From: Desulfuromonadales bacterium
Lineage (GTDB): Bacteria; Desulfobacterota; Desulfuromonadia; Geobacterales; Pseudopelobacteraceae
Assembly (NCBI GenBank): GCA_016650295.1
Contig: JAENWA010000092.1
Coordinates: 1 to 64,000, forward strand
Direction of reading: 5' to 3'
DNA: 64,000 nucleotides
Part shown: positions 1-64,000 of the stretch, piece after piece
Numbering within the stretch: position 1 is the first letter of the stretch
How the letters are laid out: each line of letters starts with the position of its first letter
The notes under the pieces: generated by a model
Seen by the model: the letters and a program-made list of their open reading frames with translations, nothing else
Told to the model about the DNA's origin: nothing
Databases searched by the model: none
Translations under genes and position numbers: made by a program

Positions 1-91
<91 letters not shown>

Positions 92-100
92 AATAAATAC

Positions 101-139
101 AAACAGCCCCACTTCTCACATAGAGAGGTGGGGCTGTTT
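101..139 (+). terminator. rRNA operon terminator
   Basis: AAACAGCCCCAC pairs with GTGGGGCTGTTT around a short loop. The near-perfect stem is ~17 bp and lies ~10 nt after the 5S end. Confidence 0.85.
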
Positions 140-227
140 CGCGTTTGAAGCGATAATTACAAATTGGGAAATATAGTGATCTCTGGTATAGTAACTCCAC
201 TATGTCTGCTGTCAGGAATCACGCTAC

Positions 228-1052
228 GTGTCTGATCATATCACATCCCAAACTTGGCGCTTGATTGATTCAGTGTTGTCGGCCGGCCCGTTCAATATGG
301 CCACCGACGAGGCGCTGCTACAATCCTTTGTACCTGAGAGTTCTCAGCCAGTGCTTCGAATCTATGGCTGGAACCCGCCGGCGCTGTCCATCGGCCGATT
401 CCAGAAGGCGGCTGATGTTCTGGACTTGGAACGCTATCGAGATGCTGGCTTGCAGGTCGTACGACGGATTACCGGTGGCGGGTCTATCTACCATGCTGAT
501 GAACTGACCTATAGTATCGTCTGCACTCCCGAACAGATTCCGACAGCATCGTCGGTGAAGGACTCCTTCCGCATTCTGACCGGATTCCTGATGGAATTCT
601 ATCGCAGACTCAATTTGGATGTCTCCTACGCAGTGGATACTGTTTCCAAAGATCATCGACTGGGTACAAGAACTGCTTTCTGTTTCGCAGGCAGGGAGTC
701 TTTTGACATCCTTGCACATGGGAAAAAAATCGGGGGCAATGCCCAGCGCAGACTCAGGAACGTGATATTTCAACATGGATCAATTCCGATAATCAATAGA
801 TCGGAAACAGGTCTGTCGTATATGCTGGATAAGTCGCCAGAATATGCCCGAGGCACGACAAGTCTTGATGAGTGCGGTATATTGATGGATGCGAATTCCC
901 TTCGTCTGGAGATTTTGGCCGCATTCCGGGATCATTTTTCTGTGAAATTGTCATCTGATGAATTAACCAGACAGGAGTCAGAGTGTGCCGATCGACTTCT
1001 GCTGAAGAAATATGGATCTGACGATTGGAACCTGGAAGGGGTTGAAGTATGA
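228..1052 (+). CDS. lplA: Lipoate-protein ligase A family protein
   Basis: 274-aa LplA/BPL-fold protein that attaches lipoate (or octanoate) to lipoyl domains through an acyl-adenylate. The substrate-binding motif RRITGGG is at about residues 79-85, followed by a His (~89) and the ELTYS strand. The GKKIGGNAQRR segment near residues 165-175 carries the expected catalytic lysine. Start is GTG with AGGA ~10 nt upstream. It overlaps lipA by 4 bases (ATGA), so the two are co-translated. Its likely client in this window is the dehydrogenase E2 at 57262-58569. An octanoyl/lipoyl transferase role (LipM-like) is an alternative, given the coupling to lipA. Confidence 0.88.
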   Translation: MSDHITSQTWRLIDSVLSAGPFNMATDEALLQSFVPESSQPVLRIYGWNPPALSIGRFQKAADVLDLERYRDAGLQVVRRITGGGSIYHADELTYSIVCTPEQIPTASSVKDSFRILTGFLMEFYRRLNLDVSYAVDTVSKDHRLGTRTAFCFAGRESFDILAHGKKIGGNAQRRLRNVIFQHGSIPIINRSETGLSYMLDKSPEYARGTTSLDECGILMDANSLRLEILAAFRDHFSVKLSSDELTRQESECADRLLLKKYGSDDWNLEGVEV

Positions 1053-1891
1053 ACATCCAGCGCAAGCCGGAATGGCTGCGTAAGAAGGTCAATCCGGGCG
1101 ATCAGACTGCAATGCGGCATTTGTTGGGCGAGTTACGCCTGAATACCGTCTGCCAGCAGGCAATGTGTCCGAATATTTCAGAATGCTTTTCCTGCGGACA
1201 GGCCACCTTCCTGATCCTTGGAAAAAACTGCACGCGCCAGTGCAGTTTCTGTAATGTGGATAAAACCGTACCGTTTCCGGTGGATGGCGATGAGCCGGCA
1301 CGCATTTCCGAAGCCGTATCCCGCCTGAAACTCTCCCACGTTGTTATCACCAGTCCCACCCGTGACGACCTGCCGGATGGGGGCGCGTACCTGTTTTCCA
1401 TTACAGTGGCCGCTATTCGCCAAAGCTCACCGACCACCAGAATTGAGTTACTGATCCCGGACTTTCTTGGCCGGCAACAGAGTCTGGAGAGCATTGCTGC
1501 CTCACGACCTGATATCATTGCCCACAATGTTGAAACCGTTCCGAGACTGTATCATGTCCGTTCCGGAGCCGATTATCAGAGATCCCTTGATGTGCTGCAA
1601 CTGTGCCATGAGCTGGCTCCGGATATCAGGGCCAAATCAGGTGTCATGCTGGGTATGGGCGAGAGCCAGGACGAGGTTGTGCAGGTTATGCGGGACCTGC
1701 GGAAAACAGGCTGCTCATATCTCAGTATCGGTCAGTATCTGGCCCCCAGCCGCAATCATTATCCGGTCCACGAATATGTCCATCCTGAGTTGTTCGAACG
1801 CCTTCGTGATACGGCACGTGAGCTGGGTTTTACCCATGTTGAGAGCGGTCCCTATGTTCGCAGTTCGTATCATGCCGGGCAGTATCTGTAA
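1049..1891 (+). CDS. lipA: Lipoyl synthase
   Basis: 280-aa radical-SAM enzyme that inserts two sulfurs into protein-bound octanoyl groups. The auxiliary-cluster cysteines are Cys35, Cys40 and Cys46 (C-X4-C-X5-C). The radical-SAM cysteines are Cys61, Cys65 and Cys68 (CTRQCSFC). The C-terminal RSSYHAG segment is the family's conserved tail. Length is normal for a LipA. The ATG overlaps the lplA stop (ATGA), giving a lipoylation pair. A terminator follows ~140 nt downstream. Confidence 0.95.
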   Translation: MNIQRKPEWLRKKVNPGDQTAMRHLLGELRLNTVCQQAMCPNISECFSCGQATFLILGKNCTRQCSFCNVDKTVPFPVDGDEPARISEAVSRLKLSHVVITSPTRDDLPDGGAYLFSITVAAIRQSSPTTRIELLIPDFLGRQQSLESIAASRPDIIAHNVETVPRLYHVRSGADYQRSLDVLQLCHELAPDIRAKSGVMLGMGESQDEVVQVMRDLRKTGCSYLSIGQYLAPSRNHYPVHEYVHPELFERLRDTARELGFTHVESGPYVRSSYHAGQYL

Positions 1892-2032
1892 GGTGTTCCT
1901 GTCGGGCGGCCGTTACATTAATACCATGCAGAAGATTGCCTCCTCCCGGAACGCTAACCTGCTTATTTTCCAGTTAGATCTTCCGGCAGCTTATTGTCGA
2001 GGGGTAGTTTCTCAGTTGTCATCGGGCTATAC

Positions 2033-2069
2033 AAAAGCCCCGCTTCCCGAAGAGGAGGCGGGGCTTTTT
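2033..2069 (+). terminator. Terminator after lplA-lipA
   Basis: AAAAGCCCCGC-TTCC pairs with GGA-GGCGGGGCTTTT and is followed by a T-run, a typical intrinsic terminator. Confidence 0.85.
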
Positions 2070-2263
2070 ATTTTGCGCAATCCCAAGGTTAAACATGCAC
2101 TTTCGGCGGCTCGTCAGTCGTTTGATTTTATGTACATCGCGGCACTATTCAGGAAAATATCCGTTGCAATAAAACATATTTATATTATAGTTGAAAAAAG
2201 TGTTAGATCGTAAAGCCATTAAAAAATCATGTCCATTTACTCCAACATAGAAAGGGGTTCCGC

Positions 2264-3403
2264 ATGAGTAAACAAAGCTTGGAGAATAACGGTGGTTTTG
2301 TAGAACACGGTTTAGAGACTGACGATTGTTCGATCGGGGAGATACTTCGCAAGCGCGGAGTGTCACGTCGAGATTTTCTGAAGTTCTGTTCGGCCGTTAC
2401 GGCAGCAATGGCGTTGCCGGCTTCTTTTGCTCCGCGGGTGGCCCAGGCGCTGGACGAGGTCAAGCGGCCGACCCTGGTCTGGCTGGAGATGCAGAGCTGC
2501 ACCGGCGACAGCGAGGCGCTGCTCCGCTCGGCCAATCCGACCGTGGCCGAGATCATACTCGATATCCTGTCGGTTGATTATCACGAAACCATCATGGCCG
2601 CTGCCGGCCACCAGGCCGAAGAGGCGCTGGACAAGACCATCGCCGCCTTCAAGGGCAAATACATCTGCGTTATCGAAGGTTCCATTTCGATGAAAGATGA
2701 CGGTGTTTATGGCAGCACCGGCGGCAAGTCGCATCTTGAACGGGCCCGCCAGGTCTGCGGCGGCGCTGTTGCCACCATCGCCGTCGGGACCTGCGCCTCA
2801 TTCGGCGGCATCCCGGCGGCTGTACCCAATCCGACCGGTGCGGTCGGCGTCATGGAGGCTGTCCCGGGTGCAACGGTCATCAATCTGCCCGGCTGTCCGG
2901 TCAATGCCGATAACCTGACCGCCACCATCGTCCATTACCTGGTCTTCGGCAAGATACCGGCCCTTGACGCCCATGGCCGCCCGCTGTTTGCCTATGGCAA
3001 GCGCATCCACGACAACTGCGAGCGTCGTCCGCACTTCGATGCCGGCCAGTATGTGGAACACTGGGGCGACGAAGGGCACCGCAAGGGCTTCTGCCTCTAC
3101 AAGATGGGCTGCAAGGGACCGGCCACCTTCCACAACTGTCCGACCCAGCGCTACAACGATAAGACCTCCTGGCCGATCGGCTCCGGCCACCCCTGTGCCG
3201 GCTGCTCCGAACCTAATTTCTGGGATACAATGTCGCCCATGTACAAACGCTTGCCGCACGTACCGGGCTTCGGCATTGAGGCCACCGCCGACAAGATCGG
3301 CCTGGGCCTGGTGGTCGGTGCGGCTGCTGCCTTCGCGGTCCACGGCGCATTGAACGCCATCAGGAAAGACAAAGAACCCGGCAACGAAACCAAGGAGGGT
3401 TAA
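2264..3403 (+). CDS. hyaA: Uptake [NiFe]-hydrogenase small subunit
   Basis: 379-aa electron-transfer subunit carrying three Fe-S clusters. A twin-arginine signal (SRRDFLKF, Arg35-36) precedes a hydrophobic stretch, so the mature protein is exported folded with the large subunit. WLEMQSCTGDSE (Cys79) provides proximal-cluster ligands. CPTQRYNDKTSWP and HPCAGCSEPNFWD carry later cluster ligands. A C-terminal hydrophobic helix (IGLGLVVGAAAAF) anchors the complex in the membrane. AAAGGGG precedes the ATG. It is 3 nt from the large subunit. The layout matches group 1 membrane-bound H2-uptake enzymes (Hya/Hup). Maturation genes (hypA-F) are not in the window. Confidence 0.95.
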   Translation: MSKQSLENNGGFVEHGLETDDCSIGEILRKRGVSRRDFLKFCSAVTAAMALPASFAPRVAQALDEVKRPTLVWLEMQSCTGDSEALLRSANPTVAEIILDILSVDYHETIMAAAGHQAEEALDKTIAAFKGKYICVIEGSISMKDDGVYGSTGGKSHLERARQVCGGAVATIAVGTCASFGGIPAAVPNPTGAVGVMEAVPGATVINLPGCPVNADNLTATIVHYLVFGKIPALDAHGRPLFAYGKRIHDNCERRPHFDAGQYVEHWGDEGHRKGFCLYKMGCKGPATFHNCPTQRYNDKTSWPIGSGHPCAGCSEPNFWDTMSPMYKRLPHVPGFGIEATADKIGLGLVVGAAAAFAVHGALNAIRKDKEPGNETKEG

Positions 3404-3406
3404 GAT

Positions 3407-5104
3407 ATGGCCAAGATAGTTGTTGACCCGATTACCAGGATAGAAGGACATCTGCGCATCGAGGCCGAGGTGAACAACGGCGTGATTACCGATGCCTGGA
3501 GTTCAGCCACCATGTTCCGCGGCATTGAAAAGATCCTGCGCGGCCGCGATCCTCGTGACGCCTGGTTCTGGACCCAGCGCTTCTGCGGCGTCTGCACCAC
3601 CGTGCATTCCATTGCATCTGTGCGTGCCGTTGAAAACGCACTCAAGATCAAGATTCCGCCCAATGCCGAACTGATCCGCAATATCATCATCGGCATCCAG
3701 AACGTGCAGGATCATGTCATTCATTTCTATCACCTGCACGCTCTGGACTGGGTCGATATCACCTCGGGCCTCAAGGCCGACCCGGTCGCCACATCAAAAC
3801 TGGCGGCCTCCCTGTCGGACTGGCCCAACAATTCGGCCACCTATTTCAAGGGGGTTCAGGACAAGCTCAAGGCCTTTGTGTCATCCGGCCGCCTGGGACC
3901 CTTTGCCAACGCCTACTGGGGACATCCGGCCTACAAACTGCCGCCCGAGGCCAACCTGATGGCGACCGCCCACTACCTGGAGGCCCTGGAGTGGCAGAAA
4001 GACGTCATCAAGATCCACGCCATCCTGGGGAGCAAGAACCCGCATCCCCAATCCTTTTTGGTGGGGGGCATGTCGATTCCCATCGATCCTGATTCCCAGA
4101 ACGCCCTCAATGCCGACAAGCTGATCGAGATCAAGCGCCTGCTGAAGAAGGCCCAGGACTTTGTCGAGAAGGTCTATATCCCGGACCTGCTGGCGGTGGC
4201 CTCCTTTTACAAGGACTGGGCCGCCATTGGCGGCGGGGTCGGCAACTACATGTGCTACGGAGAGTTTCCGGATGCCTCCGGCAATCTCTGGTTCCCGGCC
4301 GGCGCCATCCTGGACAAAGACCTCTCCAAGGTCATCAAGGTCGATCAGGGCAAGATCGCGGAATACGTGGATCACTCCTGGTTCGATAACACCGCCGGCC
4401 CGGGCAAGGGGCTGCATCCTTACAATGGTGAGACCGAGGTGCAATACACCGGTCCCAAGCCGCCCTATGAGCACCTTGATACGGATGCGAAGTATTCCTT
4501 CGTCAAGGCGCCGCGCTACGATGAAAAGGCCATGGAGGTCGGTCCGTTGGCCCGGGTGCTGGTGGCCTATGCTTCGGGACACAAGGAGACGAAGGCCGTT
4601 GTGGACCTGGTGCTCGGCAAACTGGGCGTCGGCGCCCCGGCGCTCTTCTCGACCCTGGGTCGCACGGCCGCCCGCGGCATAGACTGCCTGCTGGTCGCCC
4701 AGCAGACCCCCAAATTCCTGGATGAACTGATCGGGAATATCTCCAAGGGTGATTACCGTATTCACGCCGGCGAAAAATGGGACCCCTCCGAGTGGCCGGC
4801 CGAGGCGCAAGGCTACGGCATGCATGAAGCGCCGCGCGGTGCCCTGGGCCACTGGATCAAGATCAAGGATCAGAAGATCGCCAACTACCAGGCGGTGGTC
4901 CCGTCGACCTGGAACGCTTCACCCCGTGACGCCAAGGGGCAGCGCGGCGCCTACGAGGCAGCCCTGGTGGGAACACCCATGGCCGATCCGACCAAGCCGC
5001 TGGAGATTCTGCGAACCATCCATTCCTTTGACCCCTGTCTGGCCTGTGCCGTTCACGTAGTGGATGCCACCGGCAACGAACTGGTCAAGGTCAAGGTTTC
5101 CTAG
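3407..5104 (+). CDS. hyaB: Uptake [NiFe]-hydrogenase large subunit
   Basis: 565-aa catalytic subunit that oxidises H2 at the Ni-Fe(CN)2CO centre. The N-terminal cysteine pair is RFCGVC (Cys60, Cys63) and the C-terminal pair is DPCLACAVH (Cys544, Cys547). Cleavage after His550 would remove the last 15 residues, the job of the protease encoded at 5856. There is no Tat signal of its own, so it is co-exported with HyaA. Length and motifs are those of periplasm-facing group 1 enzymes. Confidence 0.96.
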   Translation: MAKIVVDPITRIEGHLRIEAEVNNGVITDAWSSATMFRGIEKILRGRDPRDAWFWTQRFCGVCTTVHSIASVRAVENALKIKIPPNAELIRNIIIGIQNVQDHVIHFYHLHALDWVDITSGLKADPVATSKLAASLSDWPNNSATYFKGVQDKLKAFVSSGRLGPFANAYWGHPAYKLPPEANLMATAHYLEALEWQKDVIKIHAILGSKNPHPQSFLVGGMSIPIDPDSQNALNADKLIEIKRLLKKAQDFVEKVYIPDLLAVASFYKDWAAIGGGVGNYMCYGEFPDASGNLWFPAGAILDKDLSKVIKVDQGKIAEYVDHSWFDNTAGPGKGLHPYNGETEVQYTGPKPPYEHLDTDAKYSFVKAPRYDEKAMEVGPLARVLVAYASGHKETKAVVDLVLGKLGVGAPALFSTLGRTAARGIDCLLVAQQTPKFLDELIGNISKGDYRIHAGEKWDPSEWPAEAQGYGMHEAPRGALGHWIKIKDQKIANYQAVVPSTWNASPRDAKGQRGAYEAALVGTPMADPTKPLEILRTIHSFDPCLACAVHVVDATGNELVKVKVS

Positions 5105-5118
5105 AAAGGGAGGCAACC

Positions 5119-5784
5119 ATGCCGAATCAACCCAAATTTAAACGCTATATATGGGAACTGCCGGTGCGCTGGTGCCACTGGATCAACATGGTTTCCATCG
5201 TGATCCTGGCGGTGACCGGTTTCCTGATCGGCAGTCCCTATTCAATCGGCAGTTCTGCTTCTGCCTACGCCATGGGGTGGATCCGTTTTGTTCATTTCAC
5301 CGCTGCTTATCTTTTTACGGTAAGCTTGGTCTCCCGTGTGATCTGGTCGCTGATCGGTAATGAATACGCCGGCTGGAGGGCCTTTTTTCCCTTCTTCACT
5401 GCCAAGGGTCGCGACAAAATGGTCAAGATGACGCGCTATTACCTGCTGATCGACAAACAGGTCCCGGAAACCATCGGTCATAACCCTTTGGCAACCACTG
5501 CGTACACGACCTTGTTTGTGATCTACATTCTGATGATCCTGACCGGTTTTGCACTGTATGCACAACATGCACCGCAGGGAATCATGCACAAGTCTCTTGG
5601 ATTCATGTATTCCATGTTTAGTGCGCAGGGAATGCGACTGGCTCATCACTTCAGCATGTATCTGATCTTCGGTTTTGTCGTTAATCACATCTACAGCGCC
5701 TGGCTGATGGACATCAAGGAGCATGGCAGCGAGATCTCCAGCATGTTCAGCGGTTACAAGTTCACGGTGAAAAAGGAAGATTAG
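5119..5784 (+). CDS. hyaC: Hydrogenase b-type cytochrome subunit
   Basis: 221-aa membrane protein of the HyaC/HupC family with about four transmembrane helices (near residues 20-40, 60-80, 130-150 and 180-200). Histidines in the helices (for example VRWCHWINM, RFVHFTAAY, LAHHFSMYL) fit heme b ligation. It passes electrons from the small subunit to quinone. GGGAGG lies just before the ATG, 14 nt after hyaB. The stop is followed by an intrinsic terminator, which separates the structural genes from hyaD. Confidence 0.93.
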   Translation: MPNQPKFKRYIWELPVRWCHWINMVSIVILAVTGFLIGSPYSIGSSASAYAMGWIRFVHFTAAYLFTVSLVSRVIWSLIGNEYAGWRAFFPFFTAKGRDKMVKMTRYYLLIDKQVPETIGHNPLATTAYTTLFVIYILMILTGFALYAQHAPQGIMHKSLGFMYSMFSAQGMRLAHHFSMYLIFGFVVNHIYSAWLMDIKEHGSEISSMFSGYKFTVKKED

Positions 5785-5811
5785 TTTTATTGCTTTGTGA
5801 TATACGTTCGG

Positions 5812-5840
5812 GGCGCACAATGACGTGCGCCTTTTTTTTT
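5812..5840 (+). terminator. Intrinsic terminator between hyaC and hyaD
   Basis: GGCGCAC pairs perfectly with GTGCGCC (6-nt loop), followed directly by nine T's. It lies 27 nt after the hyaC stop and 15 nt before the hyaD start. Confidence 0.85.
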
Positions 5841-5855
5841 GAGTTCGGGGGGATT

Positions 5856-6356
5856 ATGAGTTCAGATGAGTACTGCACAGGGAAAGTTCTTGTTCTCGGC
5901 ATCGGCAATCTGGTGATGAGCGATGACGGTGTCGGGGTGAAGGTTGTCAAGCGATTGCAGCGGGAGTACCGCTTTCCGGACAATGTTGAGGTCATGGACG
6001 GTGGCACGCTGGGGCTGGATCTGCTGCCAAAGCTGGAGGGGATCGAGCGTCTGATCATCGTGGACGCGGTTGAGACCGGCGAAAGGGCGGGGACCTGCGT
6101 CAGGCTGACCGGCGAGGAACTGCCGATTGCCCTGGAAACCAAGTTGTCGCCTCATCAGATGGGGCTCAAGGATCTGCTGGCCGTAGCACAGCTGATGGGG
6201 CATTCACCCCGGGAGATGGTGCTGATCGGGGTTCAGCCGGGCAGCATCGAGATGGATACTGAGTTGACGCCGGAGGTCGAGGCTACTGTTGACGGCCTGA
6301 TTGCAAGTGTGCTGACGGAATTACAGCAATGGGGGGTAGAACCGTTGCCGGTCTGA
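5856..6356 (+). CDS. hyaD: Hydrogenase maturation protease
   Basis: 166-aa HyaD/HupD-type endopeptidase that removes the C-terminal tail of HyaB after nickel insertion. The signature GIGNLVMSDDGVGV is near the N-terminus. The conserved DGGTLGLDLL and the nickel-sensing Asp and His positions (VDAVETG, LSPHQMGL) are visible. The ATG at 5856 has a GGGGGG Shine-Dalgarno. An in-frame ATG further upstream lies inside the terminator hairpin and is rejected. Expression must come by read-through of the terminator or from a promoter I cannot see. Confidence 0.93.
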   Translation: MSSDEYCTGKVLVLGIGNLVMSDDGVGVKVVKRLQREYRFPDNVEVMDGGTLGLDLLPKLEGIERLIIVDAVETGERAGTCVRLTGEELPIALETKLSPHQMGLKDLLAVAQLMGHSPREMVLIGVQPGSIEMDTELTPEVEATVDGLIASVLTELQQWGVEPLPV

Positions 6357-6398
6357 TAATCATATAAAAGGCACCCCTCCGGTGTTGGTCTGTTTAAT

Positions 6399-6448
6399 AT
6401 TTGTTGTAACGTTATTAGTTGACTTTCGGTAATTTCGTTGTTACAAAT
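6399..6448 (+). promoter_or_regulatory. Candidate operator upstream of brnTA
   Basis: Two imperfectly inverted 13-mers, ATTTGTTGTAACG at 6399-6411 and CGTTGTTACAAAT at 6436-6448, match at the outer ATTTGT/ACAAAT and the inner AACG/CGTT. They end 6 nt before brnT. BrnA antitoxins usually bind their own promoter, so an autoregulatory site is inferred. Confidence 0.4.
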
Positions 6449-6454
6449 ACAGTG

Positions 6455-6733
6455 ATGAAGATTGAATTCGATCAGATCAAGTCAGACAAGAACTTAGCCG
6501 AGCGTGGCTTGCCGTTTGATCGAGCCTCTGATTTCGGATGGGGTTCCGCTGAAATCACTGTCGATATCCGTAATGATTATTCTGAAACCAGGTATGTTGC
6601 TGTCGGATATCTTGACCAGCGTCTTCATATTCTTTGTTTTACCCCGGTTGCCAATGCTGTCCGAGTAATCAGCTTTCGCAAAGCAAACAGAAGGGAAGGT
6701 GATAAATATGGCAAACCGCTTACCATTGACTGA
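6455..6733 (+). CDS. brnT: BrnT-family ribonuclease toxin
   Basis: 92-aa BrnT (DUF497) toxin, a RelE-fold ribonuclease. The order of segments is family-like: MKIEFDQIKSDKN...GLPFDRA near the N-terminus, then ETRYVAVGYLDQRLHILCFT, and the C-terminal VRVISFRKANRREGDKY, in which the Arg/Lys residues are catalytic in the family. The ATG at 6455 fits the usual BrnT N-terminus; a GTG one codon earlier is an alternative. It overlaps brnA by 26 nt, with the toxin first, as in known brnTA operons. Confidence 0.85.
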   Translation: MKIEFDQIKSDKNLAERGLPFDRASDFGWGSAEITVDIRNDYSETRYVAVGYLDQRLHILCFTPVANAVRVISFRKANRREGDKYGKPLTID

Positions 6734-7010
6734 CAAAGATGGAGAAGTACGGGAGCTGACGAAAGAAGATTTCAAACATTTCCGACCAGCTTCCGAGGTT
6801 CTTCCGCAATTGTTCAGCAAAGAAGTAGCCGATGAGATCCTTGCCAAAAAGCCAGGCCGCAAGCTAGGCAGCGGTGTTAAGGATTCACAAACCGTGCGCT
6901 TTGACCGTGACGTTCTCGCCGCTTTCAAAGCCACGGGAAAGGGCTGGCAGACCCGTATGAATGAAGCACTGCGTGCATATCTAAAAGAGCATCCAATGAC
7001 GCACGCTTGA
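6708..7010 (+). CDS. brnA: BrnA-family antitoxin
   Basis: 100-aa antitoxin. The C-terminal half (SQTVRFDRDVLAAFKATGKGWQTRMNEALRAYL) is a ribbon-helix-helix DNA-binding domain. The N-terminal half (KEDFKHFRPASEVLP) is the toxin-binding segment typical of BrnA. The ATG at 6708 is preceded by AAGGGAAGG. An ATG three codons earlier is possible but lies closer to the Shine-Dalgarno. It lies inside the end of brnT, so the pair is translationally coupled. Confidence 0.85.
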   Translation: MANRLPLTDKDGEVRELTKEDFKHFRPASEVLPQLFSKEVADEILAKKPGRKLGSGVKDSQTVRFDRDVLAAFKATGKGWQTRMNEALRAYLKEHPMTHA

Positions 7011-7031
7011 TTCACTCCTTTTAGCCTCCGG

Positions 7032-7070
7032 AACGGGCCAACGGGTGACGGGTTCACCGGTCTGCCCGTT
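7032..7070 (+). terminator. Possible terminator after brnTA
   Basis: AACGGGC (7032-7038) pairs with GCCCGTT (7064-7070). An inner GGTGA/TCACC helix lies between them. No clear T-run follows, so this is tentative. Confidence 0.35.
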
Positions 7071-7282
7071 TGGTTGGAACATCTTATCCCGCCTTACTAC
7101 TTAAAAATGGCGAATGGTGAGTTGACCCTTCATTTTTCATGAGATTGCTGAATTCGGCCGACGCAAGAAAGTTTTCGGCGACTCGATGAAGGAATCACAT
7201 CGGGGGCAGGTCATTTTGGACCCTGCCGTTGCAGTTTTTTGAATTCTTTTTCTACCGCCCGCACATTGTTGGTTCCAAAAGT
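7071..7282. other. Non-coding stretch with one possible terminator
   Basis: No convincing gene. A GGCAGG (7205-7210)/CCTGCC (7222-7227) hairpin is followed by a T-run near 7234-7240 and could terminate plus-strand transcription. A short open frame before it (…EFGRRKKVFGDS…) has no start or recognisable family. Confidence 0.3.
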
Positions 7283-7310
7283 AAAAAAAGCCGCATCCGA
7301 AGATGCAGCT
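7283..7310 (-). terminator. Terminator on the minus strand, downstream of the PRC-barrel gene
   Basis: On the minus strand AGCTGCATC-TTCG-GATGCGGCT is followed by TTTTTTT. The TTCG loop and T-run are typical. Just before it on the minus strand, an in-frame tail FAAEVAAK-stop (7345 to 7321) has no body. The hairpin may have belonged to a lost gene and now serve the PRC gene. Confidence 0.65.
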
Positions 7311-7387
7311 CTTATCGTTGCCTGTAAGTAGAAATTACTTAGCAGCTACTTCAGCAGCGAAAATAAGTTACATGTGGGGTACTATCC

Positions 7388-7798
7388 CTAAAGAAGCGGA
7401 CGCGATTCGGTCTCATAGTAAGATTGGATTTCCTTCGCCCAGGACGAATCTGACATGTTAGGCCACTTGTCCTTATCAAATCCGGGTGCAAGTTTAAGGC
7501 GATCCTTCTCCACATTTAGCACGAATCGCTTGTTTATTGTATCGAGCTTCAACGCGCTCCACGGCACAGCAAAAAGCTTTTCTCCCATACCGAGGAAGCC
7601 GCCGAAGGACAACACCGCATAAATCACTTTGCCGCTCTGAGTGTCCAACATGATTTCCTTGATGTCCCCCAGATCTTCATCTTTATGATTGTAAACGTCG
7701 TTTCCAATGAGAGTGCCGGCGCCCATCAGTGAGGGTCCGGGTCCACCGTGCAGGTTTGCTTTGTACATGCCATAAGTATCGCGATCTTCGTAATTCAT
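7388..7798 (-). CDS. PRC-barrel domain protein
   Basis: 136-aa soluble protein with a PRC-barrel near residues 25-95: GTLIGNDVYNHKDEDLGDIKEIMLD, then GKVIYAVLSFGGFLGMGEKLFAVPW and a final beta strand. This small beta-barrel is found in RimM, photosynthetic reaction centres and stress proteins; stand-alone copies have no assigned reaction. No signal peptide. A Shine-Dalgarno AAAGGAGAT is just upstream of the ATG. The C-terminal 35 residues are charged and unassigned. Neighbours give no functional hint. Confidence 0.85.
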   Translation of the reverse strand: MNYEDRDTYGMYKANLHGGPGPSLMGAGTLIGNDVYNHKDEDLGDIKEIMLDTQSGKVIYAVLSFGGFLGMGEKLFAVPWSALKLDTINKRFVLNVEKDRLKLAPGFDKDKWPNMSDSSWAKEIQSYYETESRPLL

Positions 7799-8089
7799 GT
7801 TTATCTCCTTTCAAGAATGAGGTTAGTCGACTTTCTTAAGGTCAACCTTGAGAATCACCATAGCCACTTGGGCATCGATGAAGTGCATCACCGGCTATTT
7901 TACATCCCATCTACTTCTCGACTACTCCACCTCCTTTCTCTAGTAGGAGTGGGAAAACTTCTTACCGTCTCCTACTCCAGTAGAATCCACCACCGAACTA
8001 CCATATATGATGGATTGGATTTAGTAAGTTATCTTAGGCAGGTCTCAGGATTTTTAAATCCTCCAACATGGTGCCCAGAGCAATCCATA

Positions 8090-8194
8090 TCAGGTGCACC
8101 CACGCAAAAGATACAGCACTAAAAGGATCGGGACTGGTATTCCCAAGAGCCAAAGTAAAATCCAACCTACTTTCCCGCTTTCGTTGTTACACAT
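8090..8194 (-). CDS. Small single-helix membrane protein
   Basis: A 34-aa peptide (37 aa if the upstream ATG at 8203 is used), one hydrophobic helix of the pattern VGWILLWLLGIPVPILLVL ending in LLRGCT. I recognise this as a recurring proteobacterial mini-protein pattern of unknown role. AAGGAT lies 8-9 nt before the ATG at 8194, which favours that start. The Trp, Pro-Val-Pro and terminal Arg-Gly-Cys look selected rather than random. Confidence 0.6.
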   Translation of the reverse strand: MCNNESGKVGWILLWLLGIPVPILLVLYLLRGCT

Positions 8195-8510
8195 AGTGAA
8201 CATCCTTTTTCAATTATTAGTTCCGACTTCTCGGTTGATGCAACGTCGTACAAGTCGGGAGTGGTCCTTCCCTTTAGTCTTTAATCAAACTATTCGATTA
8301 TCAGCTTTGGCAGAAAGCACAAAAGGTTTCAATATTCTACCAATTAGATAAATTGCAACTAAAGTGCCAGAACAGTTTTGAAAATATTTATGGTGCAACA
8401 GTGTGATTGTACGAGGTAAAATTAAAAATAACGTGAGGGGTGTTATGAAGACCGTCAAATTAATCCGTCATGCTTGGCGCAACTGTCATATGTGACGGGG
8501 TACTGAGGGA

Positions 8511-8584
8511 TAACTAATTACAACGATTAAGAGTTTATGCGGTAGCGTAGCGAAGCGGAGCCGCCGTATAAACTTGTGTTGAAC
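8511..8584 (+). repeat. attC-like imperfect palindrome (unverified)
   Basis: GTTTATGCGG (8533-8542) pairs with CCGC…ATAAAC (8561-8573) with a 3-nt bulge. Outside it, CAAC (8521-8524) pairs with GTTG (8578-8581). The right end GTTGAAC (8578-8584) fits the integron core-site consensus GTTRRRY, and the left end reads ATAAC…ACAACG. The left core does not match RYYYAAC, so this may instead be a REP-like element. No integrase gene is in the window. Confidence 0.35.
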
Positions 8585-8670
8585 TAAACCGTTTCGGTCC
8601 CGCCAGCTATATGGATTTTTATCCCGGATTTTGTCTTAGGGTGGGTGGACAATACGTCCTTGGAAAACTG

Positions 8671-8734
8671 GGGACACTTCCCGATTTATTGTCGTTTCCC
8701 TCAACCCATCACCGCAAAATACGGGAAGTGTCCC
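8671..8734. repeat. 13-bp perfect inverted repeat
   Basis: GGGACACTTCCCG at 8671-8683 and CGGGAAGTGTCCC at 8722-8734 are perfect inverted copies separated by 38 nt. The layout resembles REP-type dispersed repeats. No transposase is adjacent. Confidence 0.7.
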
Positions 8735-8824
8735 TAATTTTCGTAAGTCGTGTTGGACTTTAAGAGTTCTCGCCGTTGGTTAAACTGGTTTTGTTAAATG
8801 CGGGACAACCCTCGAAAGCTCCTT

Positions 8825-9481
8825 TTAAAACAACTTCGCCAACTCTGATTGAATGCTAGTACCCAACATGCCTAATAACATCCACAACAGCCCAACTAAT
8901 TCCAGATGAATTCCTCCTACTGCAACATTCTCCAAGTTGCCCCTCAGTTCTTCGTAGTTTGCTTGTCGCTTGTTGTTTTCATCATGAACAAGGGATTCAA
9001 CACGAGACACGTTGTTTTCCAAGTTGCTGATGCTTTTACCGTGTTCCTCTCGTAAAGAGATCAACCCCTTTTCCAACTCCTCAATTCTCATTTCAAGAGT
9101 TGGATTCGCTCTATGTACCTCTACCTTTGCCAGCCCACCTCCCAAAATCATACTAGCACTTGACATACAATCAGCATGTAAATGTTGTAGTTTTCGAAAG
9201 GCACTCCTGACAAGCTGAAACCAGTTGCGGACACTTTCAAGCATCGATGGCTTTTTGAACTGCTTGCGTAACTCTCTAACCCCTATTGCAACCGTGGCAA
9301 GTCCTATAAATTGTAATCCTGCCCCTGCATAAAGAATCTGCTTTGTAAGATTTGCAGCCAGGAAATATGCGATTATCCAGCATAAAGCAACGCCAGCTAC
9401 AGCGACCCAAATAGGCCAAGCTCTTTTGATCGCTGTCCATAAAGGTCGATAGCTAAACGTCATCCATTCACCTGTAAGCAT
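8825..9481 (-). CDS. Hypothetical membrane protein with coiled coil
   Basis: 218-aa protein of no family I recognise. Two hydrophobic helices are near residues 23-42 and 48-67. A predicted coiled coil (about 128-180, rich in Glu/Leu/Arg: RIEELEKGLISLREEHGKS) follows. A third hydrophobic segment is near the C-terminus (HLELVGLLWMLLGMLG). The ATG has AGGAG 8 nt upstream. The coiled coil flanked by membrane segments suggests a sensor or scaffold, but no function can be assigned. Low GC compared with neighbours suggests acquisition. Confidence 0.7.
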   Translation of the reverse strand: MLTGEWMTFSYRPLWTAIKRAWPIWVAVAGVALCWIIAYFLAANLTKQILYAGAGLQFIGLATVAIGVRELRKQFKKPSMLESVRNWFQLVRSAFRKLQHLHADCMSSASMILGGGLAKVEVHRANPTLEMRIEELEKGLISLREEHGKSISNLENNVSRVESLVHDENNKRQANYEELRGNLENVAVGGIHLELVGLLWMLLGMLGTSIQSELAKLF

Positions 9482-9904
9482 TTATTAGACTCCTGAGTAG
9501 AACCTATTGCAGGGGGCAGGCCCCTTTACTTCTCCCTCTCGCCAACATGTTATTGACCAGCCCCGCGCGCACGCGCGTGAATCGGCCATCTTCCCAAAAT
9601 GGATATTTAGACTGTGAACATGAAAATAACAAACTCCATCACAAAAAAGACCGTTTCAATCTTAAGTTCTGCCGGCAGAAATATGTCATAACTTGTTGAA
9701 TTATAACATTTAACGCACAAAAGCAGCCCAATTTTTCAACCCAGTTTCATCGTTTCCACGCCGGAGCGTGGGCGCGATCCGGAAGTTATGGAAACACTTT
9801 ACTTATCTCTACTGAATTAAAAACAAGGTGTCCGCAGTTTTCCCGCGCCTCACTCCACCACCTGTCAGTCCACCCGTTCATCCGAGCGCACAAATCTGAA
9901 AAAA
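9482..9904. other. Non-coding stretch with GC-alternating palindrome
   Basis: No gene seen. CGCGCG-CA-CGCGCG at 9564-9577, followed by TGAA, is the same 18-nt core as in the large palindrome at 44826-44871. A second hairpin, CCACGC-CGGA-GCGTGG at about 9756-9771, sits inside a GTTTCC…GGAAAC pair (9752-9795). Confidence 0.6.
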
Positions 9905-10537
9905 TCATACAGTGCCGAACCATCCTTTTTGGCGCTCTTCTTCGAGGCGGGCTTCCAGATAATCCCACATAGCAGGACAGCCGGTCTTGATCGGCGGACC
10001 GATGCGATGTACTACGCGTTCATGGCTGATGCCGTTCTCGCGCCAGCTTTGTCCGTTGTTGGCAAGATTGAGCAAGGCAGGCATGGCCCGGTCGGCGGCA
10101 TGCGCAAAACGGGCTTCAGGGGTTTCAGCAGTCTCGAATTCCAGCCACAGCTCCATGAAGTTGGAGCGCTGCGGTTCATTCAGCATTCCAAAAATCCGTG
10201 TCACCGCCGCCATTTCTGCTGTTTTTCGCTCTTCCCAGCCGTCTACAGCGAACACAATGGTGTCCCCGGTATCAATTTCGCCGATATCGTGAACCAGCAG
10301 CATAGCGATCACCCGATTGATATCAATAGCAGCCCCGGCATATGGCGCCAGGGAAGACGCCAACAGTGCTATCTGCCAGCTGTGTTCAGCGGAATTTTCA
10401 AAACGATCGAGGCCCAGTGGACGGTTTTTGCGTGTAACGCCCTTGAGCTTGTCCAGTTCAAGTATGAAATCGACAATCTGCTGCATTGAGTTTGTCCCTG
10501 TCATGTACGTTTCAATTTTCCTCAGTAGTGAGCTCAC
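9905..10537 (-). CDS. HD-domain phosphohydrolase (YfbR-like)
   Basis: 210-aa HD-superfamily metal hydrolase resembling 5'-deoxynucleotidase YfbR. Metal ligands visible are His52 (NSAEHSW), His83-Asp84 (LLVHDIGE) and a later Asp in AHAADRA. In the family such enzymes release phosphate from nucleoside monophosphates. The GTG start at 10537 has AAGAAGG upstream and overlaps the anti-sigma gene stop by 4 bases (GTGA); an ATG at 10504 is an alternative. It is the last gene of a six-gene operon. Whether it is functionally linked to the partner switch or only co-transcribed is unknown. Confidence 0.82.
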   Translation of the reverse strand: MSSLLRKIETYMTGTNSMQQIVDFILELDKLKGVTRKNRPLGLDRFENSAEHSWQIALLASSLAPYAGAAIDINRVIAMLLVHDIGEIDTGDTIVFAVDGWEERKTAEMAAVTRIFGMLNEPQRSNFMELWLEFETAETPEARFAHAADRAMPALLNLANNGQSWRENGISHERVVHRIGPPIKTGCPAMWDYLEARLEEERQKGWFGTV

Positions 10538-10959
10538 CCCAACGCCTTCTTCATCTCCAGCACGTTCCCGCCATCGGCCCGCTTGTAGACCACCGAGTCC
10601 ATCAGTGACCTGATGATGTAGATTCCGCGCCCCTGCTCTTCGAGCGGTTCCGGACAGCTGCCGTCCGAAACCCCGTTAATATCGAAGCCCTGTCCGCTGT
10701 CGTAGACTCTGATCACGAGTTCCCTGTCCGATACATTTATGCGGATCAGCACCTCCTTGTCCGGGTCAGTGGCATTGGCGTGTTTGATGGCATTCACCAG
10801 CGCCTCGGTCAGCACCAGGTTGAGGTGTTGTCCGAGAGCTTCCCGGTCCCCGCTAAAACTGCCCAGCGCCTGGGCCAGCTGTTCGCCGATCCTTCCGATC
10901 AGGCTCAGGTAGCGGGTCTGGTTGGGAATGGTAATCTGTACATCAATTTGATTTTTCAT
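10534..10959 (-). CDS. RsbW-like anti-sigma factor serine kinase
   Basis: 141-aa GHKL (HATPase_c_2) protein. The N-box is LTEALVNAIKHA. The Mg/ATP G1 box is DSGQGFD, followed by GRGIYIIRSLMD (G2). In the RsbW/SpoIIAB family these kinases phosphorylate a STAS antagonist and bind a sigma or other effector. The ATG at 10959 has GGGGGAATC before it and is preferred over an ATG 12 codons upstream. Its STAS partner lies immediately upstream and the matching phosphatase upstream of that. No sigma factor is nearby, so its output target is unknown. Confidence 0.85.
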   Translation of the reverse strand: MKNQIDVQITIPNQTRYLSLIGRIGEQLAQALGSFSGDREALGQHLNLVLTEALVNAIKHANATDPDKEVLIRINVSDRELVIRVYDSGQGFDINGVSDGSCPEPLEEQGRGIYIIRSLMDSVVYKRADGGNVLEMKKALG

Positions 10960-11015
10960 GATTCCCCCGATCTCCGGGTTGCGGATGCTATTCAAGTTTC
11001 AAATCAAGGATGGAA

Positions 11016-11351
11016 TCAGTAACTTTCCAGGGCTTCATCAACCGTCTGGTATATATCAAACACCCGGTGCAGGCGGGTCAGTTCGAACATGGACTTGACC
11101 TGGCTCTGCAGGCTGCAGAGCTTGATGCTCCCCTGACGTGTGGAGGCATTCTTGTATCCCGAGACCAGCACTCCCAGGCCGGAACTGTCAATGAAGCGCA
11201 CCTCCTTGAGATCCACCAGCAGATCCTTGGTGCCGCCTTCGAACAATCGATTCATCTCGGCTTTAAGCTCATCGGAATTATGGGCGTCAAGCCGCTCTTC
11301 ACGTACAACTATCACTGTCACTGCGCCATTCTGTTCTGTTTTCAAATTCAT
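11016..11351 (-). CDS. STAS-domain anti-sigma factor antagonist (RsbV-like)
   Basis: 111-aa single STAS domain. The phosphorylation motif is RFIDSSGLGVLV, with Ser56 or Ser57 as the acceptor. When dephosphorylated, such proteins bind the RsbW-like kinase and free its target. AAAGGATG is well placed before the ATG. It sits 17 nt after the SLC5-PP2C gene, which should encode its phosphatase, and 56 nt before the kinase gene. Confidence 0.88.
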   Translation of the reverse strand: MNLKTEQNGAVTVIVVREERLDAHNSDELKAEMNRLFEGGTKDLLVDLKEVRFIDSSGLGVLVSGYKNASTRQGSIKLCSLQSQVKSMFELTRLHRVFDIYQTVDEALESY

Positions 11352-11368
11352 GGGGTCATCCTTTCTGG

Positions 11369-14300
11369 TTATATAATTTTGAGCACCACTATGGAGATGT
11401 CGTCCTGCAGGGTTGTTGAACCGGTAAATTCGGCTACCGCCTGGTAGAATGAATCGATGATCTCTTTCACCGGCAGGTGATAGAAGCGTCCGAGCAGGCT
11501 GCAGACCCGCTCCTTTTCGAACATTTCTCCCTCCTGGCTGGTTGCCTCGGTCAGGCCGTCTGTATAGAAAAGCACAACATCACCTTTCTGCAGTTCGATG
11601 ATCCGTTCTTCGAATATGACCGACTGTTTGACACCCAGGATCAGCCCTTCGGCGTCCAGCTCAATGCAGGCGGCCAATCCCTTGCGGCTGATCATGGGAT
11701 GATTGTGCCCGGCGTTGGCATAGGAAAGCCGGCCGGTGCTGGCGTTGTATTTGGCATAGAACATGGTGATGAACAGTTCGGCACGGGTCAGGTCATCGTA
11801 GAGCTGGCTATTGAGGCTTTGCAGGATGGAACTGGCATTGTGGGATGAATTCACCTGGGCCCGCAAGAGCGTACGCACTTCCGACATGACCAGCGCGGCG
11901 CCGACACTGTGGCCGGAGACATCGGCAATCAGCAGGTCAACGGTCTGTTCATCCCGCCGGAAAAAGTCGTAGTAATCGCCCCCCACATGTGCCGCAGAAA
12001 TACAGCGGCCGCCCATTTCAATGCCGAAAAGTTCCGGTGCCGTTTCGGGCAGAAACGATAGCTGGATCTGCTGGGCAATCTCCATGTCGCGCAGAACTCG
12101 CGCATTATTCAGCAGCGCCTGTTCCTTCTGTTTGCGCTCGTGGTCCCTGGCCTCGATTTCCTGGACTATGGTGACCGCCTGGGCAAACTGGCCGGTCAGG
12201 CTGGCCAGCAGGCTGATAAATTCTTCGGTGAACAGTCCGCTGATGGATTTTGAGAAAACCGACATGACGCCCAGAGACGGTTCCCCCTCACGGAAGATGG
12301 GGATGTACGCGCAGGACAGGATACCTTCGGCAATGGTTTTCTCAAGTGTTTCCTGCGGAACGAGCCCGACGTCGTTCACGAAATGGGCCTTGCGGTCGGA
12401 CAGCGCCTTCCTGCAGTAGGGCATGCTCTCCAGGAACCAGTGCTGCTCGTTGATCGGACGGCGATTCGTCCCCTGGTAGCTTCTGACGCTGAAGCTGCCG
12501 TCCTCCGCTTTCAGCTGGACAATGGCCGCATCCAGCCTGAATTCCTTCAGCAGGAGTTTCAGCAGGTCATCCATGATAATCTGCAGGTCAAGGGTTCGAT
12601 TGATGATCTCCGATGCTTTCAGCCGCACGAAAAGCGACTCGCGGCTCTGGTCGAGCGAGGTGCGTACAGTGCTGAAGATGTCGTAGACCGATTCCATTCG
12701 CGAACCCATATCGGAGAGAAAACTGTCAACGATGGCGCCCGCTGCCGCAGCGCCGACTGATCCGGCCAAACTCTTTTCCGTGAAGCGCTTCAAGTTGGGA
12801 AGCTCGAATTCGGAAACATTTCCGTCGGCATCCAGTTCGCGGGTGCCCCGATAGGATTCGATGGCCCGTTGCGCCTCGGCTTCGCCGATGAACTTGGTCA
12901 TCAAGGAGACGAACTGTGTAATGGTGACAGGTTTTGAGAGGCGTTTTGCCTCGATACTGTGATACTGACGTCGCTCGACTTCAAATATGCCGATAAATTT
13001 ACGCACCTGATCACGTTCGGACTCATCCTGACGCAGCAGTATCGAGCAGATGATGTAGCCGCTGATATTGAAGAGCATGCTCCAGAACAGGGAATGGCTC
13101 CACATATCCATGCCGGTCAGGCCGAACATCGCGGTTGGTTTGAGCAGTCCCAGGCCGAACGGCCCGGAAGCAAGCAGCTCCCTCGAGATCCAGCCTGAAT
13201 GGCTGAATGACGGTATCAGCAGGGTGTAGAACCAGATCAGAAATCCGAACAGGATTCCTGTAATTGCCCCGGTTTTGTTGCCGCGCCGCCAGTAGAGAGC
13301 CCCCAGCATGGCCGGTAGAAACTGGGCTGCCGCCGAAAAGGAGATCATCCCCATGTTGACCAGCATGAAGGAATCACCCACGATGCGATAATAGAAATAG
13401 CCCAGGAAGATAACCAGAAAGATTCCGAGTCGCTTGAGGTTGATCAGCAGCAGCGGGAACCAGGCCTGGGGAGGGAAGCGGACGATGACCGGCATGAAGA
13501 TGTGGTTCAGCAGCATGGTGGAAATCGCCACCGATTCGACTATCACCATGCCGGCCGCAGCGGAAAGTCCCCCCAGGAAGGCCAGCATGGCAATGCCGGG
13601 GTGGCCCGTGGTAAGCGGAATACTGATGACGAAAAAATCGGCCCCGGCGCTGCTGCCGGTTGAGAGGATACCTCCCAGGGCTATGGGCATGACGAACAGG
13701 TTGATCAGAAACAGATAGACCGGAAACATCCACATGGCCTTGGTGATGTGGCGTTCATCGGAGTTCTCTATGACCATGATGTGAAACTGTCGCGGCAGCA
13801 GCATGACGGCGCCCATGGACAGGAACAGCATGGTGAATGACGGGATCGCCTCCGGGTTGTTGTTTGCGGAGCTGAGAGTGAATAGCTGCGTGAATTTTTC
13901 GGGATGCAATGCTTGGAAGCGTGTAAATATGTCGCTGAATCCGTCGAAGAGCTGGTAGGTGACAAAGATCCCCACCCCCAGTATGCTGGCGAGTTTTACC
14001 AGAGATTCAAACGCTACGGCCGCCACCAGCCCTTCGTGTCGTTCCGATGAAACCAGTCGGCGCGCTCCGAATATCACACTGAAGACAGACAGGATAACGG
14101 CCAGCAGAAATCCGCTGGGAACGGACAACTCGGAGTCGCCATGGGGAATGCGGAAGCTGTTGCCCTGAAATCCGCTGATCAGATAGAAACTGGTTGAAAC
14201 GGCCTTAATCTGCAGGGCGATATAGGGCATGATGCCGAGGATGGCAATCAGGGTTACCAGAGCGCCCAGCCAGGCTGACTTGCCGTAACGCAGGCTGATA

Positions 14301-14617
14301 AAGTCGGCTATGGAGGTGATGTTGTTTTCCTTGCTGATCTGGACCATGCGCCGCAGGATGAAAAACCAGGAAAAGGCGGTCAGTGATGGTCCCAGGTAGA
14401 TCATCAGGAAGTCGATGCCGGTGGTGGCCGCCTTGCCGACACTGCCGTAAAAGGTCCACGAGGTACAGTACACAGCAATAGAAAGGGAATAGATATAGGG
14501 ATTGCCGACGATGCTTCTGCCGGACATCTTGCGATGATGGGCATACCAGGCGACCAGGAAGATCAGCAGGGTATAGGACAGCGATATGACTGCCGCGGAG
14601 GCGAGACCGGTCTTCAC
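11369..14617 (-). CDS. SLC5 symporter - STAC - GAF - PP2C (SpoIIE) phosphatase fusion
   Basis: 1082-aa sensor phosphatase. Residues ~1-510 form a sodium:solute symporter (SLC5/SSS) module with about 12-13 membrane helices (for example CTSWTFYGSVG, ADFISLRYGKSAWLG). Next comes a segment resembling the STAC domain known after symporters in CbrA-type kinases (FIGIFEVERRQYHS…). A GAF-like domain follows (about 640-800), a short coiled coil, then a PP2C/SpoIIE domain with metal ligands in GGDYYDFF, LLIADVSGHSVGAALVMS, YANAGHNHP, FYTDGLTEA and LQDDISIVVL. Start is GTG, overlapping the upstream gene by 4 bases. Inference: symporter occupancy or transport controls dephosphorylation of the STAS protein downstream. 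Transport activity itself is not shown. Confidence 0.88.
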   Translation of the reverse strand: MKTGLASAAVISLSYTLLIFLVAWYAHHRKMSGRSIVGNPYIYSLSIAVYCTSWTFYGSVGKAATTGIDFLMIYLGPSLTAFSWFFILRRMVQISKENNITSIADFISLRYGKSAWLGALVTLIAILGIMPYIALQIKAVSTSFYLISGFQGNSFRIPHGDSELSVPSGFLLAVILSVFSVIFGARRLVSSERHEGLVAAVAFESLVKLASILGVGIFVTYQLFDGFSDIFTRFQALHPEKFTQLFTLSSANNNPEAIPSFTMLFLSMGAVMLLPRQFHIMVIENSDERHITKAMWMFPVYLFLINLFVMPIALGGILSTGSSAGADFFVISIPLTTGHPGIAMLAFLGGLSAAAGMVIVESVAISTMLLNHIFMPVIVRFPPQAWFPLLLINLKRLGIFLVIFLGYFYYRIVGDSFMLVNMGMISFSAAAQFLPAMLGALYWRRGNKTGAITGILFGFLIWFYTLLIPSFSHSGWISRELLASGPFGLGLLKPTAMFGLTGMDMWSHSLFWSMLFNISGYIICSILLRQDESERDQVRKFIGIFEVERRQYHSIEAKRLSKPVTITQFVSLMTKFIGEAEAQRAIESYRGTRELDADGNVSEFELPNLKRFTEKSLAGSVGAAAAGAIVDSFLSDMGSRMESVYDIFSTVRTSLDQSRESLFVRLKASEIINRTLDLQIIMDDLLKLLLKEFRLDAAIVQLKAEDGSFSVRSYQGTNRRPINEQHWFLESMPYCRKALSDRKAHFVNDVGLVPQETLEKTIAEGILSCAYIPIFREGEPSLGVMSVFSKSISGLFTEEFISLLASLTGQFAQAVTIVQEIEARDHERKQKEQALLNNARVLRDMEIAQQIQLSFLPETAPELFGIEMGGRCISAAHVGGDYYDFFRRDEQTVDLLIADVSGHSVGAALVMSEVRTLLRAQVNSSHNASSILQSLNSQLYDDLTRAELFITMFYAKYNASTGRLSYANAGHNHPMISRKGLAACIELDAEGLILGVKQSVIFEERIIELQKGDVVLFYTDGLTEATSQEGEMFEKERVCSLLGRFYHLPVKEIIDSFYQAVAEFTGSTTLQDDISIVVLKII

Positions 14618-14871
14618 GGCTCTTTTTTCTCATGGCGGCCGGAGTTGTTCTGGTTGACGGACAGGGTAAACAGATAGATAACGGCGATGGAAACGGCCCA
14701 GCCGACGGTGAAATAGAGAAACAGGAGCGGGAATCCGAAAACCGAATCAGACTTGTTGAAGATGTGCAGGAAGGGAAAATTAAGCATGATGATGCCCATG
14801 ATGAAAAAAATCATCCAGGATTCCCGCAGCTGCAGGCGGTGCAGTATTCTGTGGCGGACGCGGCTGATCAT
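14614..14871 (-). CDS. Small two-helix membrane protein, probable symporter partner
   Basis: 85-aa protein with helices near residues 19-38 (WMIFFIMGIIML) and 45-68 (FGFPLLFLYFTVGWAV) and a charged tail. Size and topology resemble the small subunits (DUF4212/DUF485 type) encoded beside sodium:solute symporters. It overlaps the genes on both sides by 4 bases (ATGA and GTGA), so it is translated in step with the SLC5-phosphatase. Inferred role: accessory subunit of the sensor. Family assignment rests on size, topology and context. Confidence 0.7.
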   Translation of the reverse strand: MISRVRHRILHRLQLRESWMIFFIMGIIMLNFPFLHIFNKSDSVFGFPLLFLYFTVGWAVSIAVIYLFTLSVNQNNSGRHEKKEP

Positions 14872-16433
14872 GGCGCCAGCCTGGAGTGGATTTCATCGGC
14901 CAGGGCTGCGGGAGAGGCATTGGATGCGAGTGAGATGAGCATGCCCTCTGTCCCGTCAGGTGCTTCGAACTCTGCCGCCTGAAATGCAAGCAACTCCAGC
15001 CGTCCGTCGGAAACTGATTTTCCGCCGGCCTCGCGATCCTGAAGTCTGCGCCTGTTTTCAGCCTCACTGCAGTCAGTCTGTAGGATGATGAACGGAACTG
15101 AATGGCGCCTGGCCAGTTCGGCAAACTTGACCCGCTGGCTCTTGAGGATAAAGCCGGCGTCGATGATTACGGAGCGGCCTTTCTGCAATTGATCTTCCGC
15201 TGTGCAGAGCAGCCCGGCGTAGGTCGCCTCGCTTGCCTGCCGATTATAGAGGCCTTCGCCGTATGCTTCCCTGACAGGAACCTCGGGAGCCAGGCCAGCG
15301 GCCTGTTTGCGGGTAGAATCCGAACTGAAGGTGTTGATTCCCAGTTCAAAGGCCAACTGGGCGGCCAGCGTGCTTTTGCCGGAGCCCATCAATCCGCAGG
15401 TGATAAACAACGTCGGTTTGAGTCTACGCCGCTCCACGTAACCGCGCGCCAAGCGGAAGTACCTGACCGCACGCACCTTGGCAGAGGCCTGGTCGTCCGG
15501 ATTGATCCCGGCGTCATTCAGGCGGAAGCTTTCGACCTTTCCGCGCACAAAGGCCCGGTAGATCCTGTAGAAGTCGATCAGTTCCGTCACACCCCGATCC
15601 CCGGTAATCGAGACATATTCATCAATAACATCATCTGCCAGATCGTGGCGACCGTGATAGTCCAGGTCCATCAGCAGGAAGGCGATGTCGGCAGCGGTGT
15701 CGCAGCAGCGGAAGCGCTCATTGAACTCGATACAGTCGAAAATGTGGACAACGCCATTGTCCAGGCAGATATTGTCCAGATGGATGTCCCCATCGCATTC
15801 GCGGATGAAACCGTCATCGACACGCTTCTGGAACAACTCCTCATGTTCTGCGGCGAATTGCACGACCCACGACCTGAGCAATTCGCGATCACCGGCGGGC
15901 AGGGTGCTGTTTTCAAACGGGATGACCTGATCGAAGTTTTCCTGCCAGTTGTACATGATCCTTTCCTGGTGGCCATATTCCGCTATGGCCGGTGAGGTCG
16001 GGGCCGTTCGGTGAAATTCGGCGATCACGGCGGAAATCTTCCGCATGGCGGCCGGAGTCACATCGCCGGCATCAACCAGTCTGTCAAGCATCCGGTCTGC
16101 CGGAAGACGTTTCATCTTTACGGCATAATCGATAATCGTTCCAGTGCCATGAAATGCCGCCCCGGCAGCTGTTTCGCGCAATTCAACAACCCCTTCGTAG
16201 ATATCGGGGCAGAGGCGCCGGTTGAGACGGACCTCCTCATTGCAGTAAAATCGACGCCGGTCGATGGTTGAGAAGTTGAGAAAACCAAAATCTACCGGTT
16301 TTTTAATCTTGTAGGCGTGAAGGTCGGTCAGAAAAATGTATGAGACGTGTGTCTGAATAAGTTCGACACAGGAAACAGCTTCAGGATAGGAATCCGGTTT
16401 CATGAGTGATTTAAGTGTGGTACGAATCATCAT
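14868..16433 (-). CDS. APH-like kinase / AAA-ATPase two-domain protein
   Basis: 521-aa protein. The N-terminal ~310 residues are aminoglycoside-phosphotransferase-like: CDGDIHLDNICLDNG is the catalytic loop and HIFDCIEFNERFR the metal-binding segment. The C-terminal ~180 residues are a P-loop kinase domain with Walker A GLMGSGKST. This pair is common in environmental bacteria and its substrate is unknown; antibiotic resistance should not be assumed. ATG codons at 16433 and 16430 both follow GGGGAATA; an earlier in-frame ATG lacks a site. First gene of the operon, divergent from the TPR gene. Confidence 0.82.
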   Translation of the reverse strand: MMIRTTLKSLMKPDSYPEAVSCVELIQTHVSYIFLTDLHAYKIKKPVDFGFLNFSTIDRRRFYCNEEVRLNRRLCPDIYEGVVELRETAAGAAFHGTGTIIDYAVKMKRLPADRMLDRLVDAGDVTPAAMRKISAVIAEFHRTAPTSPAIAEYGHQERIMYNWQENFDQVIPFENSTLPAGDRELLRSWVVQFAAEHEELFQKRVDDGFIRECDGDIHLDNICLDNGVVHIFDCIEFNERFRCCDTAADIAFLLMDLDYHGRHDLADDVIDEYVSITGDRGVTELIDFYRIYRAFVRGKVESFRLNDAGINPDDQASAKVRAVRYFRLARGYVERRRLKPTLFITCGLMGSGKSTLAAQLAFELGINTFSSDSTRKQAAGLAPEVPVREAYGEGLYNRQASEATYAGLLCTAEDQLQKGRSVIIDAGFILKSQRVKFAELARRHSVPFIILQTDCSEAENRRRLQDREAGGKSVSDGRLELLAFQAAEFEAPDGTEGMLISLASNASPAALADEIHSRLAP

Positions 16434-16529
16434 TATTCCCCATGTAATTATGCAGATAATACCACCAATGCTGACTGTCCGCAAGGCAGTGAACTAAAAT
16501 GATAATCGTTTGACGCAGATACAGGTTAT

Positions 16530-18284
16530 ATGCTATTTTCTAAAACATTTTTCTTTCAATCGAGCCTGCCAATGCCTTCTATTGCACTACTTCTCCTGCT
16601 TGCCGCACTGATGTCATCATGTGCCACCGTACCCGTACAACCACCCCCACCGGATGAGTCGCTCCAGCAACACCCGCTTCATGACGGCACGTCGCGCTCT
16701 CTGTATCTTTATTCGCGTGCCCGGCTGGCGGCGCTTGAAGGTGATTATCCCGCAGCCCTGGTTATCCTGCGGGATGCATTGGAGCGGGATCCATCTTCGG
16801 CTTTTCTGCATACAGCGATGGCTGAACTGAAACTCAAGATCGGACAGGGGAAGGAGGCGCTGGAATACATCGACAAAGCCATAAAACTTGATCCCGCCTA
16901 TCGGCCCCCCTATCTCATAGCCGGTTCACTCCTGGCTGCTACCGGCAAGGATCTGGAGGCAGCCGGCTATCTGCGTACAGCCATACAACTTGATCCCACA
17001 AAAGAAGAAGCCTATTTCCAGCTGGTCATCAGTCTTATGCATCTGTACGAATACGAAGAGGCGGTCAGTACCCTCAAGTCGCTGATAAAAATCAACAGCG
17101 ATTCGGCGCTCGGCTATTATTATCTGGGAAAGACCTATGGCCAGATGAAGCTCTACCGTGATGCCGTGGTTTATTTCAAAAAGACACTCGAGTTGCGTCC
17201 GGAGTTCGATCAGGCTGCCATTGATATGGCAGCCACTTATGAGGCCATGGGTGATTATTCCAGTGCTATCGAGACCTACAAGCAGCTGGTCGGTGATGAT
17301 GAGATCAAGGCGATTGTTCTGCAGCGGCTGATTCAGCTTCTGATCCAGCAGCGACGTTTTACGGATGCTCTGGAGTATCTCCAGCTTGCAGTTGACGCCG
17401 GATATGGCGGACAGGAGACCATGCGCAAGATCGGGCTGATTCATCTTGAGCTTGAACAGTACGACGAAGCAATCAAGATTTTCAGCACCATGCTTGAGAA
17501 GGACCCGGCAGCCCACCAGGTCAGGCTCTATCTCGGCATGGCTCTAGAGGAAAATGGTGATCTTGATGCAGCCTTCGCCGAGTTTTCAAAGATTCCCCGT
17601 GACGCTTCGATCTATGTTGATGCCATTGGACATATAGCATTCATCCTCAAGGAAAAAGGGGAGCCGATGCAGGCGGTCGAAACCATCAAGGCTGCCATTG
17701 TTGATAATCCGCACCAGATTGAACTCTACCTGAATCTGTCGTCACTGTATGAAGCGCTGGAGAAGCCCGAAGACGGTCTGGCGCTGTTGCTGGAGGCAGA
17801 AAAACAATTTGAGAAAGATCCGCGGCTTCAGTTCCGGATCGGTGTGCTCTACGACAAACTCGGCAAGCGGGCCGAGTCCATCGAGCGGATGCAAAAGGTG
17901 CTGGCGCTCAACCCCAAGGATGCGCAGGCGCTCAATTTTATAGGGTATACCTATGCAGAGATGGGCATAAACCTGGACGAGGCGCTCTCGTACCTCAAAA
18001 AGGCGGTCGAAATCCGCCCCAATGACGGCTTCATTCTGGACAGCCTCGGCTGGGTATACTTCAAACTGAAAAAATACGACGAGGCCGCCAGAAATCTTGA
18101 GGATGCGGTGGCCCTGGTAACCGACGATTCCACCATTGTCGAGCATCTTGGTGACGTGTACCTGGCCCGTCGCGAGTACAAGAAGGCCCTGACGACCTAC
18201 AGAAAGGGCCTGGAGATCGATCCTGACCGCAAGGAACTGGCTGACAAGATCCGGCGTGTCAAAGGGGAGCAGAGCGAACGATGA
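16530..18284 (+). CDS. TPR-repeat lipoprotein
   Basis: 584-aa protein with a lipoprotein signal (hydrophobic LLLLLAALMSSC, lipobox Cys ~31) followed by about a dozen tetratricopeptide repeats filling residues ~60-575 (for example AALEGDYPAALVILRDALERDP, and ALSYLKKAVEIRPNDGFILDSLGWVYFKLKKYDEA near the end). It is likely a periplasmic protein-interaction scaffold attached to a membrane. It overlaps the peptide-binding protein gene by 4 bases (ATGA). An internal ATG at 16572 would give a shorter, more classical signal, but no ribosome site is seen there. Confidence 0.85.
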   Translation: MLFSKTFFFQSSLPMPSIALLLLLAALMSSCATVPVQPPPPDESLQQHPLHDGTSRSLYLYSRARLAALEGDYPAALVILRDALERDPSSAFLHTAMAELKLKIGQGKEALEYIDKAIKLDPAYRPPYLIAGSLLAATGKDLEAAGYLRTAIQLDPTKEEAYFQLVISLMHLYEYEEAVSTLKSLIKINSDSALGYYYLGKTYGQMKLYRDAVVYFKKTLELRPEFDQAAIDMAATYEAMGDYSSAIETYKQLVGDDEIKAIVLQRLIQLLIQQRRFTDALEYLQLAVDAGYGGQETMRKIGLIHLELEQYDEAIKIFSTMLEKDPAAHQVRLYLGMALEENGDLDAAFAEFSKIPRDASIYVDAIGHIAFILKEKGEPMQAVETIKAAIVDNPHQIELYLNLSSLYEALEKPEDGLALLLEAEKQFEKDPRLQFRIGVLYDKLGKRAESIERMQKVLALNPKDAQALNFIGYTYAEMGINLDEALSYLKKAVEIRPNDGFILDSLGWVYFKLKKYDEAARNLEDAVALVTDDSTIVEHLGDVYLARREYKKALTTYRKGLEIDPDRKELADKIRRVKGEQSER

Positions 18285-19915
18285 GGATGTCCTGGCGGGG
18301 CAGGACGATGGTCTGCTTCGCGGCAGTGTGTCTGCTGGCCGCATGTTCGTCCGCTGAGCAGAAAACAGCTCCGGCTGCTGCAGTCGTCACATCCCCGGCT
18401 ACGGGTGACGCCATTGTCGAGGGGACCATCGGGGAGGCGTCCACCCTGATCCCGGTTCTGGCCACCGATTCCTCCTCGCACGCCGTAGCAGGCCAGATTT
18501 ACAACGGTCTGGTCAAATATGACAAGAATCTGACCATTGTCGGCGATCTGGCTGAATCCTTCGATGTCTCGAAAGACGGTCTGATCATCACCTTTCATCT
18601 TCGCCACGGGGTGAGATGGCATGACGGCGCCCCCTTTACCTCCCGCGATGTGCTCTACACCTATCGCGTCATTATCGACCCCAAGACACCCACCGCCTAT
18701 GCCGAGGATTTCAAGCAGGTCAAAAGCATAACAGCTCCCGATGACCACACCGTAACGGTCAGCTACGCTTCACCCTTTGCCCCGGCCCTGGCCTCGTGGG
18801 GCACCAGCATTCTGCCGGCCCATTTGCTGGAAGGCAAGGATATCACCAAGAGCCCGCTGGCACGCCAGCCGGTCGGCACCGGTCCCTATCGCTTCAAAGA
18901 GTGGATTGCCGGCCAGAAGATCGTGCTGGAGGTCAACCCGGACTACTTCGAGGGGCGTCCCTGGATCGATCGCTATATCTATCGCATCATCCCGGACACC
19001 TCCACCATGTACATGGAGCTGAAGGCCGGGGCCATTGACCTGATGAGCCTGACCCCGATACAGTATTCCCGTCAGACCATCTCGCGGCAGTTTACCTCCC
19101 GCTTCAACAAGTTCCGTTATCCCTCTTCCGGCTACCTGTATATGGGCTACAACCTGCGCCACCCGCTCTTTGGAGACAAGCGCATCCGCCAGGCCATCAC
19201 CGCCGCCATCAACAAGGACGAACTGATCCAGGGGGTACTGTTCGGCATGGGGCAAAAGTCACATGGTCCGATTGTTCCCGGCAGATGGGCCTACAACCCC
19301 GACGTCAAGGATATTGCCTACGATCCGAAGCATGCTGCCGAACTTCTGGCGCAGGCCGGCTGGAAGGAAAAGAATGTCGAAGGCATTTTGGTCAGGGCCG
19401 GCAAACCCTTTCAATTCACAATTCTGACCAATCAGGGCAATCAGCAGCGACTGCAGTCGGCCCAGATCATCCAGCAGCGACTGAAATTCATCGGCATCGA
19501 TGTCAAGATTCGCATTGTGGAATGGGCGACCTTCCTCAAGGAGTATATCGACAAGGGCAATTTCGAGGTGGTCATGCTGGCCTGGAACATTTCCCAGGAT
19601 CCGGACATGTACGATGTCTGGCATTCCAGCAAGACCAATCCCGGAGAACTGAATTTCATAGGATTCAAAAATGCCGAGGTGGACCGGTTGCTGGTAGAGG
19701 GGCGCAGCACCTTTGATATCGACAAGCGCAAGCAGGCCTATTTCCGCATTCAGGAAATCCTGGCAGAGGAGCAGCCCTACACCTTTCTGTACGTACCGGA
19801 CGCACTGCCGGTGGTCAGCGCACGAATTCGCGGGGTAGAACCGGCCCCGGCCGGCATCGGCCACAACCAGATCAAGTGGTATGTACCCAAGTCGGAGCAG
19901 GTTTACGTGCCATGA
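18281..19915 (+). CDS. Peptide/oligopeptide ABC transporter substrate-binding lipoprotein
   Basis: 544-aa SBP_bac_5 family protein (DppA/OppA class). Lipobox LLAAC is near residue 22. The family signature is AESFDVSKDGLIITFHLRHGVRWHDGAPFTSRDVLYTY. GTGPYRFKEW and DPDMYDVWHSSK also fit. It captures peptides (or nickel, opines and similar ligands) for a permease. The matching permease genes lie 1.7 kb downstream (21591, 22576), separated by a decayed helicase and a TPM gene. No ATPase gene is present. ATG overlaps the TPR gene stop. Confidence 0.9.
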   Translation: MRMSWRGRTMVCFAAVCLLAACSSAEQKTAPAAAVVTSPATGDAIVEGTIGEASTLIPVLATDSSSHAVAGQIYNGLVKYDKNLTIVGDLAESFDVSKDGLIITFHLRHGVRWHDGAPFTSRDVLYTYRVIIDPKTPTAYAEDFKQVKSITAPDDHTVTVSYASPFAPALASWGTSILPAHLLEGKDITKSPLARQPVGTGPYRFKEWIAGQKIVLEVNPDYFEGRPWIDRYIYRIIPDTSTMYMELKAGAIDLMSLTPIQYSRQTISRQFTSRFNKFRYPSSGYLYMGYNLRHPLFGDKRIRQAITAAINKDELIQGVLFGMGQKSHGPIVPGRWAYNPDVKDIAYDPKHAAELLAQAGWKEKNVEGILVRAGKPFQFTILTNQGNQQRLQSAQIIQQRLKFIGIDVKIRIVEWATFLKEYIDKGNFEVVMLAWNISQDPDMYDVWHSSKTNPGELNFIGFKNAEVDRLLVEGRSTFDIDKRKQAYFRIQEILAEEQPYTFLYVPDALPVVSARIRGVEPAPAGIGHNQIKWYVPKSEQVYVP

Positions 19916-20550
19916 TCCTCAGTCTGACTCCATCCGGCCACCTGGTGATGATTTCTTCGGATGAGTCGGCGCTCGATGCTGCCGGCACGGCTCCGGCACG
20001 AGGCGACGAGATAGTAAAGAGCTTTGCAGCTTCCCCGGCCGTCGGGATCATAGCCCTGGCCGGAGGCAAATCCGCTCCGGACTGGCCTCTTCCCTGGATG
20101 TTCTGGCGGGAGTTCGGTTCCCGTTATCTTCTCCTTCTCTGTCAAACCCAGCCAACTTCAGAACGGCTTGAGCCGCTCCCCGCTCCCGATACATCGATCC
20201 TCGCCCATCTGACCTTGAGCATCCCCCCATGCCGGGCGCCGAGTACTGCACACCCGATCTTTTTGCCGTAATCTGGACCGATCTGGATGCTTGGGCGCTG
20301 AATACCATTGCCCGGCGGTGGAGAATCAGGCCACCGACCGTGCCTTTCGCATCGAGCAGAACAAGAACGTCACATGGTGCACAAGTTTGTCTGCAAGGGG
20401 ACCGTGGAAGAGAAGATCGACGCACTGATTGCCGCCAAGGCCGGACTGGCCACGGAACTGCTGGAAGGGGCGGAGAGCCTGCTGATCGAGATGGATGATG
20501 AGGCCTTGTTGAAGCTGGTGGCGCTGGATCTGGAGAAGGCGGGGATATGA
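19912..20550 (+). pseudogene. SNF2-family helicase, internally deleted and frameshifted
   Basis: The start (MILSLTPSGHLVM) overlaps the upstream stop and reads into a SNF2-helicase-type N-terminal region with FWREFGSRYLLLLCQT. After ~110 codons the sequence jumps to the very end of the same family: PAVENQATDRAFRIEQNKNV in one frame, then MVHKFVCKGTVEEKIDAL and LLKLVALDLEKAGI in another. The helicase core motifs are gone, and a frameshift lies near 20370 at the NKNV/MVHKF junction. I infer one large internal deletion plus a small indel. A functional product is very unlikely. Confidence 0.8.
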
Positions 20551-20647
20551 ATTATATCAGTATGTTATCTGTGATTGCGCCATAAAAAGTGGATTGAAAA
20601 TTTGAGCGGTTTTTCGATATGACTTATTATAAACCAGACAATTAGAT

Positions 20648-20673
20648 CAAAACTTCGCACGTGCGAAGTTTTG
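20648..20673. repeat. 26-bp perfect palindrome
   Basis: CAAAACTTCGCAC (20648-20660) is followed immediately by its exact reverse complement GTGCGAAGTTTTG, with no spacer. It could be an operator for a dimeric regulator or a dispersed palindromic repeat. Confidence 0.75.
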
Positions 20674-20802
20674 GGTGTCGTCACCATTTTGGTAGAGTGG
20701 TTTTCGCGGATAACATCGTAGCTTGTAGCGTATCGGCTGATTTGTGGTACAACGATTGAATCGAGAATTGCGGGAAAATATTATGTCGGCAAAAGCTTCT
20801 CA

Positions 20803-20859
20803 TATAGGTAACCTCAGTGGCTACTCAATATAAGTAACAAGCTTCCTATACAGGTAACA
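20803..20859 (+). repeat. Three spaced direct repeats, possible insertion-element end
   Basis: TATAGGTAAC (20803-20812), TATAAGTAAC (20829-20838) and TATACAGGTAAC (20848-20859) recur at ~20-26 bp. Multiple short spaced repeats of this type occur at ends of IS21-like elements, but no transposase is present. The mobile-element origin is inference. Confidence 0.4.
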
Positions 20860-20940
20860 AATTACCAACATACGAAAACCTGTGATCAACGACGTTGCAA
20901 ACGCGAGTAGTACGGAGATTGGTAGCAAAAGGAGATAAAC

Positions 20941-21429
20941 TTGAAGACATACAAAGACGCCTTGAACTTCCTTACCAGTGGCCAAAGGAACGAAATTTCA
21001 GATGCCATTTCAAAGGCTGAAATGATGACATCAGGTGAGATTCGTGTCCTCGTAGTAGCTGCGTCAAGCATAGTACCAAAATTCAACAAAAAGGAGCAGA
21101 GAGAGGCACTCCGGCGGCGCGCGGTAAGGGAATTTTCAAAACTTGGAATTCATAACACCAGAGACAGAACCGGTGTGTTGTTAATGGTGTCAATAGAAGA
21201 ACGGATGGTGCAGGTACTTGCCGGCAATGGCATTAATTCTGTAGTACCTGAAAACACATGGCCATCCATGGTACATTGCATTACAAAAACAATAAAGGCG
21301 GGAAACCCCGCCCAAGGGATTTCAATGGCCGTATCTGATCTCGGTAAAATGCTTTCGGAAAAGTTTCCAGCGAGGGCCGATGACACTGACGAGCTTTCCA
21401 ATGCGGTCGTAGTTAAAGGGCGGTGGTAA
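20941..21429 (+). CDS. TPM-domain protein
   Basis: 162-aa TPM (TLP18.3/Psb32/MOLO-1) domain protein: AISKAEMMTSGEIRVLVV, then GVLLMVSIEERMVQVLAGNGINSVVPENTW. Unlike most bacterial TPM proteins it has no signal peptide or membrane helix, so it should be cytosolic. The start is TTG with AAAGGAG ~8 nt upstream; no in-frame ATG fits the domain boundary. Role unknown. It lies between a helicase relic and peptide permease genes and may be part of an inserted segment. Confidence 0.75.
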   Translation: MKTYKDALNFLTSGQRNEISDAISKAEMMTSGEIRVLVVAASSIVPKFNKKEQREALRRRAVREFSKLGIHNTRDRTGVLLMVSIEERMVQVLAGNGINSVVPENTWPSMVHCITKTIKAGNPAQGISMAVSDLGKMLSEKFPARADDTDELSNAVVVKGRW

Positions 21430-21590
21430 TAAAGGGAATGTGAGGGCGGTATTTGCGGCCCGTATCAAAATCACGGCAGCAAGCATTTCCAATTGGGAGA
21501 AAAAAGGGGCTGCGGAACTTGGGATGCTGCCCCGTACACTGTCCGCGCTTCGCAAGGCCTGGAAGCGGACTCATTAAGGAAACGCATGTT

Positions 21591-22568
21591 ATGACGATGT
21601 ACCTTGTAAAACGCATACTGATGCTGATCCCGCTGATGCTGGGCATTACCCTGATTACCTTCTCGGTCATACACCTGGCGCCCGGTGAACCGGTGGAGAT
21701 GCAGATGGCCATGAACCCCAAAGTCGGCAAGGATGCCCGCGAGCGCCTGCGCAAGTTCTACGGCCTGGACAAACCGCTGCACGAGCAGTATCTGGGCTGG
21801 GTCGGCAAGCTGGCCCGCCTCGACCTGGGACGTTCCTTTTCACCGGATAACCGTCCGGTGGTGGACAAGATCAAGGAACGTCTGCCGGTCACGCTGTCGC
21901 TGAATATTATCGCCCTGCTGCTGGAGTTCGGCCTGGCCATCCCGATTGGCATCCTGGCCGCCACCCATCGCGACACCTTGCTGGATAAGGGAATTACGGT
22001 CTTCGTCTTCATCGGTTTTGCGGTGCCGACCTTCTGGCTGGCGCTGCTGCTGATGTACTTCTTCGGCGTAAAACTGAACTGGCTGCCGATCTCCGGTCTG
22101 CATACCCTGGGAAGTGACGGCTACGGGACCGTGCGCTACCTGTGGGATCTGGCCAAACACCTGATCATGCCGGTGATGGTGGCTTCCTTCGGCAGCCTGG
22201 CCGGTCTGTCGCGCTACATGCGCTCCACCATGCTGAACGTCATCGGGCAGGATTACATCACCACCGCACGCGCCAAGGGTTTGTCCGAACGAACCGTGAT
22301 CTACAAGCACGCCCTGCGTAATGCCCTGCTGCCTCTGATCACCCTGCTGGGTTTTTCGATACCCGGCCTGATCGGTGGAAGCGTGATCTTCGAAACGATC
22401 TTCTCGATCCCCGGCATGGGGCAGCTCTTCTACCAGGGCGCCATGTCCCGCGATTACCCGGTGGTGATGGGTATCCTGGTGATCGGGGCGGGACTGACCC
22501 TGATCGGCAACCTGATCGCCGATGTCAGCTACGCCCTGGCCGATCCGCGTATCCGGCAGGGAGGGTAG
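21591..22568 (+). CDS. dppB: Peptide ABC transporter permease (DppB/OppB type)
   Basis: 325-aa inner-membrane permease with six helices. The N-terminal [22 protein letters not shown] helix and the DPRLRxG-like C-terminal end are characteristic of DppB. The EAA motif, which contacts the ATPase, is [24 protein letters not shown] (about residues 220-245). The ATG at 21591 has AAGGA upstream; a longer frame begins 138 nt earlier but reads through a GTCCGC…GCGGAC hairpin (21541-21570) and is rejected. Followed 7 nt later by the second permease. Confidence 0.92.
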
Positions 22569-22575
22569 GCTGGTT

Positions 22576-23430
22576 ATGGCCTTTAAACACACATACTTCT
22601 ACGCAGTATTCTGGCAGCGCATCAAACGTAACCGGCTGGCCATGTCCGGGGCAATTGTGGTGGCGGCCCTGTTTCTGATCTCCCTGCTGGCGCCGGTTGT
22701 TGCGCCCTACGACCCGAACAGCATCAATGCCTGGTCAGTACTGGCGCCTCCCTCCTGGCAGCACTGGCTCGGCACCGATGAACTGGGCCGCGATGTCCTC
22801 AGCCGTATCATCTTCGGGGCGCGGATTTCACTCAAGGTCGGTTTCGTGGCGGTCGGGATTGCCGTTTCCATCGGCACGGTGGTGGGACTGGTCTCCGGCT
22901 ATTACAGCGGCCTGGTGGATGCCACGCTGATGCGCTTCGTCGATATCATGCTCTGCTTCCCGGCCTTCTTCCTGATCCTGGCCGTGATTACGATCCGCGA
23001 GCCGTCCATCTGGAACATCATGATCGTGATCGGTCTGACCGGCTGGATGGGTGTGGCGCGTCTGGTACGGGCCGAGACGCTGTCGATCCGTGAGATGGAC
23101 TACATCCTGGCGGCCCGCTGCATCGGCTGCTCGGATGCCCGGATCATCTTTCGTCATATCCTGCCCAACGCCATGTCACCGGTGCTGGTATCGGCCTCGC
23201 TGGGGGTGGCGGGAGCCATCCTGACCGAATCGGCGCTGTCCTTTCTCGGCATCGGCGTCCTGCCCCCCACCCCCAGTTGGGGTAACATCCTCACCTCCGG
23301 CAAGGATTACATCGAGTTCGCCTGGTGGCTGTCGCTGTTCCCCGGCCTGTCGATCCTGATAACGGTACTGGCCTACAACCTGCTGGGCGAAGGGATTCGC
23401 GATGCCCTTGATCCGCGGGTGAAACGTTAA
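22576..23430 (+). CDS. dppC: Peptide ABC transporter permease (DppC/OppC type)
   Basis: 284-aa permease. The N-terminal segment FWQRIKRNRLAMSGAIVV and LGTDELGRDVLSRIIFGARISLKVG are DppC signatures. The EAA motif is YILAARCIGCSDARIIFRHILPNAM. It forms a heterodimer with the upstream DppB. The ATP-binding subunits (DppD/F) are absent and must be encoded elsewhere. Likely partner: the binding lipoprotein at 18281. Confidence 0.92.
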   Translation: MAFKHTYFYAVFWQRIKRNRLAMSGAIVVAALFLISLLAPVVAPYDPNSINAWSVLAPPSWQHWLGTDELGRDVLSRIIFGARISLKVGFVAVGIAVSIGTVVGLVSGYYSGLVDATLMRFVDIMLCFPAFFLILAVITIREPSIWNIMIVIGLTGWMGVARLVRAETLSIREMDYILAARCIGCSDARIIFRHILPNAMSPVLVSASLGVAGAILTESALSFLGIGVLPPTPSWGNILTSGKDYIEFAWWLSLFPGLSILITVLAYNLLGEGIRDALDPRVKR

Positions 23431-23457
23431 GCATCAACCTGAAACCGCAGTGACTCC

Positions 23458-24330
23458 ATGACCCCGCTCGCCTTTATTCTGATCGTCATCTCGGCCTTCA
23501 TGCATGCCCTCTGGAATCTGCTGGTCAAGAGAAGCCGCCACAAGACGGTCTTCATCTGGTGGATGTTCGTCGCCTCCAGCGGAATCTTCAGCCTGCTGCT
23601 CCCGCTGGCGCCGGTGCCATTTGTACTGCCCGATGCGAAAACGATGCTGCTGGTCCTGATCGGCGCGGTCTGTTTCGTGCTCTACCATCTCCTCAACGGC
23701 CGGGCCTACCGGGGAGGCGACCTGTCGGTAGTCTATCCGCTCTGCCAGACCTCGATGATCTATGTACCGATCTGGGGCATGCTTCTGCTGGGAGAGCGCC
23801 TGTCGCTGCAGGGGGCGGGCGGCATCCTGCTGGTGATCTTCGGCACCTACTCGATCCAGCTGCAAAGGCTGTCCCTGGGGGAGATGCTGCGGCCGTTCCG
23901 CAACCTGCGCAGCCCCTCGGTGCAGGATGCCCTGGCGGCCGGTTTTATCTACTCCATCGGCTCCATCGCCGAAAAGAGCGGTGTCAGGAATTACTCCCCG
24001 CTCTATTTTACCTATATCCTGGTACTGATCATGCTCCTGCTGATGTCCTTCAATGTGCTGCGCCCCAAATACCGTCCCCTGATCGGCGAAGAGCTGCGCG
24101 AAAACTGGCGGCTGATCCTGTACAGCGGCCCGATCATGATGGCATCCTTTCTGACCTTCCGTTACGGGCTCAACATGTCGCAGGTCAGTTATGCCGTGCC
24201 GGTGCGACAGGTCAGTATCGTCATCGGCGTCCTGATCGGAATCCTCTTCCTGGGTGAATCCTTCGGCAGGATCCGCATCGTTTCGGCCATGCTGATCATG
24301 GCCGGGGTGGTCCTGATCCGTTTCGGGTAG
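23458..24330 (+). CDS. EamA/DMT-family transporter
   Basis: 290-aa membrane protein with about ten helices in two five-helix EamA repeats (SAFMHALWNLLVKRSRH near the N-terminus; SIGSIAEKSGVRNYSPLYF at the start of the second half). Each half ends with the family's GVVLI/GTYSI-type helix. It exports or imports small metabolites; the substrate cannot be read from sequence. It begins 27 nt after dppC and may ride on the same transcript. Confidence 0.85.
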   Translation: MTPLAFILIVISAFMHALWNLLVKRSRHKTVFIWWMFVASSGIFSLLLPLAPVPFVLPDAKTMLLVLIGAVCFVLYHLLNGRAYRGGDLSVVYPLCQTSMIYVPIWGMLLLGERLSLQGAGGILLVIFGTYSIQLQRLSLGEMLRPFRNLRSPSVQDALAAGFIYSIGSIAEKSGVRNYSPLYFTYILVLIMLLLMSFNVLRPKYRPLIGEELRENWRLILYSGPIMMASFLTFRYGLNMSQVSYAVPVRQVSIVIGVLIGILFLGESFGRIRIVSAMLIMAGVVLIRFG

Positions 24331-24564
24331 AGATAACGTCACGGGACTGGTGATATCGCTCTTCAATACCTGAAATCGGGTGCCATGCCCTCAATTTGGA
24401 AGCCAAACAGGACATTACATGTTCTTGTCACTACGCCGTCAAATATGGCAGTTATGTCAAACTTTACGGATTACATGTATTGATTTTCCCTCCACCCTAA
24501 CAATCTACTTTATTTTATCCTGTACAATCACACCGTTAAAGCTCAAGTATCCCAAGATCATCTG
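24331..24564. other. Intergenic stretch, no gene seen
   Basis: AT-rich. The open frames here lack ribosome sites and family resemblance. It ends at a sigma-54 promoter. Confidence 0.6.
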
Positions 24565-24580
24565 TGGCATGTTAGTTGCC
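24565..24580 (+). promoter_or_regulatory. Sigma-54 promoter
   Basis: TGGCATGTTAGTTGCC matches the -24/-12 consensus TGGCAC-N5-TTGCA in the key GG and GC with exact spacing. It points to the small membrane protein gene at 24680, ~100 nt away. Confidence 0.7.
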
Positions 24581-24679
24581 TGCTAAACGTTAGAAGTTAA
24601 AAGTATGTGAAAGACAATGGACGATTTCCTGGCAAGAAAACGTACGTATCCTGTTTAAAATGGCCAGGTAGGAGGCGGT

Positions 24680-24886
24680 ATGAAAGAGATCAGGTTGACC
24701 CTGCCCGAACTGGGCCTGATTGTGAGCACCCGAGCAGCGCTCGGCGGCGGAGTGGCACTGCTGCTGGCTGAGCGTCTCAACAAGGAACAACGCAAGGCCG
24801 TCGGCTGGACGCTGTTTCTGGTTGGGGTTGTCACCACAATCCCCCTGTTAACGCTGGCATTCGCAAAACGGCGCTTTCAGCATTAG
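24680..24886 (+). CDS. Small conserved-type membrane protein
   Basis: 68-aa protein with two hydrophobic stretches (near residues 10-28 and 42-60) joined by a basic loop (AERLNKEQRKAVGW) and ending in KRRF. No family I can name. AGGAGG is well placed before the ATG. A sigma-54 promoter ~100 nt upstream makes it a regulated gene rather than a chance frame. Confidence 0.7.
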   Translation: MKEIRLTLPELGLIVSTRAALGGGVALLLAERLNKEQRKAVGWTLFLVGVVTTIPLLTLAFAKRRFQH

Positions 24887-24988
24887 CAGCGTCGATACGC
24901 TGTTCGTTGGCTATTGCCCCTGAAATTTATGCGCATCCAGGTGTTTCCGGAAGGATTTTGTCTCGTACCCCTACAAGGAGAATGGATC

Positions 24989-25039
24989 ATGTTGATCAAG
25001 CGAATGTGTCCGGTGCTGGAATATCTGAGCGCGGATTAG
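24989..25039 (+). CDS. 16-codon leader peptide or gene remnant
   Basis: ATG with a strong AAGGAG site opens a 16-residue frame (MLIKRMCPVLEYLSAD, stop), ending 62 nt before the PPK2 start. The stop is followed by the palindrome GCGAACGTTCGC (25039-25050). It could be a leader peptide or the 5' end of a lost gene. No attenuator helices can be clearly drawn. Confidence 0.3.
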   Translation: MLIKRMCPVLEYLSAD

Positions 25040-25101
25040 CGAACGTTCGCGAACTATGCTGCTTCCGGAGCAATTAATTCCGTTTTTGCAATGAGGACGC
25101 T

Positions 25102-25977
25102 ATGAATTACAGCGAAAAGTTCAGGGTCAAACCAGGTGGCACGGTCAGACTGGACAAGATCGATGCCGCCTTCAAGGGCAAACACGAAGACCAGGCGTCA
25201 GCACTGGGTGAAATAGAGAGGTACACCCAACGGCTTCGCGAACTGCAGTACCTCTTGTACGCCGAGGGCAGCCGGTCTCTTCTCATTATCCTGCAGGCCA
25301 TGGATGCCGGTGGCAAAGACGGCACCATCAACCACGTCCTCGGCAACATGAATCCTCAAGGGGTAAATGTCTTCGGGTTTAAGGTCCCCTCAGCCGAGGA
25401 GGCGGCCCACGATTTTCTCTGGCGCATTCACCAGGCTGCGCCGCACCGTGGCCAGGTAGCGATCTTCAACCGCTCCCACTACGAAGATGTGCTGGTCAGC
25501 CGGGTGCATAACCTTGTCCCGAAGAAGGTTTGGTCGAAGCGCTACGACCTCATCAACGATTTCGAAAAGAACCTGGTCGACAACGGTACCCATATTCTCA
25601 AATTCTACCTGCATATCAGCAAATCCGAGCAACTCAGGCGCTTCAAACAGCGCATCGACGACCCCGCCCGGCACTGGAAGATCAGCGCGTCGGACTATAG
25701 CGAACGCGAGTATTGGGACGATTACGCCAAGGCTTTTGAGGCCGCCCTGAGCAAGTGCAGCACAGCGCATGCGCCCTGGTTCGTCATTCCGGCCAACCAC
25801 AAATGGTTCCGCAATTTAGCCGTGTCCCAGATCGTCGTCGAGACACTGGAGTCACTGAAGATGGAATTTCCAAAGCCGACAGTGGACATCAAGGAAATCC
25901 GGCAGAAGTACCACCTGGCCGAGCAGGAAGAGGATGCGAAGAACGGGAAAAAGCCAAAAGGTAAGAACAGGAAATAG
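25102..25977 (+). CDS. ppk2: Polyphosphate kinase 2 family protein
   Basis: 291-aa PPK2-type phosphotransferase that moves phosphate between polyphosphate and nucleotides. Walker A is QAMDAGGKDG (about residues 66-74), and FNRSHYEDVLVSRVH (122-136) carries the Walker-B-like and lid residues. The size suits a one-domain PPK2. The C-terminus is a Lys-rich tail (KNGKKPKGKNRK). Which nucleotide it prefers cannot be deduced safely. A terminator follows at 26149. Confidence 0.9.
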   Translation: MNYSEKFRVKPGGTVRLDKIDAAFKGKHEDQASALGEIERYTQRLRELQYLLYAEGSRSLLIILQAMDAGGKDGTINHVLGNMNPQGVNVFGFKVPSAEEAAHDFLWRIHQAAPHRGQVAIFNRSHYEDVLVSRVHNLVPKKVWSKRYDLINDFEKNLVDNGTHILKFYLHISKSEQLRRFKQRIDDPARHWKISASDYSEREYWDDYAKAFEAALSKCSTAHAPWFVIPANHKWFRNLAVSQIVVETLESLKMEFPKPTVDIKEIRQKYHLAEQEEDAKNGKKPKGKNRK

Positions 25978-26148
25978 GGCAAGATATGGTAAAGACAGGA
26001 GAATACCCATTATGAATCAAAAGCAATAGAATTGCATCCGGGTGAACAGGAATTGCACTGAAGTATCAGACCGCTCGTAAGATCAATTCAGAAAATTATA
26101 AAAGCCATCAGCACAAACAATAAAACTGAAACAACCCTTACCCGAAAC

Positions 26149-26189
26149 GAAGTGGGGTAACACAAGCGTGTTACCCCACTTCATTTTTC
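26149..26189 (+). terminator. Terminator after ppk2
   Basis: GAAGTGGGGTAACAC pairs perfectly with GTGTTACCCCACTTC (loop AAGC, 15-bp stem), followed by ATTTTTCT. Confidence 0.9.
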
Positions 26190-26203
26190 TTATCCTCCAT
26201 AAA

Positions 26204-26425
26204 TCACTCATCAATCAATAACCCCAGCCTCCCGGCCAGCCAGCGGGTAGTTGTGGCTTGCAGCATGATGGTCAGAAGGACGTAATGAAGGTGACGGAAG
26301 CTATGATCTCGGCCCCCGGAACCTTCATGCCGAGCAGGATTCCTGCCAGTGCCCCCGGAATGACGCCGGTTTCCTTGGTCCAACACATGAACAGCATCTC
26401 GTTCAGGCTCCACGTTACCTGCTCT
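26204..26425 (-). pseudogene. C-terminal relic of a CPA-type cation/proton antiporter
   Basis: On the minus strand SLNEMLFMCWTKETGVIPGA and LAGILLGMKVPGAEIIASVTFI read in one frame. After a frameshift near 26267-26270, LLTIMLQATTTRWLAGRLGLL runs in another frame to a stop. This is the end of a K+/H+ (CvrA/NhaP-like) antiporter; all N-terminal membrane domains are missing. It lies just downstream of nhaA on the same strand. Confidence 0.7.
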
Positions 26426-26481
26426 TATAGTGTAGCAAAAGCGAGTCCGGTGAAATTGGATAGCTGGGGCGTTTGTGGCGC

Positions 26482-27666
26482 TCAATCGGAGTGGTTGGAA
26501 ATTATGGCTGATTGTCTGTTCAAAATTAGAAAACCAACCGTACCTGCCACAAGTGAGCTGAGCAAGATGCTGATTTTCGAAATTTGGACAATTTCGGGAT
26601 TGTTGAAAGCCAACATCGTGATGAAGATGGACATAGTAAACCCGATGCCGCCCAAAAAACCAGCACCAATGATATGTCTCCAAAACACATCACTTGGTAA
26701 TTGGGATAAGCCCAGCTTAACCGCCAAAATACTGAACAGAGTAATACCCAATGGTTTACCAAAGAACAAGCCTGCGAAAATTCCTAAACAGTTAGGTGTT
26801 GCCAAGCCTTCAATCCAGTTCCCAGTTAGAGCAATGCCAGTATTTGCCAGCGCAAAAAGCGGCATGATTATAAATGTTACGGGTTTATGCAGGAAATGCT
26901 GCAATTTGTAAGACGGTGATCTTTCATCTCCACGTGCGAAGGGAATAACAAAAGCAAGAAGAACACCTGCTATGGTGGCGTGGACACCAGATTTGAGCAT
27001 AAAGTACCACATGACAAATCCAGGAATGAGGTAAAAGGGTAGCCTATGCACACCGAGACGGTTTAATATCAACAATCCTGCAAATATTCCTATAGCCAAG
27101 ACAAAATATAGAAACGAGAAGTCGCCAACGTAAAACAGGGCAATAATGATGATTGCGCCCAAATCATCTATGATGGCTAAAGCAGTAAGAAAAATCTTTA
27201 ATGATATTGGGACCCTATTACCCAATAATGCAAGCACTCCAAGAGCAAACGCAATATCTGTTGCCATTGGAATTCCGATACCCGCTTGTGTATCTGTTCC
27301 CTGATTAAGAAGGAAGTGAAGCAGGGCGGGGATTGTCATGCCACCAATGGCGGCAAAAACAGGTAGCGTTGCGTTTTTTAGGTCAGAAAGCTCCCCAATA
27401 TAAAGTTCCCTCTCAATTTCAAGTCCGATCAGCAGGAAGAATATTGCCATCAAGCCGTCATTAATCCAGTGTTCCAAGCTATACTTCAATGAAATAGAAT
27501 CGCCGATTTCAATCCCGACTTTGGCATGCCAAAAGTCCATGTATTCAGTCCCGAAATGAGAATTGGCAATCACGATGGAAGAAACCATGCTGAGAATCAG
27601 GATGACACCCGACGCCTGGTTACTTTCAAAAAATTCGATAAATAGTTTGGTCAGTTTTTTATTCAA
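26482..27666 (-). CDS. nhaA: Na+/H+ antiporter NhaA
   Basis: 394-aa, 12-helix NhaA. The ion-binding pair Asp-Asp is in LTALAIIDDLGAIIIIAL. The family's N-terminal GLMAIFFLLIGLEIERELYIGELS, GIGIPMATDIAFALGVLALLG and SGVHATIAGVLLAF are all present. Codon use is AT-rich next to the GC-rich neighbours (many ATT, TTT, AAT), which suggests horizontal acquisition. It appears intact. Two antiporter relics flank it. Confidence 0.95.
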   Translation of the reverse strand: MNKKLTKLFIEFFESNQASGVILILSMVSSIVIANSHFGTEYMDFWHAKVGIEIGDSISLKYSLEHWINDGLMAIFFLLIGLEIERELYIGELSDLKNATLPVFAAIGGMTIPALLHFLLNQGTDTQAGIGIPMATDIAFALGVLALLGNRVPISLKIFLTALAIIDDLGAIIIIALFYVGDFSFLYFVLAIGIFAGLLILNRLGVHRLPFYLIPGFVMWYFMLKSGVHATIAGVLLAFVIPFARGDERSPSYKLQHFLHKPVTFIIMPLFALANTGIALTGNWIEGLATPNCLGIFAGLFFGKPLGITLFSILAVKLGLSQLPSDVFWRHIIGAGFLGGIGFTMSIFITMLAFNNPEIVQISKISILLSSLVAGTVGFLILNRQSAIISNHSD

Positions 27667-27746
27667 GAGCTTGATTCCCAGGATAATTTCTCTGACTGCT
27701 TGGGTCTAAGGCGATGATTACGGCATGATGACTCAAATTTCAAACG

Positions 27747-28165
27747 TCAGTGTAACATTCTATACTGAACAATGTAAGCTGCAATCCCGCCAAAGTACTC
27801 TATCAGGGCAAGACCGCTGATGGGTCAGGGCCTTGAAGACAGTAAGATCACCAAGACGCCGAATCCTATGTAGAACATCAGGCTGCGTTTCGAAGAGGGT
27901 GGTCTGCAACAGGCCGGAATCTTCAGCCTGGTGCGGTGATGATCTCAAAAACGTTTGGGTATCGACCACCTTGACAATTGTCATGGCCTCATCAGGAATA
28001 AGACGATCTGGGCTGTGTTTATCAGCGATTCTCCCAGTTGTTTGCTCACTAGGTCATGATCTGGCGAAGACATGGCACAGATCGTCCAGATCAGTCCTGC
28101 ACCGATCCGTGCCGAAGCTGATTTGTTGACCTTAAGCGGATGCTCCAAGGCTCAATCTGTCGTTG
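27747..28165 (-). pseudogene. Decayed duplicate of nhaD
   Basis: Minus-strand fragments align to the intact NhaD at 30110-31393. LEHPLKVNKSASARIGAGL and ESLINTAQIVLFLM match its N-terminus; after a frameshift MTIVKVVDT continues. A jump follows to PHQAEDSGLLQTTLFE (mid-protein), then to SGLALIEYFGGIAAYIVQY (C-terminus, another frame). At least two internal deletions and two frameshifts are visible. Confidence 0.85.
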
Positions 28166-28178
28166 AATAACATTACTT

Positions 28179-29609
28179 TTACTTGCCGCCTGAGCCTGAT
28201 TCTTTTCGTTTACGCATGTAGTCAAGGTACTGCTTGCCCTCTTTCAACAGTTTTTTCCGTTCATCAGAATCTATAATCATCCGGCCAATACTGCGTGCAA
28301 TGTACTTGGGGCGGAAATAGAACTTATTGTAGAAATCCTCAACCGAGTTGAATATCTCAGTATTGGTGAGATTCGGATAGTTGATTACACACATTTGGTG
28401 CCCTGTATCATCTATGAACGCATCCGAAGTAATCCAGCCATTTTCCTTGCATAGTGAGTAGAACTCGGTTCCGGGGTATGGAGACGCAAGTGATGCCTGG
28501 ATAGAATTGAGGTCCATACCTATTGCGAATTTTATGGTTTCGCGTATGGTCTCATTGGTCTCGCCCGGCAATCCCATGATGAAGGCACCATGAATAGAGA
28601 GTCCCAGTTTCTTGCAGTCCTTGGCAAACTGGATGGCCTGTTCCTTGGTGACACCCTTTTTAATGTTTTTCAGTATTTGCGCATTTCCACTCTCAAAGCC
28701 CACTACTACGTGTCGTAATCCAGCCGCACGCATTACCTTGAGAGTCTCAAAATCACAGTTGGCACGGGCGTTGATTGTCCATGAAATACCCAGAGGTTTT
28801 ATCAGTTGTGCAACTTCCTTGGCGTGCTGCCTGTTAGCGGTGAATGTGTCATCGTCAAAAGAGAGCTCCCGCATCTCGGGAATATTTTCAGTAATCCATT
28901 TGACCTCTTCGAAGACGTTTTGGGGACTGCGAGTACGCATACGTTGTCCGGAAAATGTTTGTGGCCAGAGACAGTAAATGCACTTTGAAGGGCAGCCGCG
29001 ACTGGAGTAGATTGAAACGTACGGGCTTTTAAAGTGGGGAATAATGTATTCCTTAATGGGCAAATCACGCCTGTAGATTTGAGACACAAATGGAAGTGCA
29101 TCCAGGTCCTCGATCATTGGTCTATCAGCGGTGTGAATAATCTTTCCGTCCTGAATAAAGCTGATGCCGTCAACTTTGTTCCATTCTCGTCCTTCGCACA
29201 GCTCTTTTGTCGAGTAATCAAACTCTCCACGGCAGACAATATCAATGGCATCTTTGCCTGCACGAAGCGATTCCTCCGGGAGAATCGTTACATGCGGGCC
29301 GGTCAGAACGGTGACGATGCCCGGTTTTGCCTCTTTGATGCGTCGGGCAGTCTCAATGTCTATCATGAGAGTAGGGGTAGAAGTGTACATCACTACCATG
29401 TCGAATTCTTTGGCAATGGTAATGCAATCTTCAAGGGTGAATTTCTGTACAGGAGCGTCAACGACTCGGCTTCCCTCAATCATTCCGGCAGGGAAACAGA
29501 GCCAGGTTGGATACCAGAACGAGGTAACTTCACGGGATGCCTGGTAACGTGCGCCTGCCCCGCCATCAAAATCCTCAAAAGACGGGGGGTTTAAAAAAAG
29601 TGGTTTCAT
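28179..29609 (-). CDS. hpnJ: Hopanoid-associated radical SAM protein HpnJ
   Basis: 476-aa B12-binding-type radical SAM protein. N-terminal LFLNPPSFEDFDGGAGARYQ and VTSFWYPTWL match HpnJ closely. The radical-SAM motif is SRGCPSKCIYCLWP. HpnJ proteins act in making the cyclitol-ether head group of composite hopanoids. No other hpn gene is in the window, so it stands apart from a hopanoid cluster. It lies between a broken and an intact nhaD. The family assignment is from remembered sequence signatures. Confidence 0.82.
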   Translation of the reverse strand: MKPLFLNPPSFEDFDGGAGARYQASREVTSFWYPTWLCFPAGMIEGSRVVDAPVQKFTLEDCITIAKEFDMVVMYTSTPTLMIDIETARRIKEAKPGIVTVLTGPHVTILPEESLRAGKDAIDIVCRGEFDYSTKELCEGREWNKVDGISFIQDGKIIHTADRPMIEDLDALPFVSQIYRRDLPIKEYIIPHFKSPYVSIYSSRGCPSKCIYCLWPQTFSGQRMRTRSPQNVFEEVKWITENIPEMRELSFDDDTFTANRQHAKEVAQLIKPLGISWTINARANCDFETLKVMRAAGLRHVVVGFESGNAQILKNIKKGVTKEQAIQFAKDCKKLGLSIHGAFIMGLPGETNETIRETIKFAIGMDLNSIQASLASPYPGTEFYSLCKENGWITSDAFIDDTGHQMCVINYPNLTNTEIFNSVEDFYNKFYFRPKYIARSIGRMIIDSDERKKLLKEGKQYLDYMRKRKESGSGGK

Positions 29610-29742
29610 GGTAACTCCTCATTCAGATTTTGAATCCGCGATGTGATAATACGCAAACATATATGAACACCTGGAAGAAAACTGCTTCCTGGCGAACTGT
29701 TTGTGATGTTGAACGTGATTTAAGCGCTTAATGTAACGGTGT

Positions 29743-30105
29743 TCAGGCTGGCGATGCTCTGCTAGGTGCTGAAAGGAGAGGCAGATTTTCGGGGGGAGAA
29801 AAATTCAACTGGATGAAGACAGATTTGACATGCGTGTCTGCTGTAACAACATTTTCAGGAGCAGTGCTTCGTATGACAGCTGTAGCACGCTTGTTTATTT
29901 CCCTGAGTGAAATGTGCGATTCACAATCAGGCTGGAAATTTGGAATCTTGTCAGTGGAAAAGGTGATTGGTGAAAGCAGCAACAGAGTCGCAATCAGAAT
30001 TTGTGACAGGGCTATTCGTGGATATAGTGGCAACACTGGCCATCCAATTCTGCTAAAGTTCGAAGTCAATAAAAACTTGGTAAATTTTGAAATTAAATGG
30101 GTCAT
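29743..30105 (-). CDS. Possible small exported protein
   Basis: A 120-codon minus-strand frame just after nhaD with a hydrophobic helix (LSQILIATLLLLSPITF) near residues 33-50, then a polar tail. No family recognised and no clear Shine-Dalgarno. A similar-length frame exists on the other strand, so coding is uncertain. Confidence 0.3.
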   Translation of the reverse strand: MTHLISKFTKFLLTSNFSRIGWPVLPLYPRIALSQILIATLLLLSPITFSTDKIPNFQPDCESHISLREINKRATAVIRSTAPENVVTADTHVKSVFIQLNFSPPENLPLLSAPSRASPA

Positions 30106-30109
30106 GTTT

Positions 30110-31393
30110 TCAATGAAATAACTTGTATTGCACGATATAGGCTGCAATCCCGCCAAAGTAACCCACCAGTGCCAGTCCGCTGATCCGCTTAACATACCAG
30201 AAGAAGTGGATCTTTTCCAGCCCCATGGCAGCCACCCCTGCTGCTGATCCGATGATCAGGATCGAACCTCCCGTTCCGGCACAGTAGGCCATGAACTCCC
30301 AAAGGAAACTGTCGGGCGGGTACTGGGCCAGGCTGTACATGCCCATGGAGGCGGCCACCAGCGGCACGTTGTCCACAATGGCGCTCACTATCCCGATGAT
30401 GGTAACGATCAGGTCCTGGCGTCCAACGGTCTGGCCCAGCCATGTGGCAAGGTTGCCGAGAAGGTGAGTATGTTCAAGGATTGCCACTGCCAGAAGGATG
30501 CCGATAAAGAAGACGATTGAACCCATGTCGATGCGGGTCAGGGCGTGAACCAGGGTCAGGTGCTCTTTTTCCTCGTCCGCCTTGTTGCGATGAACAAGGT
30601 TACCTGCCAGCCAGAGGATGCCGAGGCCGAACAGTATCCCCATGAAGGGGGGCAGATGGGTCACAGTCTTAAATATCGGCACACATACCAGAATCCCAAG
30701 TCCCATGAAGAACATCAGGTTGCGCTCGAAGGTGGTGGTCTGCAGCAGGCCGCTGTCTTCCGCCTGGGGAGGTGAGACGACCTCTCGTCCCTTGAGCATC
30801 CAGCTGACAACTAGCAGCGGTACGATCAGGTTGACCACCGAGGCCAGGAAAACCCCCTTCATAATAGCAAGTGTGGTGATCTGTCCTCCGATCCAAAGCA
30901 TGGTGGTGGTAACGTCGCCGATAGGGGTCCATGCACCTCCAGCATTGGCAGCTATCACAATCATGCCCGCGAAGAAAAGGCGGTCGTCCTGCTTGTCCAA
31001 AAGTTTCTTCATCAACGAGATCATCACGATGGTGGTGGTCAGGTTGTCGAGGATGGCACTGAGGAAGAATGTCACAAAGCCGACCAGCCACATCAGGGTG
31101 GAGAGTTTGGTAGTCCGGATGCGCGAGGTGATAACCTCGAAACCGTTGTGGGCATCAACTACTTCGACGATGGTCATGGCGCCCATGAGGAAAAAGACAA
31201 TCTGGGCAGTGGAGGCCAAAGATTCGTTGAGTTGATGACCGACCAGAGCGTGATCGCCGGTTGAGAGTGCATAGACTGTCCAGAGCAGTCCGGCTCCTAA
31301 AAGGGCAGAAGCGGATTTATTGATACCGATTGGGTGCTCTAGCGCGATTGCGGCATAGGCGATGATAAATATGATAACAAGAATGGTAAGCAT
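30110..31393 (-). CDS. nhaD: Na+/H+ antiporter NhaD
   Basis: 427-aa arsenite-permease-fold antiporter with about 11-12 helices. N-terminal ALEHPIGINKSASALLGAGL, LDNLTTTIVMISLMKKLL, NAGGAWTPIGDVTTTMLWIG and SAIVDNVPLVAASMGMY are NhaD signatures. It exchanges Na+ or Li+ for protons. Base composition is GC-rich like the core genes. A decayed copy lies at 27747-28165. Confidence 0.93.
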   Translation of the reverse strand: MLTILVIIFIIAYAAIALEHPIGINKSASALLGAGLLWTVYALSTGDHALVGHQLNESLASTAQIVFFLMGAMTIVEVVDAHNGFEVITSRIRTTKLSTLMWLVGFVTFFLSAILDNLTTTIVMISLMKKLLDKQDDRLFFAGMIVIAANAGGAWTPIGDVTTTMLWIGGQITTLAIMKGVFLASVVNLIVPLLVVSWMLKGREVVSPPQAEDSGLLQTTTFERNLMFFMGLGILVCVPIFKTVTHLPPFMGILFGLGILWLAGNLVHRNKADEEKEHLTLVHALTRIDMGSIVFFIGILLAVAILEHTHLLGNLATWLGQTVGRQDLIVTIIGIVSAIVDNVPLVAASMGMYSLAQYPPDSFLWEFMAYCAGTGGSILIIGSAAGVAAMGLEKIHFFWYVKRISGLALVGYFGGIAAYIVQYKLFH

Positions 31394-31579
31394 GGTGGTA
31401 CCCCTGCAAATAAAGAATCAAATATAGAGAATTCAACAGTCGGGAATTGGTGTTATAGAATCAACAGGTTGACGCAAGGTGCTGGCAATAAGCAGAAGAT
31501 TAAAGAATGTCGCTAAGTATGTATTCTGAAGCCAGCATTAAAAATAGGCGAGGCTATCATTTGAACAACCCTTTCGAGG

Positions 31580-31726
31580 TTATTTCCCTTCCATCTTTTT
31601 GTTCAGGCTGCGCATAAAATCACCACGACTGGAATGTTTGACAAAACCGTTTTTCTTTCTTCCCAACCGGTAAATCAATGTCAAAAGAATTACCGACATA
31701 GCCCCAAAAAAGACTGCTTGATTCAT
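31580..31726 (-). CDS. 48-aa single-helix membrane protein
   Basis: ATG at 31726 with AGGTG upstream opens a 48-residue frame. An N-terminal helix (AVFFGAMSVILLTLIYRL) is followed by a strongly basic tail (GRKKNGFVKH…RSLNKKMEGK). The positive-inside pattern predicts a cytoplasmic C-terminus. It sits between nhaD and dctM on the same strand. No family recognised. Confidence 0.5.
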   Translation of the reverse strand: MNQAVFFGAMSVILLTLIYRLGRKKNGFVKHSSRGDFMRSLNKKMEGK

Positions 31727-31801
31727 GATCGCACCTATTCCTTAATCGCATAGAATTATCAATACGAATTATTTATAAACTATGTGAAGCTGAAAGTAGA
31801 T

Positions 31802-31838
31802 AAAAAAAACGGCGGGAAGTTTGCTTCCCCGCCGTTTT
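31802..31838 (-). terminator. Terminator after dctM
   Basis: AAAACGGCGGG-GAAG pairs with CTTCCCCGCCGTTTT around a short loop with one bulged base. On the minus strand it is followed by a T-run, 20-40 nt after the dctM stop. Confidence 0.85.
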
Positions 31839-31844
31839 CTTTCA

Positions 31845-33224
31845 TCAGTACCCCAGCAGATGCGGCAGCCAGAGTGAAATGATCGGGACGTAGGTAATCA
31901 GCAGCATGAATCCCAGCATGGCGATCAGCCACGGCAGCACCGCCATGGTCAGCTCCGAAATACCCATCTTGGTGATACCGCTGGCCACGTACAGGTTCAG
32001 GCCCACCGGCGGGTGGCACATGCCGACTTCCATGTTGACGGTCATCAGGATACCCAGGTGGACCGGATCGATGCCCAGTTTCATGGCCACCGGGAACAGG
32101 ATCGGCGCCAGGATCAGGATGATGGAGGAAGGTTCCATCACGTTGCCGGCCAAGAGCAGCAGGATGTTGGTCACTGCCAGGAAGGCTATCACGCCCAGGT
32201 TGTGACCGATGATCCAGTCAGCCATGATCTGGGGGATCTGCTCAGAGGTCATCAGGTACGAGAACAGCACAGCGTTGGTGATGATATACAGCAGCATGGA
32301 CGACATGTTGGCCGAATCCCGTAAAACCTTGGGGATATTCCTGAGAGGCATGTCCTTGTAGACAAACACGGCCACAACGAAGGCATAAACCGCGCTCATG
32401 GCGGCTGCCTCAGTGGGTGTGAACAAGCCGCTGTAGATCCCGCCCAGTACGATGACGATCAACAACAGACCCCAGATGCTCTCTTTGAAGGCCTTCAGCC
32501 GTTCCATCGCGGTGGCCTTGGGCAGGCGCGGGTAGTTGAACTTGCGGGCACGATACCAGGCTACCGATCCAAGCAGGGTTGCCAGCATCAGGCCGGGGAC
32601 CACGCCGGCCATGAACAGGGCTCCGACGGACGTGTTGGTGGCAACCGCATAGATAACCATCACGATTGAAGGCGGAATCAGGATGCCCAGCGAACCGGAG
32701 GTCGCGATAACACCGGCGCCGAAGTTCTTGGGAAATCCGGCCTTGACCATGGCCGGCAGCAGGATGGAACCGATAGCCACCACGGTGGCCGGGCTGGAGC
32801 CGGAGACAGCGGCAAACAGGGCGCAGGCCATGACTCCGGCCAGGCCCAGGCCGCCATGCCAGTGTCCCACCATGGAGGTGGCAAAGCGGATCATCCGTTT
32901 GGCCACCCCGCCGTGGGTCAGGAAGTTACCGGCCAGGATGAAGAACGGAATCGCCATGATCTCGAACTTCTCTATTCCGGTGAACAACTTCATAGCGACT
33001 GTTTCCACAGGGACATTCGACATGAAAAACAGGAAGGTCAGAACGGTCAGACCCAGTGAGATGGAGATCGGCATGCCGGTCAGCATCAGGCCGATCAGGA
33101 GGGCAAACACGATGCCTGCATTACCGAATGATGCGATGGCCGCCAAAGCTATCAAAAGGCCGACCACCCAGGTTGCCGCCCGTTTTGGTGTCATAAGCTC
33201 CATGGTTGCTGTCGATGCGCTCAT
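31845..33224 (-). CDS. dctM: TRAP transporter large permease DctM
   Basis: 459-aa membrane protein of ~12-13 helices that couples sodium to solute import in tripartite ATP-independent transporters. Family segments include GMPISISLGLTVLTFLF, AIPFFILAGNFLTHGGVAKRMIRFA, VSGSSPATVVAIGSILLPAM and VNMEVGMCHPPVGLNLYV near the end. It overlaps dctQ by 4 bases. Together with DctP and DctQ it likely imports C4-dicarboxylates or another organic acid. Confidence 0.94.
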   Translation of the reverse strand: MSASTATMELMTPKRAATWVVGLLIALAAIASFGNAGIVFALLIGLMLTGMPISISLGLTVLTFLFFMSNVPVETVAMKLFTGIEKFEIMAIPFFILAGNFLTHGGVAKRMIRFATSMVGHWHGGLGLAGVMACALFAAVSGSSPATVVAIGSILLPAMVKAGFPKNFGAGVIATSGSLGILIPPSIVMVIYAVATNTSVGALFMAGVVPGLMLATLLGSVAWYRARKFNYPRLPKATAMERLKAFKESIWGLLLIVIVLGGIYSGLFTPTEAAAMSAVYAFVVAVFVYKDMPLRNIPKVLRDSANMSSMLLYIITNAVLFSYLMTSEQIPQIMADWIIGHNLGVIAFLAVTNILLLLAGNVMEPSSIILILAPILFPVAMKLGIDPVHLGILMTVNMEVGMCHPPVGLNLYVASGITKMGISELTMAVLPWLIAMLGFMLLITYVPIISLWLPHLLGY

Positions 33225-33892
33225 TTGACACCTCCTTGCCGTGCAGTATCATCAAATTTGTGTTCTTCATACTCCTCAAGCGCCTCGGTTGCATTCACCG
33301 GCTCATCATCAAGACCATCAACGTGGGAGTGGTCATGGTGGGGCAGTTCACCGGTATGGGCAAAGTTCCAGGCCACCTGCATAAACCGGAAACACATCAG
33401 GGACGAGCCCAGGGGGATGGCCAGGTAAATCACCCAGGTGGGCCATTCCAGGTCAGGGGTGATCGGGCCTTCGAACAGGTCTCCCAACGCTATTCCGAAC
33501 CTGTTGTACACGGCGTAATGCATGCCGTTTTCCCAGACAAAACGCGCCCCCAGCGTGGCAATGATGCCGGTAAAGAGAGCACCGCTCGAAAGGCCGAGCA
33601 GCACGGAGGTCTTGCGCCATGCGGCCGGCAGCCGGTTGATCAGGACATCCACCCCCACGTGAATACCGGTGCGGACACCGTAGGCAGCGCCGAACTTGGC
33701 CATCCAGACAAACATGTAGATGCAGAGCTCCTGTGCCCAGCTCATGTTGATGGTCAGCAGCCAGTCCTGCAGGGCGCGGAACGGAAGGCCAGACGCGTAA
33801 CGGTGCACAACGGCCACAAAAATGACCAGGGTTGCCGCACCAATGAGGAAGGTAATGATCCATTCCTCCAGGTGGTCGAGGTATTTCATCAT
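33221..33892 (-). CDS. dctQ: TRAP transporter small permease DctQ
   Basis: 223-aa four-helix subunit (helices within ~15-175) with the family's TFLIGAATLVIFVAVVHRYASG start. It carries an extra C-terminal ~45-residue tail beginning GELPHHDHSHVDGLDDEP and rich in His, Asp and Glu, which most DctQ proteins lack. The tail could bind metal or be a regulatory appendage (inference). It overlaps dctM by 4 bases and is separated from dctP by a hairpin terminator. Confidence 0.92.
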   Translation of the reverse strand: MMKYLDHLEEWIITFLIGAATLVIFVAVVHRYASGLPFRALQDWLLTINMSWAQELCIYMFVWMAKFGAAYGVRTGIHVGVDVLINRLPAAWRKTSVLLGLSSGALFTGIIATLGARFVWENGMHYAVYNRFGIALGDLFEGPITPDLEWPTWVIYLAIPLGSSLMCFRFMQVAWNFAHTGELPHHDHSHVDGLDDEPVNATEALEEYEEHKFDDTARQGGVK

Positions 33893-33974
33893 GGGAGATC
33901 TCCTGGCCCCGATAAAGGGGATAAGTGCGTTAAAGTAGTTGGCTATAACAATTTCAATTTACTAAATGTGTCGT

Positions 33975-34003
33975 AAAAAAGCCGCTGCGGTGGCCGCAGC
34001 GGC
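33975..34003 (-). terminator. Hairpin between dctP and dctQ (partial terminator)
   Basis: GCCGCTGCGG and CCGCAGCGGC form a perfect 10-bp stem (loop TGG). On the minus strand it is followed by TTTTTT. It lies ~25 nt after the dctP stop. Confidence 0.8.
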
Positions 34004-34025
34004 TGGTAAGTACCTACAGCCGGGA

Positions 34026-35036
34026 TCAGGGCTTGTAGCCGGTAGCATCATAGACGTCTTTCATGACCTCGGCGCCGATCCGGCCCATGTTGTCCTTGTG
34101 GGTTTTGTCCATGGCCTTTCTCCAGGCCGCACGTTCCTGAGGGGTCAGTTCGATGAGCTGTGACCGGCCGGACTTCTTGACCGCTGCCAGTGCTTCGTCA
34201 TTGTCCTTCTTGGCAACACTGTTGGCGAAGATCGTGGCATCCTTCATGGCGCCATCGAGGATGGTACGGATGTCAGCCGGCAGACCCATCCAGAATTTCT
34301 TGTTAACCAGAACGGCATAGCCCAGATAGCCGTGGTTGGTGAGGGTTACGTACTTCTGAACTTCATGCATCTTCTGGGTATAGAGGTTTGAGGGCGGGTT
34401 TTCAGTGCCGTCAACAACGCCGGTCTGCAGGGCCTGATAGACCTCGGAGAAGGCCAGTACCTGTGGGATGGCGCCCACGGAACGCATCTGGGAATCCAGG
34501 ACCTTGGAGGACTGTATCCGCATCTTGAGACCGCGCATGTCTTCCGGCTTGTGAATCGGCTTGTTGGCGCTCATCACCTTGAAGCCGTTATCCCAGTAAC
34601 CCAGACCCATGATACCCTTGGCTTCCAACTTATGGAGCAGTTTTGCCCCGAGCGGGCCTTGGGTAACCTTATGCAGTTCCGCATAATCATCAAAGATAAA
34701 CGGCAGGTCAAATACCTCAAATTCCTTTACCCCCAGCGGAGCAAATTTGGCCAGGGACGGGGCCAGCATCTGCACAGAACCCATCTGCAGGGCCTCCATC
34801 TCTTCCTTGTCCTTGAAGAGCTGGCTGTTGGGATAGACTTCAACTTTTACACGCCCCTTGGTGCGCTCTTCAGCAAGTTTTTTGAAGTAGTTGGCTGCCT
34901 GCCCTTTGGGCGTTTCGTTGGCAACCACGTGACTGAACTTGATGATGATCGGCGCGGGGGCGGCCAGGGCGGTCATCGGCAGGGCCAGGGCCACTGCTCC
35001 CAGGATCAGACTTTTAAAACATCCATTCAGTTTCAT
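34026..35036 (-). CDS. dctP: TRAP transporter solute-binding protein DctP
   Basis: 336-aa periplasmic binding protein. A signal peptide (LILGAVALALPMTALA) ends near residue 25. Family segments are IIIKFSHVVANETPKGQAANYF, RVKVEVYPNSQLFKDKEEMEALQMGSVQML and MRIQSSKVLDSQMRSVGAIPQ, whose Arg (LKMRIQ) binds the ligand carboxylate. QALQTGVVDGTENPPSN is the signature. The exact solute is not readable; a dicarboxylate is likely. GGAGG lies before the ATG. Expressed from the sigma-54 promoter at 35119. Confidence 0.94.
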   Translation of the reverse strand: MKLNGCFKSLILGAVALALPMTALAAPAPIIIKFSHVVANETPKGQAANYFKKLAEERTKGRVKVEVYPNSQLFKDKEEMEALQMGSVQMLAPSLAKFAPLGVKEFEVFDLPFIFDDYAELHKVTQGPLGAKLLHKLEAKGIMGLGYWDNGFKVMSANKPIHKPEDMRGLKMRIQSSKVLDSQMRSVGAIPQVLAFSEVYQALQTGVVDGTENPPSNLYTQKMHEVQKYVTLTNHGYLGYAVLVNKKFWMGLPADIRTILDGAMKDATIFANSVAKKDNDEALAAVKKSGRSQLIELTPQERAAWRKAMDKTHKDNMGRIGAEVMKDVYDATGYKP

Positions 35037-35118
35037 GCTCGTTCCTCCTTGGTTGGGTTGTTATTTTGTACGGTTGATGCAGCAGTATATACAGAATTTG
35101 ATAAAGATGTTTTATTTA

Positions 35119-35134
35119 TGCAAGTCTGTTGCCA
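35119..35134 (-). promoter_or_regulatory. Sigma-54 promoter of dctPQM
   Basis: On the minus strand TGGCAACAGACTTGCA matches the -24/-12 consensus exactly in GG, GC and spacing. It lies ~83 nt before the dctP start. Confidence 0.8.
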
Positions 35135-35234
35135 GAAAATTATGGGCAGGTAACATGCTGATATACTGTCAATATACGTTATGTATACGAAGAAAAATGC
35201 CGGATTTTCTTGAAGAGTGGCTGAAACACGCCAG

Positions 35235-35262
35235 CTGCAATGGCGGAAAACCGCCATTGCAG
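35235..35262. promoter_or_regulatory. 12-bp inverted repeat, candidate activator site for dctPQM
   Basis: CTGCAATGGCGG-AAAA-CCGCCATTGCAG is a perfect dyad ~100-140 bp upstream of the sigma-54 promoter, the usual distance for an NtrC-family enhancer. It also lies 37 nt past the methyltransferase stop, but no T-run follows, so a terminator is less likely. Confidence 0.5.
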
Positions 35263-35298
35263 GGTGTAATGCGGCAGGATTGAATTACGTCAGGTTTG

Positions 35299-36150
35299 TC
35301 AGAGAGGGGTAGTAAAAAAACGCTGGTTCATTTCTTCCAGGCCCAGCAACTTTAGTACTTCCTGAAGTCGTTCGGCAGGGCGGCGGCGGGGAAGGTCCTT
35401 GTAGCTGGCGACAATCAGCTCGTTTTTCATGGAGTGCTCCCACCCGACCAGTTCGGTCACGTTGACCTGGTAGCCGTGCGCCTCCAGTTGCAGGCAGCGC
35501 AGCACATTGGTGACATGACTGCCGAACTCGCGGGTATGCAGCGGGTGCCGCCAGATCTCGGTCATGCTGCTGCGGGCCAGTGCCGCACCCTTGTTTTTTC
35601 GCAGCACGGCCGCTACCTCGGCCTGGCAGCAGGGTACCAGCACGATGAAACGGGCCTGTTTTTTCAGGGCAAAACTGATAGCATCGTCGGTGGCGGTATC
35701 GCAGGCATGCAGGGCCGTTACCACGTCAACTGTTTCCGGGAGAACATCGGACTGTATGGATTCAGCCACGGACAGTTTCAGGAAGGTCATGCCGGGGAAT
35801 GCCAGTCTCCGGGCCAGGTCACGTGATTTTTGAACCAGTTCATCACGGGTTTCTATGCCGTAAATGCGAGACCCGTTGTCCTGCCCCTTGAAATATAGAT
35901 CGTACAGGATGAAACCCAGGTAAGACTTTCCGGCGCCGTGATCTACCAGGGTCATGTCGGGGTGATCCTGCTGGACCTCTTTGAGCAGCGGCTCGATGAA
36001 TTGAAACAGGTGGTAGACCTGTTTCAGTTTGCGGCGGCTGTCCTGGTTCATTTTTCCGTCGCGGGTCAGGATGTGCAATTCCTTTAATAGCTCAATTGAT
36101 TGTCCCGGTCGTATGTCGTTCTTTTCCGTCATTCTTCTGTTATCTCCCAT
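35299..36150 (-). CDS. SAM-dependent methyltransferase (Methyltransf_32-like)
   Basis: 283-aa protein. Residues ~55-200 are a Rossmann methyltransferase: motif I TLVDHGAGKSYLGF, then RIYGIETRDELV, and VVTALHACDTATDDA with FIVLVPCCQ. These features match the Methyltransf_32 family related to eukaryotic METTL25-type proteins; the substrate is unknown, possibly RNA. An internal ATG at 36132 is an alternative start. It stands alone between dctP and the NtrC-type regulator. Confidence 0.75.
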   Translation of the reverse strand: MGDNRRMTEKNDIRPGQSIELLKELHILTRDGKMNQDSRRKLKQVYHLFQFIEPLLKEVQQDHPDMTLVDHGAGKSYLGFILYDLYFKGQDNGSRIYGIETRDELVQKSRDLARRLAFPGMTFLKLSVAESIQSDVLPETVDVVTALHACDTATDDAISFALKKQARFIVLVPCCQAEVAAVLRKNKGAALARSSMTEIWRHPLHTREFGSHVTNVLRCLQLEAHGYQVNVTELVGWEHSMKNELIVASYKDLPRRRPAERLQEVLKLLGLEEMNQRFFTTPL

Positions 36151-36224
36151 CCTTGCAATCAGATCTCTTCCCTGATCGGAAATCGCGACAAAAGCGTGAC
36201 CGAGCCGGATGCCACAAAAGATAC

Positions 36225-37604
36225 CTACAACCCATACTTATCCATTTTGTAGCGTAGGGTGCCGCGCGGGATTTTCAGCATATTGGCGGTCTGAAGAACA
36301 TTGCCGCGGGTCTTTTCCAGGGCCTGGCCGATGAGCGCTTTTTCGAATTCCATAACGGCTTCATTCAGCCCCGTATCAACGGCAAGAGAAGGGGGGAGGG
36401 AGCTCACGGCTGGTGACAGGGCGCTGCCAGGTGGAATCCCGAGGATCTCCTGCGGAAGATGTTCGGGGAGCAGTTCCGGGCCGTGCCTCATGATACAGAT
36501 CCGCTCGATGACGTTTCTGAGCTCACGAATGTTTCCGGGCCATTTATACAGTTTCATCAGATCGGACGCCCCGGTCGAGACCCCCCGGAAATCCCGGCCG
36601 AAGGCTCGACTGAAGCTGTCCAGGAAATAGGCCGCCAGAGCGGGAATGTCATCGGTACGTTCACGGAGCGGCGGTATGTGGATAGGAAATACATTGATCC
36701 GGTAATAAAGGTCTTCCCGGAAGGTTCCGCCGGCGATCCTGTCCTGCAGGTTGCGGTTGGTGGCCGCGATAACCCGTACATCGATGGCGATATCCTTGAG
36801 GCCGCCAACACGGCGGATGGTGCGCTCCTGCAGGACCCTCAGCAGTTTGGCCTGCATGGTCAGATCCATCTCTCCGATCTCGTCCAGAAAGATCGTGCCG
36901 AGTTGCGCCTCTTCAAACAGGCCCGGTTTGCGGCTGACGGCATTGGTAAAGGCGCCTTTCTCATGGCCGAACAGTTCGCTTTCCAGCAGGCTGGCCGGCA
37001 GGGATGCGCAGTTTATGCCGACGAAAGCGGCTTCCTTGCGGTCGGACAGGTCATGGATGGCGCGGGCAACCAGCTCCTTGCCGGTCCCGGATTCGCCGGT
37101 GACCAGTACGGTCGATGGAATTTTGGCGATTTCGCGCACCTGGGTGATCACCTCGCCGAAGGCCCTGCTGGCGCCAATCATCGGGAAGCGGCCTGGCAGA
37201 ACGCCGTCGGCCCGTTTCAGGCTGCGCACCTCGCGCTTGAGGGTCTGGGTCTGAAGCGCCAGTTTAACAATTACCCGCAAGGCATCAGCCTTGAAAGGTT
37301 TTTTCATATAGTGATAGGCGCCCAGTTTGAGCGCATCCACGGCGCTTTCAACCGAGCCGTAGCCGGTGATGATGATTACCAGCAGGTCCGGGTCGATCTC
37401 CTTGAGAGTCTTGAGTACATCGATGCCGTTTTCCGTACCAAGGTTGAGATCGAGCAGGGCCAGATCAATGTCGTTTGCCAGCACGATCTCCCGTGCCTCG
37501 TTCCCCGATGCGGCCGAACAGACCTGATAGCCGTCGTCGCCCAGGATCCGTTCAACGTTTTCGCAGATAAAGCTTTCGTCATCAATGATAAGGATCTTTT
37601 CCAT
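36225..37604 (-). CDS. Sigma-54-dependent NtrC-family response regulator
   Basis: 459-aa activator. The N-terminal receiver starts MEKILIIDDE and has the phospho-acceptor in LALLDLNLG. The central AAA+ domain has Walker A GESGTGKE and the sigma-54-contacting loop KGAFTNA. The C-terminal Fis-type helix-turn-helix is GNVLQTANMLKIPRGTLRYK. It activates sigma-54 promoters. The TRAP operon promoter 1 kb away on the same strand is the obvious candidate target. Start at 37604 fits the receiver; the 6 codons upstream are extra. Confidence 0.93.
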   Translation of the reverse strand: MEKILIIDDESFICENVERILGDDGYQVCSAASGNEAREIVLANDIDLALLDLNLGTENGIDVLKTLKEIDPDLLVIIITGYGSVESAVDALKLGAYHYMKKPFKADALRVIVKLALQTQTLKREVRSLKRADGVLPGRFPMIGASRAFGEVITQVREIAKIPSTVLVTGESGTGKELVARAIHDLSDRKEAAFVGINCASLPASLLESELFGHEKGAFTNAVSRKPGLFEEAQLGTIFLDEIGEMDLTMQAKLLRVLQERTIRRVGGLKDIAIDVRVIAATNRNLQDRIAGGTFREDLYYRINVFPIHIPPLRERTDDIPALAAYFLDSFSRAFGRDFRGVSTGASDLMKLYKWPGNIRELRNVIERICIMRHGPELLPEHLPQEILGIPPGSALSPAVSSLPPSLAVDTGLNEAVMEFEKALIGQALEKTRGNVLQTANMLKIPRGTLRYKMDKYGL

Positions 37605-37843
37605 GGCGATGGATACTAGCAAATTATTGCGGTGTTGTCATATGGTTCATTTCGGTGTCCGGATACGTACTCCAAATATTTATTGGAGGATGTGCCGTCA
37701 GATGCAGAAGCATCTTCGAGACAGGCATTCAATTGCGGAGGCTTTGGCTTGCATAACGTATACAGATAGTGTTATACAGTATCTCTTGTGTTATTTGCGT
37801 GAGTATTCGATACGTTACCCCATGGCAGACACTATGAAGAACA

Positions 37844-40015
37844 ATGAGGTTCATCGTGGTCACACCAGCCCGGTTTTTAGAAAGTTTCAAACGTTCCCTG
37901 GTTCATGCGGTATTGATTGTCCTTGTCATGCTGATCTTTACAACGGCTTTGACTGCGTATCTTAAAAAGCGTCTGGACAGCCGCACGGAAGCGGAGATGG
38001 CGCAGCAGGTCTCGCTGCTTGTCAATACAATGTCGTCATACCACGCGGCGCTGGCCGACAGTGCCGATAAGATGTCTGCGGTATTCTGCACGTATTTCCC
38101 CGGCAAATTCAGGCTGGACAGTTCAAAGAACGTTACCGTTGGAAACCGGCAGACCCCCCTCCTTCTGAATGGCTCAACCCCCCTCAACCTGAACAACGGG
38201 ATTACCGACCGGTTTACCGAAGTAACCAAAGTGGCTGCATCGATTTTTGTGCGTTCAGGAGATGATTTTGTACGTATTGCAACATCAGTGAATAAAGAGG
38301 ATGGTTCCCGCGCCATTGGTACTATGCTTGAGAGGGAACATCCCGCCTACAGCGGGCTGTTGAAAGGCGAGGCTTTCGTTGGCAAGGCCACGCTGTTCAA
38401 CAAGGATTACATGACCAAATATGTGCCGGTCAAGGATAACCAGGGCAACGTCATCGCTGTCCTTTTTGTAGGTCTTGATTTTACCGACAGCCTCAAGGTG
38501 CTCAAGGACAAGCTCCGCGCCATTACCATCGGCAAGAGCGGCTATTTTTACGCACTTGAAGCGCATCAAGGCAACAATCGGGGCAGGATGCAGATTCATC
38601 CGTTCATAGAGGGAACCAATATCAGTGATGTGAAGGATGTATCCGGTCGTGAATTCATCCGGGAAATACTTACACATAAGGAAGGAGTCATTCGCTATAC
38701 TTGGTTAAACAAGGAATCGGGTGAAGCGATTCCCCGCGAAAAACTGGTTGTCTATCGCTACCTCAAGGAGTGGGACTGGATCATAGCAGCCGGAGCCCCG
38801 CTGAGTGAACTGAACAGCGAATCCCGAACGATAATGGGAGCCATGGCGGGTGCAACCGCCCTGGTTTCAATTATTCTCGTACTGCTGTCAGTTTCCATGG
38901 TTCACATGGAGCGGAAGTTGACTTCCGAACTTCAGGCGAGTGAAAAACGATACCGGGAGTTGTTTCATTCGATGCAGAACGGTTTTGCACTGCATGAGAT
39001 AATTTGCGATGAACAGGACAACCCCAGCGATTACCGCTTTCTCGAAGTCAACCCGGCCTTTGAAACAATGACCGGTTTGAAAGCCGGGGATATAGTCGGA
39101 AAAACCGTACGGGAGGTACTGCCGGACATTGAAGACAGCTGGATAAAAACTTATGGCCAGGTGGCGCTGATCGGCGAATCACGGCATATTGAAAAATACT
39201 CTGCGGAGTTTCAGCGCTACTATGAGGTCAATGCCTATTCTTCACAGACGGGACGCTTTGCCACCATCATACAGGATGTAACCCAACGCAAACTGGCAGA
39301 GGAGGCCCTGCGACAAAAAAATGCGGAGATGGAACGGTTCACCTACACAGTCTCCCATGACATGAAAACCCCGTTGGTAACGATCAAAACCTTTATCGGG
39401 TTTCTCGAACAGGATCTTGCAGCAGGTGATCCCGATCGGGTGAAACAGGATTTTGACTTCATACAGGGTGCAGCCACAAAAATGGAAGGACTGCTTAATG
39501 AATTGCTGGAGTTGTCGCGCGTCGGTCATGTTCTTAACTCGAAGGTCACAGTCTGCTTTCAGGATTTGATTGATGATGCTCTCGCGGCCGCAGCCGGAAT
39601 CATAGCCAGCAGGGGGGTACGAATCAGCAGGAGTGCGGAATCCATTCTTCTCTCCGGTGACCGCCCCAGGCTGGGCGAGGTCTGGCAGAACCTGATCGAA
39701 AACGCTGTCAAGTACATGGGAGACCAGCCTGATCCGCAGATCGAGATAGGTGTTGAGGCACGGGGCGTTGAACGGGTGTTCTTCGTCAGGGATAACGGGA
39801 TGGGGGTTGATCCTCGTTACACCGAAAAAATATTCGGGTTGTTTGAGAAACTTGACCCGACCAGCGAGGGGAGCGGTCTGGGGCTGGCGTTGGTGAAGCG
39901 GATTGTCGAGGTGCATGGCGGCCGGACCTGGGTCGATTCGGAAGGCATCGGTAGGGGGAGCACGTTCTGCTTTACGTTTGGCGTAGAAACCCGGCAGAGC
40001 TTGACTGATGTGTAG
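37844..40015 (+). CDS. Cache-PAS sensor histidine kinase
   Basis: 723-aa kinase. A membrane helix near residues 20-40, a periplasmic Cache-type sensor (to ~325, with TKYVPVKDNQGNVIAVLFVGLDF and IGKSGYFYALEA), and a second helix (~335-355) are followed by a PAS domain (~375-490). Next come HisKA (phospho-His in YTVSHDMKTPL) and HATPase (NLIENAVKYMG, DNGMGVD, GSGLGLALVKRI). It has no adjacent response regulator on its strand and lies between the regulator at 36225 and the kinase at 40069, both on the minus strand. Ligand unknown. Confidence 0.9.
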   Translation: MRFIVVTPARFLESFKRSLVHAVLIVLVMLIFTTALTAYLKKRLDSRTEAEMAQQVSLLVNTMSSYHAALADSADKMSAVFCTYFPGKFRLDSSKNVTVGNRQTPLLLNGSTPLNLNNGITDRFTEVTKVAASIFVRSGDDFVRIATSVNKEDGSRAIGTMLEREHPAYSGLLKGEAFVGKATLFNKDYMTKYVPVKDNQGNVIAVLFVGLDFTDSLKVLKDKLRAITIGKSGYFYALEAHQGNNRGRMQIHPFIEGTNISDVKDVSGREFIREILTHKEGVIRYTWLNKESGEAIPREKLVVYRYLKEWDWIIAAGAPLSELNSESRTIMGAMAGATALVSIILVLLSVSMVHMERKLTSELQASEKRYRELFHSMQNGFALHEIICDEQDNPSDYRFLEVNPAFETMTGLKAGDIVGKTVREVLPDIEDSWIKTYGQVALIGESRHIEKYSAEFQRYYEVNAYSSQTGRFATIIQDVTQRKLAEEALRQKNAEMERFTYTVSHDMKTPLVTIKTFIGFLEQDLAAGDPDRVKQDFDFIQGAATKMEGLLNELLELSRVGHVLNSKVTVCFQDLIDDALAAAAGIIASRGVRISRSAESILLSGDRPRLGEVWQNLIENAVKYMGDQPDPQIEIGVEARGVERVFFVRDNGMGVDPRYTEKIFGLFEKLDPTSEGSGLGLALVKRIVEVHGGRTWVDSEGIGRGSTFCFTFGVETRQSLTDV

Positions 40016-40033
40016 AATTCCGGAGCCCGTCTC

Positions 40034-40054
40034 AGACGCCCCAGCGGGGCGTCT
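40034..40054. terminator. Bidirectional terminator between convergent kinases
   Basis: AGACGCCCC-AGC-GGGGCGTCT, a perfect 9-bp stem, lies between the stops of the plus-strand kinase and the minus-strand kinase. Confidence 0.6.
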
Positions 40055-40068
40055 CTACGTACTTGAAT

Positions 40069-42564
40069 TTACGAATCAGGAATATTGACCGGAAGCTCAA
40101 TGATGAAGGTCGTTCCAGCTTCCCGTGAACTTTCAACACGGATCGTGCCGCGGTGCTCCTCGATGATCCGCTGGGTGATGGAGAGCCCCAGTCCGGTGCC
40201 GGCGCCCTTGCGGGTGAAAAAGGGTTCAAAGATCAGCGGCAGGTCCTCCGCGCTGATGCCCGGTCCGTTGTCGGATATGGTCATGGTAACATGGCCGGTG
40301 GATTGCATGGTGCCCACTTGAATCGTACCGCCGTCCGGCAGGACCTCCAGGGCGTTTCTGGTGATGTTCAGCAGCGCCTGCTTGATTTTCTCCGGATCAA
40401 AGCGGAAAGGAGAAAGCTCACCGTTTTCCTGCTGTATGCTCACCTTCTGCCGTTCGCATTGTCTCCGCATGAGCAGGACCGTGTCATTGACCACCGTATT
40501 CAGGTCACTCATTCTGAAGTCGGCACGGGCCGGAGAAGAATAGTTCAACAGCGCACTGATCAGACGTTCGACCCGCTCGATCTCGGCCAGCGCCTTCTTG
40601 ATCATGTTCCGGTCGTTTGCCGCCAGGGCGGCGTTGTCATGCAGGTCGTCCAGCAACAGCGAAATGCCGGTCAGCGGGTTGCGCACCTCGTGGGCGATGC
40701 CGGCCGAGAGCTTGCCCAGCGATGCCAGCCGGTCCAGACGCATCATCTCTTCGCGCAGCTTTTCCTTTTCCGTCTCGTTGCGGATGGTCACGGTCAATCC
40801 GTGTTCGGCGTCCTTTCCGATCGGGAAAAATCCGACTTCAAAGTGGGTCATGCCGCCGGGACGATCAACCTGTATTGGCTGGCGACCATAGCCGCTACAG
40901 GTGGCGAGGGCTTGATTGGTGCGCTCTTCCATCTCCTCCCATCCCCGGAAAACATCACGAAAATGCATGTCGATGCTGGTCCGGCTTCCCAGAAAGTGCC
41001 GGCCGGTAGCATTGATGGAGGTGAGCAGTCCGTCGGGCGAGAAGGTGACGATGGCGCTGGAGATACTTTCCAGAATACTTTCCTTGAAATTGCGCTCGTC
41101 AAGAATTTCCAACCGTGAACGGCGCAGTTCATCCAGGGTCGAGAGCAGGCTGGTCTTGCGGATCTCCAGTTCGTTTGACATGATGTTGAAGGTGTCGGCC
41201 AGTTCACCCAGTTCGTCGGTGGAAGAAACGCTGACCTGGCTGCTGGTGTCGCCGTCGGCCAGACGGCGGGCCCCTATGATCAACTGCTGCAACGGACGGG
41301 TGATGCCGCGCGACAGCACCCAGGCCGAGAAACCGGCCAGCAGCGCGGTGGCCAGGATGATCATGGCGCTCAGGGTTCGATGGCCGCGCAGTTCCCGGTT
41401 TATCAGGCGGCTTCCCTTGCGGGCGGCATCGTGAAACTGGTCAACCTGAAAGCCGATGGTCACGCCGCCGAAGATGCCGTATCTGCTGTAATCGCCGGTA
41501 TCATAGGGAATCGGAGCGAAGGCCATGATCTTTTTGGCGCCGCCGACGTTGGTGATATCCACATAACCGATCTTGTGCTGTCTGACCTGGGAGGCGACTT
41601 TGGGATAATTGAGGTGGATGAAACCGGCCTGATCGAGATTGAAGGGAATCAGCCCGGCATCGATGTCGGCCTGGCTGGAGTGCTCGCTGTAGGCGGGCAC
41701 CGGTCTGCCGCTGCGATCCAGGCCGCGGATATCCCAATATTTTGGATGGGTGATGATCCACCCCTCGTCATCAAACAGGAAGGCGTAGTTGCCGCTTTTG
41801 TAGGAGGGGAAGATCGTGGAAAAGTTGCGCCCCGGATCGATATGCTGGGTGAATTCCATCAGGTGGCGATGATCGAGGGATACGACCACCAAGCCGTTGA
41901 AAGAACCATTAGAATCAAACTGGGGAGTTCCAAAGCGGATCACACCGTCGTAGGTTGATTCATTAACAGCGCTTTCCGGGTCGGATGCCCCGGCCAGTTG
42001 CTCATGCTTTGATACATGGAAACCGGTCAGATGGGAAACATAGATCTCACCCTGTCTCAATTTCTTGATTCGGCTGAAATATTCCTCGTTCTTGAATTCT
42101 GTACCGGCTGGAGTGGAGACATCCCTCAATTCGGATGCCCTCAGAAAACGTCCATAACGGATAACAAGCAGTTCCTTGCCGTGTTTATCGATTTTGGCAA
42201 TCGAACGATAGAGCGGAACCAGTTCACGGATTTCTTCTGTTGCTCCGAATCTTTTCCAGACCTCGCTGTGGCGGGTGGCATAAAAATTGATCAGAGATTG
42301 CCTGTCCAGAGTGGTACGGGCTAGAAACAGAAGATCGCCTTCGCACTGGTGCAGGAAGTCTGATATCGTCTCGGCCACATTCTGGGCACGCATCTGCAGT
42401 GTTTCGGAGGCCTGGATGTCGGACGTATCGGCAATCTCGGCCGTCAGGCGGCTGTTGACGGATTCGAGATTGGAGAGCAGGATCAGTGAAGACAGCAGCA
42501 GCGGCAGCAGCGACAGCAGAAGGGTTACAGCCATGATCTTTTTGAAAAGGGTCAGTCGGGGCAT
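40069..42564 (-). CDS. dCache-HAMP-PAS sensor histidine kinase
   Basis: 831-aa NtrB/DctB-class kinase. An N-terminal helix (VTLLLSLLPLLLSSLILL), a large periplasmic sensor (~35-400), and a second helix (LATALLAGFSAWVL) are followed by HAMP (ISRPL-type: GITRPLQQLIIGARRLADGDTS), PAS, HisKA (GIAHEVRNPL) and HATPase (DNGPGIS, GTGLGLSI). The ATG at 42564 has GGAG 6 nt upstream and fits better than the longer frame. It is the probable partner of the NtrC-type regulator on the same strand, 2.5 kb downstream. Confidence 0.92.
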   Translation of the reverse strand: MPRLTLFKKIMAVTLLLSLLPLLLSSLILLSNLESVNSRLTAEIADTSDIQASETLQMRAQNVAETISDFLHQCEGDLLFLARTTLDRQSLINFYATRHSEVWKRFGATEEIRELVPLYRSIAKIDKHGKELLVIRYGRFLRASELRDVSTPAGTEFKNEEYFSRIKKLRQGEIYVSHLTGFHVSKHEQLAGASDPESAVNESTYDGVIRFGTPQFDSNGSFNGLVVVSLDHRHLMEFTQHIDPGRNFSTIFPSYKSGNYAFLFDDEGWIITHPKYWDIRGLDRSGRPVPAYSEHSSQADIDAGLIPFNLDQAGFIHLNYPKVASQVRQHKIGYVDITNVGGAKKIMAFAPIPYDTGDYSRYGIFGGVTIGFQVDQFHDAARKGSRLINRELRGHRTLSAMIILATALLAGFSAWVLSRGITRPLQQLIIGARRLADGDTSSQVSVSSTDELGELADTFNIMSNELEIRKTSLLSTLDELRRSRLEILDERNFKESILESISSAIVTFSPDGLLTSINATGRHFLGSRTSIDMHFRDVFRGWEEMEERTNQALATCSGYGRQPIQVDRPGGMTHFEVGFFPIGKDAEHGLTVTIRNETEKEKLREEMMRLDRLASLGKLSAGIAHEVRNPLTGISLLLDDLHDNAALAANDRNMIKKALAEIERVERLISALLNYSSPARADFRMSDLNTVVNDTVLLMRRQCERQKVSIQQENGELSPFRFDPEKIKQALLNITRNALEVLPDGGTIQVGTMQSTGHVTMTISDNGPGISAEDLPLIFEPFFTRKGAGTGLGLSITQRIIEEHRGTIRVESSREAGTTFIIELPVNIPDS

Positions 42565-42660
42565 GACGGCTCCGCATACGTTCAAAGCTGATTGTATTTG
42601 AGTGAGTACAATGATACACGTACACAAATCAAGGGAATTCGGGGTGAAGGCTGGATGAGA

Positions 42661-42774
<114 letters not shown>

Positions 42775-42841
42775 GGCGCGCAGGGTTTTCCTGACAGTCT
42801 TCAGCCTTCAACCTTCAACCTGACAAAAAGGCAGGTGTTTG

Positions 42842-44682
42842 ATGGGCTATAAAAATCTACAGGAATGTGTTGCTGATCTGGAGCGCAGGAAGATGCTGCT
42901 GCGGATTTCGGCTCCGCTCAATCCTCGGCTGGAGATCGGGGCCGTGCAGCGGCGCGTCTACCAGGCCGGCGGACCGGCTCTGCTCTTCACCAACCCGCTC
43001 AACTGCGGCTTTCCGCTCCTGGGCAACCTGTTCGGCACCCTGGAACGGACCCTTTTCATCTTCCGCGATACGCTGGAGGATATCCGCCGCCTGGTGGATA
43101 TCAAGATCAACCCCTTTTCACTGATCAAACATCCGCTGGATGCCGTCAAGGCCCCCTTTGCAGCCCTGCATCTGCTGCCGAAAACCGTTACCGACGCACC
43201 GGTGCTGGAATGCCGCACCACGCTCTCCCGGCTGCCGCAGATCGTCTCCTGGCCGATGGACGGCGGCGCCTTTGTCACGCTGCCGCAGGTCTATACCGAA
43301 GATCCGTCCAAACCGGGCTATGCCAGGTCCAACCTGGGGATGTACCGGGTGCAGATCTCAGGAAACAATTACGAGTCGGACCGGCAGGCCGGACTGCATT
43401 ATCAGATCCATCGCGGCATCGGAGCCCATCATGCCGAGGCCATCCGGCGCGGCGACCTGCTGCGGGTGAATGTCTTTGTCGGCGGTGCCCCCTCCATGAG
43501 TATGGCGGCGGTCATGCCGCTGCCGGAAGGGATGCCGGAGCTTTCCTTTGCCGGTCTGCTGGGGGGGCAGCGCATCCCCATGACACATATGCCGGGGGGG
43601 CTGCCGGTCTACAGCGAGGCCGATTTCTGCATCTGCGGTGTGGTCGATCCGAAACAGACCCTGCCGGAGGGACCCTTCGGCGACCACCTCGGCTATTACA
43701 GTCTTGCCCACGACTTCCCCTTTATCCAGGTCGAGGCGGTCTATCACCGCAAGGACGCCATCTTCCCCTTTACCACCGTGGGGCGGCCGCCCCAAGAGGA
43801 CACCAGTTTCGGGGCATTTATCCACGAACTGACCGGGCCGCTGATCCCGACGGTCGTGGCGGGTGTCCGGGAGGTCCACGCCGTGGATGCGGCCGGTGTC
43901 CATCCGCTGCTGCTGGCCATCGCCAGCGAGCGCTACGTCCCCTATGCAGCCCAGCGCCAGCCTCAGGAACTCCTGACGGTGGCCAACGCCATCCTCGGCC
44001 AGGGACAGCTGTCACTGGCCAAGTATCTCTTCATCGCCGCTCACGAGGACGCCCCCGAACTGCATACCCACGACATCGCCGCCTTTCTGGGACATATGCT
44101 GGAGCGGGCCGACTGGCGTAGCGGCCTGCACTTCCAGACAGCCACCACCATCGATACCCTCGATTACAGCGGCAGCGGCCTGAACGAAGGCTCCAAGGTC
44201 GTCATCGCCGCCGCCGGTCCGGTCCGTACCCGCTTGGCAACGGAGTCTCCAGCCGGTCTGGAGTTCCGCCCGGTTTCGGTGGAGCTGACATCTGTCTGCC
44301 GGGCATCCTGGCGATCCAGGGGCCTCAGTCGGGGCAGGGCAGGGGCGAATGCGACCTGCTGATCGATGAATTCTGCCGCTTTTACGGGGAGCGCGACAGC
44401 TTCACCGACTTCCCGCTGATCGTGATCTGCGACGACAGCAGCTTCACGGCCGCAACCCTGAACAACTTCCTGTGGGTGACTTTCACTCGCTCCAATCCGG
44501 CCACGGATATCTACGGCATCCAGGCTGAGTCGCGCGGCCGGCACTGGGGCTGTCGCGGTCCGCTGGTGATCGATGCCCGGATCAAGCCCTTCCATGCACC
44601 GCCGTTGATTGATGACCCGGCGCTGGAACGCAAGATCGACGAGCTGGGGGCCAAGGGCGGGCCGCTGGCGGGGATAATATAA
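42842..44682 (+). pseudogene. ubiD: UbiD-family decarboxylase with a single-base frameshift
   Basis: Reads as a full-length UbiD (613 aa if corrected), the prenyl-FMN-dependent decarboxylase family. The first ~478 codons run from MGYKNLQECV through GPFGDHLGYY and ERYVPYA. At 44271-44273 the reading leaves the family frame. Inserting one G to make CCCGGG restores PGFGGADICLPGILAIQGPQ, after which the correct frame runs on to LAGII-stop at 44682. As given, translation stops at 44362. This could be a true recent mutation or a base-calling error in a short G-run. AGGTG precedes the ATG. Confidence 0.85.
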
Positions 44683-44825
44683 CCATCGGTTTCAAATATA
44701 TCGAATGATAGGGGGAGCCGCCCGCATCTACGCCAGACTATGGGCGTCTCTGTTGCAACGGGGGTTTATGCAGGAAGTGCGGCAGGCATCATTTCATAAG
44801 TACAGAGGAATAATGTTCCAATTGG
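44683..44825. other. Intergenic stretch, no gene seen
   Basis: No supportable frame. It leads into the large palindrome. Confidence 0.5.
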
Positions 44826-44871
44826 GTAGATCACCGGTTCACGCGCGCACGCGCGTGAACCGGTGATCTAC
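44826..44871. repeat. 46-nt palindrome (22-bp arms, CA spacer)
   Basis: Arms 44826-44847 and 44850-44871 are perfect reverse complements, GTAGATCACCGG…ACGCGCG and its mirror, with only CA between. The central CGCGCGCACGCGCG plus TGAA recurs at 9564-9581. It ends ~20 nt before the hemerythrin ribosome site, so it would form a very stable RNA hairpin in the leader or a DNA cruciform. Confidence 0.9.
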
Positions 44872-44908
44872 GAGTTGGACAAAAAACCAAGAAAGGAGGA
44901 TGAAAAGT

Positions 44909-45316
44909 ATGGCTTATTTACAGTGGTCGGATACATTCAGTGTCAAGGTAAAGGAAATTGATGATCAACACAAAACTTTGATTGGAATGCTTAATACTTT
45001 ACATGACGCACACATTGCACAGAAAGGTCGTGAAGCGCAGAAGGAAATAATTGATTCCATGGTAAATTATGCAAAAACTCATTTTGAAACAGAAGAAAAG
45101 TATATGCAGAAATCCAACTATGCAGGTTATCACTCGCACAAGATTGAACACGATCAATTCACATTGAAAGCCCTTGATTTAAAACGTCGAGTGGAAGAAG
45201 TCGGATTTGTTTTCACAATTGAAATATTGGAGTTTCTCAAGAGCTGGCTGCAAAATCACATAATTGGAACTGACATGAAGTATTCAGGCCATTTCAATGA
45301 TTATGGTCTTTGTTAA
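44909..45316 (+). CDS. Bacteriohemerythrin
   Basis: 135-aa single-domain O2-binding di-iron protein. All seven expected ligands are present: His21, His58, Glu62, His77, His81, His117 and Asp122. The start at 44909 has AAAGGAGG 9 nt upstream; an ATG at 44900 sits on the Shine-Dalgarno. In microaerophiles and anaerobes such proteins bind or deliver oxygen. Codon use is AT-rich. The palindrome directly upstream may control its expression. Confidence 0.93.
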
Positions 45317-45626
45317 GAACCTAGGAAGAACATGGGGACAATTTCCATGCTCCAATTTTCTGACAACTGCCGTGAGTAGAGAAGTCCAACATGCACTTTG
45401 ACCTTGACCGGGCAAATAAACTGCCCGGCAGGTCAAGTGCAGGGCCGTTACAACAATAATTACTCTTACCAGTGCCCAGTTTTATACGCATAGGGGAGCA
45501 CTTGAATTGGAATGAATCTGGTTGAACATTGTTGGACTTTGGGCACACCGAAGGAAATTCTAACTGAGAGACTAAAGAACATAACACCTAACTTTTGCAG
45601 CACAATCAAACGTGGAGGATAGAAAA
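45317..45626. other. Intergenic stretch with a hairpin
   Basis: No gene seen. GCACTT…TTGACCGGGCA (45393-45414) and TGCCCGG…GGTCAAGTGC (45422-45440) form an interrupted inverted repeat that could be a terminator or a REP-like element. Confidence 0.5.
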
Positions 45627-45836
45627 ATGGCGATTGAATACGGCTATTGCTCGGGGTGTGGTTCCACAACGCAGGAAAAACAAAAGGAATGCGTATGGTG
45701 TGGTGCGAAAATGATCAGCGAATGCAACAATTGTAAATCTGGTTTTTCATCACCAGACTTTATAGATTGCCCAGCTTGTGGCACAAAAATTGACACGCCC
45801 GAAAAATCTCCTCATGTTGATATTACACAAAAATAG
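45627..45836 (+). CDS. Small double zinc-ribbon protein
   Basis: 69-aa protein with four CxxC pairs: CSGCG, CVWCG, CNNCK and CPACG, predicting two zinc ribbons. The ATG at 45627 has GGAGGAT 8 nt upstream. No known family beyond generic zinc ribbon. Possibly a nucleic-acid or protein-binding module. Low-GC accessory neighbourhood. Confidence 0.7.
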   Translation: MAIEYGYCSGCGSTTQEKQKECVWCGAKMISECNNCKSGFSSPDFIDCPACGTKIDTPEKSPHVDITQK

Positions 45837-45991
45837 TTCAAACAATAGACGATAAATGGAGAATACAAATTGTGTCAGGGCTATCCCTCTTGGAGTGTTG
45901 GTTTTTTATTTTAGGGGGACCCCTGACAGGACGCTGTTATCTATTTATCTTTTGAGTATGTAAGAATAACAATTAACAGCGCCCCCTTGTC

Positions 45992-46048
45992 CTGCCCCGT
46001 TTTGTGGACGGCAATGCAGTCGATGTAGAAATCGTGGATTATCACTGA
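45992..46048 (+). pseudogene. 3' remnant of higB toxin
   Basis: The last ~18 codons read LPRFVDGNAVDVEIVDYH-stop, the usual HigB ending (DVEIVDYH). The stop overlaps the higA start (TGATG). Upstream, the frame runs into repeat-like sequence (GCTGTTA…TAACAGC), so the toxin body has been lost. Confidence 0.75.
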
Positions 46049-46365
46049 TGAGAGAACAAATGATCCTAACTAATAAAATGCGCCCCATACATCCAGGAGA
46101 AATTTTGCGTGAGGAATTTCTGGTTCCACTAGGCATGAGTGCTCACGCGCTTGCGTTGGAACTTCGAGTTCCTGCTCCACGGATCAATAATATTGTGCGG
46201 GAGCGACGTGCCATTACACCTGATACGGCTCTCAGGCTTGCACGCTACTTCGGCACTACACCGCAATTCTGGATGAACCTGCAGATCAGTTATGATTTGA
46301 AATTTGCAGAGATAAAAAATGGACCGAAGATCGCAACTGAGGTTCACATGCGGCTCGCTGCTTGA
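46048..46365 (+). CDS. higA: HigA-family antitoxin / XRE regulator
   Basis: 105-aa HTH_XRE protein: MRPIHPGEILREEFLVPLGMSAHALALELRVPAPRIN is the HigA family start, followed by FGTTPQFWMNLQISYDL. It normally represses higBA and neutralises HigB. The ATG overlaps the toxin remnant's stop; a second ATG six codons in is possible. Only 18 codons of the toxin remain, so it is an orphan antitoxin. The C-terminus (EVHMRLAA) is complete. Confidence 0.85.
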   Translation: MREQMILTNKMRPIHPGEILREEFLVPLGMSAHALALELRVPAPRINNIVRERRAITPDTALRLARYFGTTPQFWMNLQISYDLKFAEIKNGPKIATEVHMRLAA

Positions 46366-46431
46366 AGTGCAGTCGAACAAACGGCGTCCGCTGAGAGGCC
46401 CGCTGCGCCTTGCACTGACACGATTGCATCG

Positions 46432-46455
46432 AAGGGCGACCAACCGGTCGCCCTT
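46432..46455 (+). terminator. Terminator after higA
   Basis: AAGGGCGACC-AACC-GGTCGCCCTT, a perfect 10-bp stem followed by TGTGTTTT. Confidence 0.85.
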
Positions 46456-46534
46456 TGTGTTTTGACGACTTGACTTAAATGATTATGCGGCATATAAATA
46501 AAAATAACTTTCGTTTACATGGCGGCCAGAGCTG

Positions 46535-46978
46535 ATGGAATCGGAACAGAGCGCAGCGATACTCAAACAATTGAAACTCAAGGTTACCCCCCGCCGGCAG
46601 GAAGTCATGAACTGCCTGGGGGGAGAAGAGTCTTATCTCTCCGCCGAGGAGGTCTGGAACCGCGTCAAGTCCAGGCTCGGCAGTATCGGCCTTCCCACGG
46701 TCTACCGCATCCTGGACGAGTTGGCCGAAGCCGGGGTGATCACCAGGATCTTCCAGTCCGACCGCAAGCAGTATTATTTCCTGTGTGCCAATCAGGGGCA
46801 TCACCACCACTTTGTCTGCGAATCATGCCGGCGGGTGGAGGATGTGGAACAGTGCGGTCTGGACGGTGTTTCCCGTGCTATCGCCCGACGCTCCGGCGGC
46901 CGGGTCACCTCGCACATCCTGCAAATCAACGGGGTCTGCGGCAGTTGCTGTCAGAATCCTGTGATGGAGGCAGCATGA
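46535..46978 (+). CDS. zur: Fur-family zinc regulator (Zur-like)
   Basis: 147-aa Fur-fold repressor. A winged helix (LKLKVTPRRQEVMNCL, GLPTVYRILDELAEAGVI) precedes the regulatory domain with GHHHHFVCESCRRVEDVEQC and a C-terminal CGSCC zinc site. Its position as first gene of znuACB points to zinc rather than iron sensing. It overlaps znuA by 4 bases. I see no clear Zur box in the short region upstream. Confidence 0.88.
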   Translation: MESEQSAAILKQLKLKVTPRRQEVMNCLGGEESYLSAEEVWNRVKSRLGSIGLPTVYRILDELAEAGVITRIFQSDRKQYYFLCANQGHHHHFVCESCRRVEDVEQCGLDGVSRAIARRSGGRVTSHILQINGVCGSCCQNPVMEAA

Positions 46979-47940
46979 AGCGCCGCGTTATCCTCATAGT
47001 TCTGACGGTGATTGCCATGACAGTTTTTGTTCTGGCCGGCTGCACCACCGAGAAAGCGAAACCATCCACGAAGCTGCAGGTGGTCACCACCCTGTTTCCG
47101 CTGTATGACTTTGCCCGCACTATCGGCGGGGAGCGGGCCGAGGTGACCATGCTGCTGCCGCCCGGCATGGAGCCGCACAGTTTCGAACCCAAGCCGAATG
47201 ATATCATCCGCGTCAGCAAGGCCGGACTGTTCATCTTTACCAACCGCTACATGGAGCCGTGGGCCGGGTCGATCCTCAAGGGGATCGAACGAAAGCAGTT
47301 GCAGGTGGTGGATGCCGGGCAGGGGATCGCCTATATGAAGGCCGCGGCCGAGGATGAGCATGACCACGATCATGGTGATCATCATGATGACAACCATGCC
47401 GGTGGTATGGACCCGCACATCTGGCTTGATTTCGGCAATGCGGCCCTGATGGCGGACAATATCCAGGCCGGTTTTGCAGCGGCTGATCCGGCCAATGCGA
47501 CCTATTACCGCGCCAACGCCGCCACGCTCAAGGTCCGGCTGACGGAGCTGGATCAACGTTACCGGGCCGGGCTGCAGGAGTGCGCCACCAGGACCTTTCT
47601 GCATGGCGGACACTTCACCTTCGGCTATCTGGCGCGCCGTTACGGTCTGGAATACCGTTCCCTGAGCGGCGTTTCCTCGGAATCGGAGCCTTCGGCCGCC
47701 CGCATGGCTGCCATGGTGCGTCAGATCAGGTCTTCAGGTGTGCAGTATCTGTTTGCGGAGGAGCTGCTGTCGCCGCGTCTGTCCGAGACCCTGGCGGGCG
47801 AGACCGGTGTGGCCGTCCTCAAGCTGCACGGTGCTCACAACCTGGGTCGGGATGATTTTCAGCAGGGCACCGGCTTTATCGGATTGATGGATCAAAACCT
47901 TGCCAATCTGCAGAAAGGGCTTGCATGTCGGGTGAAGTAG
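46975..47940 (+). CDS. znuA: Zinc ABC transporter substrate-binding lipoprotein ZnuA
   Basis: 321-aa cluster A-I metal-binding protein. Lipobox VLAGC is near residue 22. Metal ligands include His in PHSFEPKP and HIWLDFG, and HGGHFTFGYLARRYGL. The flexible His-rich loop (DEHDHDHGDHHDDNHAGG, ~125-142) is typical of zinc carriers. It overlaps znuC by 16 nt. Confidence 0.93.
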   Translation: MKRRVILIVLTVIAMTVFVLAGCTTEKAKPSTKLQVVTTLFPLYDFARTIGGERAEVTMLLPPGMEPHSFEPKPNDIIRVSKAGLFIFTNRYMEPWAGSILKGIERKQLQVVDAGQGIAYMKAAAEDEHDHDHGDHHDDNHAGGMDPHIWLDFGNAALMADNIQAGFAAADPANATYYRANAATLKVRLTELDQRYRAGLQECATRTFLHGGHFTFGYLARRYGLEYRSLSGVSSESEPSAARMAAMVRQIRSSGVQYLFAEELLSPRLSETLAGETGVAVLKLHGAHNLGRDDFQQGTGFIGLMDQNLANLQKGLACRVK

Positions 47941-48677
47941 TCAGGACGGAACAGCTGGGCTGCTGTTACCGGGAAGGGTGCGTGCTGGAGGATATCTCCT
48001 TTACGGTCAATGCTGGTGATTATGTGGGCATTGTTGGTCCCAACGGTTCCGGCAAGAGCACGCTGGTCCAGGCTTTGCTGGGTCTGGTGGCCATCAGTAG
48101 CGGCTCGGCCCGTTTGTTCGGCTCCCGCTGCGACGGTTTCAATCAGTGGGGGCGGGTCGGATATCTGCCCCAGAGCCTGCATCTTTTGAATCCGATCTTC
48201 CCGGCCACGGTTGCCGAAACCGTCGGTCTCGGCCTGCTGTCCCTCAAACGCTTTCCCCGGCGTATCACCCGCCAGGATCGCGAGAAAGTGGATGCGACGC
48301 TTGATACTCTGGGTATTTATGATATCAGGGCTAAACTGATAGGTGAACTGTCGGGGGGACAGCAGCAGCGGGTTCTGCTGGCACGGGCCATGGTAAACGA
48401 CCCGGAACTGCTGATCCTGGACGAACCAACCGCAGCTCTGGACCCTGAAACGCGGGAGCGCTTCTATCGCATGATCGCCGAAATCAATCGCTCGCGCGGT
48501 GTGACGGTCCTGCTGGTGACCCATGACACGGGTGTTATCGGCCAGCACGCCACCCGGATGCTGTATCTGGACAAGCGCATGCTCTTCTTCGGCAGCTTCG
48601 ACGACTTCTGCCATTCACCGGAGATGTCGGCCCTGTTCGGCGAACACTCCCAACACCTGATGTGTCACCGGCATTGA
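47925..48677 (+). CDS. znuC: Zinc ABC transporter ATP-binding protein ZnuC
   Basis: 250-aa ABC ATPase. Walker A GPNGSGKST, signature ELSGGQQQRVLLARAM, Walker B LLILDEPTAALD and switch His VTHDTG are present. It powers ZnuB. The start lies inside the end of znuA. Confidence 0.94.
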   Translation: MSGEVVRTEQLGCCYREGCVLEDISFTVNAGDYVGIVGPNGSGKSTLVQALLGLVAISSGSARLFGSRCDGFNQWGRVGYLPQSLHLLNPIFPATVAETVGLGLLSLKRFPRRITRQDREKVDATLDTLGIYDIRAKLIGELSGGQQQRVLLARAMVNDPELLILDEPTAALDPETRERFYRMIAEINRSRGVTVLLVTHDTGVIGQHATRMLYLDKRMLFFGSFDDFCHSPEMSALFGEHSQHLMCHRH

Positions 48678-48679
48678 CC

Positions 48680-49513
48680 ATGGATATACTGGAAATCCTT
48701 TCATACGGTTTCATCCAGCGCGCCCTGTTGGCCGGGGTCCTGATTGCCGTGCTCTGCTCGGTGCTGGGGGTTTTCCTGGTGCTGCGCCGGCTGTCGCTGA
48801 TCGGTGACGGCCTGGCTCACGTTACCTTCGGCAGTACCGCTATCGCCCTGGCCTTCAAGATTTATTCGGCGGCCTCACTGCTGGTGTCGCTGCCGGTGGT
48901 GCTGCTGGCGTCGCTCGGAATCCTGCGGCTGACGGAAAAGGCCCGTTTGAGCGGCGATGCTGCCATCGGCATCGTATCGGCGGTGGGGATTGCAGCCGGT
49001 ATCATCCTGGCCAGCGTGGGCGGAGGCTACAACGTTGATCTGCTCAGTTACCTGTTCGGCAACATCCTCTCCATAACTCGCGAAGAGGTCCTGATCGCCG
49101 CCGGTCTGTTCTGCGTGGTAATGCTGCTTTTGGGGCTGTTTTTCAACGACCTGCTGGCGATTACCTTCAATGAGGAACTGGCCCGGGTTTCCGGTGTCCA
49201 GACCCGGCTGATCAGCTCCGTGCTGGTGATGCTGACGGCTCTGTCGGTGGTGCTGGCCATGAAGCTGGTGGGGATCATGCTGATCTCCTCCCTGCTGATC
49301 CTGCCGGCCGTTTCCGCGCTTCAGCTGGCCCGCAGCTTCAAGGCCTGCATCGGACTGGCGGCTTTACAGGGCTGCTGCTCGGTGGTAGCCGGCATCTTCG
49401 TATCATTCATCACCAACCTTCCCACCAGTGCTATGATCGTGCTGATCAACCTGTTGTTCTTCGGCTGCGCCTGCAGCCTGCGCCGCCTGCTCACCCCGGG
49501 AAACAGCAATTGA
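48680..49513 (+). CDS. znuB: Zinc ABC transporter permease ZnuB
   Basis: 277-aa ABC-3 family permease with eight or nine helices. FLVLRRLSLIGDGLAHVTFG, and NDLLAITFNEELARVSGV with MKLVGIMLISSLLILPAVSA, are family hallmarks. The ATG at 48680 is preferred to the GTG at 48662. It ends the zinc operon; a structured inverted repeat follows. Confidence 0.94.
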   Translation: MDILEILSYGFIQRALLAGVLIAVLCSVLGVFLVLRRLSLIGDGLAHVTFGSTAIALAFKIYSAASLLVSLPVVLLASLGILRLTEKARLSGDAAIGIVSAVGIAAGIILASVGGGYNVDLLSYLFGNILSITREEVLIAAGLFCVVMLLLGLFFNDLLAITFNEELARVSGVQTRLISSVLVMLTALSVVLAMKLVGIMLISSLLILPAVSALQLARSFKACIGLAALQGCCSVVAGIFVSFITNLPTSAMIVLINLLFFGCACSLRRLLTPGNSN

Positions 49514-49515
49514 GG

Positions 49516-49593
49516 TGTCAGGCATTTCACTCTGTAGACCGGGGTTTGACCCAAAGCGGGCCTAAACAAAAACCTCGGAGGTCTTGCCTGACA
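49516..49593. repeat. Structured inverted repeat after znuB
   Basis: TGTCAGGCA (49516-49524) pairs with TGCCTGACA (49585-49593). Inside, AGACC…GGGGTTT pairs imperfectly with AAACCTCGG…GGTCT. It may act as a terminator or be a REP-like repeat. Confidence 0.6.
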
Positions 49594-49682
49594 ATTACGA
49601 AATAGACGTGATATGAGGTTTTAGTCGCGGTGAACACAACGAAAAACTGCAGAATAAACTCAAGCCACAGGGAAGATTGCTC

Positions 49683-50261
49683 TTGATTCGAAACATTTCG
49701 CACATTGTCGCCTTGATAACACTAGCCTGCCTGCTGAACTGCCTGCCGTCGCCGGTCCCGGCGGTGGAGGTACTCCCGCTGACGGAGAACGCAGCTGTCA
49801 CTTCCTCTCGGCGCTATTACATCGAAGTCAGTATTGAACACGAACTGCTGACGCTCTATGAACGGGGCGACGCGGATAAACTGGTCAAGCTCAAGGAATA
49901 TCCGGTCGGCACTGCGGTGCGCGGCCTGAAAACCTACCCGGTCGGCACCGGCACGGTGACGGCCATCAGCTTCAAGCCCTGGTGGTATCCTACCCCCTAC
50001 TCCCGCTCGGTGTTCCGCGAGCGCGGCATCGAACTCCCCACGGCGGTCCCTCCCGGCCATCCCCTCAACTACATGGGGCCGTTCAAAATCTCACTTTCCC
50101 ACAGAACTAAAAAAGGGGCCATCTACCGTATCCACGGCAACAACAACCCGCAACGGGTCGGCAAGCGTGTAACGGGCGGCTGCTTCGTCATGGAAAACGA
50201 GGGTGGCCTGGAACTGGCACGAACGATCCCGGTCGGGACCGAGGTGAATATTCTGCCGTAG
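49683..50261 (+). CDS. L,D-transpeptidase (YkuD) family protein
   Basis: 192-aa exported protein. The signal sequence is HIVALITLACLLNCLPSPVPA. The YkuD catalytic region is IYRIHGNNNPQRVGK…TGGCFVM, with His of HGNNN and Cys of GGC as the active-site pair. It cross-links peptidoglycan or attaches lipoproteins. TTG codons at 49677 and 49683 follow GGAAG; no ATG fits. Confidence 0.85.
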   Translation: MIRNISHIVALITLACLLNCLPSPVPAVEVLPLTENAAVTSSRRYYIEVSIEHELLTLYERGDADKLVKLKEYPVGTAVRGLKTYPVGTGTVTAISFKPWWYPTPYSRSVFRERGIELPTAVPPGHPLNYMGPFKISLSHRTKKGAIYRIHGNNNPQRVGKRVTGGCFVMENEGGLELARTIPVGTEVNILP

Positions 50262-50363
50262 ATTAGGAGTAATCAGATATGAATTTTTATTGCGTCGTTG
50301 CCTGAACAGTTTTTTCAGGATTAGATTGGTACAATTCGAGCAATCCACGTAAACTGCGGGCAT

Positions 50364-50397
50364 AAAAAAGGGCCTGCACATGGGCAGGCCCTTTTTG
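50364..50397. terminator. Bidirectional terminator
   Basis: AAAAAGGGCCTGC-(ACATG)-GGCAGGCCCTTTTT lies between the convergent transpeptidase gene and the minus-strand small-gene cluster. Confidence 0.9.
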
Positions 50398-50419
50398 TGC
50401 TGCTATTCATAATGCCTGT

Positions 50420-50575
50420 TTAATGATCCGGTTCCATAAATACCGGGACACATACGTTGGATTTGCTATGGGCCTTCGCACCACATCTTTCGCAGGCAAA
50501 CCTCGACTCCTGAGAAAGTTTATCCAGCTTATGCGAATCACTGACGGCACATACTTTTAACGATTCGCTTTTCAT
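50420..50575 (-). CDS. 51-aa cysteine-containing small protein
   Basis: ATG at 50575 with AGGGGGT 8 nt upstream opens a 51-residue frame. FACERCGAKAHSKSNVCVP carries CxxC and a further His/Cys, resembling a zinc knuckle. It lies directly before the terminator, downstream of two small genes on the same strand, likely one transcript. No family recognised. Confidence 0.6.
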   Translation of the reverse strand: MKSESLKVCAVSDSHKLDKLSQESRFACERCGAKAHSKSNVCVPVFMEPDH

Positions 50576-50643
50576 TGATCTAACCCCCTTTCGGGAAACT
50601 TCCGTCTATCCTGCACATCTCACGTAGTGCCGGAACATTCAGG

Positions 50644-50850
50644 TCAAATCGGTTCAGAGAATGTTTCCGCACACTCATCACGGCTCCAGGAATCCAGTTC
50701 CCCGTTTGTAAGCCTGACCTGAACGGTTTTTCCGGCCTGGGTACACCCGAATGAGTACCCCAGCTGTCCATTTTTCATATTGCGTAGCGGAACACTCTCT
50801 TCCCGCTGTTCCGTACGGTAACATACCTTGTCATAACTTGTGTCTGTCAT
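50644..50850 (-). CDS. 68-aa hypothetical protein
   Basis: Soluble small protein with KNGQLGYSFGCTQAGKTVQVRLTNGE, an apparent small beta-barrel pattern, ending with acidic residues. The ATG at 50850 has AAGGAG ~11 nt upstream. No family I can name. It lies 23 nt after the ferritin-like gene. Confidence 0.6.
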   Translation of the reverse strand: MTDTSYDKVCYRTEQREESVPLRNMKNGQLGYSFGCTQAGKTVQVRLTNGELDSWSRDECAETFSEPI

Positions 50851-50873
50851 GATGACATTCTCCTTCCTGCTGG

Positions 50874-51362
50874 TTAGAGGCTTTTCAGATTGCTGAATTC
50901 GCCCCACTCCAGATATGTTCTGGGCTCTTCCACAAAGAAATAGATGTTTTCAAGCATGGTCAGATGTTCACGTTCTTTGTCTGCCTGCAGCCGGCAGATT
51001 TTTTGCAACTCTTCACTTTCCGCCTGTTTGCCCAACTGATCGAAGAACTCGATCGTTTCCTCTTCTTCCTGTACCACCTGCCGGTAAGCATCCGGATCAT
51101 TACGCAGGGCCTCTGCCAGATGACGCGGATCAATATGCGGACTGTACACGCATACACTTTCATCAAGCTTGCCAACATCCTGAATATTCAATGTATTCAT
51201 CCTGTTTTCAACCACGGTCAGATTTTCAATATGCTCACCTTCTGCAGCCGCCAGCAATGAAAACAACTGCTTCAACTCATTGTTGGTTACAGCTTCTGCA
51301 AGTCGCTCATAATGTGCACGCGTCTCCTTTTTCATCTTGATGGTGCATTCGAGGATGTTCAT
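50874..51362 (-). CDS. Rubrerythrin/ferritin-like di-iron protein
   Basis: 162-aa four-helix protein. Carboxylate/histidine motifs recur: HYERLAEAV, AAEGEHIENL, EEEETIEFFDQL and DKEREHLTML, the ExxH pattern of ferritin-like di-iron sites. No rubredoxin domain. Probably handles peroxide or iron. AAAGGAGA precedes the ATG. It leads a cluster of small stress-type genes. Confidence 0.8.
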   Translation of the reverse strand: MNILECTIKMKKETRAHYERLAEAVTNNELKQLFSLLAAAEGEHIENLTVVENRMNTLNIQDVGKLDESVCVYSPHIDPRHLAEALRNDPDAYRQVVQEEEETIEFFDQLGKQAESEELQKICRLQADKEREHLTMLENIYFFVEEPRTYLEWGEFSNLKSL

Positions 51363-51559
51363 TGTGCTCTCCTTTCACGGTCTGACAAAGTTCCTCAGAC
51401 TCTTTTGCAACATTTCCCTATTCGAATGATAACACTATCGAAATTATTTCACAATAATTCTTGACTTATTTACTAGGGCAATCCGCCATGACCAACTGCT
51501 TTTGGTAGTCAAGAATCGGGAAACATTATTTCGTCCAGATCTGGTTAATCTCCTTGTTC

Positions 51560-51745
51560 TTATGGATAGGCCCGGATGACCATTGCCAGCTTGATGGCAT
51601 CGGTGGAGAGATAGGCGCTGGTGGTAATCATGATCGATTCTACCTTGCGCGGCGACACCTCGGACACCTTGTCTTCGTTCTTGATGACAAAGCATTCGCC
51701 GCTTTTTTTCAGATATGCGCCGTAAGTGTTGATGACGAGTTGCAT
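51560..51745 (-). pseudogene. cas1: cas1 5' fragment
   Basis: The 61-residue frame starts MQLVINTYGAYLKKSGECFV and continues VSPRKVESIMITTSAYLSTDAIKLA, the N-terminal beta-domain of Cas1. Directly after that point homology ends (MVIRAYP-stop). The catalytic alpha-domain, with the Glu/His/Asp metal site, is absent. AGGAGA still sits before the ATG. No cas2 or repeat array is seen downstream. Confidence 0.8.
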
Positions 51746-51772
51746 GGTCTATTTCTCCTGACATTTTAGTCG

Positions 51773-51807
51773 TTGACAATTGTCATACAAACGTCATACT
51801 CTTAGCC
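51773..51807 (+). promoter_or_regulatory. Promoter/operator of the PIN-UPF0175 pair, probably leaderless
   Basis: TTGACA (51773-51778), a 16-nt spacer and CATACT (51795-51800) place the start of transcription at about the toxin ATG (51808). The palindrome TGACAATTGTCA (51774-51785) overlaps -35, and TCATAC occurs twice. No Shine-Dalgarno precedes the ATG. Confidence 0.5.
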
Positions 51808-52305
51808 ATGGTCATTTTCGATGCTTCTACTCTGATTCTGCTGGCGCGTTGTGGGCTGCTTGACTGCTTCATCAGCCGTACAAAACGTCAGATTGTGATT
51901 CCCCTTGCTGTACGGGATGAAACCTTGCAGCCAGGCAAGGAAGAAACACCGTTCATTGAAAAACTGCTTGAACAACGAACCATCATCACGGAACAGGTCG
52001 GCGACGAAGCTGCCATACAAAAGCTGATGAAAGATTTCGCCATTGACCGGGGTGAAACCGAGGCCATATTTTTGGCACATTGCGCAGGAAACGCTATCGT
52101 TGCCACCGATGACCGCAATGCCATCCGAGCCTGTCGCATGTTGGGCCTGGGGTATATCACCGCTCTTTCGATTGTGATCTCACTTTGTGAACATGGTGCG
52201 CTATCCCAATCGGAAGCGATGCTCAAACTCGAACAGTTGCAGCGAATCGGTCGCTACAGCAAACGCATCATGAAAGATGCCATAGCGACACTGAAAGGAA
52301 TTTAA
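51808..52305 (+). CDS. PIN-like toxin (DUF3368-type)
   Basis: 165-aa PIN-fold ribonuclease. Acidic residues are at MVIFDASTLILLAR (first Asp), DRGETEAIFLA (Glu) and IVATDDRNAIRACRMLG (Asp-Asp), followed by the DUF3368-like GYITALSI. It ends 1 nt before the antitoxin start, so the pair is co-translated. The toxin comes first. It is inserted in the remains of a CRISPR-Cas locus. Confidence 0.82.
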   Translation: MVIFDASTLILLARCGLLDCFISRTKRQIVIPLAVRDETLQPGKEETPFIEKLLEQRTIITEQVGDEAAIQKLMKDFAIDRGETEAIFLAHCAGNAIVATDDRNAIRACRMLGLGYITALSIVISLCEHGALSQSEAMLKLEQLQRIGRYSKRIMKDAIATLKGI

Positions 52306-52306
52306 C

Positions 52307-52606
52307 ATGGCAACAAAAACATTAAGCATAAGGATCGATGAAGACGATTATCGTTTTCTGGCAGCCATGGCCGAGGAAGAAAAAGAGGACGTCTCCAAAG
52401 CCGTCCGTGAACTGGTCGAACTTGGCAGACTGCACCTTGCCATGGATAAATACCGTTCATCCGAGGCGTCTCTTGAAAAATCGGCCCGCATAGCAGGTGT
52501 GTCCGTCTCCCGCATGATGGATCTGCTCCGTGATTTCGGCATAGAAGCCAATCTGGAACTGGAGGACTACCGCGCCAGCCTTAACACCGCTAGATCCCTG
52601 TTTTAG
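52307..52606 (+). CDS. UPF0175-family antitoxin
   Basis: 99-aa protein. The N-terminal ATKTLSIRIDEDDYRFLAAMAEEEKEDVSKAVRELVELG is a ribbon-helix-helix; RSSEASLEKSARIAGVSVSRMMDLLRDFGI is the UPF0175 core. It probably binds the PIN toxin and represses the promoter at 51773. AGGAAT precedes the ATG. Confidence 0.82.
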   Translation: MATKTLSIRIDEDDYRFLAAMAEEEKEDVSKAVRELVELGRLHLAMDKYRSSEASLEKSARIAGVSVSRMMDLLRDFGIEANLELEDYRASLNTARSLF

Positions 52607-52662
52607 TAAGTTACAAATTGTTTCTGCAATTTTCGGGCAGAAAACAATTTCGATAACTTACT
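52605..52662. terminator. Long hairpin after the toxin-antitoxin pair
   Basis: AGTAAGTTA pairs with TAACTTACT, AAATTGTTT with AAACAATTT, and CTGC with GCAG, around a short loop. It starts in the last codon of the antitoxin gene and reaches 20 nt from the cas6 relic. It may be a terminator or the edge of an inserted unit. Confidence 0.6.
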
Positions 52663-52681
52663 TATCCTGTTTATCAGGGCT

Positions 52682-52870
52682 AAGCGACTGAAACATTCTC
52701 CATCAGTCCAAATCCCTTTGACACCATCTTACCCACGCCGACAAAGGCCGGTATGCGGAAGTTGGTGACGAATTCAGCGTGGAAGCCGAGCATGGGCGTT
52801 TGTCCGGCTTTCAACCGAATCCGAATTATCCGGGTAAAACTCTGTGTCGGAAGTGGTATAGACAGGATCG
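52682..52870 (-). pseudogene. cas6: cas6 3' fragment
   Basis: Minus strand, one frame: FTRIIRIRLKAGQTPMLGF then HAEFVTNFRIPAFVGVGKMV and SKGFGLMENVSVA-stop. VGVGKMVSKGFG is the G-rich GhG-x5-GhG loop of Cas6 repeat-processing endonucleases. An in-frame stop near 52870 and no homology before it mark it as a truncated remnant. Confidence 0.7.
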
Positions 52871-53265
52871 CTCAAATGGTGATATTTGAGCAGGATTTCA
52901 GAATTTATTTCAACACCGGCGACGCTCAGCACATCCCGGTACACGGCATGATTCTGCTCAATTACCGAGCAGACCGCCATAAATACCCAAAAATTCCATC
53001 AAATGTTCGATTGAGCTGAATAACCCGCCCATCCTTAGCCATTGATTTTAAATTTTAATTAAGGTGATTCGCCGATAAAAACAGGATGTGGAATACATAT
53101 CACTTGAGTGTGACACAATAGGTCATGACATGGATTTTATTACACAAGTTAATATATACCGCGTCGCAATTATTACTACACCCGATGGTAGCCGAAGCGT
53201 ATAATGAGAACAGAGAGAATCATATAAACTGTCCGGTTGAACAGTACCGGCACGGGAGGCATGCC
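52871..53265. other. Decayed or non-coding stretch
   Basis: Minus-strand frames (…EILLKYHHLSDPVY…, MGGLFSSIEHLMEFLG) do not join into a gene. Probably more debris of the CRISPR-Cas locus, then AT-rich leader for the next gene. Confidence 0.4.
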
Positions 53266-53628
53266 ATGAGAGGAAGCGAGATTATTAGAGCTCTTGACCA
53301 GCGACGGACCGATAAACACTGTTTCGTCAAGTGGTGGAGAAAAGAGGCGGATTTTCTTGATTTCGACCTGATTGATCGTTTTGTGGAGAATGTCGGCGGG
53401 ACGGAAGAGATCGGAGGAATCGATCTGTTGACCATGGATGAGATGTGGGATCAGGTCAGACGTATCAGCGGAACACGGGTACGACTGATCCACAACACAA
53501 ATTGTGATACAGTTGAATGGGTTCATCAAGGTAAAAACGGGCTTGATACCCATGTCTGCAGTTATACGCCTGAAACACTGCTGCAGATTTTTGACACTGA
53601 GACCAGGGGTAATCCGGTTGACTCATAA
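53266..53628 (+). CDS. Hypothetical protein, 120 aa
   Basis: Soluble acidic protein: RRTDKHCFVKWWRKEADFLDF, a middle rich in Asp/Glu, then VRLIHNTNCDTVEWVHQGKNG. No family recognised. The ATG at 53266 has GGGAGG 8 nt upstream; a longer frame beginning at 53125 has no ribosome site. Confidence 0.65.
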   Translation: MRGSEIIRALDQRRTDKHCFVKWWRKEADFLDFDLIDRFVENVGGTEEIGGIDLLTMDEMWDQVRRISGTRVRLIHNTNCDTVEWVHQGKNGLDTHVCSYTPETLLQIFDTETRGNPVDS

Positions 53629-53720
53629 CATACTATCCAAAGGCTGCCGCAGAGGGCTGCCTTAACTGTGTAAGGAAACAGCAAAGCGAAGTCAGCCCGA
53701 TAGCATTGAAGGATATAGTG

Positions 53721-55133
53721 ATGAGTACCCCCTACGACCTGATCATACTCGGTTCCGGTTCAACTGCTTTCGCTGCGGCAATTCACGCCACGGGCTACGG
53801 AGCACGGGTTCTGATGTTCGAGAAGAGTGTGCTGGGAGGCACCTGCATCAACTGGGGCTGCATACCCAGCAAAACCCTGATACATGCCGCGCTCTTCAAT
53901 CACGAAGCCCACCTGGGAAGCAGGTTTGGACTCAACATCGAGGAGAACAACCACAGGATTGACGCAGAAATGCTGTTCAGGCACCGGGAAGAGGTAGTAA
54001 CGGAACTCCGCCGGGAGCGCTACCTTGATGTACTCAGCAGCATGAACGGCTTGGATCTGGTCAAGGGGACCGCCCGTTTCGTCGATTCCCGCACCGTTGA
54101 GTGTGACGACCGACAGTATCGCTCCGAAAGGTTTCTGCTGGCCGTGGGCGGCATTCCGCGCATTCCCGGCCTGCCGGGTTTGGAAAAATGCACCTGCTAC
54201 ACCAGCCGCAGCGTCCTGCTGCTCAAAAAACTTCCCACATCCCTCGTCATAATCGGCGGTGGCGTCATTGCCGTAGAACTGGGCCAGATGTATCACCGGC
54301 TCGGCTGCCGGGTGACTGTGCTTGAGCATGGTCCCCGCCTGCTGCCAACGGTCGAACCTGAGCTTTCGGCGTCGCTGGAGAAGATTCTGACACGTGAAGG
54401 TATCGCAGTGGTTACCAATGCCAAAATCTGCTCGCTGGACAAGCTCGGCGAACTAAACGTGGTCAACGTCGACGTTGATGCACAGCGCCATACATACACC
54501 TGTGACACACTGCTGCTGGCGGTAGGCACCGATCCGGCTTCGTCCGGTATCGGTCTTGAGCGGGCCGGTGTTGGTGTGGATGATAAAGGATTCATCGTTA
54601 CCGACAGCTACATGCGCACAAGTGTGGACGGGATCTGGGCCGCCGGCGATGTGGTCGGAAAAATGATGATCGCCACGGTCGGCGCCAAAGAGGGCATTAT
54701 TGCGGTGGATGACATGTTCAACCAGGGCTGCGGCTGCACCATGGATTACCTGGCCGCGCCCATGGCAATCTTCACCGACCCGGAAATCGCCATGGTGGGG
54801 CACAGCGAGGCCGGCGCGCGGCAGGCCGGTTTCGATTGTGTCGTCAACTGCATGCCGGTCAGCGCAATTCCCAAGGCACACGTAACCGGAGCGACGGAAG
54901 GGCTGATCAAGATGGTTGCTGACCGCGTCACCGGGCAGCTTCTGGGGGTTCACCTGATCTGTCATCGCGGTGCGGACATGATCAACGAGGCGGCCCTGGC
55001 CCTGCATCTGCGGGCAACGGTTACCGACCTGGCAACAACCATGCATGTCTATCCCTCCATCGGTGAAGGACTCAAGCTGTGTGCGCAGGGATTCAAACGT
55101 GATATCAACAAGCTCTCCTGTTGCGCAGAATAA
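53721..55133 (+). CDS. merA: Mercuric reductase-like flavoprotein (MerA type, no HMA domain)
   Basis: 470-aa pyridine nucleotide-disulfide oxidoreductase. FAD site LIILGSGSTA; redox cysteines Cys42 and Cys47 (CINWGCIPSK); NAD(P)H site VIIGGGVIAVELG; C-terminal KLSCCAE (Cys467-468), the vicinal Cys pair of mercuric reductases. Where lipoamide dehydrogenases have the catalytic His (HPTxxE), it reads YPSIGE, as in MerA. It has no N-terminal metal-binding domain, and no merR, merT or merP nearby. It lies 160 nt before a dehydrogenase E1 gene but is not an obvious E3. Confidence 0.82.
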   Translation: MSTPYDLIILGSGSTAFAAAIHATGYGARVLMFEKSVLGGTCINWGCIPSKTLIHAALFNHEAHLGSRFGLNIEENNHRIDAEMLFRHREEVVTELRRERYLDVLSSMNGLDLVKGTARFVDSRTVECDDRQYRSERFLLAVGGIPRIPGLPGLEKCTCYTSRSVLLLKKLPTSLVIIGGGVIAVELGQMYHRLGCRVTVLEHGPRLLPTVEPELSASLEKILTREGIAVVTNAKICSLDKLGELNVVNVDVDAQRHTYTCDTLLLAVGTDPASSGIGLERAGVGVDDKGFIVTDSYMRTSVDGIWAAGDVVGKMMIATVGAKEGIIAVDDMFNQGCGCTMDYLAAPMAIFTDPEIAMVGHSEAGARQAGFDCVVNCMPVSAIPKAHVTGATEGLIKMVADRVTGQLLGVHLICHRGADMINEAALALHLRATVTDLATTMHVYPSIGEGLKLCAQGFKRDINKLSCCAE

Positions 55134-55292
55134 ATAGCAGAAATCAGCTTAATATTTACCGGCAGTCAATTGATGGAGAGTTGCCATGTCTCCGAAGCGT
55201 GATACTATGTTATGTCTCATTGAACAAAACATTTCATACAATGAGATCAAGCTCCGGGAATATAAGGGCGGGTTACGGTAGGGAGGGTGAAT

Positions 55293-56270
55293 ATGCAAAC
55301 CAGATTACGCATGGTTCTGCCGGATCGGGAGCTTCTGAAGCTGTACGAACAGATGTTCCTCTCCCGGGAATTTGAGGAGAGTTGCGCGGAGCAGTATACC
55401 AAAGGGCACATTACCGGTTTCCTGCACCTGTACAGCGGTCAGGAGGCGGTGGCGGTGGGTGCCACGGCCGGTCTTCACAAGGATGACTACATCCTTTCCG
55501 CCTATCGCGAACACGCCCAGGCCATCGTTCGGGGGGCCGAGCCCCGGCGGGTCATGGCCGAGCTGTTCGGCAAGGCTACCGGCATCTGCAAGGGCAAGGG
55601 CGGTTCCATGCACCTCTTCGACCCGAGCCTGAATTTCATGGGCGGATACGCCATCGTCGGGGGACAGTTCCCGATCGCGGTCGGCTTGGCCTTCAGCGCC
55701 AAATACCGCGGCGAGGACCGCATCTCGGCCTGTTTCTTCGGTGACGGGGCCGTCAACCAGGGCACCTTCCACGAATCCCTCAACTGGGCCCAGCTCTGGC
55801 GCCTGCCGGTTCTGTTCATCTGCGAAAACAACTTCTACGGCATCGGCACCGAGGTGCATCGCTCCTCGGCCCTGGCCTCGATCCACAAGCGCACCTGCGG
55901 CTACGATATCCCTTCCGAAAAGGTGGACGGCATGGACGTGATCGCCGTCTACAAGGCGGTCAAATATGCCGCTGAAAAGGTCCGCGAAAGTGGTCGTCCG
56001 TACTTTATCGAAGCGACCACCTACCGCTTCCGCGGGCATTCCATGGCCGACCCGGCCAAATATCGCTCCGCCGCCGAACACGAGGTCTGGAAGGCCAGAG
56101 ACCCGCTGCCCAACTATGCCAAACAGCTTCTGGAAGAAGGAATCGCCACACGCGCGCAACTGGACGCCGTCGAGGCCCGCTGCCGGCAGACGGTGGAAGA
56201 GGCGGTCACATTCGCCGAAGAATCACCCTGGCCGGAAGACGGCGTCGTATGGGAGGATATCTATGTCTGA
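55293..56270 (+). CDS. pdhA: Pyruvate/acetoin-type dehydrogenase E1 alpha subunit
   Basis: 325-aa thiamine-diphosphate subunit. FGDGAVNQGTFHESLNWA (ThDP motif GDG…N) and GKGGSMHLF are present. RFRGHSMADPAKYR carries the phosphorylation-loop region of the family. The ATG has GGGAGG 6 nt upstream. It overlaps E1 beta by 8 nt. Pyruvate and acetoin dehydrogenases share this layout and cannot be separated by sight. Confidence 0.9.
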   Translation: MQTRLRMVLPDRELLKLYEQMFLSREFEESCAEQYTKGHITGFLHLYSGQEAVAVGATAGLHKDDYILSAYREHAQAIVRGAEPRRVMAELFGKATGICKGKGGSMHLFDPSLNFMGGYAIVGGQFPIAVGLAFSAKYRGEDRISACFFGDGAVNQGTFHESLNWAQLWRLPVLFICENNFYGIGTEVHRSSALASIHKRTCGYDIPSEKVDGMDVIAVYKAVKYAAEKVRESGRPYFIEATTYRFRGHSMADPAKYRSAAEHEVWKARDPLPNYAKQLLEEGIATRAQLDAVEARCRQTVEEAVTFAEESPWPEDGVVWEDIYV

Positions 56271-57249
56271 GATGACCTATCGGGATGCACTCAATCTGGC
56301 CCTGAAGGAAGAGATGCGCCATGATCCGTCGGTGGTCGTTCTGGGCGAGGATGTGGCCCTGTATGAGGGTTCGTTCAAGGTCACCCGCGGCCTGCTGGCG
56401 GAATTCGGCGAGGAGCGGGTCAAGGATACTCCTATCTCGGAGAACACGATTATCGGGGTCTCGGTCGGGGCGGCCATGGGTGGTCTGCGGCCGGTGGCCG
56501 AACTGATGACGATCAACTTCGCGCTGCTGGCCATGGACCAGATCATCAACCACATGGCCAAGATCCGCTCCATGTTCGGCGGCCAGACCCACCTGCCCAT
56601 GACGATCCGCATGCCGGGCGGCGGCGGCAGCCAGCTGGCCGCTCAGCACTCCCAAAGCCTGGAGACCTATTTCATGCACTGCCCCGGCATGCATGTGCTC
56701 TACCCGGCCACCCCGGCCGACGCCAAAGGGCTGCTGAAGAGCGCCATCCGCAACAACAACCCGGTGGTGTTTCTGGAACATGAACTGCTCTACAACAGCA
56801 AGGGCGAAGTGCCGGATGATCCGGAATTCCTGGTGACCATCGGTCAAGCCGAGGTCAAACGTCAGGGTGATCAGGTCACCATCGTGGCCTATGCCCGTAT
56901 GACAATTCTGGCGCTGCAGGCGGCGCAAGAGCTGGAAAAAGAGGGCATCTCCTGCGAGGTGGTCGATCTGCGCAGCCTGGCGCCGCTGGATGAAACCACC
57001 ATCCTGGCCTCGGTCCGCAAGACCGGCCGGGCCGTGGTGGTGGAAGAATGCTGGCGCACCTGCGGCTTGGGGGCCGAGATCGCTTCCAGAATCTTCGAGA
57101 ACTGTTTCGATGTTCTACAGTCACCGGTCAAACGGGTCTCGGGACTGGATGTGCCCATGCCTTATTCGCGCAAGATCGAAAAGATCTGCATTCCGCAGGC
57201 CGAAGACATCAAACAAGCCGTCAGAGACGTCCTGTCCGGCACATACTGA
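56263..57249 (+). CDS. pdhB: Pyruvate/acetoin-type dehydrogenase E1 beta subunit
   Basis: 328-aa transketolase-like subunit: MTYRDALNLALKEEM, VVLGEDVALYEGSFKVT, SENTIIGVSVGAAMGG and MTIRMPGGGGSQLAAQHSQSLE are all canonical. It pairs with E1 alpha. GGGAGG lies before the ATG, within the end of E1 alpha, and E2 follows 12 nt on. Confidence 0.93.
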   Translation: MSEMTYRDALNLALKEEMRHDPSVVVLGEDVALYEGSFKVTRGLLAEFGEERVKDTPISENTIIGVSVGAAMGGLRPVAELMTINFALLAMDQIINHMAKIRSMFGGQTHLPMTIRMPGGGGSQLAAQHSQSLETYFMHCPGMHVLYPATPADAKGLLKSAIRNNNPVVFLEHELLYNSKGEVPDDPEFLVTIGQAEVKRQGDQVTIVAYARMTILALQAAQELEKEGISCEVVDLRSLAPLDETTILASVRKTGRAVVVEECWRTCGLGAEIASRIFENCFDVLQSPVKRVSGLDVPMPYSRKIEKICIPQAEDIKQAVRDVLSGTY

Positions 57250-57261
57250 AGGAGACACTCC

Positions 57262-58569
57262 ATGAAAGAAATCACCATGCCCAAGCTGTCCGATACCATG
57301 ACGGAAGGACTGTTTGCCGGCTGGCGCAAGAATATTGGTGACCGCATCGAGCGCGGCGACATCATTGCCGAGGTCGAAACCGATAAGGCGGTCATGGAGC
57401 TTGAATCCTTTGCCACGGGCATTCTGCTCAAGACCTTCGCCACGGGAGGCGAAACCGTTCCGGTCGGAACGGTACTGGGATTGATCGGTGAAGTGGGTGA
57501 ATCAGCCGAAACAACGCAAGCCGTTCCATCGACACCGGCAGTGGCGGAGGCTGCGGCAGTGTTGGAGACTCAAGCAGCAGTGGAGACTCCAACAGTTACG
57601 GAGACTCCGGCTGCAGCGGAAATTCCGGCTGCGTCAGAGGTCGTAACGCCTATCCCGGCAACACCTGTCCCGGCAGCGCCTGTCCCCCCGGCGGAAACGG
57701 TCAACACAGAGCAGCACCATGACAAGGCCTCGCCGATGGTACGCCGTATGGCTCGTGAACAGGGCATAGACCTGGACCTGGTTCAGGGCAGCGGCCCGGA
57801 AGGCAGAATCACGCAGGAAGACCTGTCCGGTTTCCCTGCAGGACATCAAAAAGCTGCCGCTCCTTCACAACCCGCAGCCGCCCCGGTAGCCCCGGCAGTT
57901 GCAGCCCGTGAAACGCCTTCAGCCGCCAGCCCCATGCGCCAGGCCATAGCAGCCGCTGTCAGCCAATCCTGGAGCACTATTCCCCACTTTACGGTTACCG
58001 TCGAAATCTGCATGGAAGCCTGCCGCGAGATCGTCAGCGAACTCAAGTCGGGCGATCGTCACATCGGCTACAATGCCCTGCTTATCAAGGCCTGCGCCAA
58101 AGTACTGGAACGCTTTCCTCTGCTGCGATCAGCACATAACGCTGCCGACACCGGCATCAATATCAGCATTGCCGTTGCCCTGCCGGACGGTCTGCTGATG
58201 CCGGTCATCAGGAAGTGCCAGAACCTGTCGGCGCCGGAAATTGAAGCGGAGATTGCACGCCTGATCGATAAAAGCCGGGCAGGCCGGCTCACCTCCGGTG
58301 AACTGAGCGGTGGAAGTTTCTCGGTATCAAATCTGGGGATGTACGGTGTGGATGAGTTCGCGGCACTGATTATGCCGGGGCAGGTCGCAATCCTGGCGGT
58401 CGGCGCTGTCACGGAACGCCCGTTGGTCCGCAATGGTCAGCTGGCAGTCGCCCACACCCTGCGGGTAACGCTGTCCAGCGACCACCGCAGCATTGACGGC
58501 GCTTATGCGGCTTCATTCCTGTCTGAATTGCGGACGGCGCTGGAAAAACCGGTTTCACTGCTGGTCTGA
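57262..58569 (+). CDS. pdhC: Dihydrolipoamide acyltransferase (E2)
   Basis: 435-aa core subunit. One lipoyl domain (1-75) with Lys42 in ETDKAVMEL as the lipoylation site. A long Ala/Pro/Glu/Val-rich linker (~85-155), a peripheral-subunit-binding domain (MVRRMAREQGIDLDLVQGSG) and the catalytic domain ending with the active-site SSDHRSIDG follow. No E3 gene follows. The lipoyl group would come from LplA/LipA at 228-1891. Confidence 0.93.
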   Translation: MKEITMPKLSDTMTEGLFAGWRKNIGDRIERGDIIAEVETDKAVMELESFATGILLKTFATGGETVPVGTVLGLIGEVGESAETTQAVPSTPAVAEAAAVLETQAAVETPTVTETPAAAEIPAASEVVTPIPATPVPAAPVPPAETVNTEQHHDKASPMVRRMAREQGIDLDLVQGSGPEGRITQEDLSGFPAGHQKAAAPSQPAAAPVAPAVAARETPSAASPMRQAIAAAVSQSWSTIPHFTVTVEICMEACREIVSELKSGDRHIGYNALLIKACAKVLERFPLLRSAHNAADTGINISIAVALPDGLLMPVIRKCQNLSAPEIEAEIARLIDKSRAGRLTSGELSGGSFSVSNLGMYGVDEFAALIMPGQVAILAVGAVTERPLVRNGQLAVAHTLRVTLSSDHRSIDGAYAASFLSELRTALEKPVSLLV

Positions 58570-58571
58570 CC

Positions 58572-58970
58572 ATGAAAAGAAACTGTAATGAATCGCCGCC
58601 GGGCCAACTGCTGCAGGGCATACGGGAATTTAATAACCGCGAATGGTTCGAGTGTCACGAAACCGTGGAAGATTTGTGGATCGGAGAAGAAGGCGAGATT
58701 CGTGATTTTTATCAGGGGCTGATCCAGATTGCGATTGCCCTGCACCACTGGCAAAACGGCAATTTCGGAGGTGCGCTCAGCCTTTTGAAGGGTGGCGCCG
58801 GATATTTGAGCCGGGTATCGGAACAGTGCCAGTGGGTTGATGTCGTCGGACTGATTGCCGATGCAGGCAGGATGAGAGCGGCCCTGGAGGAGTTGGGCAA
58901 AGAACGGATGGAGGACCTCGATCCCGAGCAGATACCCTTGATACGAACGGTTTCCATCGCTCGTACCTGA
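58572..58970 (+). CDS. DUF309 domain protein
   Basis: 132-aa helical protein with the DUF309 signature: FNNREWFECHETVEDLW, then RDFYQGLIQIAIALHHWQNGN. The ATG lies 2 nt after the E2 stop, so it is on the same transcript. Function unknown. Confidence 0.85.
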   Translation: MKRNCNESPPGQLLQGIREFNNREWFECHETVEDLWIGEEGEIRDFYQGLIQIAIALHHWQNGNFGGALSLLKGGAGYLSRVSEQCQWVDVVGLIADAGRMRAALEELGKERMEDLDPEQIPLIRTVSIART

Positions 58971-58973
58971 ATA

Positions 58974-59000
58974 AACCGGGAGGCCTTGCGGCCTCCGGTT
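58974..59000. terminator. Terminator of the dehydrogenase operon
   Basis: AACCGG-G-AGGCC pairs with GGCCTCCGGTT around TTGC, between convergent genes. The T-run is weak. Confidence 0.65.
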
Positions 59001-59007
59001 CGAGAGA

Positions 59008-59298
59008 TCAGGCCGACTGTGGCAGGACAAAACCGGTCCCGGCATATTGGATTGCCGCCGGGTCATTGGCACGGGGCGGCGATACGGCATGTACGCCGCC
59101 GCAGGCCGGACAGCCCTGGACAAAGGTCTCCAGCACAAACATCTGTCCGCACCCCTGGCAATTGTGCTCCAGGCCGCCATTCGGCAGTGCCGATACCGCT
59201 ACTGACCCGCCATGGGCCTTCTGGACAAACTCCACAAGTTCACGACCCGATGCAAACGGCCCTGCCCTCGGTGTCGTGGTTGATCCGCAATCACACAT
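59008..59298 (-). CDS. Zinc-ribbon hypothetical protein
   Basis: 96-aa protein with an N-terminal MCDCGS and a central CQGCGQMF…GCPACGG zinc site. No signal peptide. AGGAGG lies just upstream. No family beyond zinc ribbon can be named. Confidence 0.65.
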   Translation of the reverse strand: MCDCGSTTTPRAGPFASGRELVEFVQKAHGGSVAVSALPNGGLEHNCQGCGQMFVLETFVQGCPACGGVHAVSPPRANDPAAIQYAGTGFVLPQSA

Positions 59299-59408
59299 AG
59301 TAAATCCTCCTGTTAAAGTTCAAGCTTTTTTATGATATCTTGCAGATCATACCCGATCGCGGACATCAGGTTTATGACGTGAGTCAATTTTTTGCAAAAG
59401 AGGCATGC

Positions 59409-60086
59409 ATGGCGCAACCCTGGATAATCATCGAAAGTATCACCACCGACGAAGGCATTCTCGAACTGCGCCAGCGCGGGGAGAAGGATTTTCTGATCAT
59501 GATCGGCAGCCAGGTGCTGATGAACAGCCTGGCTAACCGTTCCGAGGTTATGCTTGGACGGCTCGGCTGCAGCCACCTGAAGGATGTCGCCAGCCCGCGG
59601 GTGCTGGTGGGTGGTCTGGGCATGGGCTTCACCCTCAGGGCGGTGCTCGACAGCCTGCCCGCAACAGCACAGGTTACCGTTGCCGAGTTGAACCCGGTTG
59701 TCCACAGGTGGTGCCTGGGGCCGCTGGCTACCATTACCGGCAACGCAGCCGGCGATCCCAGGGTAAGCGTGGAAATCGGCGATGTGGCCGAACTGATCCG
59801 CCAGGGCGTTGCAAAAGGAAATGAAGCCCGCTTCGATGCCATCGTTCTCGACCTGTACCGCGGCCCGCACGCCAGAACAGACCAGCGGGATGACTCGCTC
59901 TACGGCAGCCGCGCCATTGACAACATGCGCAATGCCCTCAATCCCGGCGGGATCGTGGCAGTCTGGGGAGAACAGTATGACGAGGGTTTCGACAAGCGGC
60001 TGCGGAGTGCCGGCTTTACGGTGACGGTTGAACGTCCCGGTCGTGGCGGCTTGCGTCATGCGGTCTTTCTGGCCCGACTGAAGTAG
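59409..60086 (+). CDS. Spermidine synthase-like protein
   Basis: 225-aa Rossmann-fold protein: VLVGGLGMGFTLRAVLDSLP (SAM-type motif I), VTVAELNPVVHRW, FDAIVLDLYRGP and ALNPGGIVAVWGE. The fold is that of spermidine synthases and related methyltransferases, but the N-terminal beta-domain is short and the usual YDVI/D-rich catalytic loop is altered (LDLYRG). Substrate unknown. The ATG at 59409 follows AAAGAGG. Confidence 0.75.
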   Translation: MAQPWIIIESITTDEGILELRQRGEKDFLIMIGSQVLMNSLANRSEVMLGRLGCSHLKDVASPRVLVGGLGMGFTLRAVLDSLPATAQVTVAELNPVVHRWCLGPLATITGNAAGDPRVSVEIGDVAELIRQGVAKGNEARFDAIVLDLYRGPHARTDQRDDSLYGSRAIDNMRNALNPGGIVAVWGEQYDEGFDKRLRSAGFTVTVERPGRGGLRHAVFLARLK

Positions 60087-60133
60087 TAAATCAAATGCAG
60101 AAAAACAACCTAATACACTGTAACATCAAAAAC

Positions 60134-60208
60134 AACCCCCCTCAATCCCCCCTTATCAGGGGGGAGGCCTTGAAGTCTCCCCTGATAAGGGGAGATTTAG
60201 AGGGGTTT
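60134..60208. repeat. Dispersed-type inverted repeat
   Basis: AACCCCCCTCAATCCCCCC… and …CCCCTGATAAGGGGAGA…GAGGGGTTT form two nested hairpins with a shared CTTATCAG/CTGATAAG core. This is the pattern of a multi-copy genomic repeat. Confidence 0.7.
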
Positions 60209-60341
60209 GATGCGATAGATTAAACGTTACGTGGTACTAATACACCTGTTTACTTTCAGTCGCCAGCCAGCTATAGTCCCGCAATCACGATGACATCAAC
60301 CGGCACATGCCGCCACTCCACACAATGAAACAGAGGATCCC

Positions 60342-60770
60342 ATGAAAAAGGTTATGATCATATTCGCTTTAATTTTTGCTGTTTCAGGAAATGCCCTGGC
60401 CGGCAGTGAGTATGACAAATGTGTTGCGCAAGAGAAGGCCCTGAGAACTCAGGAAGCCGGCGAGTGCAAAGGGTTTAGATATATCTTCAACCCAAGCGGA
60501 TGCTTTGCAACCCAGAAAATACTGAAAGAGTATACGGCCGGTAAATGTAAAAAAATCGGCACAGCAGAGAACGTCGATTTCGGAGCAAAGCCTGTTATCC
60601 CGGAGAAAAAAGTCATTAACGAGGTCGGCGCCAAACAGATGATTGTAGAACACGAAGTGCCGCGGCAGGAAAGTACGATTGAACAGCTGAAAGAGGAAAA
60701 TACCCGCCTCAAGGCCGAGAACATCCGCCTCAAGGCAGAAAACGAACAGCTCAGAAAAACCGGCCAGTGA
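60342..60770 (+). CDS. Exported protein with C-terminal coiled coil
   Basis: 142-aa protein with a signal peptide (MIIFALIFAVSGNALA, cut near residue 21), a middle with four cysteines (CVAQ, GECKG, GCFA, GKCKK), and a C-terminal leucine zipper with repeated LKAEN units. Periplasmic. No family recognised. Confidence 0.7.
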   Translation: MKKVMIIFALIFAVSGNALAGSEYDKCVAQEKALRTQEAGECKGFRYIFNPSGCFATQKILKEYTAGKCKKIGTAENVDFGAKPVIPEKKVINEVGAKQMIVEHEVPRQESTIEQLKEENTRLKAENIRLKAENEQLRKTGQ

Positions 60771-60822
60771 ACAAGGCTGTCACGGACGAGGATTGTATCG
60801 TTTTTTGACTTACAAGCGTAAA

Positions 60823-60848
60823 GGGGACAGGCATGCTCGCCTGTCCCC
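60823..60848 (+). terminator. Hairpin after the exported coiled-coil gene
   Basis: GGGGACAGGC (60823-60832) pairs with GCCTGTCCCC (60839-60848), followed by C's rather than T's. Terminator is possible. Confidence 0.5.
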
Positions 60849-60893
60849 CCCCTGGTCCTCTGATCACATCTCACCAACTATTATCTCAGTTGT

Positions 60894-61544
60894 TCAAAAC
60901 CCGAATCTCATACCAAGAACAGCACTGTGGCTGAAATAATCCATTTTGAATGAATTCCCGTCGACTTCGGTAAACGTGGGCTTGGTGCTGTTGAAAAAGC
61001 GATAGCCGATATCCAGATTCAGGTAGCTGGTCAGTGCCAGATCAATTCCAACACCCAACTGGTAGGCAAACACAACCGATGAACCGCTTGCAAAAGGCTG
61101 TCCGGCCACCTTGATGTCCGAGGCCTCCATACGGGCTGCACCGGCGCCGACCGTGGCATATGGCGACCAGGGCCTGTTGTCACGGGAAAAACCATAAACG
61201 TTGAACAGTAAACTGTCCACCTTCAAATCGCCCCCGCCGTTCAGGGTTCCGTCGGAGAACCTGATTTCCTTGATCGTGTTGCTGCGCCGGGTGTATTCGA
61301 TCTCGAGCCGTCCCTCTCCCACAGGATTGCCGGGCGCCAGGTCCCAACCGGCAACGGCGCTCCACTGCAAGGCCGGATCAAACTTGAGGCCGGAGTCACC
61401 CTGGGCGGCGGTAGCCTTGGCATCCATCAGCATGTTTCCACCCAACACCCCCCCCACATAGGGGCCGGTGTGTTGCGCCTTGACCGGCCCGCACAGCGCG
61501 AGCGGCAGACACAGGGCTATTACTATCTGGTAGATTCTTTTCAT
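60894..61544 (-). CDS. Outer-membrane beta-barrel protein
   Basis: 216-aa protein with a signal peptide (VIALCLPLALCGPVKA) and alternating beta strands of an eight-strand barrel: GPYVGGVLGGNML, SAVAGWDLAPG, RLEIEYTRRSNT, YATVGAGAARM, VFAYQLGVGIDLAL, LNLDIGYRFF. It ends FSHSAVLGMRFGF, the C-terminal Phe recognised by the BAM complex. The start at 61544 has AGGAAGG upstream. Ligand unknown. Confidence 0.85.
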   Translation of the reverse strand: MKRIYQIVIALCLPLALCGPVKAQHTGPYVGGVLGGNMLMDAKATAAQGDSGLKFDPALQWSAVAGWDLAPGNPVGEGRLEIEYTRRSNTIKEIRFSDGTLNGGGDLKVDSLLFNVYGFSRDNRPWSPYATVGAGAARMEASDIKVAGQPFASGSSVVFAYQLGVGIDLALTSYLNLDIGYRFFNSTKPTFTEVDGNSFKMDYFSHSAVLGMRFGF

Positions 61545-61580
61545 GGTATCCCTTCCTGGCATCGGTAATATTCAAACCTG

Positions 61581-63320
61581 CTATTGTATGTTGATTGGCG
61601 CGGTTGTTGTATTGCCGCCAAAAGAGGCCTTGATGATCGTTGAGCCGCTATTTACGCCCACGAACTGCCCCGGTTGATTCGTCTCGTCAGCCTCAATAGC
61701 GACGTTCGTGGAGTCGGACGACCAGGCCGTATCTTCGGTCACATCCTGACTGGTGCCGCCGTCGTAGTTTGCCGTTGCAGTGAACTGTACCTGATTACCT
61801 GGGGTAACACTTTGGGGGGAGATGACCGGCTGGTTGCTCTGGAGCGTCCGAACTGTGATTGTCACCACTGGTGCAGGAGTAATCGTCAAGCCGCCAAACG
61901 CGGCAGTGATGGTGGTATTGCCAGCGGCAACTCCTCTGACACGTCCTTTGGTAATGCCGATATCACCGACTGTGGCTATTGCTGTGCTGAGAGACGACCA
62001 GGCAGTGTTGGCGGTCACGTCCTGGGACGAGCCGTCATTGAAGGTGGCTATTACTTTGAAGCGGGCGCTGGTCCCGGCCGGCAGGTTCATATTAGACGGA
62101 GAAATTGTAAGGGACGAAATCGTTGGGGTGGTAACCGCCAGACTGGTTACGGCGGACAGCGTTCCGGAGGGGAGCGTAACGCTGGCCGTAATTGTAGTCG
62201 GGGTTCCAACCGGTGTAACATTGTCGGCAGAAAGCAAGGCCAGATTCCCGCCCGGTTTCGTCACTGTTGCGAAGTTGGTACCAGGAGCCGGTGACAAGGT
62301 AGCAAAACCGGTAATATCCCGTTTAGCGCCATTGCTGAAGGTTCCGGTGACGGTCAGGCGGGCGACGGTCCCCTGGACCAGAGTGACATTGGCCGGTGAT
62401 ACGGTAAAGCTGCTCAGAGTCCCTCCCGTCACATTGAGGTTAGTTGTCCCGCTTGCGCCATTCAGACTGGCAGTGATCGTTGTAGTTCCCTGCGACAGGG
62501 TCGTGAATGAACCACCGGCGGCGGCTATAGTCGCTGCATTAGAATTGGATGTGGTCCAGGTAACCTGATTGGTGACATCTTTAGACGTTCCATCGGTAAA
62601 AAGACCGGTTGCCGTAAAACTCCCCGTGGACAGACTCAGGATCGAAGGATTAGCCGGTGTGACTGTAATCGATAGCGCTACCGGAGCCGTGGCAGTCAGC
62701 TGTGCAGTACCGCTGACACTATTTAAAGTCGCTGTGATCGTCGCAGTTCCGGTTGCTGCAACAGCCGTGGCAAGCCCTGTGTTGTTGACTGTCGCCACGG
62801 CAGGGGCACTCGAATTCCAGGTAGCGCCATCGGCGGTCAGATCCTGAGTTGTCTGGGTTGTGCCGTCCAAGAAGGTGCCGATAGCAGTAAATTGGGCGGT
62901 CAAGCCCTGGGCAACGGAAACAGTCGCCGGGGTGATCGCAATGGATGTGACCGCCGCGTTGCTGACCGTCAATGTAAAAGTGCCCGACACACCCTTCACG
63001 GTTGCGGTCAACGTGGCGGTTCCCGGGGCAATACCTGTAACCCGATTCGGGCTCGCAGCAGTAACAAAATCGGCTATGGCGGTAGAACTACTCGTCCAGA
63101 CCACTTGTTTGGTAATGTCTACAGGGGTGGACAGGCCTGCGAAAAAACCATTTACCGTAAGCTTGGTGGAAGTACCCTTTGCAATGGTAGGGGAAACCGC
63201 AGTGATCTCGATCGAGGTCAGGGGGAGAAAATCAGTGACTGTCCGGGACGGAGTTCCATTCCATCCGCAACCGGATAACAGCAGTACTGTAATCAAACCT
63301 GAAAATAACAGGTTAAACAT
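61581..63320 (-). CDS. Lipoprotein with six Ig-like (Big_2) repeats
   Basis: 579-aa surface-type protein. Lipobox LLLSGC lies near residue 19. Six ~90-residue Big_2-type repeats follow, each beginning like TSIAITPATVSVAQGLTAQFTAIGTF and carrying VTWTTSN…AT with a closing GTTTITA strand. Repeats of this kind occur in adhesins and in structural proteins. No catalytic domain. The ATG with GGAGG 6 nt upstream is the second of two close ATGs. Confidence 0.85.
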   Translation of the reverse strand: MFNLLFSGLITVLLLSGCGWNGTPSRTVTDFLPLTSIEITAVSPTIAKGTSTKLTVNGFFAGLSTPVDITKQVVWTSSSTAIADFVTAASPNRVTGIAPGTATLTATVKGVSGTFTLTVSNAAVTSIAITPATVSVAQGLTAQFTAIGTFLDGTTQTTQDLTADGATWNSSAPAVATVNNTGLATAVAATGTATITATLNSVSGTAQLTATAPVALSITVTPANPSILSLSTGSFTATGLFTDGTSKDVTNQVTWTTSNSNAATIAAAGGSFTTLSQGTTTITASLNGASGTTNLNVTGGTLSSFTVSPANVTLVQGTVARLTVTGTFSNGAKRDITGFATLSPAPGTNFATVTKPGGNLALLSADNVTPVGTPTTITASVTLPSGTLSAVTSLAVTTPTISSLTISPSNMNLPAGTSARFKVIATFNDGSSQDVTANTAWSSLSTAIATVGDIGITKGRVRGVAAGNTTITAAFGGLTITPAPVVTITVRTLQSNQPVISPQSVTPGNQVQFTATANYDGGTSQDVTEDTAWSSDSTNVAIEADETNQPGQFVGVNSGSTIIKASFGGNTTTAPINIQ

Positions 63321-63364
63321 GCACATCCTCCAAGAAAATTTAGTAGGGATTTTTGTAACAAATC

Positions 63365-63994
63365 TTACTGTTTGATGGTCTTGTCGCCCGGCTTCCAGTT
63401 AATCGGACACAGTTCTTCGGTCTGCAACGCCTTCAAGACCCGCAGGGTCTCATCAACGCTGCGCCCGACCTTGTCGCTGTGAACAACCCGGTACTGGATC
63501 ACGCCGTTCGGGTCAATGATGAACAGTCCGCGCCGGGCAGTGCTCTGTTCCGTGTCCAGAACACCGTAGGAACGTGTCATCTGTTTACTGAAGTCCGACA
63601 ACAGCGGATATTCCACTTTATCAAGGGCGCCGCTCCTGATCCAGGCCAGATGTGAGTACTTACTGTCAACAGATACTGCCAGCACCACCGCGTTTGCCTT
63701 GGAGAATTCGGGCAGTGATTTGCTGAAGCCTTTGATCTCTGTCGGACAGACAAAGGTGAAATCACCGGGATAGAAGAACAATACCACCCATTTACCTTGG
63801 TAATCGCTCAAGCTGACTTTTTTGAACTCCAGGTTGACCACCGCATCCAGTGTAAAGGGAGGAGCAGGCGACCCTACCTCGAAGGCGGACTTGTCGTGAC
63901 CGACGGGATGGATATTGGAAACCGGTGCTGCGCAAACCGTTCCGGAAATGGTGAAGGCAAGTAAAAGTGTAATGATTCCAGAAAAATATTTCAT
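63365..63994 (-). CDS. Exported 2-Cys peroxiredoxin
   Basis: 209-aa AhpC/Prx1-type peroxiredoxin with an N-terminal signal (IITLLLAFTISGTVCA), unusual for this normally cytosolic family, so it should work in the periplasm. Peroxidatic Cys83 is in FTFVCPTE and resolving Cys196 in EELCPINW. Reduces peroxides using thioredoxin-like partners. The ATG is only a few bases from the window edge, so its promoter is not visible. Confidence 0.9.
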   Translation of the reverse strand: MKYFSGIITLLLAFTISGTVCAAPVSNIHPVGHDKSAFEVGSPAPPFTLDAVVNLEFKKVSLSDYQGKWVVLFFYPGDFTFVCPTEIKGFSKSLPEFSKANAVVLAVSVDSKYSHLAWIRSGALDKVEYPLLSDFSKQMTRSYGVLDTEQSTARRGLFIIDPNGVIQYRVVHSDKVGRSVDETLRVLKALQTEELCPINWKPGDKTIKQ

Positions 63995-64000
63995 AGAATA

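Follow-up and report, generated by a model that had tools for sequence, protein, structure and literature searches.

NtrC-type activators of sigma-54 promoters work from palindromic sites ~80–150 bp upstream, usually more than one, and an IHF site between enhancer and promoter is common in such modules, if not obligatory. The closest described system is rhizobial DctB/DctD, where, in the accessible portion of the record, the DctD site is TGTGCGgaaatCCGCACA, occurs as tandem sites and has dctA as its target (PMC11077940). In Geobacter bemidjiensis, dctPQM, dctA and dcuB have been described and kinase-regulator pairs adjoin dcuB and dctA; the available text mentions neither an enhancer nor a sigma-54 promoter for dctPQM, nor a Liv-type ABC counterpart (PMC2996986). 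The RpoN regulon of G. sulfurreducens includes a sigma-54 promoter for a different dicarboxylate carrier, dcuB, for which the text available gives no activator site (PMC2725144). The enhancer module reported here is not described in the accessible parts of PMC4641369, PMC12316311 or PMC2725144, and five spellings of its motif were not found in the open-licence literature searched.

We analysed a window of 64,000 nucleotides from a Desulfuromonadales bacterium, positions 1 to 64,000 of contig JAENWA010000092.1. We put at about 0.86 the probability that an inverted repeat upstream of dctPQM forms the distal half of a sigma-54 enhancer with two sites, through which a kinase and an NtrC-type regulator activate these genes, with binding, phosphorylation, signal, IHF action and transcription as the predicted parts of that reading. 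The rhizobial system likewise pairs a kinase with an NtrC-type regulator, places two palindromes ahead of a sigma-54 promoter and targets a C4-dicarboxylate transporter, and its palindromes are of similar size with the same GCGG-N4-CCGC core. However, the outer half-site is TGGC here and TGTGC there, the sites are 22–24 bp apart here and 33 bp apart in a Rhizobium gallicum record, and the targets are TRAP, Liv-type ABC or DctA transporters here and dctA in rhizobia. The sites here, TGGC-N8-GCCA, resemble the rhizobial site in the core only. The regulator shares 36% identity with the R. gallicum DctD candidate and ~44% with E. coli AtoC, and its best NCBIfam match is AtoC, under that model's cut-off, which does not identify it as a DctD ortholog. 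Because the regulator is nearer to AtoC and the site differs outside the core, we do not class the module as DctD.

Results

The minus strand of the locus reads kinase, regulator, methyltransferase, enhancer, IHF-like site, promoter, dctP, dctQ, dctM and NhaD. The solute-binding protein gene dctP (34026-35036, minus strand) matches TIGR00787 with 339 bits (cut-off 175), and the nearest solved chain to its product is 9dsy, itself named DctP (E 1.4e-105). Domain searches assign the small permease dctQ (33221-33892, minus strand) and the 459-aa large permease dctM (31845-33224, minus strand), and the three genes are consecutive on one strand, as in a DctPQM TRAP transporter. Downstream of dctM lies a gene for an NhaD-type Na+/H+ antiporter (30110-31393, minus strand), also found beside dctPQM in some relatives. 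A gene for the hopanoid-associated radical SAM protein HpnJ (782.9 bits, cut-off 577.6) is at 28179-29609 on the minus strand. The Methyltransf_32 gene (Pfam; 35299-36150, minus strand), which goes unmentioned in an earlier note on this DNA, sits between the regulator and the enhancer and dctP, and we judge it a bystander.

The earlier note placed an NtrC-family regulator and a kinase nearby on the same strand, and both are there. The regulator (36225-37604, minus strand) is 459 aa from its ATG and carries the receiver, AAA+ and Fis-type HTH domains of a sigma-54-dependent response regulator (Pfam Response_reg, Sigma54_activat and HTH_8), by which it is told apart from DctM, of equal length by coincidence. 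Its sigma-54 contact loop, GAFTGA in the family, reads GAFTNA. In the related regulators (L041-L075) the loop reads GAFTDA, GSFTSA, GSFTGA, GAYTGA and others, with the T kept in 35/35, and the recognition-helix stretch (I/V)PRGTLRY is likewise present in all 35. The presumed cognate histidine kinase (40069-42627, minus strand) has dCache-like, HAMP, HisKA and HATPase domains by domain search, the Cache sensor scoring E 3.8e-9 and 36.9 bits with dCache_1, below the 45-bit cut-off. In 30 of 35 related loci the regulator is preceded, on its own strand, by a homolog of this kinase, and from this adjacency we infer that the two form a pair. A second, Cache/PAS histidine kinase gene (37844-40015, plus strand) stands between them; it appears in no gene order of the 35 related loci, from which weaker overlapping matches had been filtered, and looks like an insertion peculiar to the window's lineage. 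Divergent from the cognate kinase gene is a UbiD-type decarboxylase gene (42839-44362, plus strand), which accompanies the kinase in many relatives.

The 12-bp inverted repeat reported upstream of dctP, CTGCAATGGCGG-AAAA-CCGCCATTGCAG, is exact at 35235-35262 (no strand assigned). It is the sole match in the window at up to three mismatches (0 expected from 100 shuffles), and the genome-wide search that the earlier note had recommended returns a single copy in 4.07 Mb, at its own locus. The core of the dyad is a palindrome of the form TGGC-N8-GCCA (35241-35256; TGGCGGAAAACCGCCA on the plus strand), which we take as the distal enhancer site. A second TGGC-N8-GCCA palindrome, the proximal site (35218-35233; TGGCTGAAACACGCCA on the plus strand), is absent from the earlier note and forms with the first a conserved pair that is unique within its genome. 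The two centres are 23 bp apart, about two helical turns, and their distances upstream of the start that the -12 element implies, ~118 and ~141 bp, are typical of an NtrC-type sigma-54 module.

Between the dyad and dctP is the sigma-54 (-24/-12) promoter that had been proposed there, TGGCAACAGACTTGCA (35119-35134, minus strand), which shows GG-N10-GC spacing and is separated from the dctP ATG at 35036 by 82 nt. Taken alone, the match is no commoner than chance would give (34 in the window at up to two mismatches, 40 expected), and we count it as real because of its place and its conservation: a sigma-54-type element of at least 9/12 letters is found upstream of 27/27 dctP genes. Its -24 box has an A at -21 (TGGCAA), a letter with a frequency of 0.02 among 54 modules, nearly all the others having C or T, and given this rarity the window's promoter may be weaker. 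An IHF-like site, TATCAGCATGTTA, occupies 35151-35163 on the minus strand (-55 to -43), at the same offset as in many relatives; the call uses what we take to be the IHF consensus. The strict pattern is present in 13/54 modules, the window's included, and looser letters at the fixed offset in more. We considered the AT-rich TATACGTTATGTATA (35173-35187) as an activator site and rejected it: its genome count (6+2) equals that of the control (2+6), and it is missing from the relatives' upstream regions. This TATACGTTATG-like element lies between enhancer and promoter and has a two-mismatch copy at 37748-37762, between regulator and kinase, with others elsewhere in the genome, including one on G000 contig 95 (36934-36948) upstream of an ORF resembling a B12-binding radical SAM protein.

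We compared the locus across 57 related genomes, the window's own and 56 others, whose kinship means that the tallies are not independent. A regulator ortholog, defined by at least 60% identity, is present in 36/56 of the others (60-86% identity); for the remaining 20, none of the matches listed reaches 60%. The window's genes were mapped on 35 of these 36 regulator loci, that of G055 being excluded where the gene runs into the contig end. At regulator loci there are 24 dctP upstream regions (the window's and 23 more), with an exact pair in 21, a pair with one mismatch in one, a single site in one and none in one. Three additional dctP genes, either distant from the regulator or outside the initial set of loci (G002, G003 and G026), all have the pair, and in G002 and G026 it accompanies dctP although the regulator sits on another contig. 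In all, an exact pair of TGGC-N8-GCCA sites 22–24 bp apart precedes a sigma-54 promoter at 24 of the 27 dctP genes, counting the window's. The exceptions are G018, with the mismatch, and the first dctP copies in G004 and G034, which have no intact pair; dctP or dctPQM is doubled beside the regulator in these two (L063 and L072) and in G035 (L060).

Conservation at orthologous dctP was a check set by the earlier note, and it did not refute the proposal: these comparisons bear out the dyad as an activator element as regards its core, which is conserved at those genes and tracks the regulator ortholog, but not as regards its full length. The conserved part is the inner 16 bp, the outer 6 bp are specific to this genome in both arms, and the conserved unit is two 16-bp palindromes, TGGC-N8-GCCA, with centres 22–24 bp apart. 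Among 36 sequences (the window and 35 loci) there are 26 exact pairs, spaced by 22 (7), 23 (10) or 24 bp (9) and by no other distance in the range scanned, 18–60, and a correctly oriented sigma-54 promoter accompanies each of them.

Scanning the 57 genomes whole, with a gap of 4–10, gave 35 places, 32 of them at spacings of 22–24 and three at others (G004, G018 and G034); a reversed-pattern control gave four. By position, the 32 places lie upstream of DctP (24), LivK (7) and DctA (1) genes. The pair is present in 31/37 genomes with the regulator ortholog and in 0/20 without it, or in 30/37 when G018, whose sole exact pair is off target, is left out (Fisher p about 2e-10 and 7e-10, values that ignore kinship). 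The seven regulator genomes without an exact on-target pair comprise four with mismatch pairs (G007, G014, G048 and G018) and three in which no pair was found: G001 and G055 (regulator at a contig end in both) and G024 (66% complete). The kinase and other linked genes likewise co-occur with the regulator.

We searched the genome_contigs collection, which covers about 85,000 species genomes, for the full module (two sites, 69–99 bp, promoter) and obtained 72 stretches, 54 of them titled as Geobacter relatives. These 54 precede DctP (41), LivK (8) or DctA (2) genes or are cut off by the locus end (3), so the gene is DctP, LivK-type or DctA in all 51 cases where it is in view. The other 18 matches are scattered: two precede Pseudomonas dctA, 15 have none of the three genes and one is cut off. 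Across 54 distinct modules, the window's included, the spacing is 22 (14), 23 (26) or 24 bp (14), and the distance from the proximal-site centre to the -12 base falls into clusters at 93.5–97.5 (17), 103.5–108.5 (34) and 118.5–120.5 (3). The steps of 11–13 bp between clusters would suit one helical turn, as looping would need, in genomes that are related and so not independent. In Geobacter sp. UBA6802 (L186) the proximal site is widened to a palindrome with ~17-bp arms, and this extension is lineage-specific, as at the distal site in the window.

At eight regulator loci without dctP, the enhancer and promoter precede the gene for a LivK-like binding protein, followed by what we take, by its sequence, to be a LivH-like permease; one site is mismatched at three of the eight. 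Geobacter sp. AOG1 (G040) has one pair before dctA and another before LivK, its DctA matching the NCBIfam C4-dicarboxylate transporter DctA with 709 bits (cut-off 513). DctP (at least 74% identity) is present in 24/57 genomes and LivK (at least 69%) in 20/57, with an overlap of 0 (hypergeometric 5e-7, uncorrected); two weaker matches, to LivK in G051 (41%) and to DctP in G035 (35%), were left uncounted. The exchange of DctP and LivK occurs inside genera (g8, g12 and g13). Where the regulator is present, the pair and promoter lie upstream of LivK in 10/10 genomes (seven exact, three with one mismatch), whereas in the 10 LivK genomes without the regulator, which serve as a strong negative control, the pair is found in none and a good promoter match in three.

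Discussion

The sites, their spacing and position, their conservation and their co-occurrence with the regulator and transporter genes are established by these comparisons, and the pair, the promoter, the regulator and the conservation together argue for a DctBD-like enhancer module. In such a module the kinase would probably sense external dicarboxylate and phosphorylate the regulator, whose dimers would occupy both TGGC-N8-GCCA sites. IHF would bend the DNA at -55 to -43, and a regulator oligomer would contact RNA polymerase-sigma54 at 35119-35134 and set off dctPQM transcription. The signal and the action of IHF are assigned here by analogy with the family.

The protein that uses the pair could be another one, such as a repressor or some other NtrC-type regulator. 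Counting itself, the regulator has 26 matches in the genome at E ≤1e-60, and binding by the 459-aa protein is a prediction. However, pairs are absent from all 20 genomes without the regulator ortholog, though other NtrC-type regulators are present there, and LivK genes in genomes lacking it have no pair, so we regard another user of the sites as improbable. Somewhat less probable again is that the dyad acts at the 3' end of the methyltransferase gene, which stops 36 nt from it, as a terminator or a stabilising hairpin. When folded it does give a stem of 12 bp (z about -3.2 for the minus strand), and in three relatives the symmetry of the upstream site is 4 bp longer, in differing sequences. 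Yet no T-run follows the dyad, it is not listed in a terminator scan, and the outer stem pairs are mostly non-complementary in 53 modules. The 16-bp core also persists in relatives with no methyltransferase gene found ahead of it (L057-L059) and in front of other transporter genes, and for this reason, with the missing T-run, we dropped the hairpin. That the dyad is a dispersed repeat, or a palindrome that arose by chance with no tie to dctP, as its lineage-specific outer arms might suggest, is already refuted by conservation, since it is single-copy in the genome and its core and partner site are conserved in place and spacing.

Taking the dyad, then, as the distal site of an enhancer for the regulator, the unexpected part is that TRAP, ABC and DctA transporters seem to have been repeatedly exchanged under one regulator. 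We favour the reading that a single class of substrate is taken up under the regulator's control by a transporter that can be swapped, and DctP and DctA point to C4-dicarboxylates as that class. The same pair before other transporter types suggests the same job for them. We give even odds to the fuller proposal, in which DctPQM, a Liv-type ABC importer and DctA replaced one another repeatedly beneath a single conserved enhancer and regulator whose task stayed unchanged, and the Liv-type importer would bring in C4-dicarboxylates. To our knowledge, C4-dicarboxylates are not a recognized substrate class of the Liv-type ABC family. In LivJ an acidic residue holds the amino group of the ligand. Where aligned amino-acid binders have Glu or Asp (GGEG, GGDG), 19/20 LivK proteins have Ala, and 19/20 have a Lys after a PAAA or PVAS stretch (a P-[AV]-A-[AS]-K loop); the sole exception in each count is a sequence unmatched by the search pattern. 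We also sought the LivK substrate in the nearest solved structure and set this aside: chain 8wch is named merely ‘Probable Leu/Ile/Val-binding protein’, and it is not named in the open-licence literature searched.

Geobacter relatives are the bacteria behind iron reduction and microbial fuel cells, and TGGC-N8-GCCA, repeated at 22–24 bp, is a DNA code by which their dicarboxylate-uptake genes can be located. For a Liv-type importer that would be annotated as transporting branched-chain amino acids, it supplies a substrate that can be tested. In the genomes compared here, TRAP and ABC systems under the one switch exclude each other completely, which also makes a clean natural case of a transporter being replaced while its regulation is conserved. 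The whole module lies upstream of dctA in two Pseudomonas species (L148 and L204), and since these promoters have the same TGGCGG-type sites, the code may be common to a wider group. One P. aeruginosa dctA carries TGGCGGACTCCCGCCA and GGGCGGTAATCCGCCA, TGGCGG-type sites that in this record differ from those of the Geobacter relatives in their 42-bp spacing and in a mismatch in one of them.
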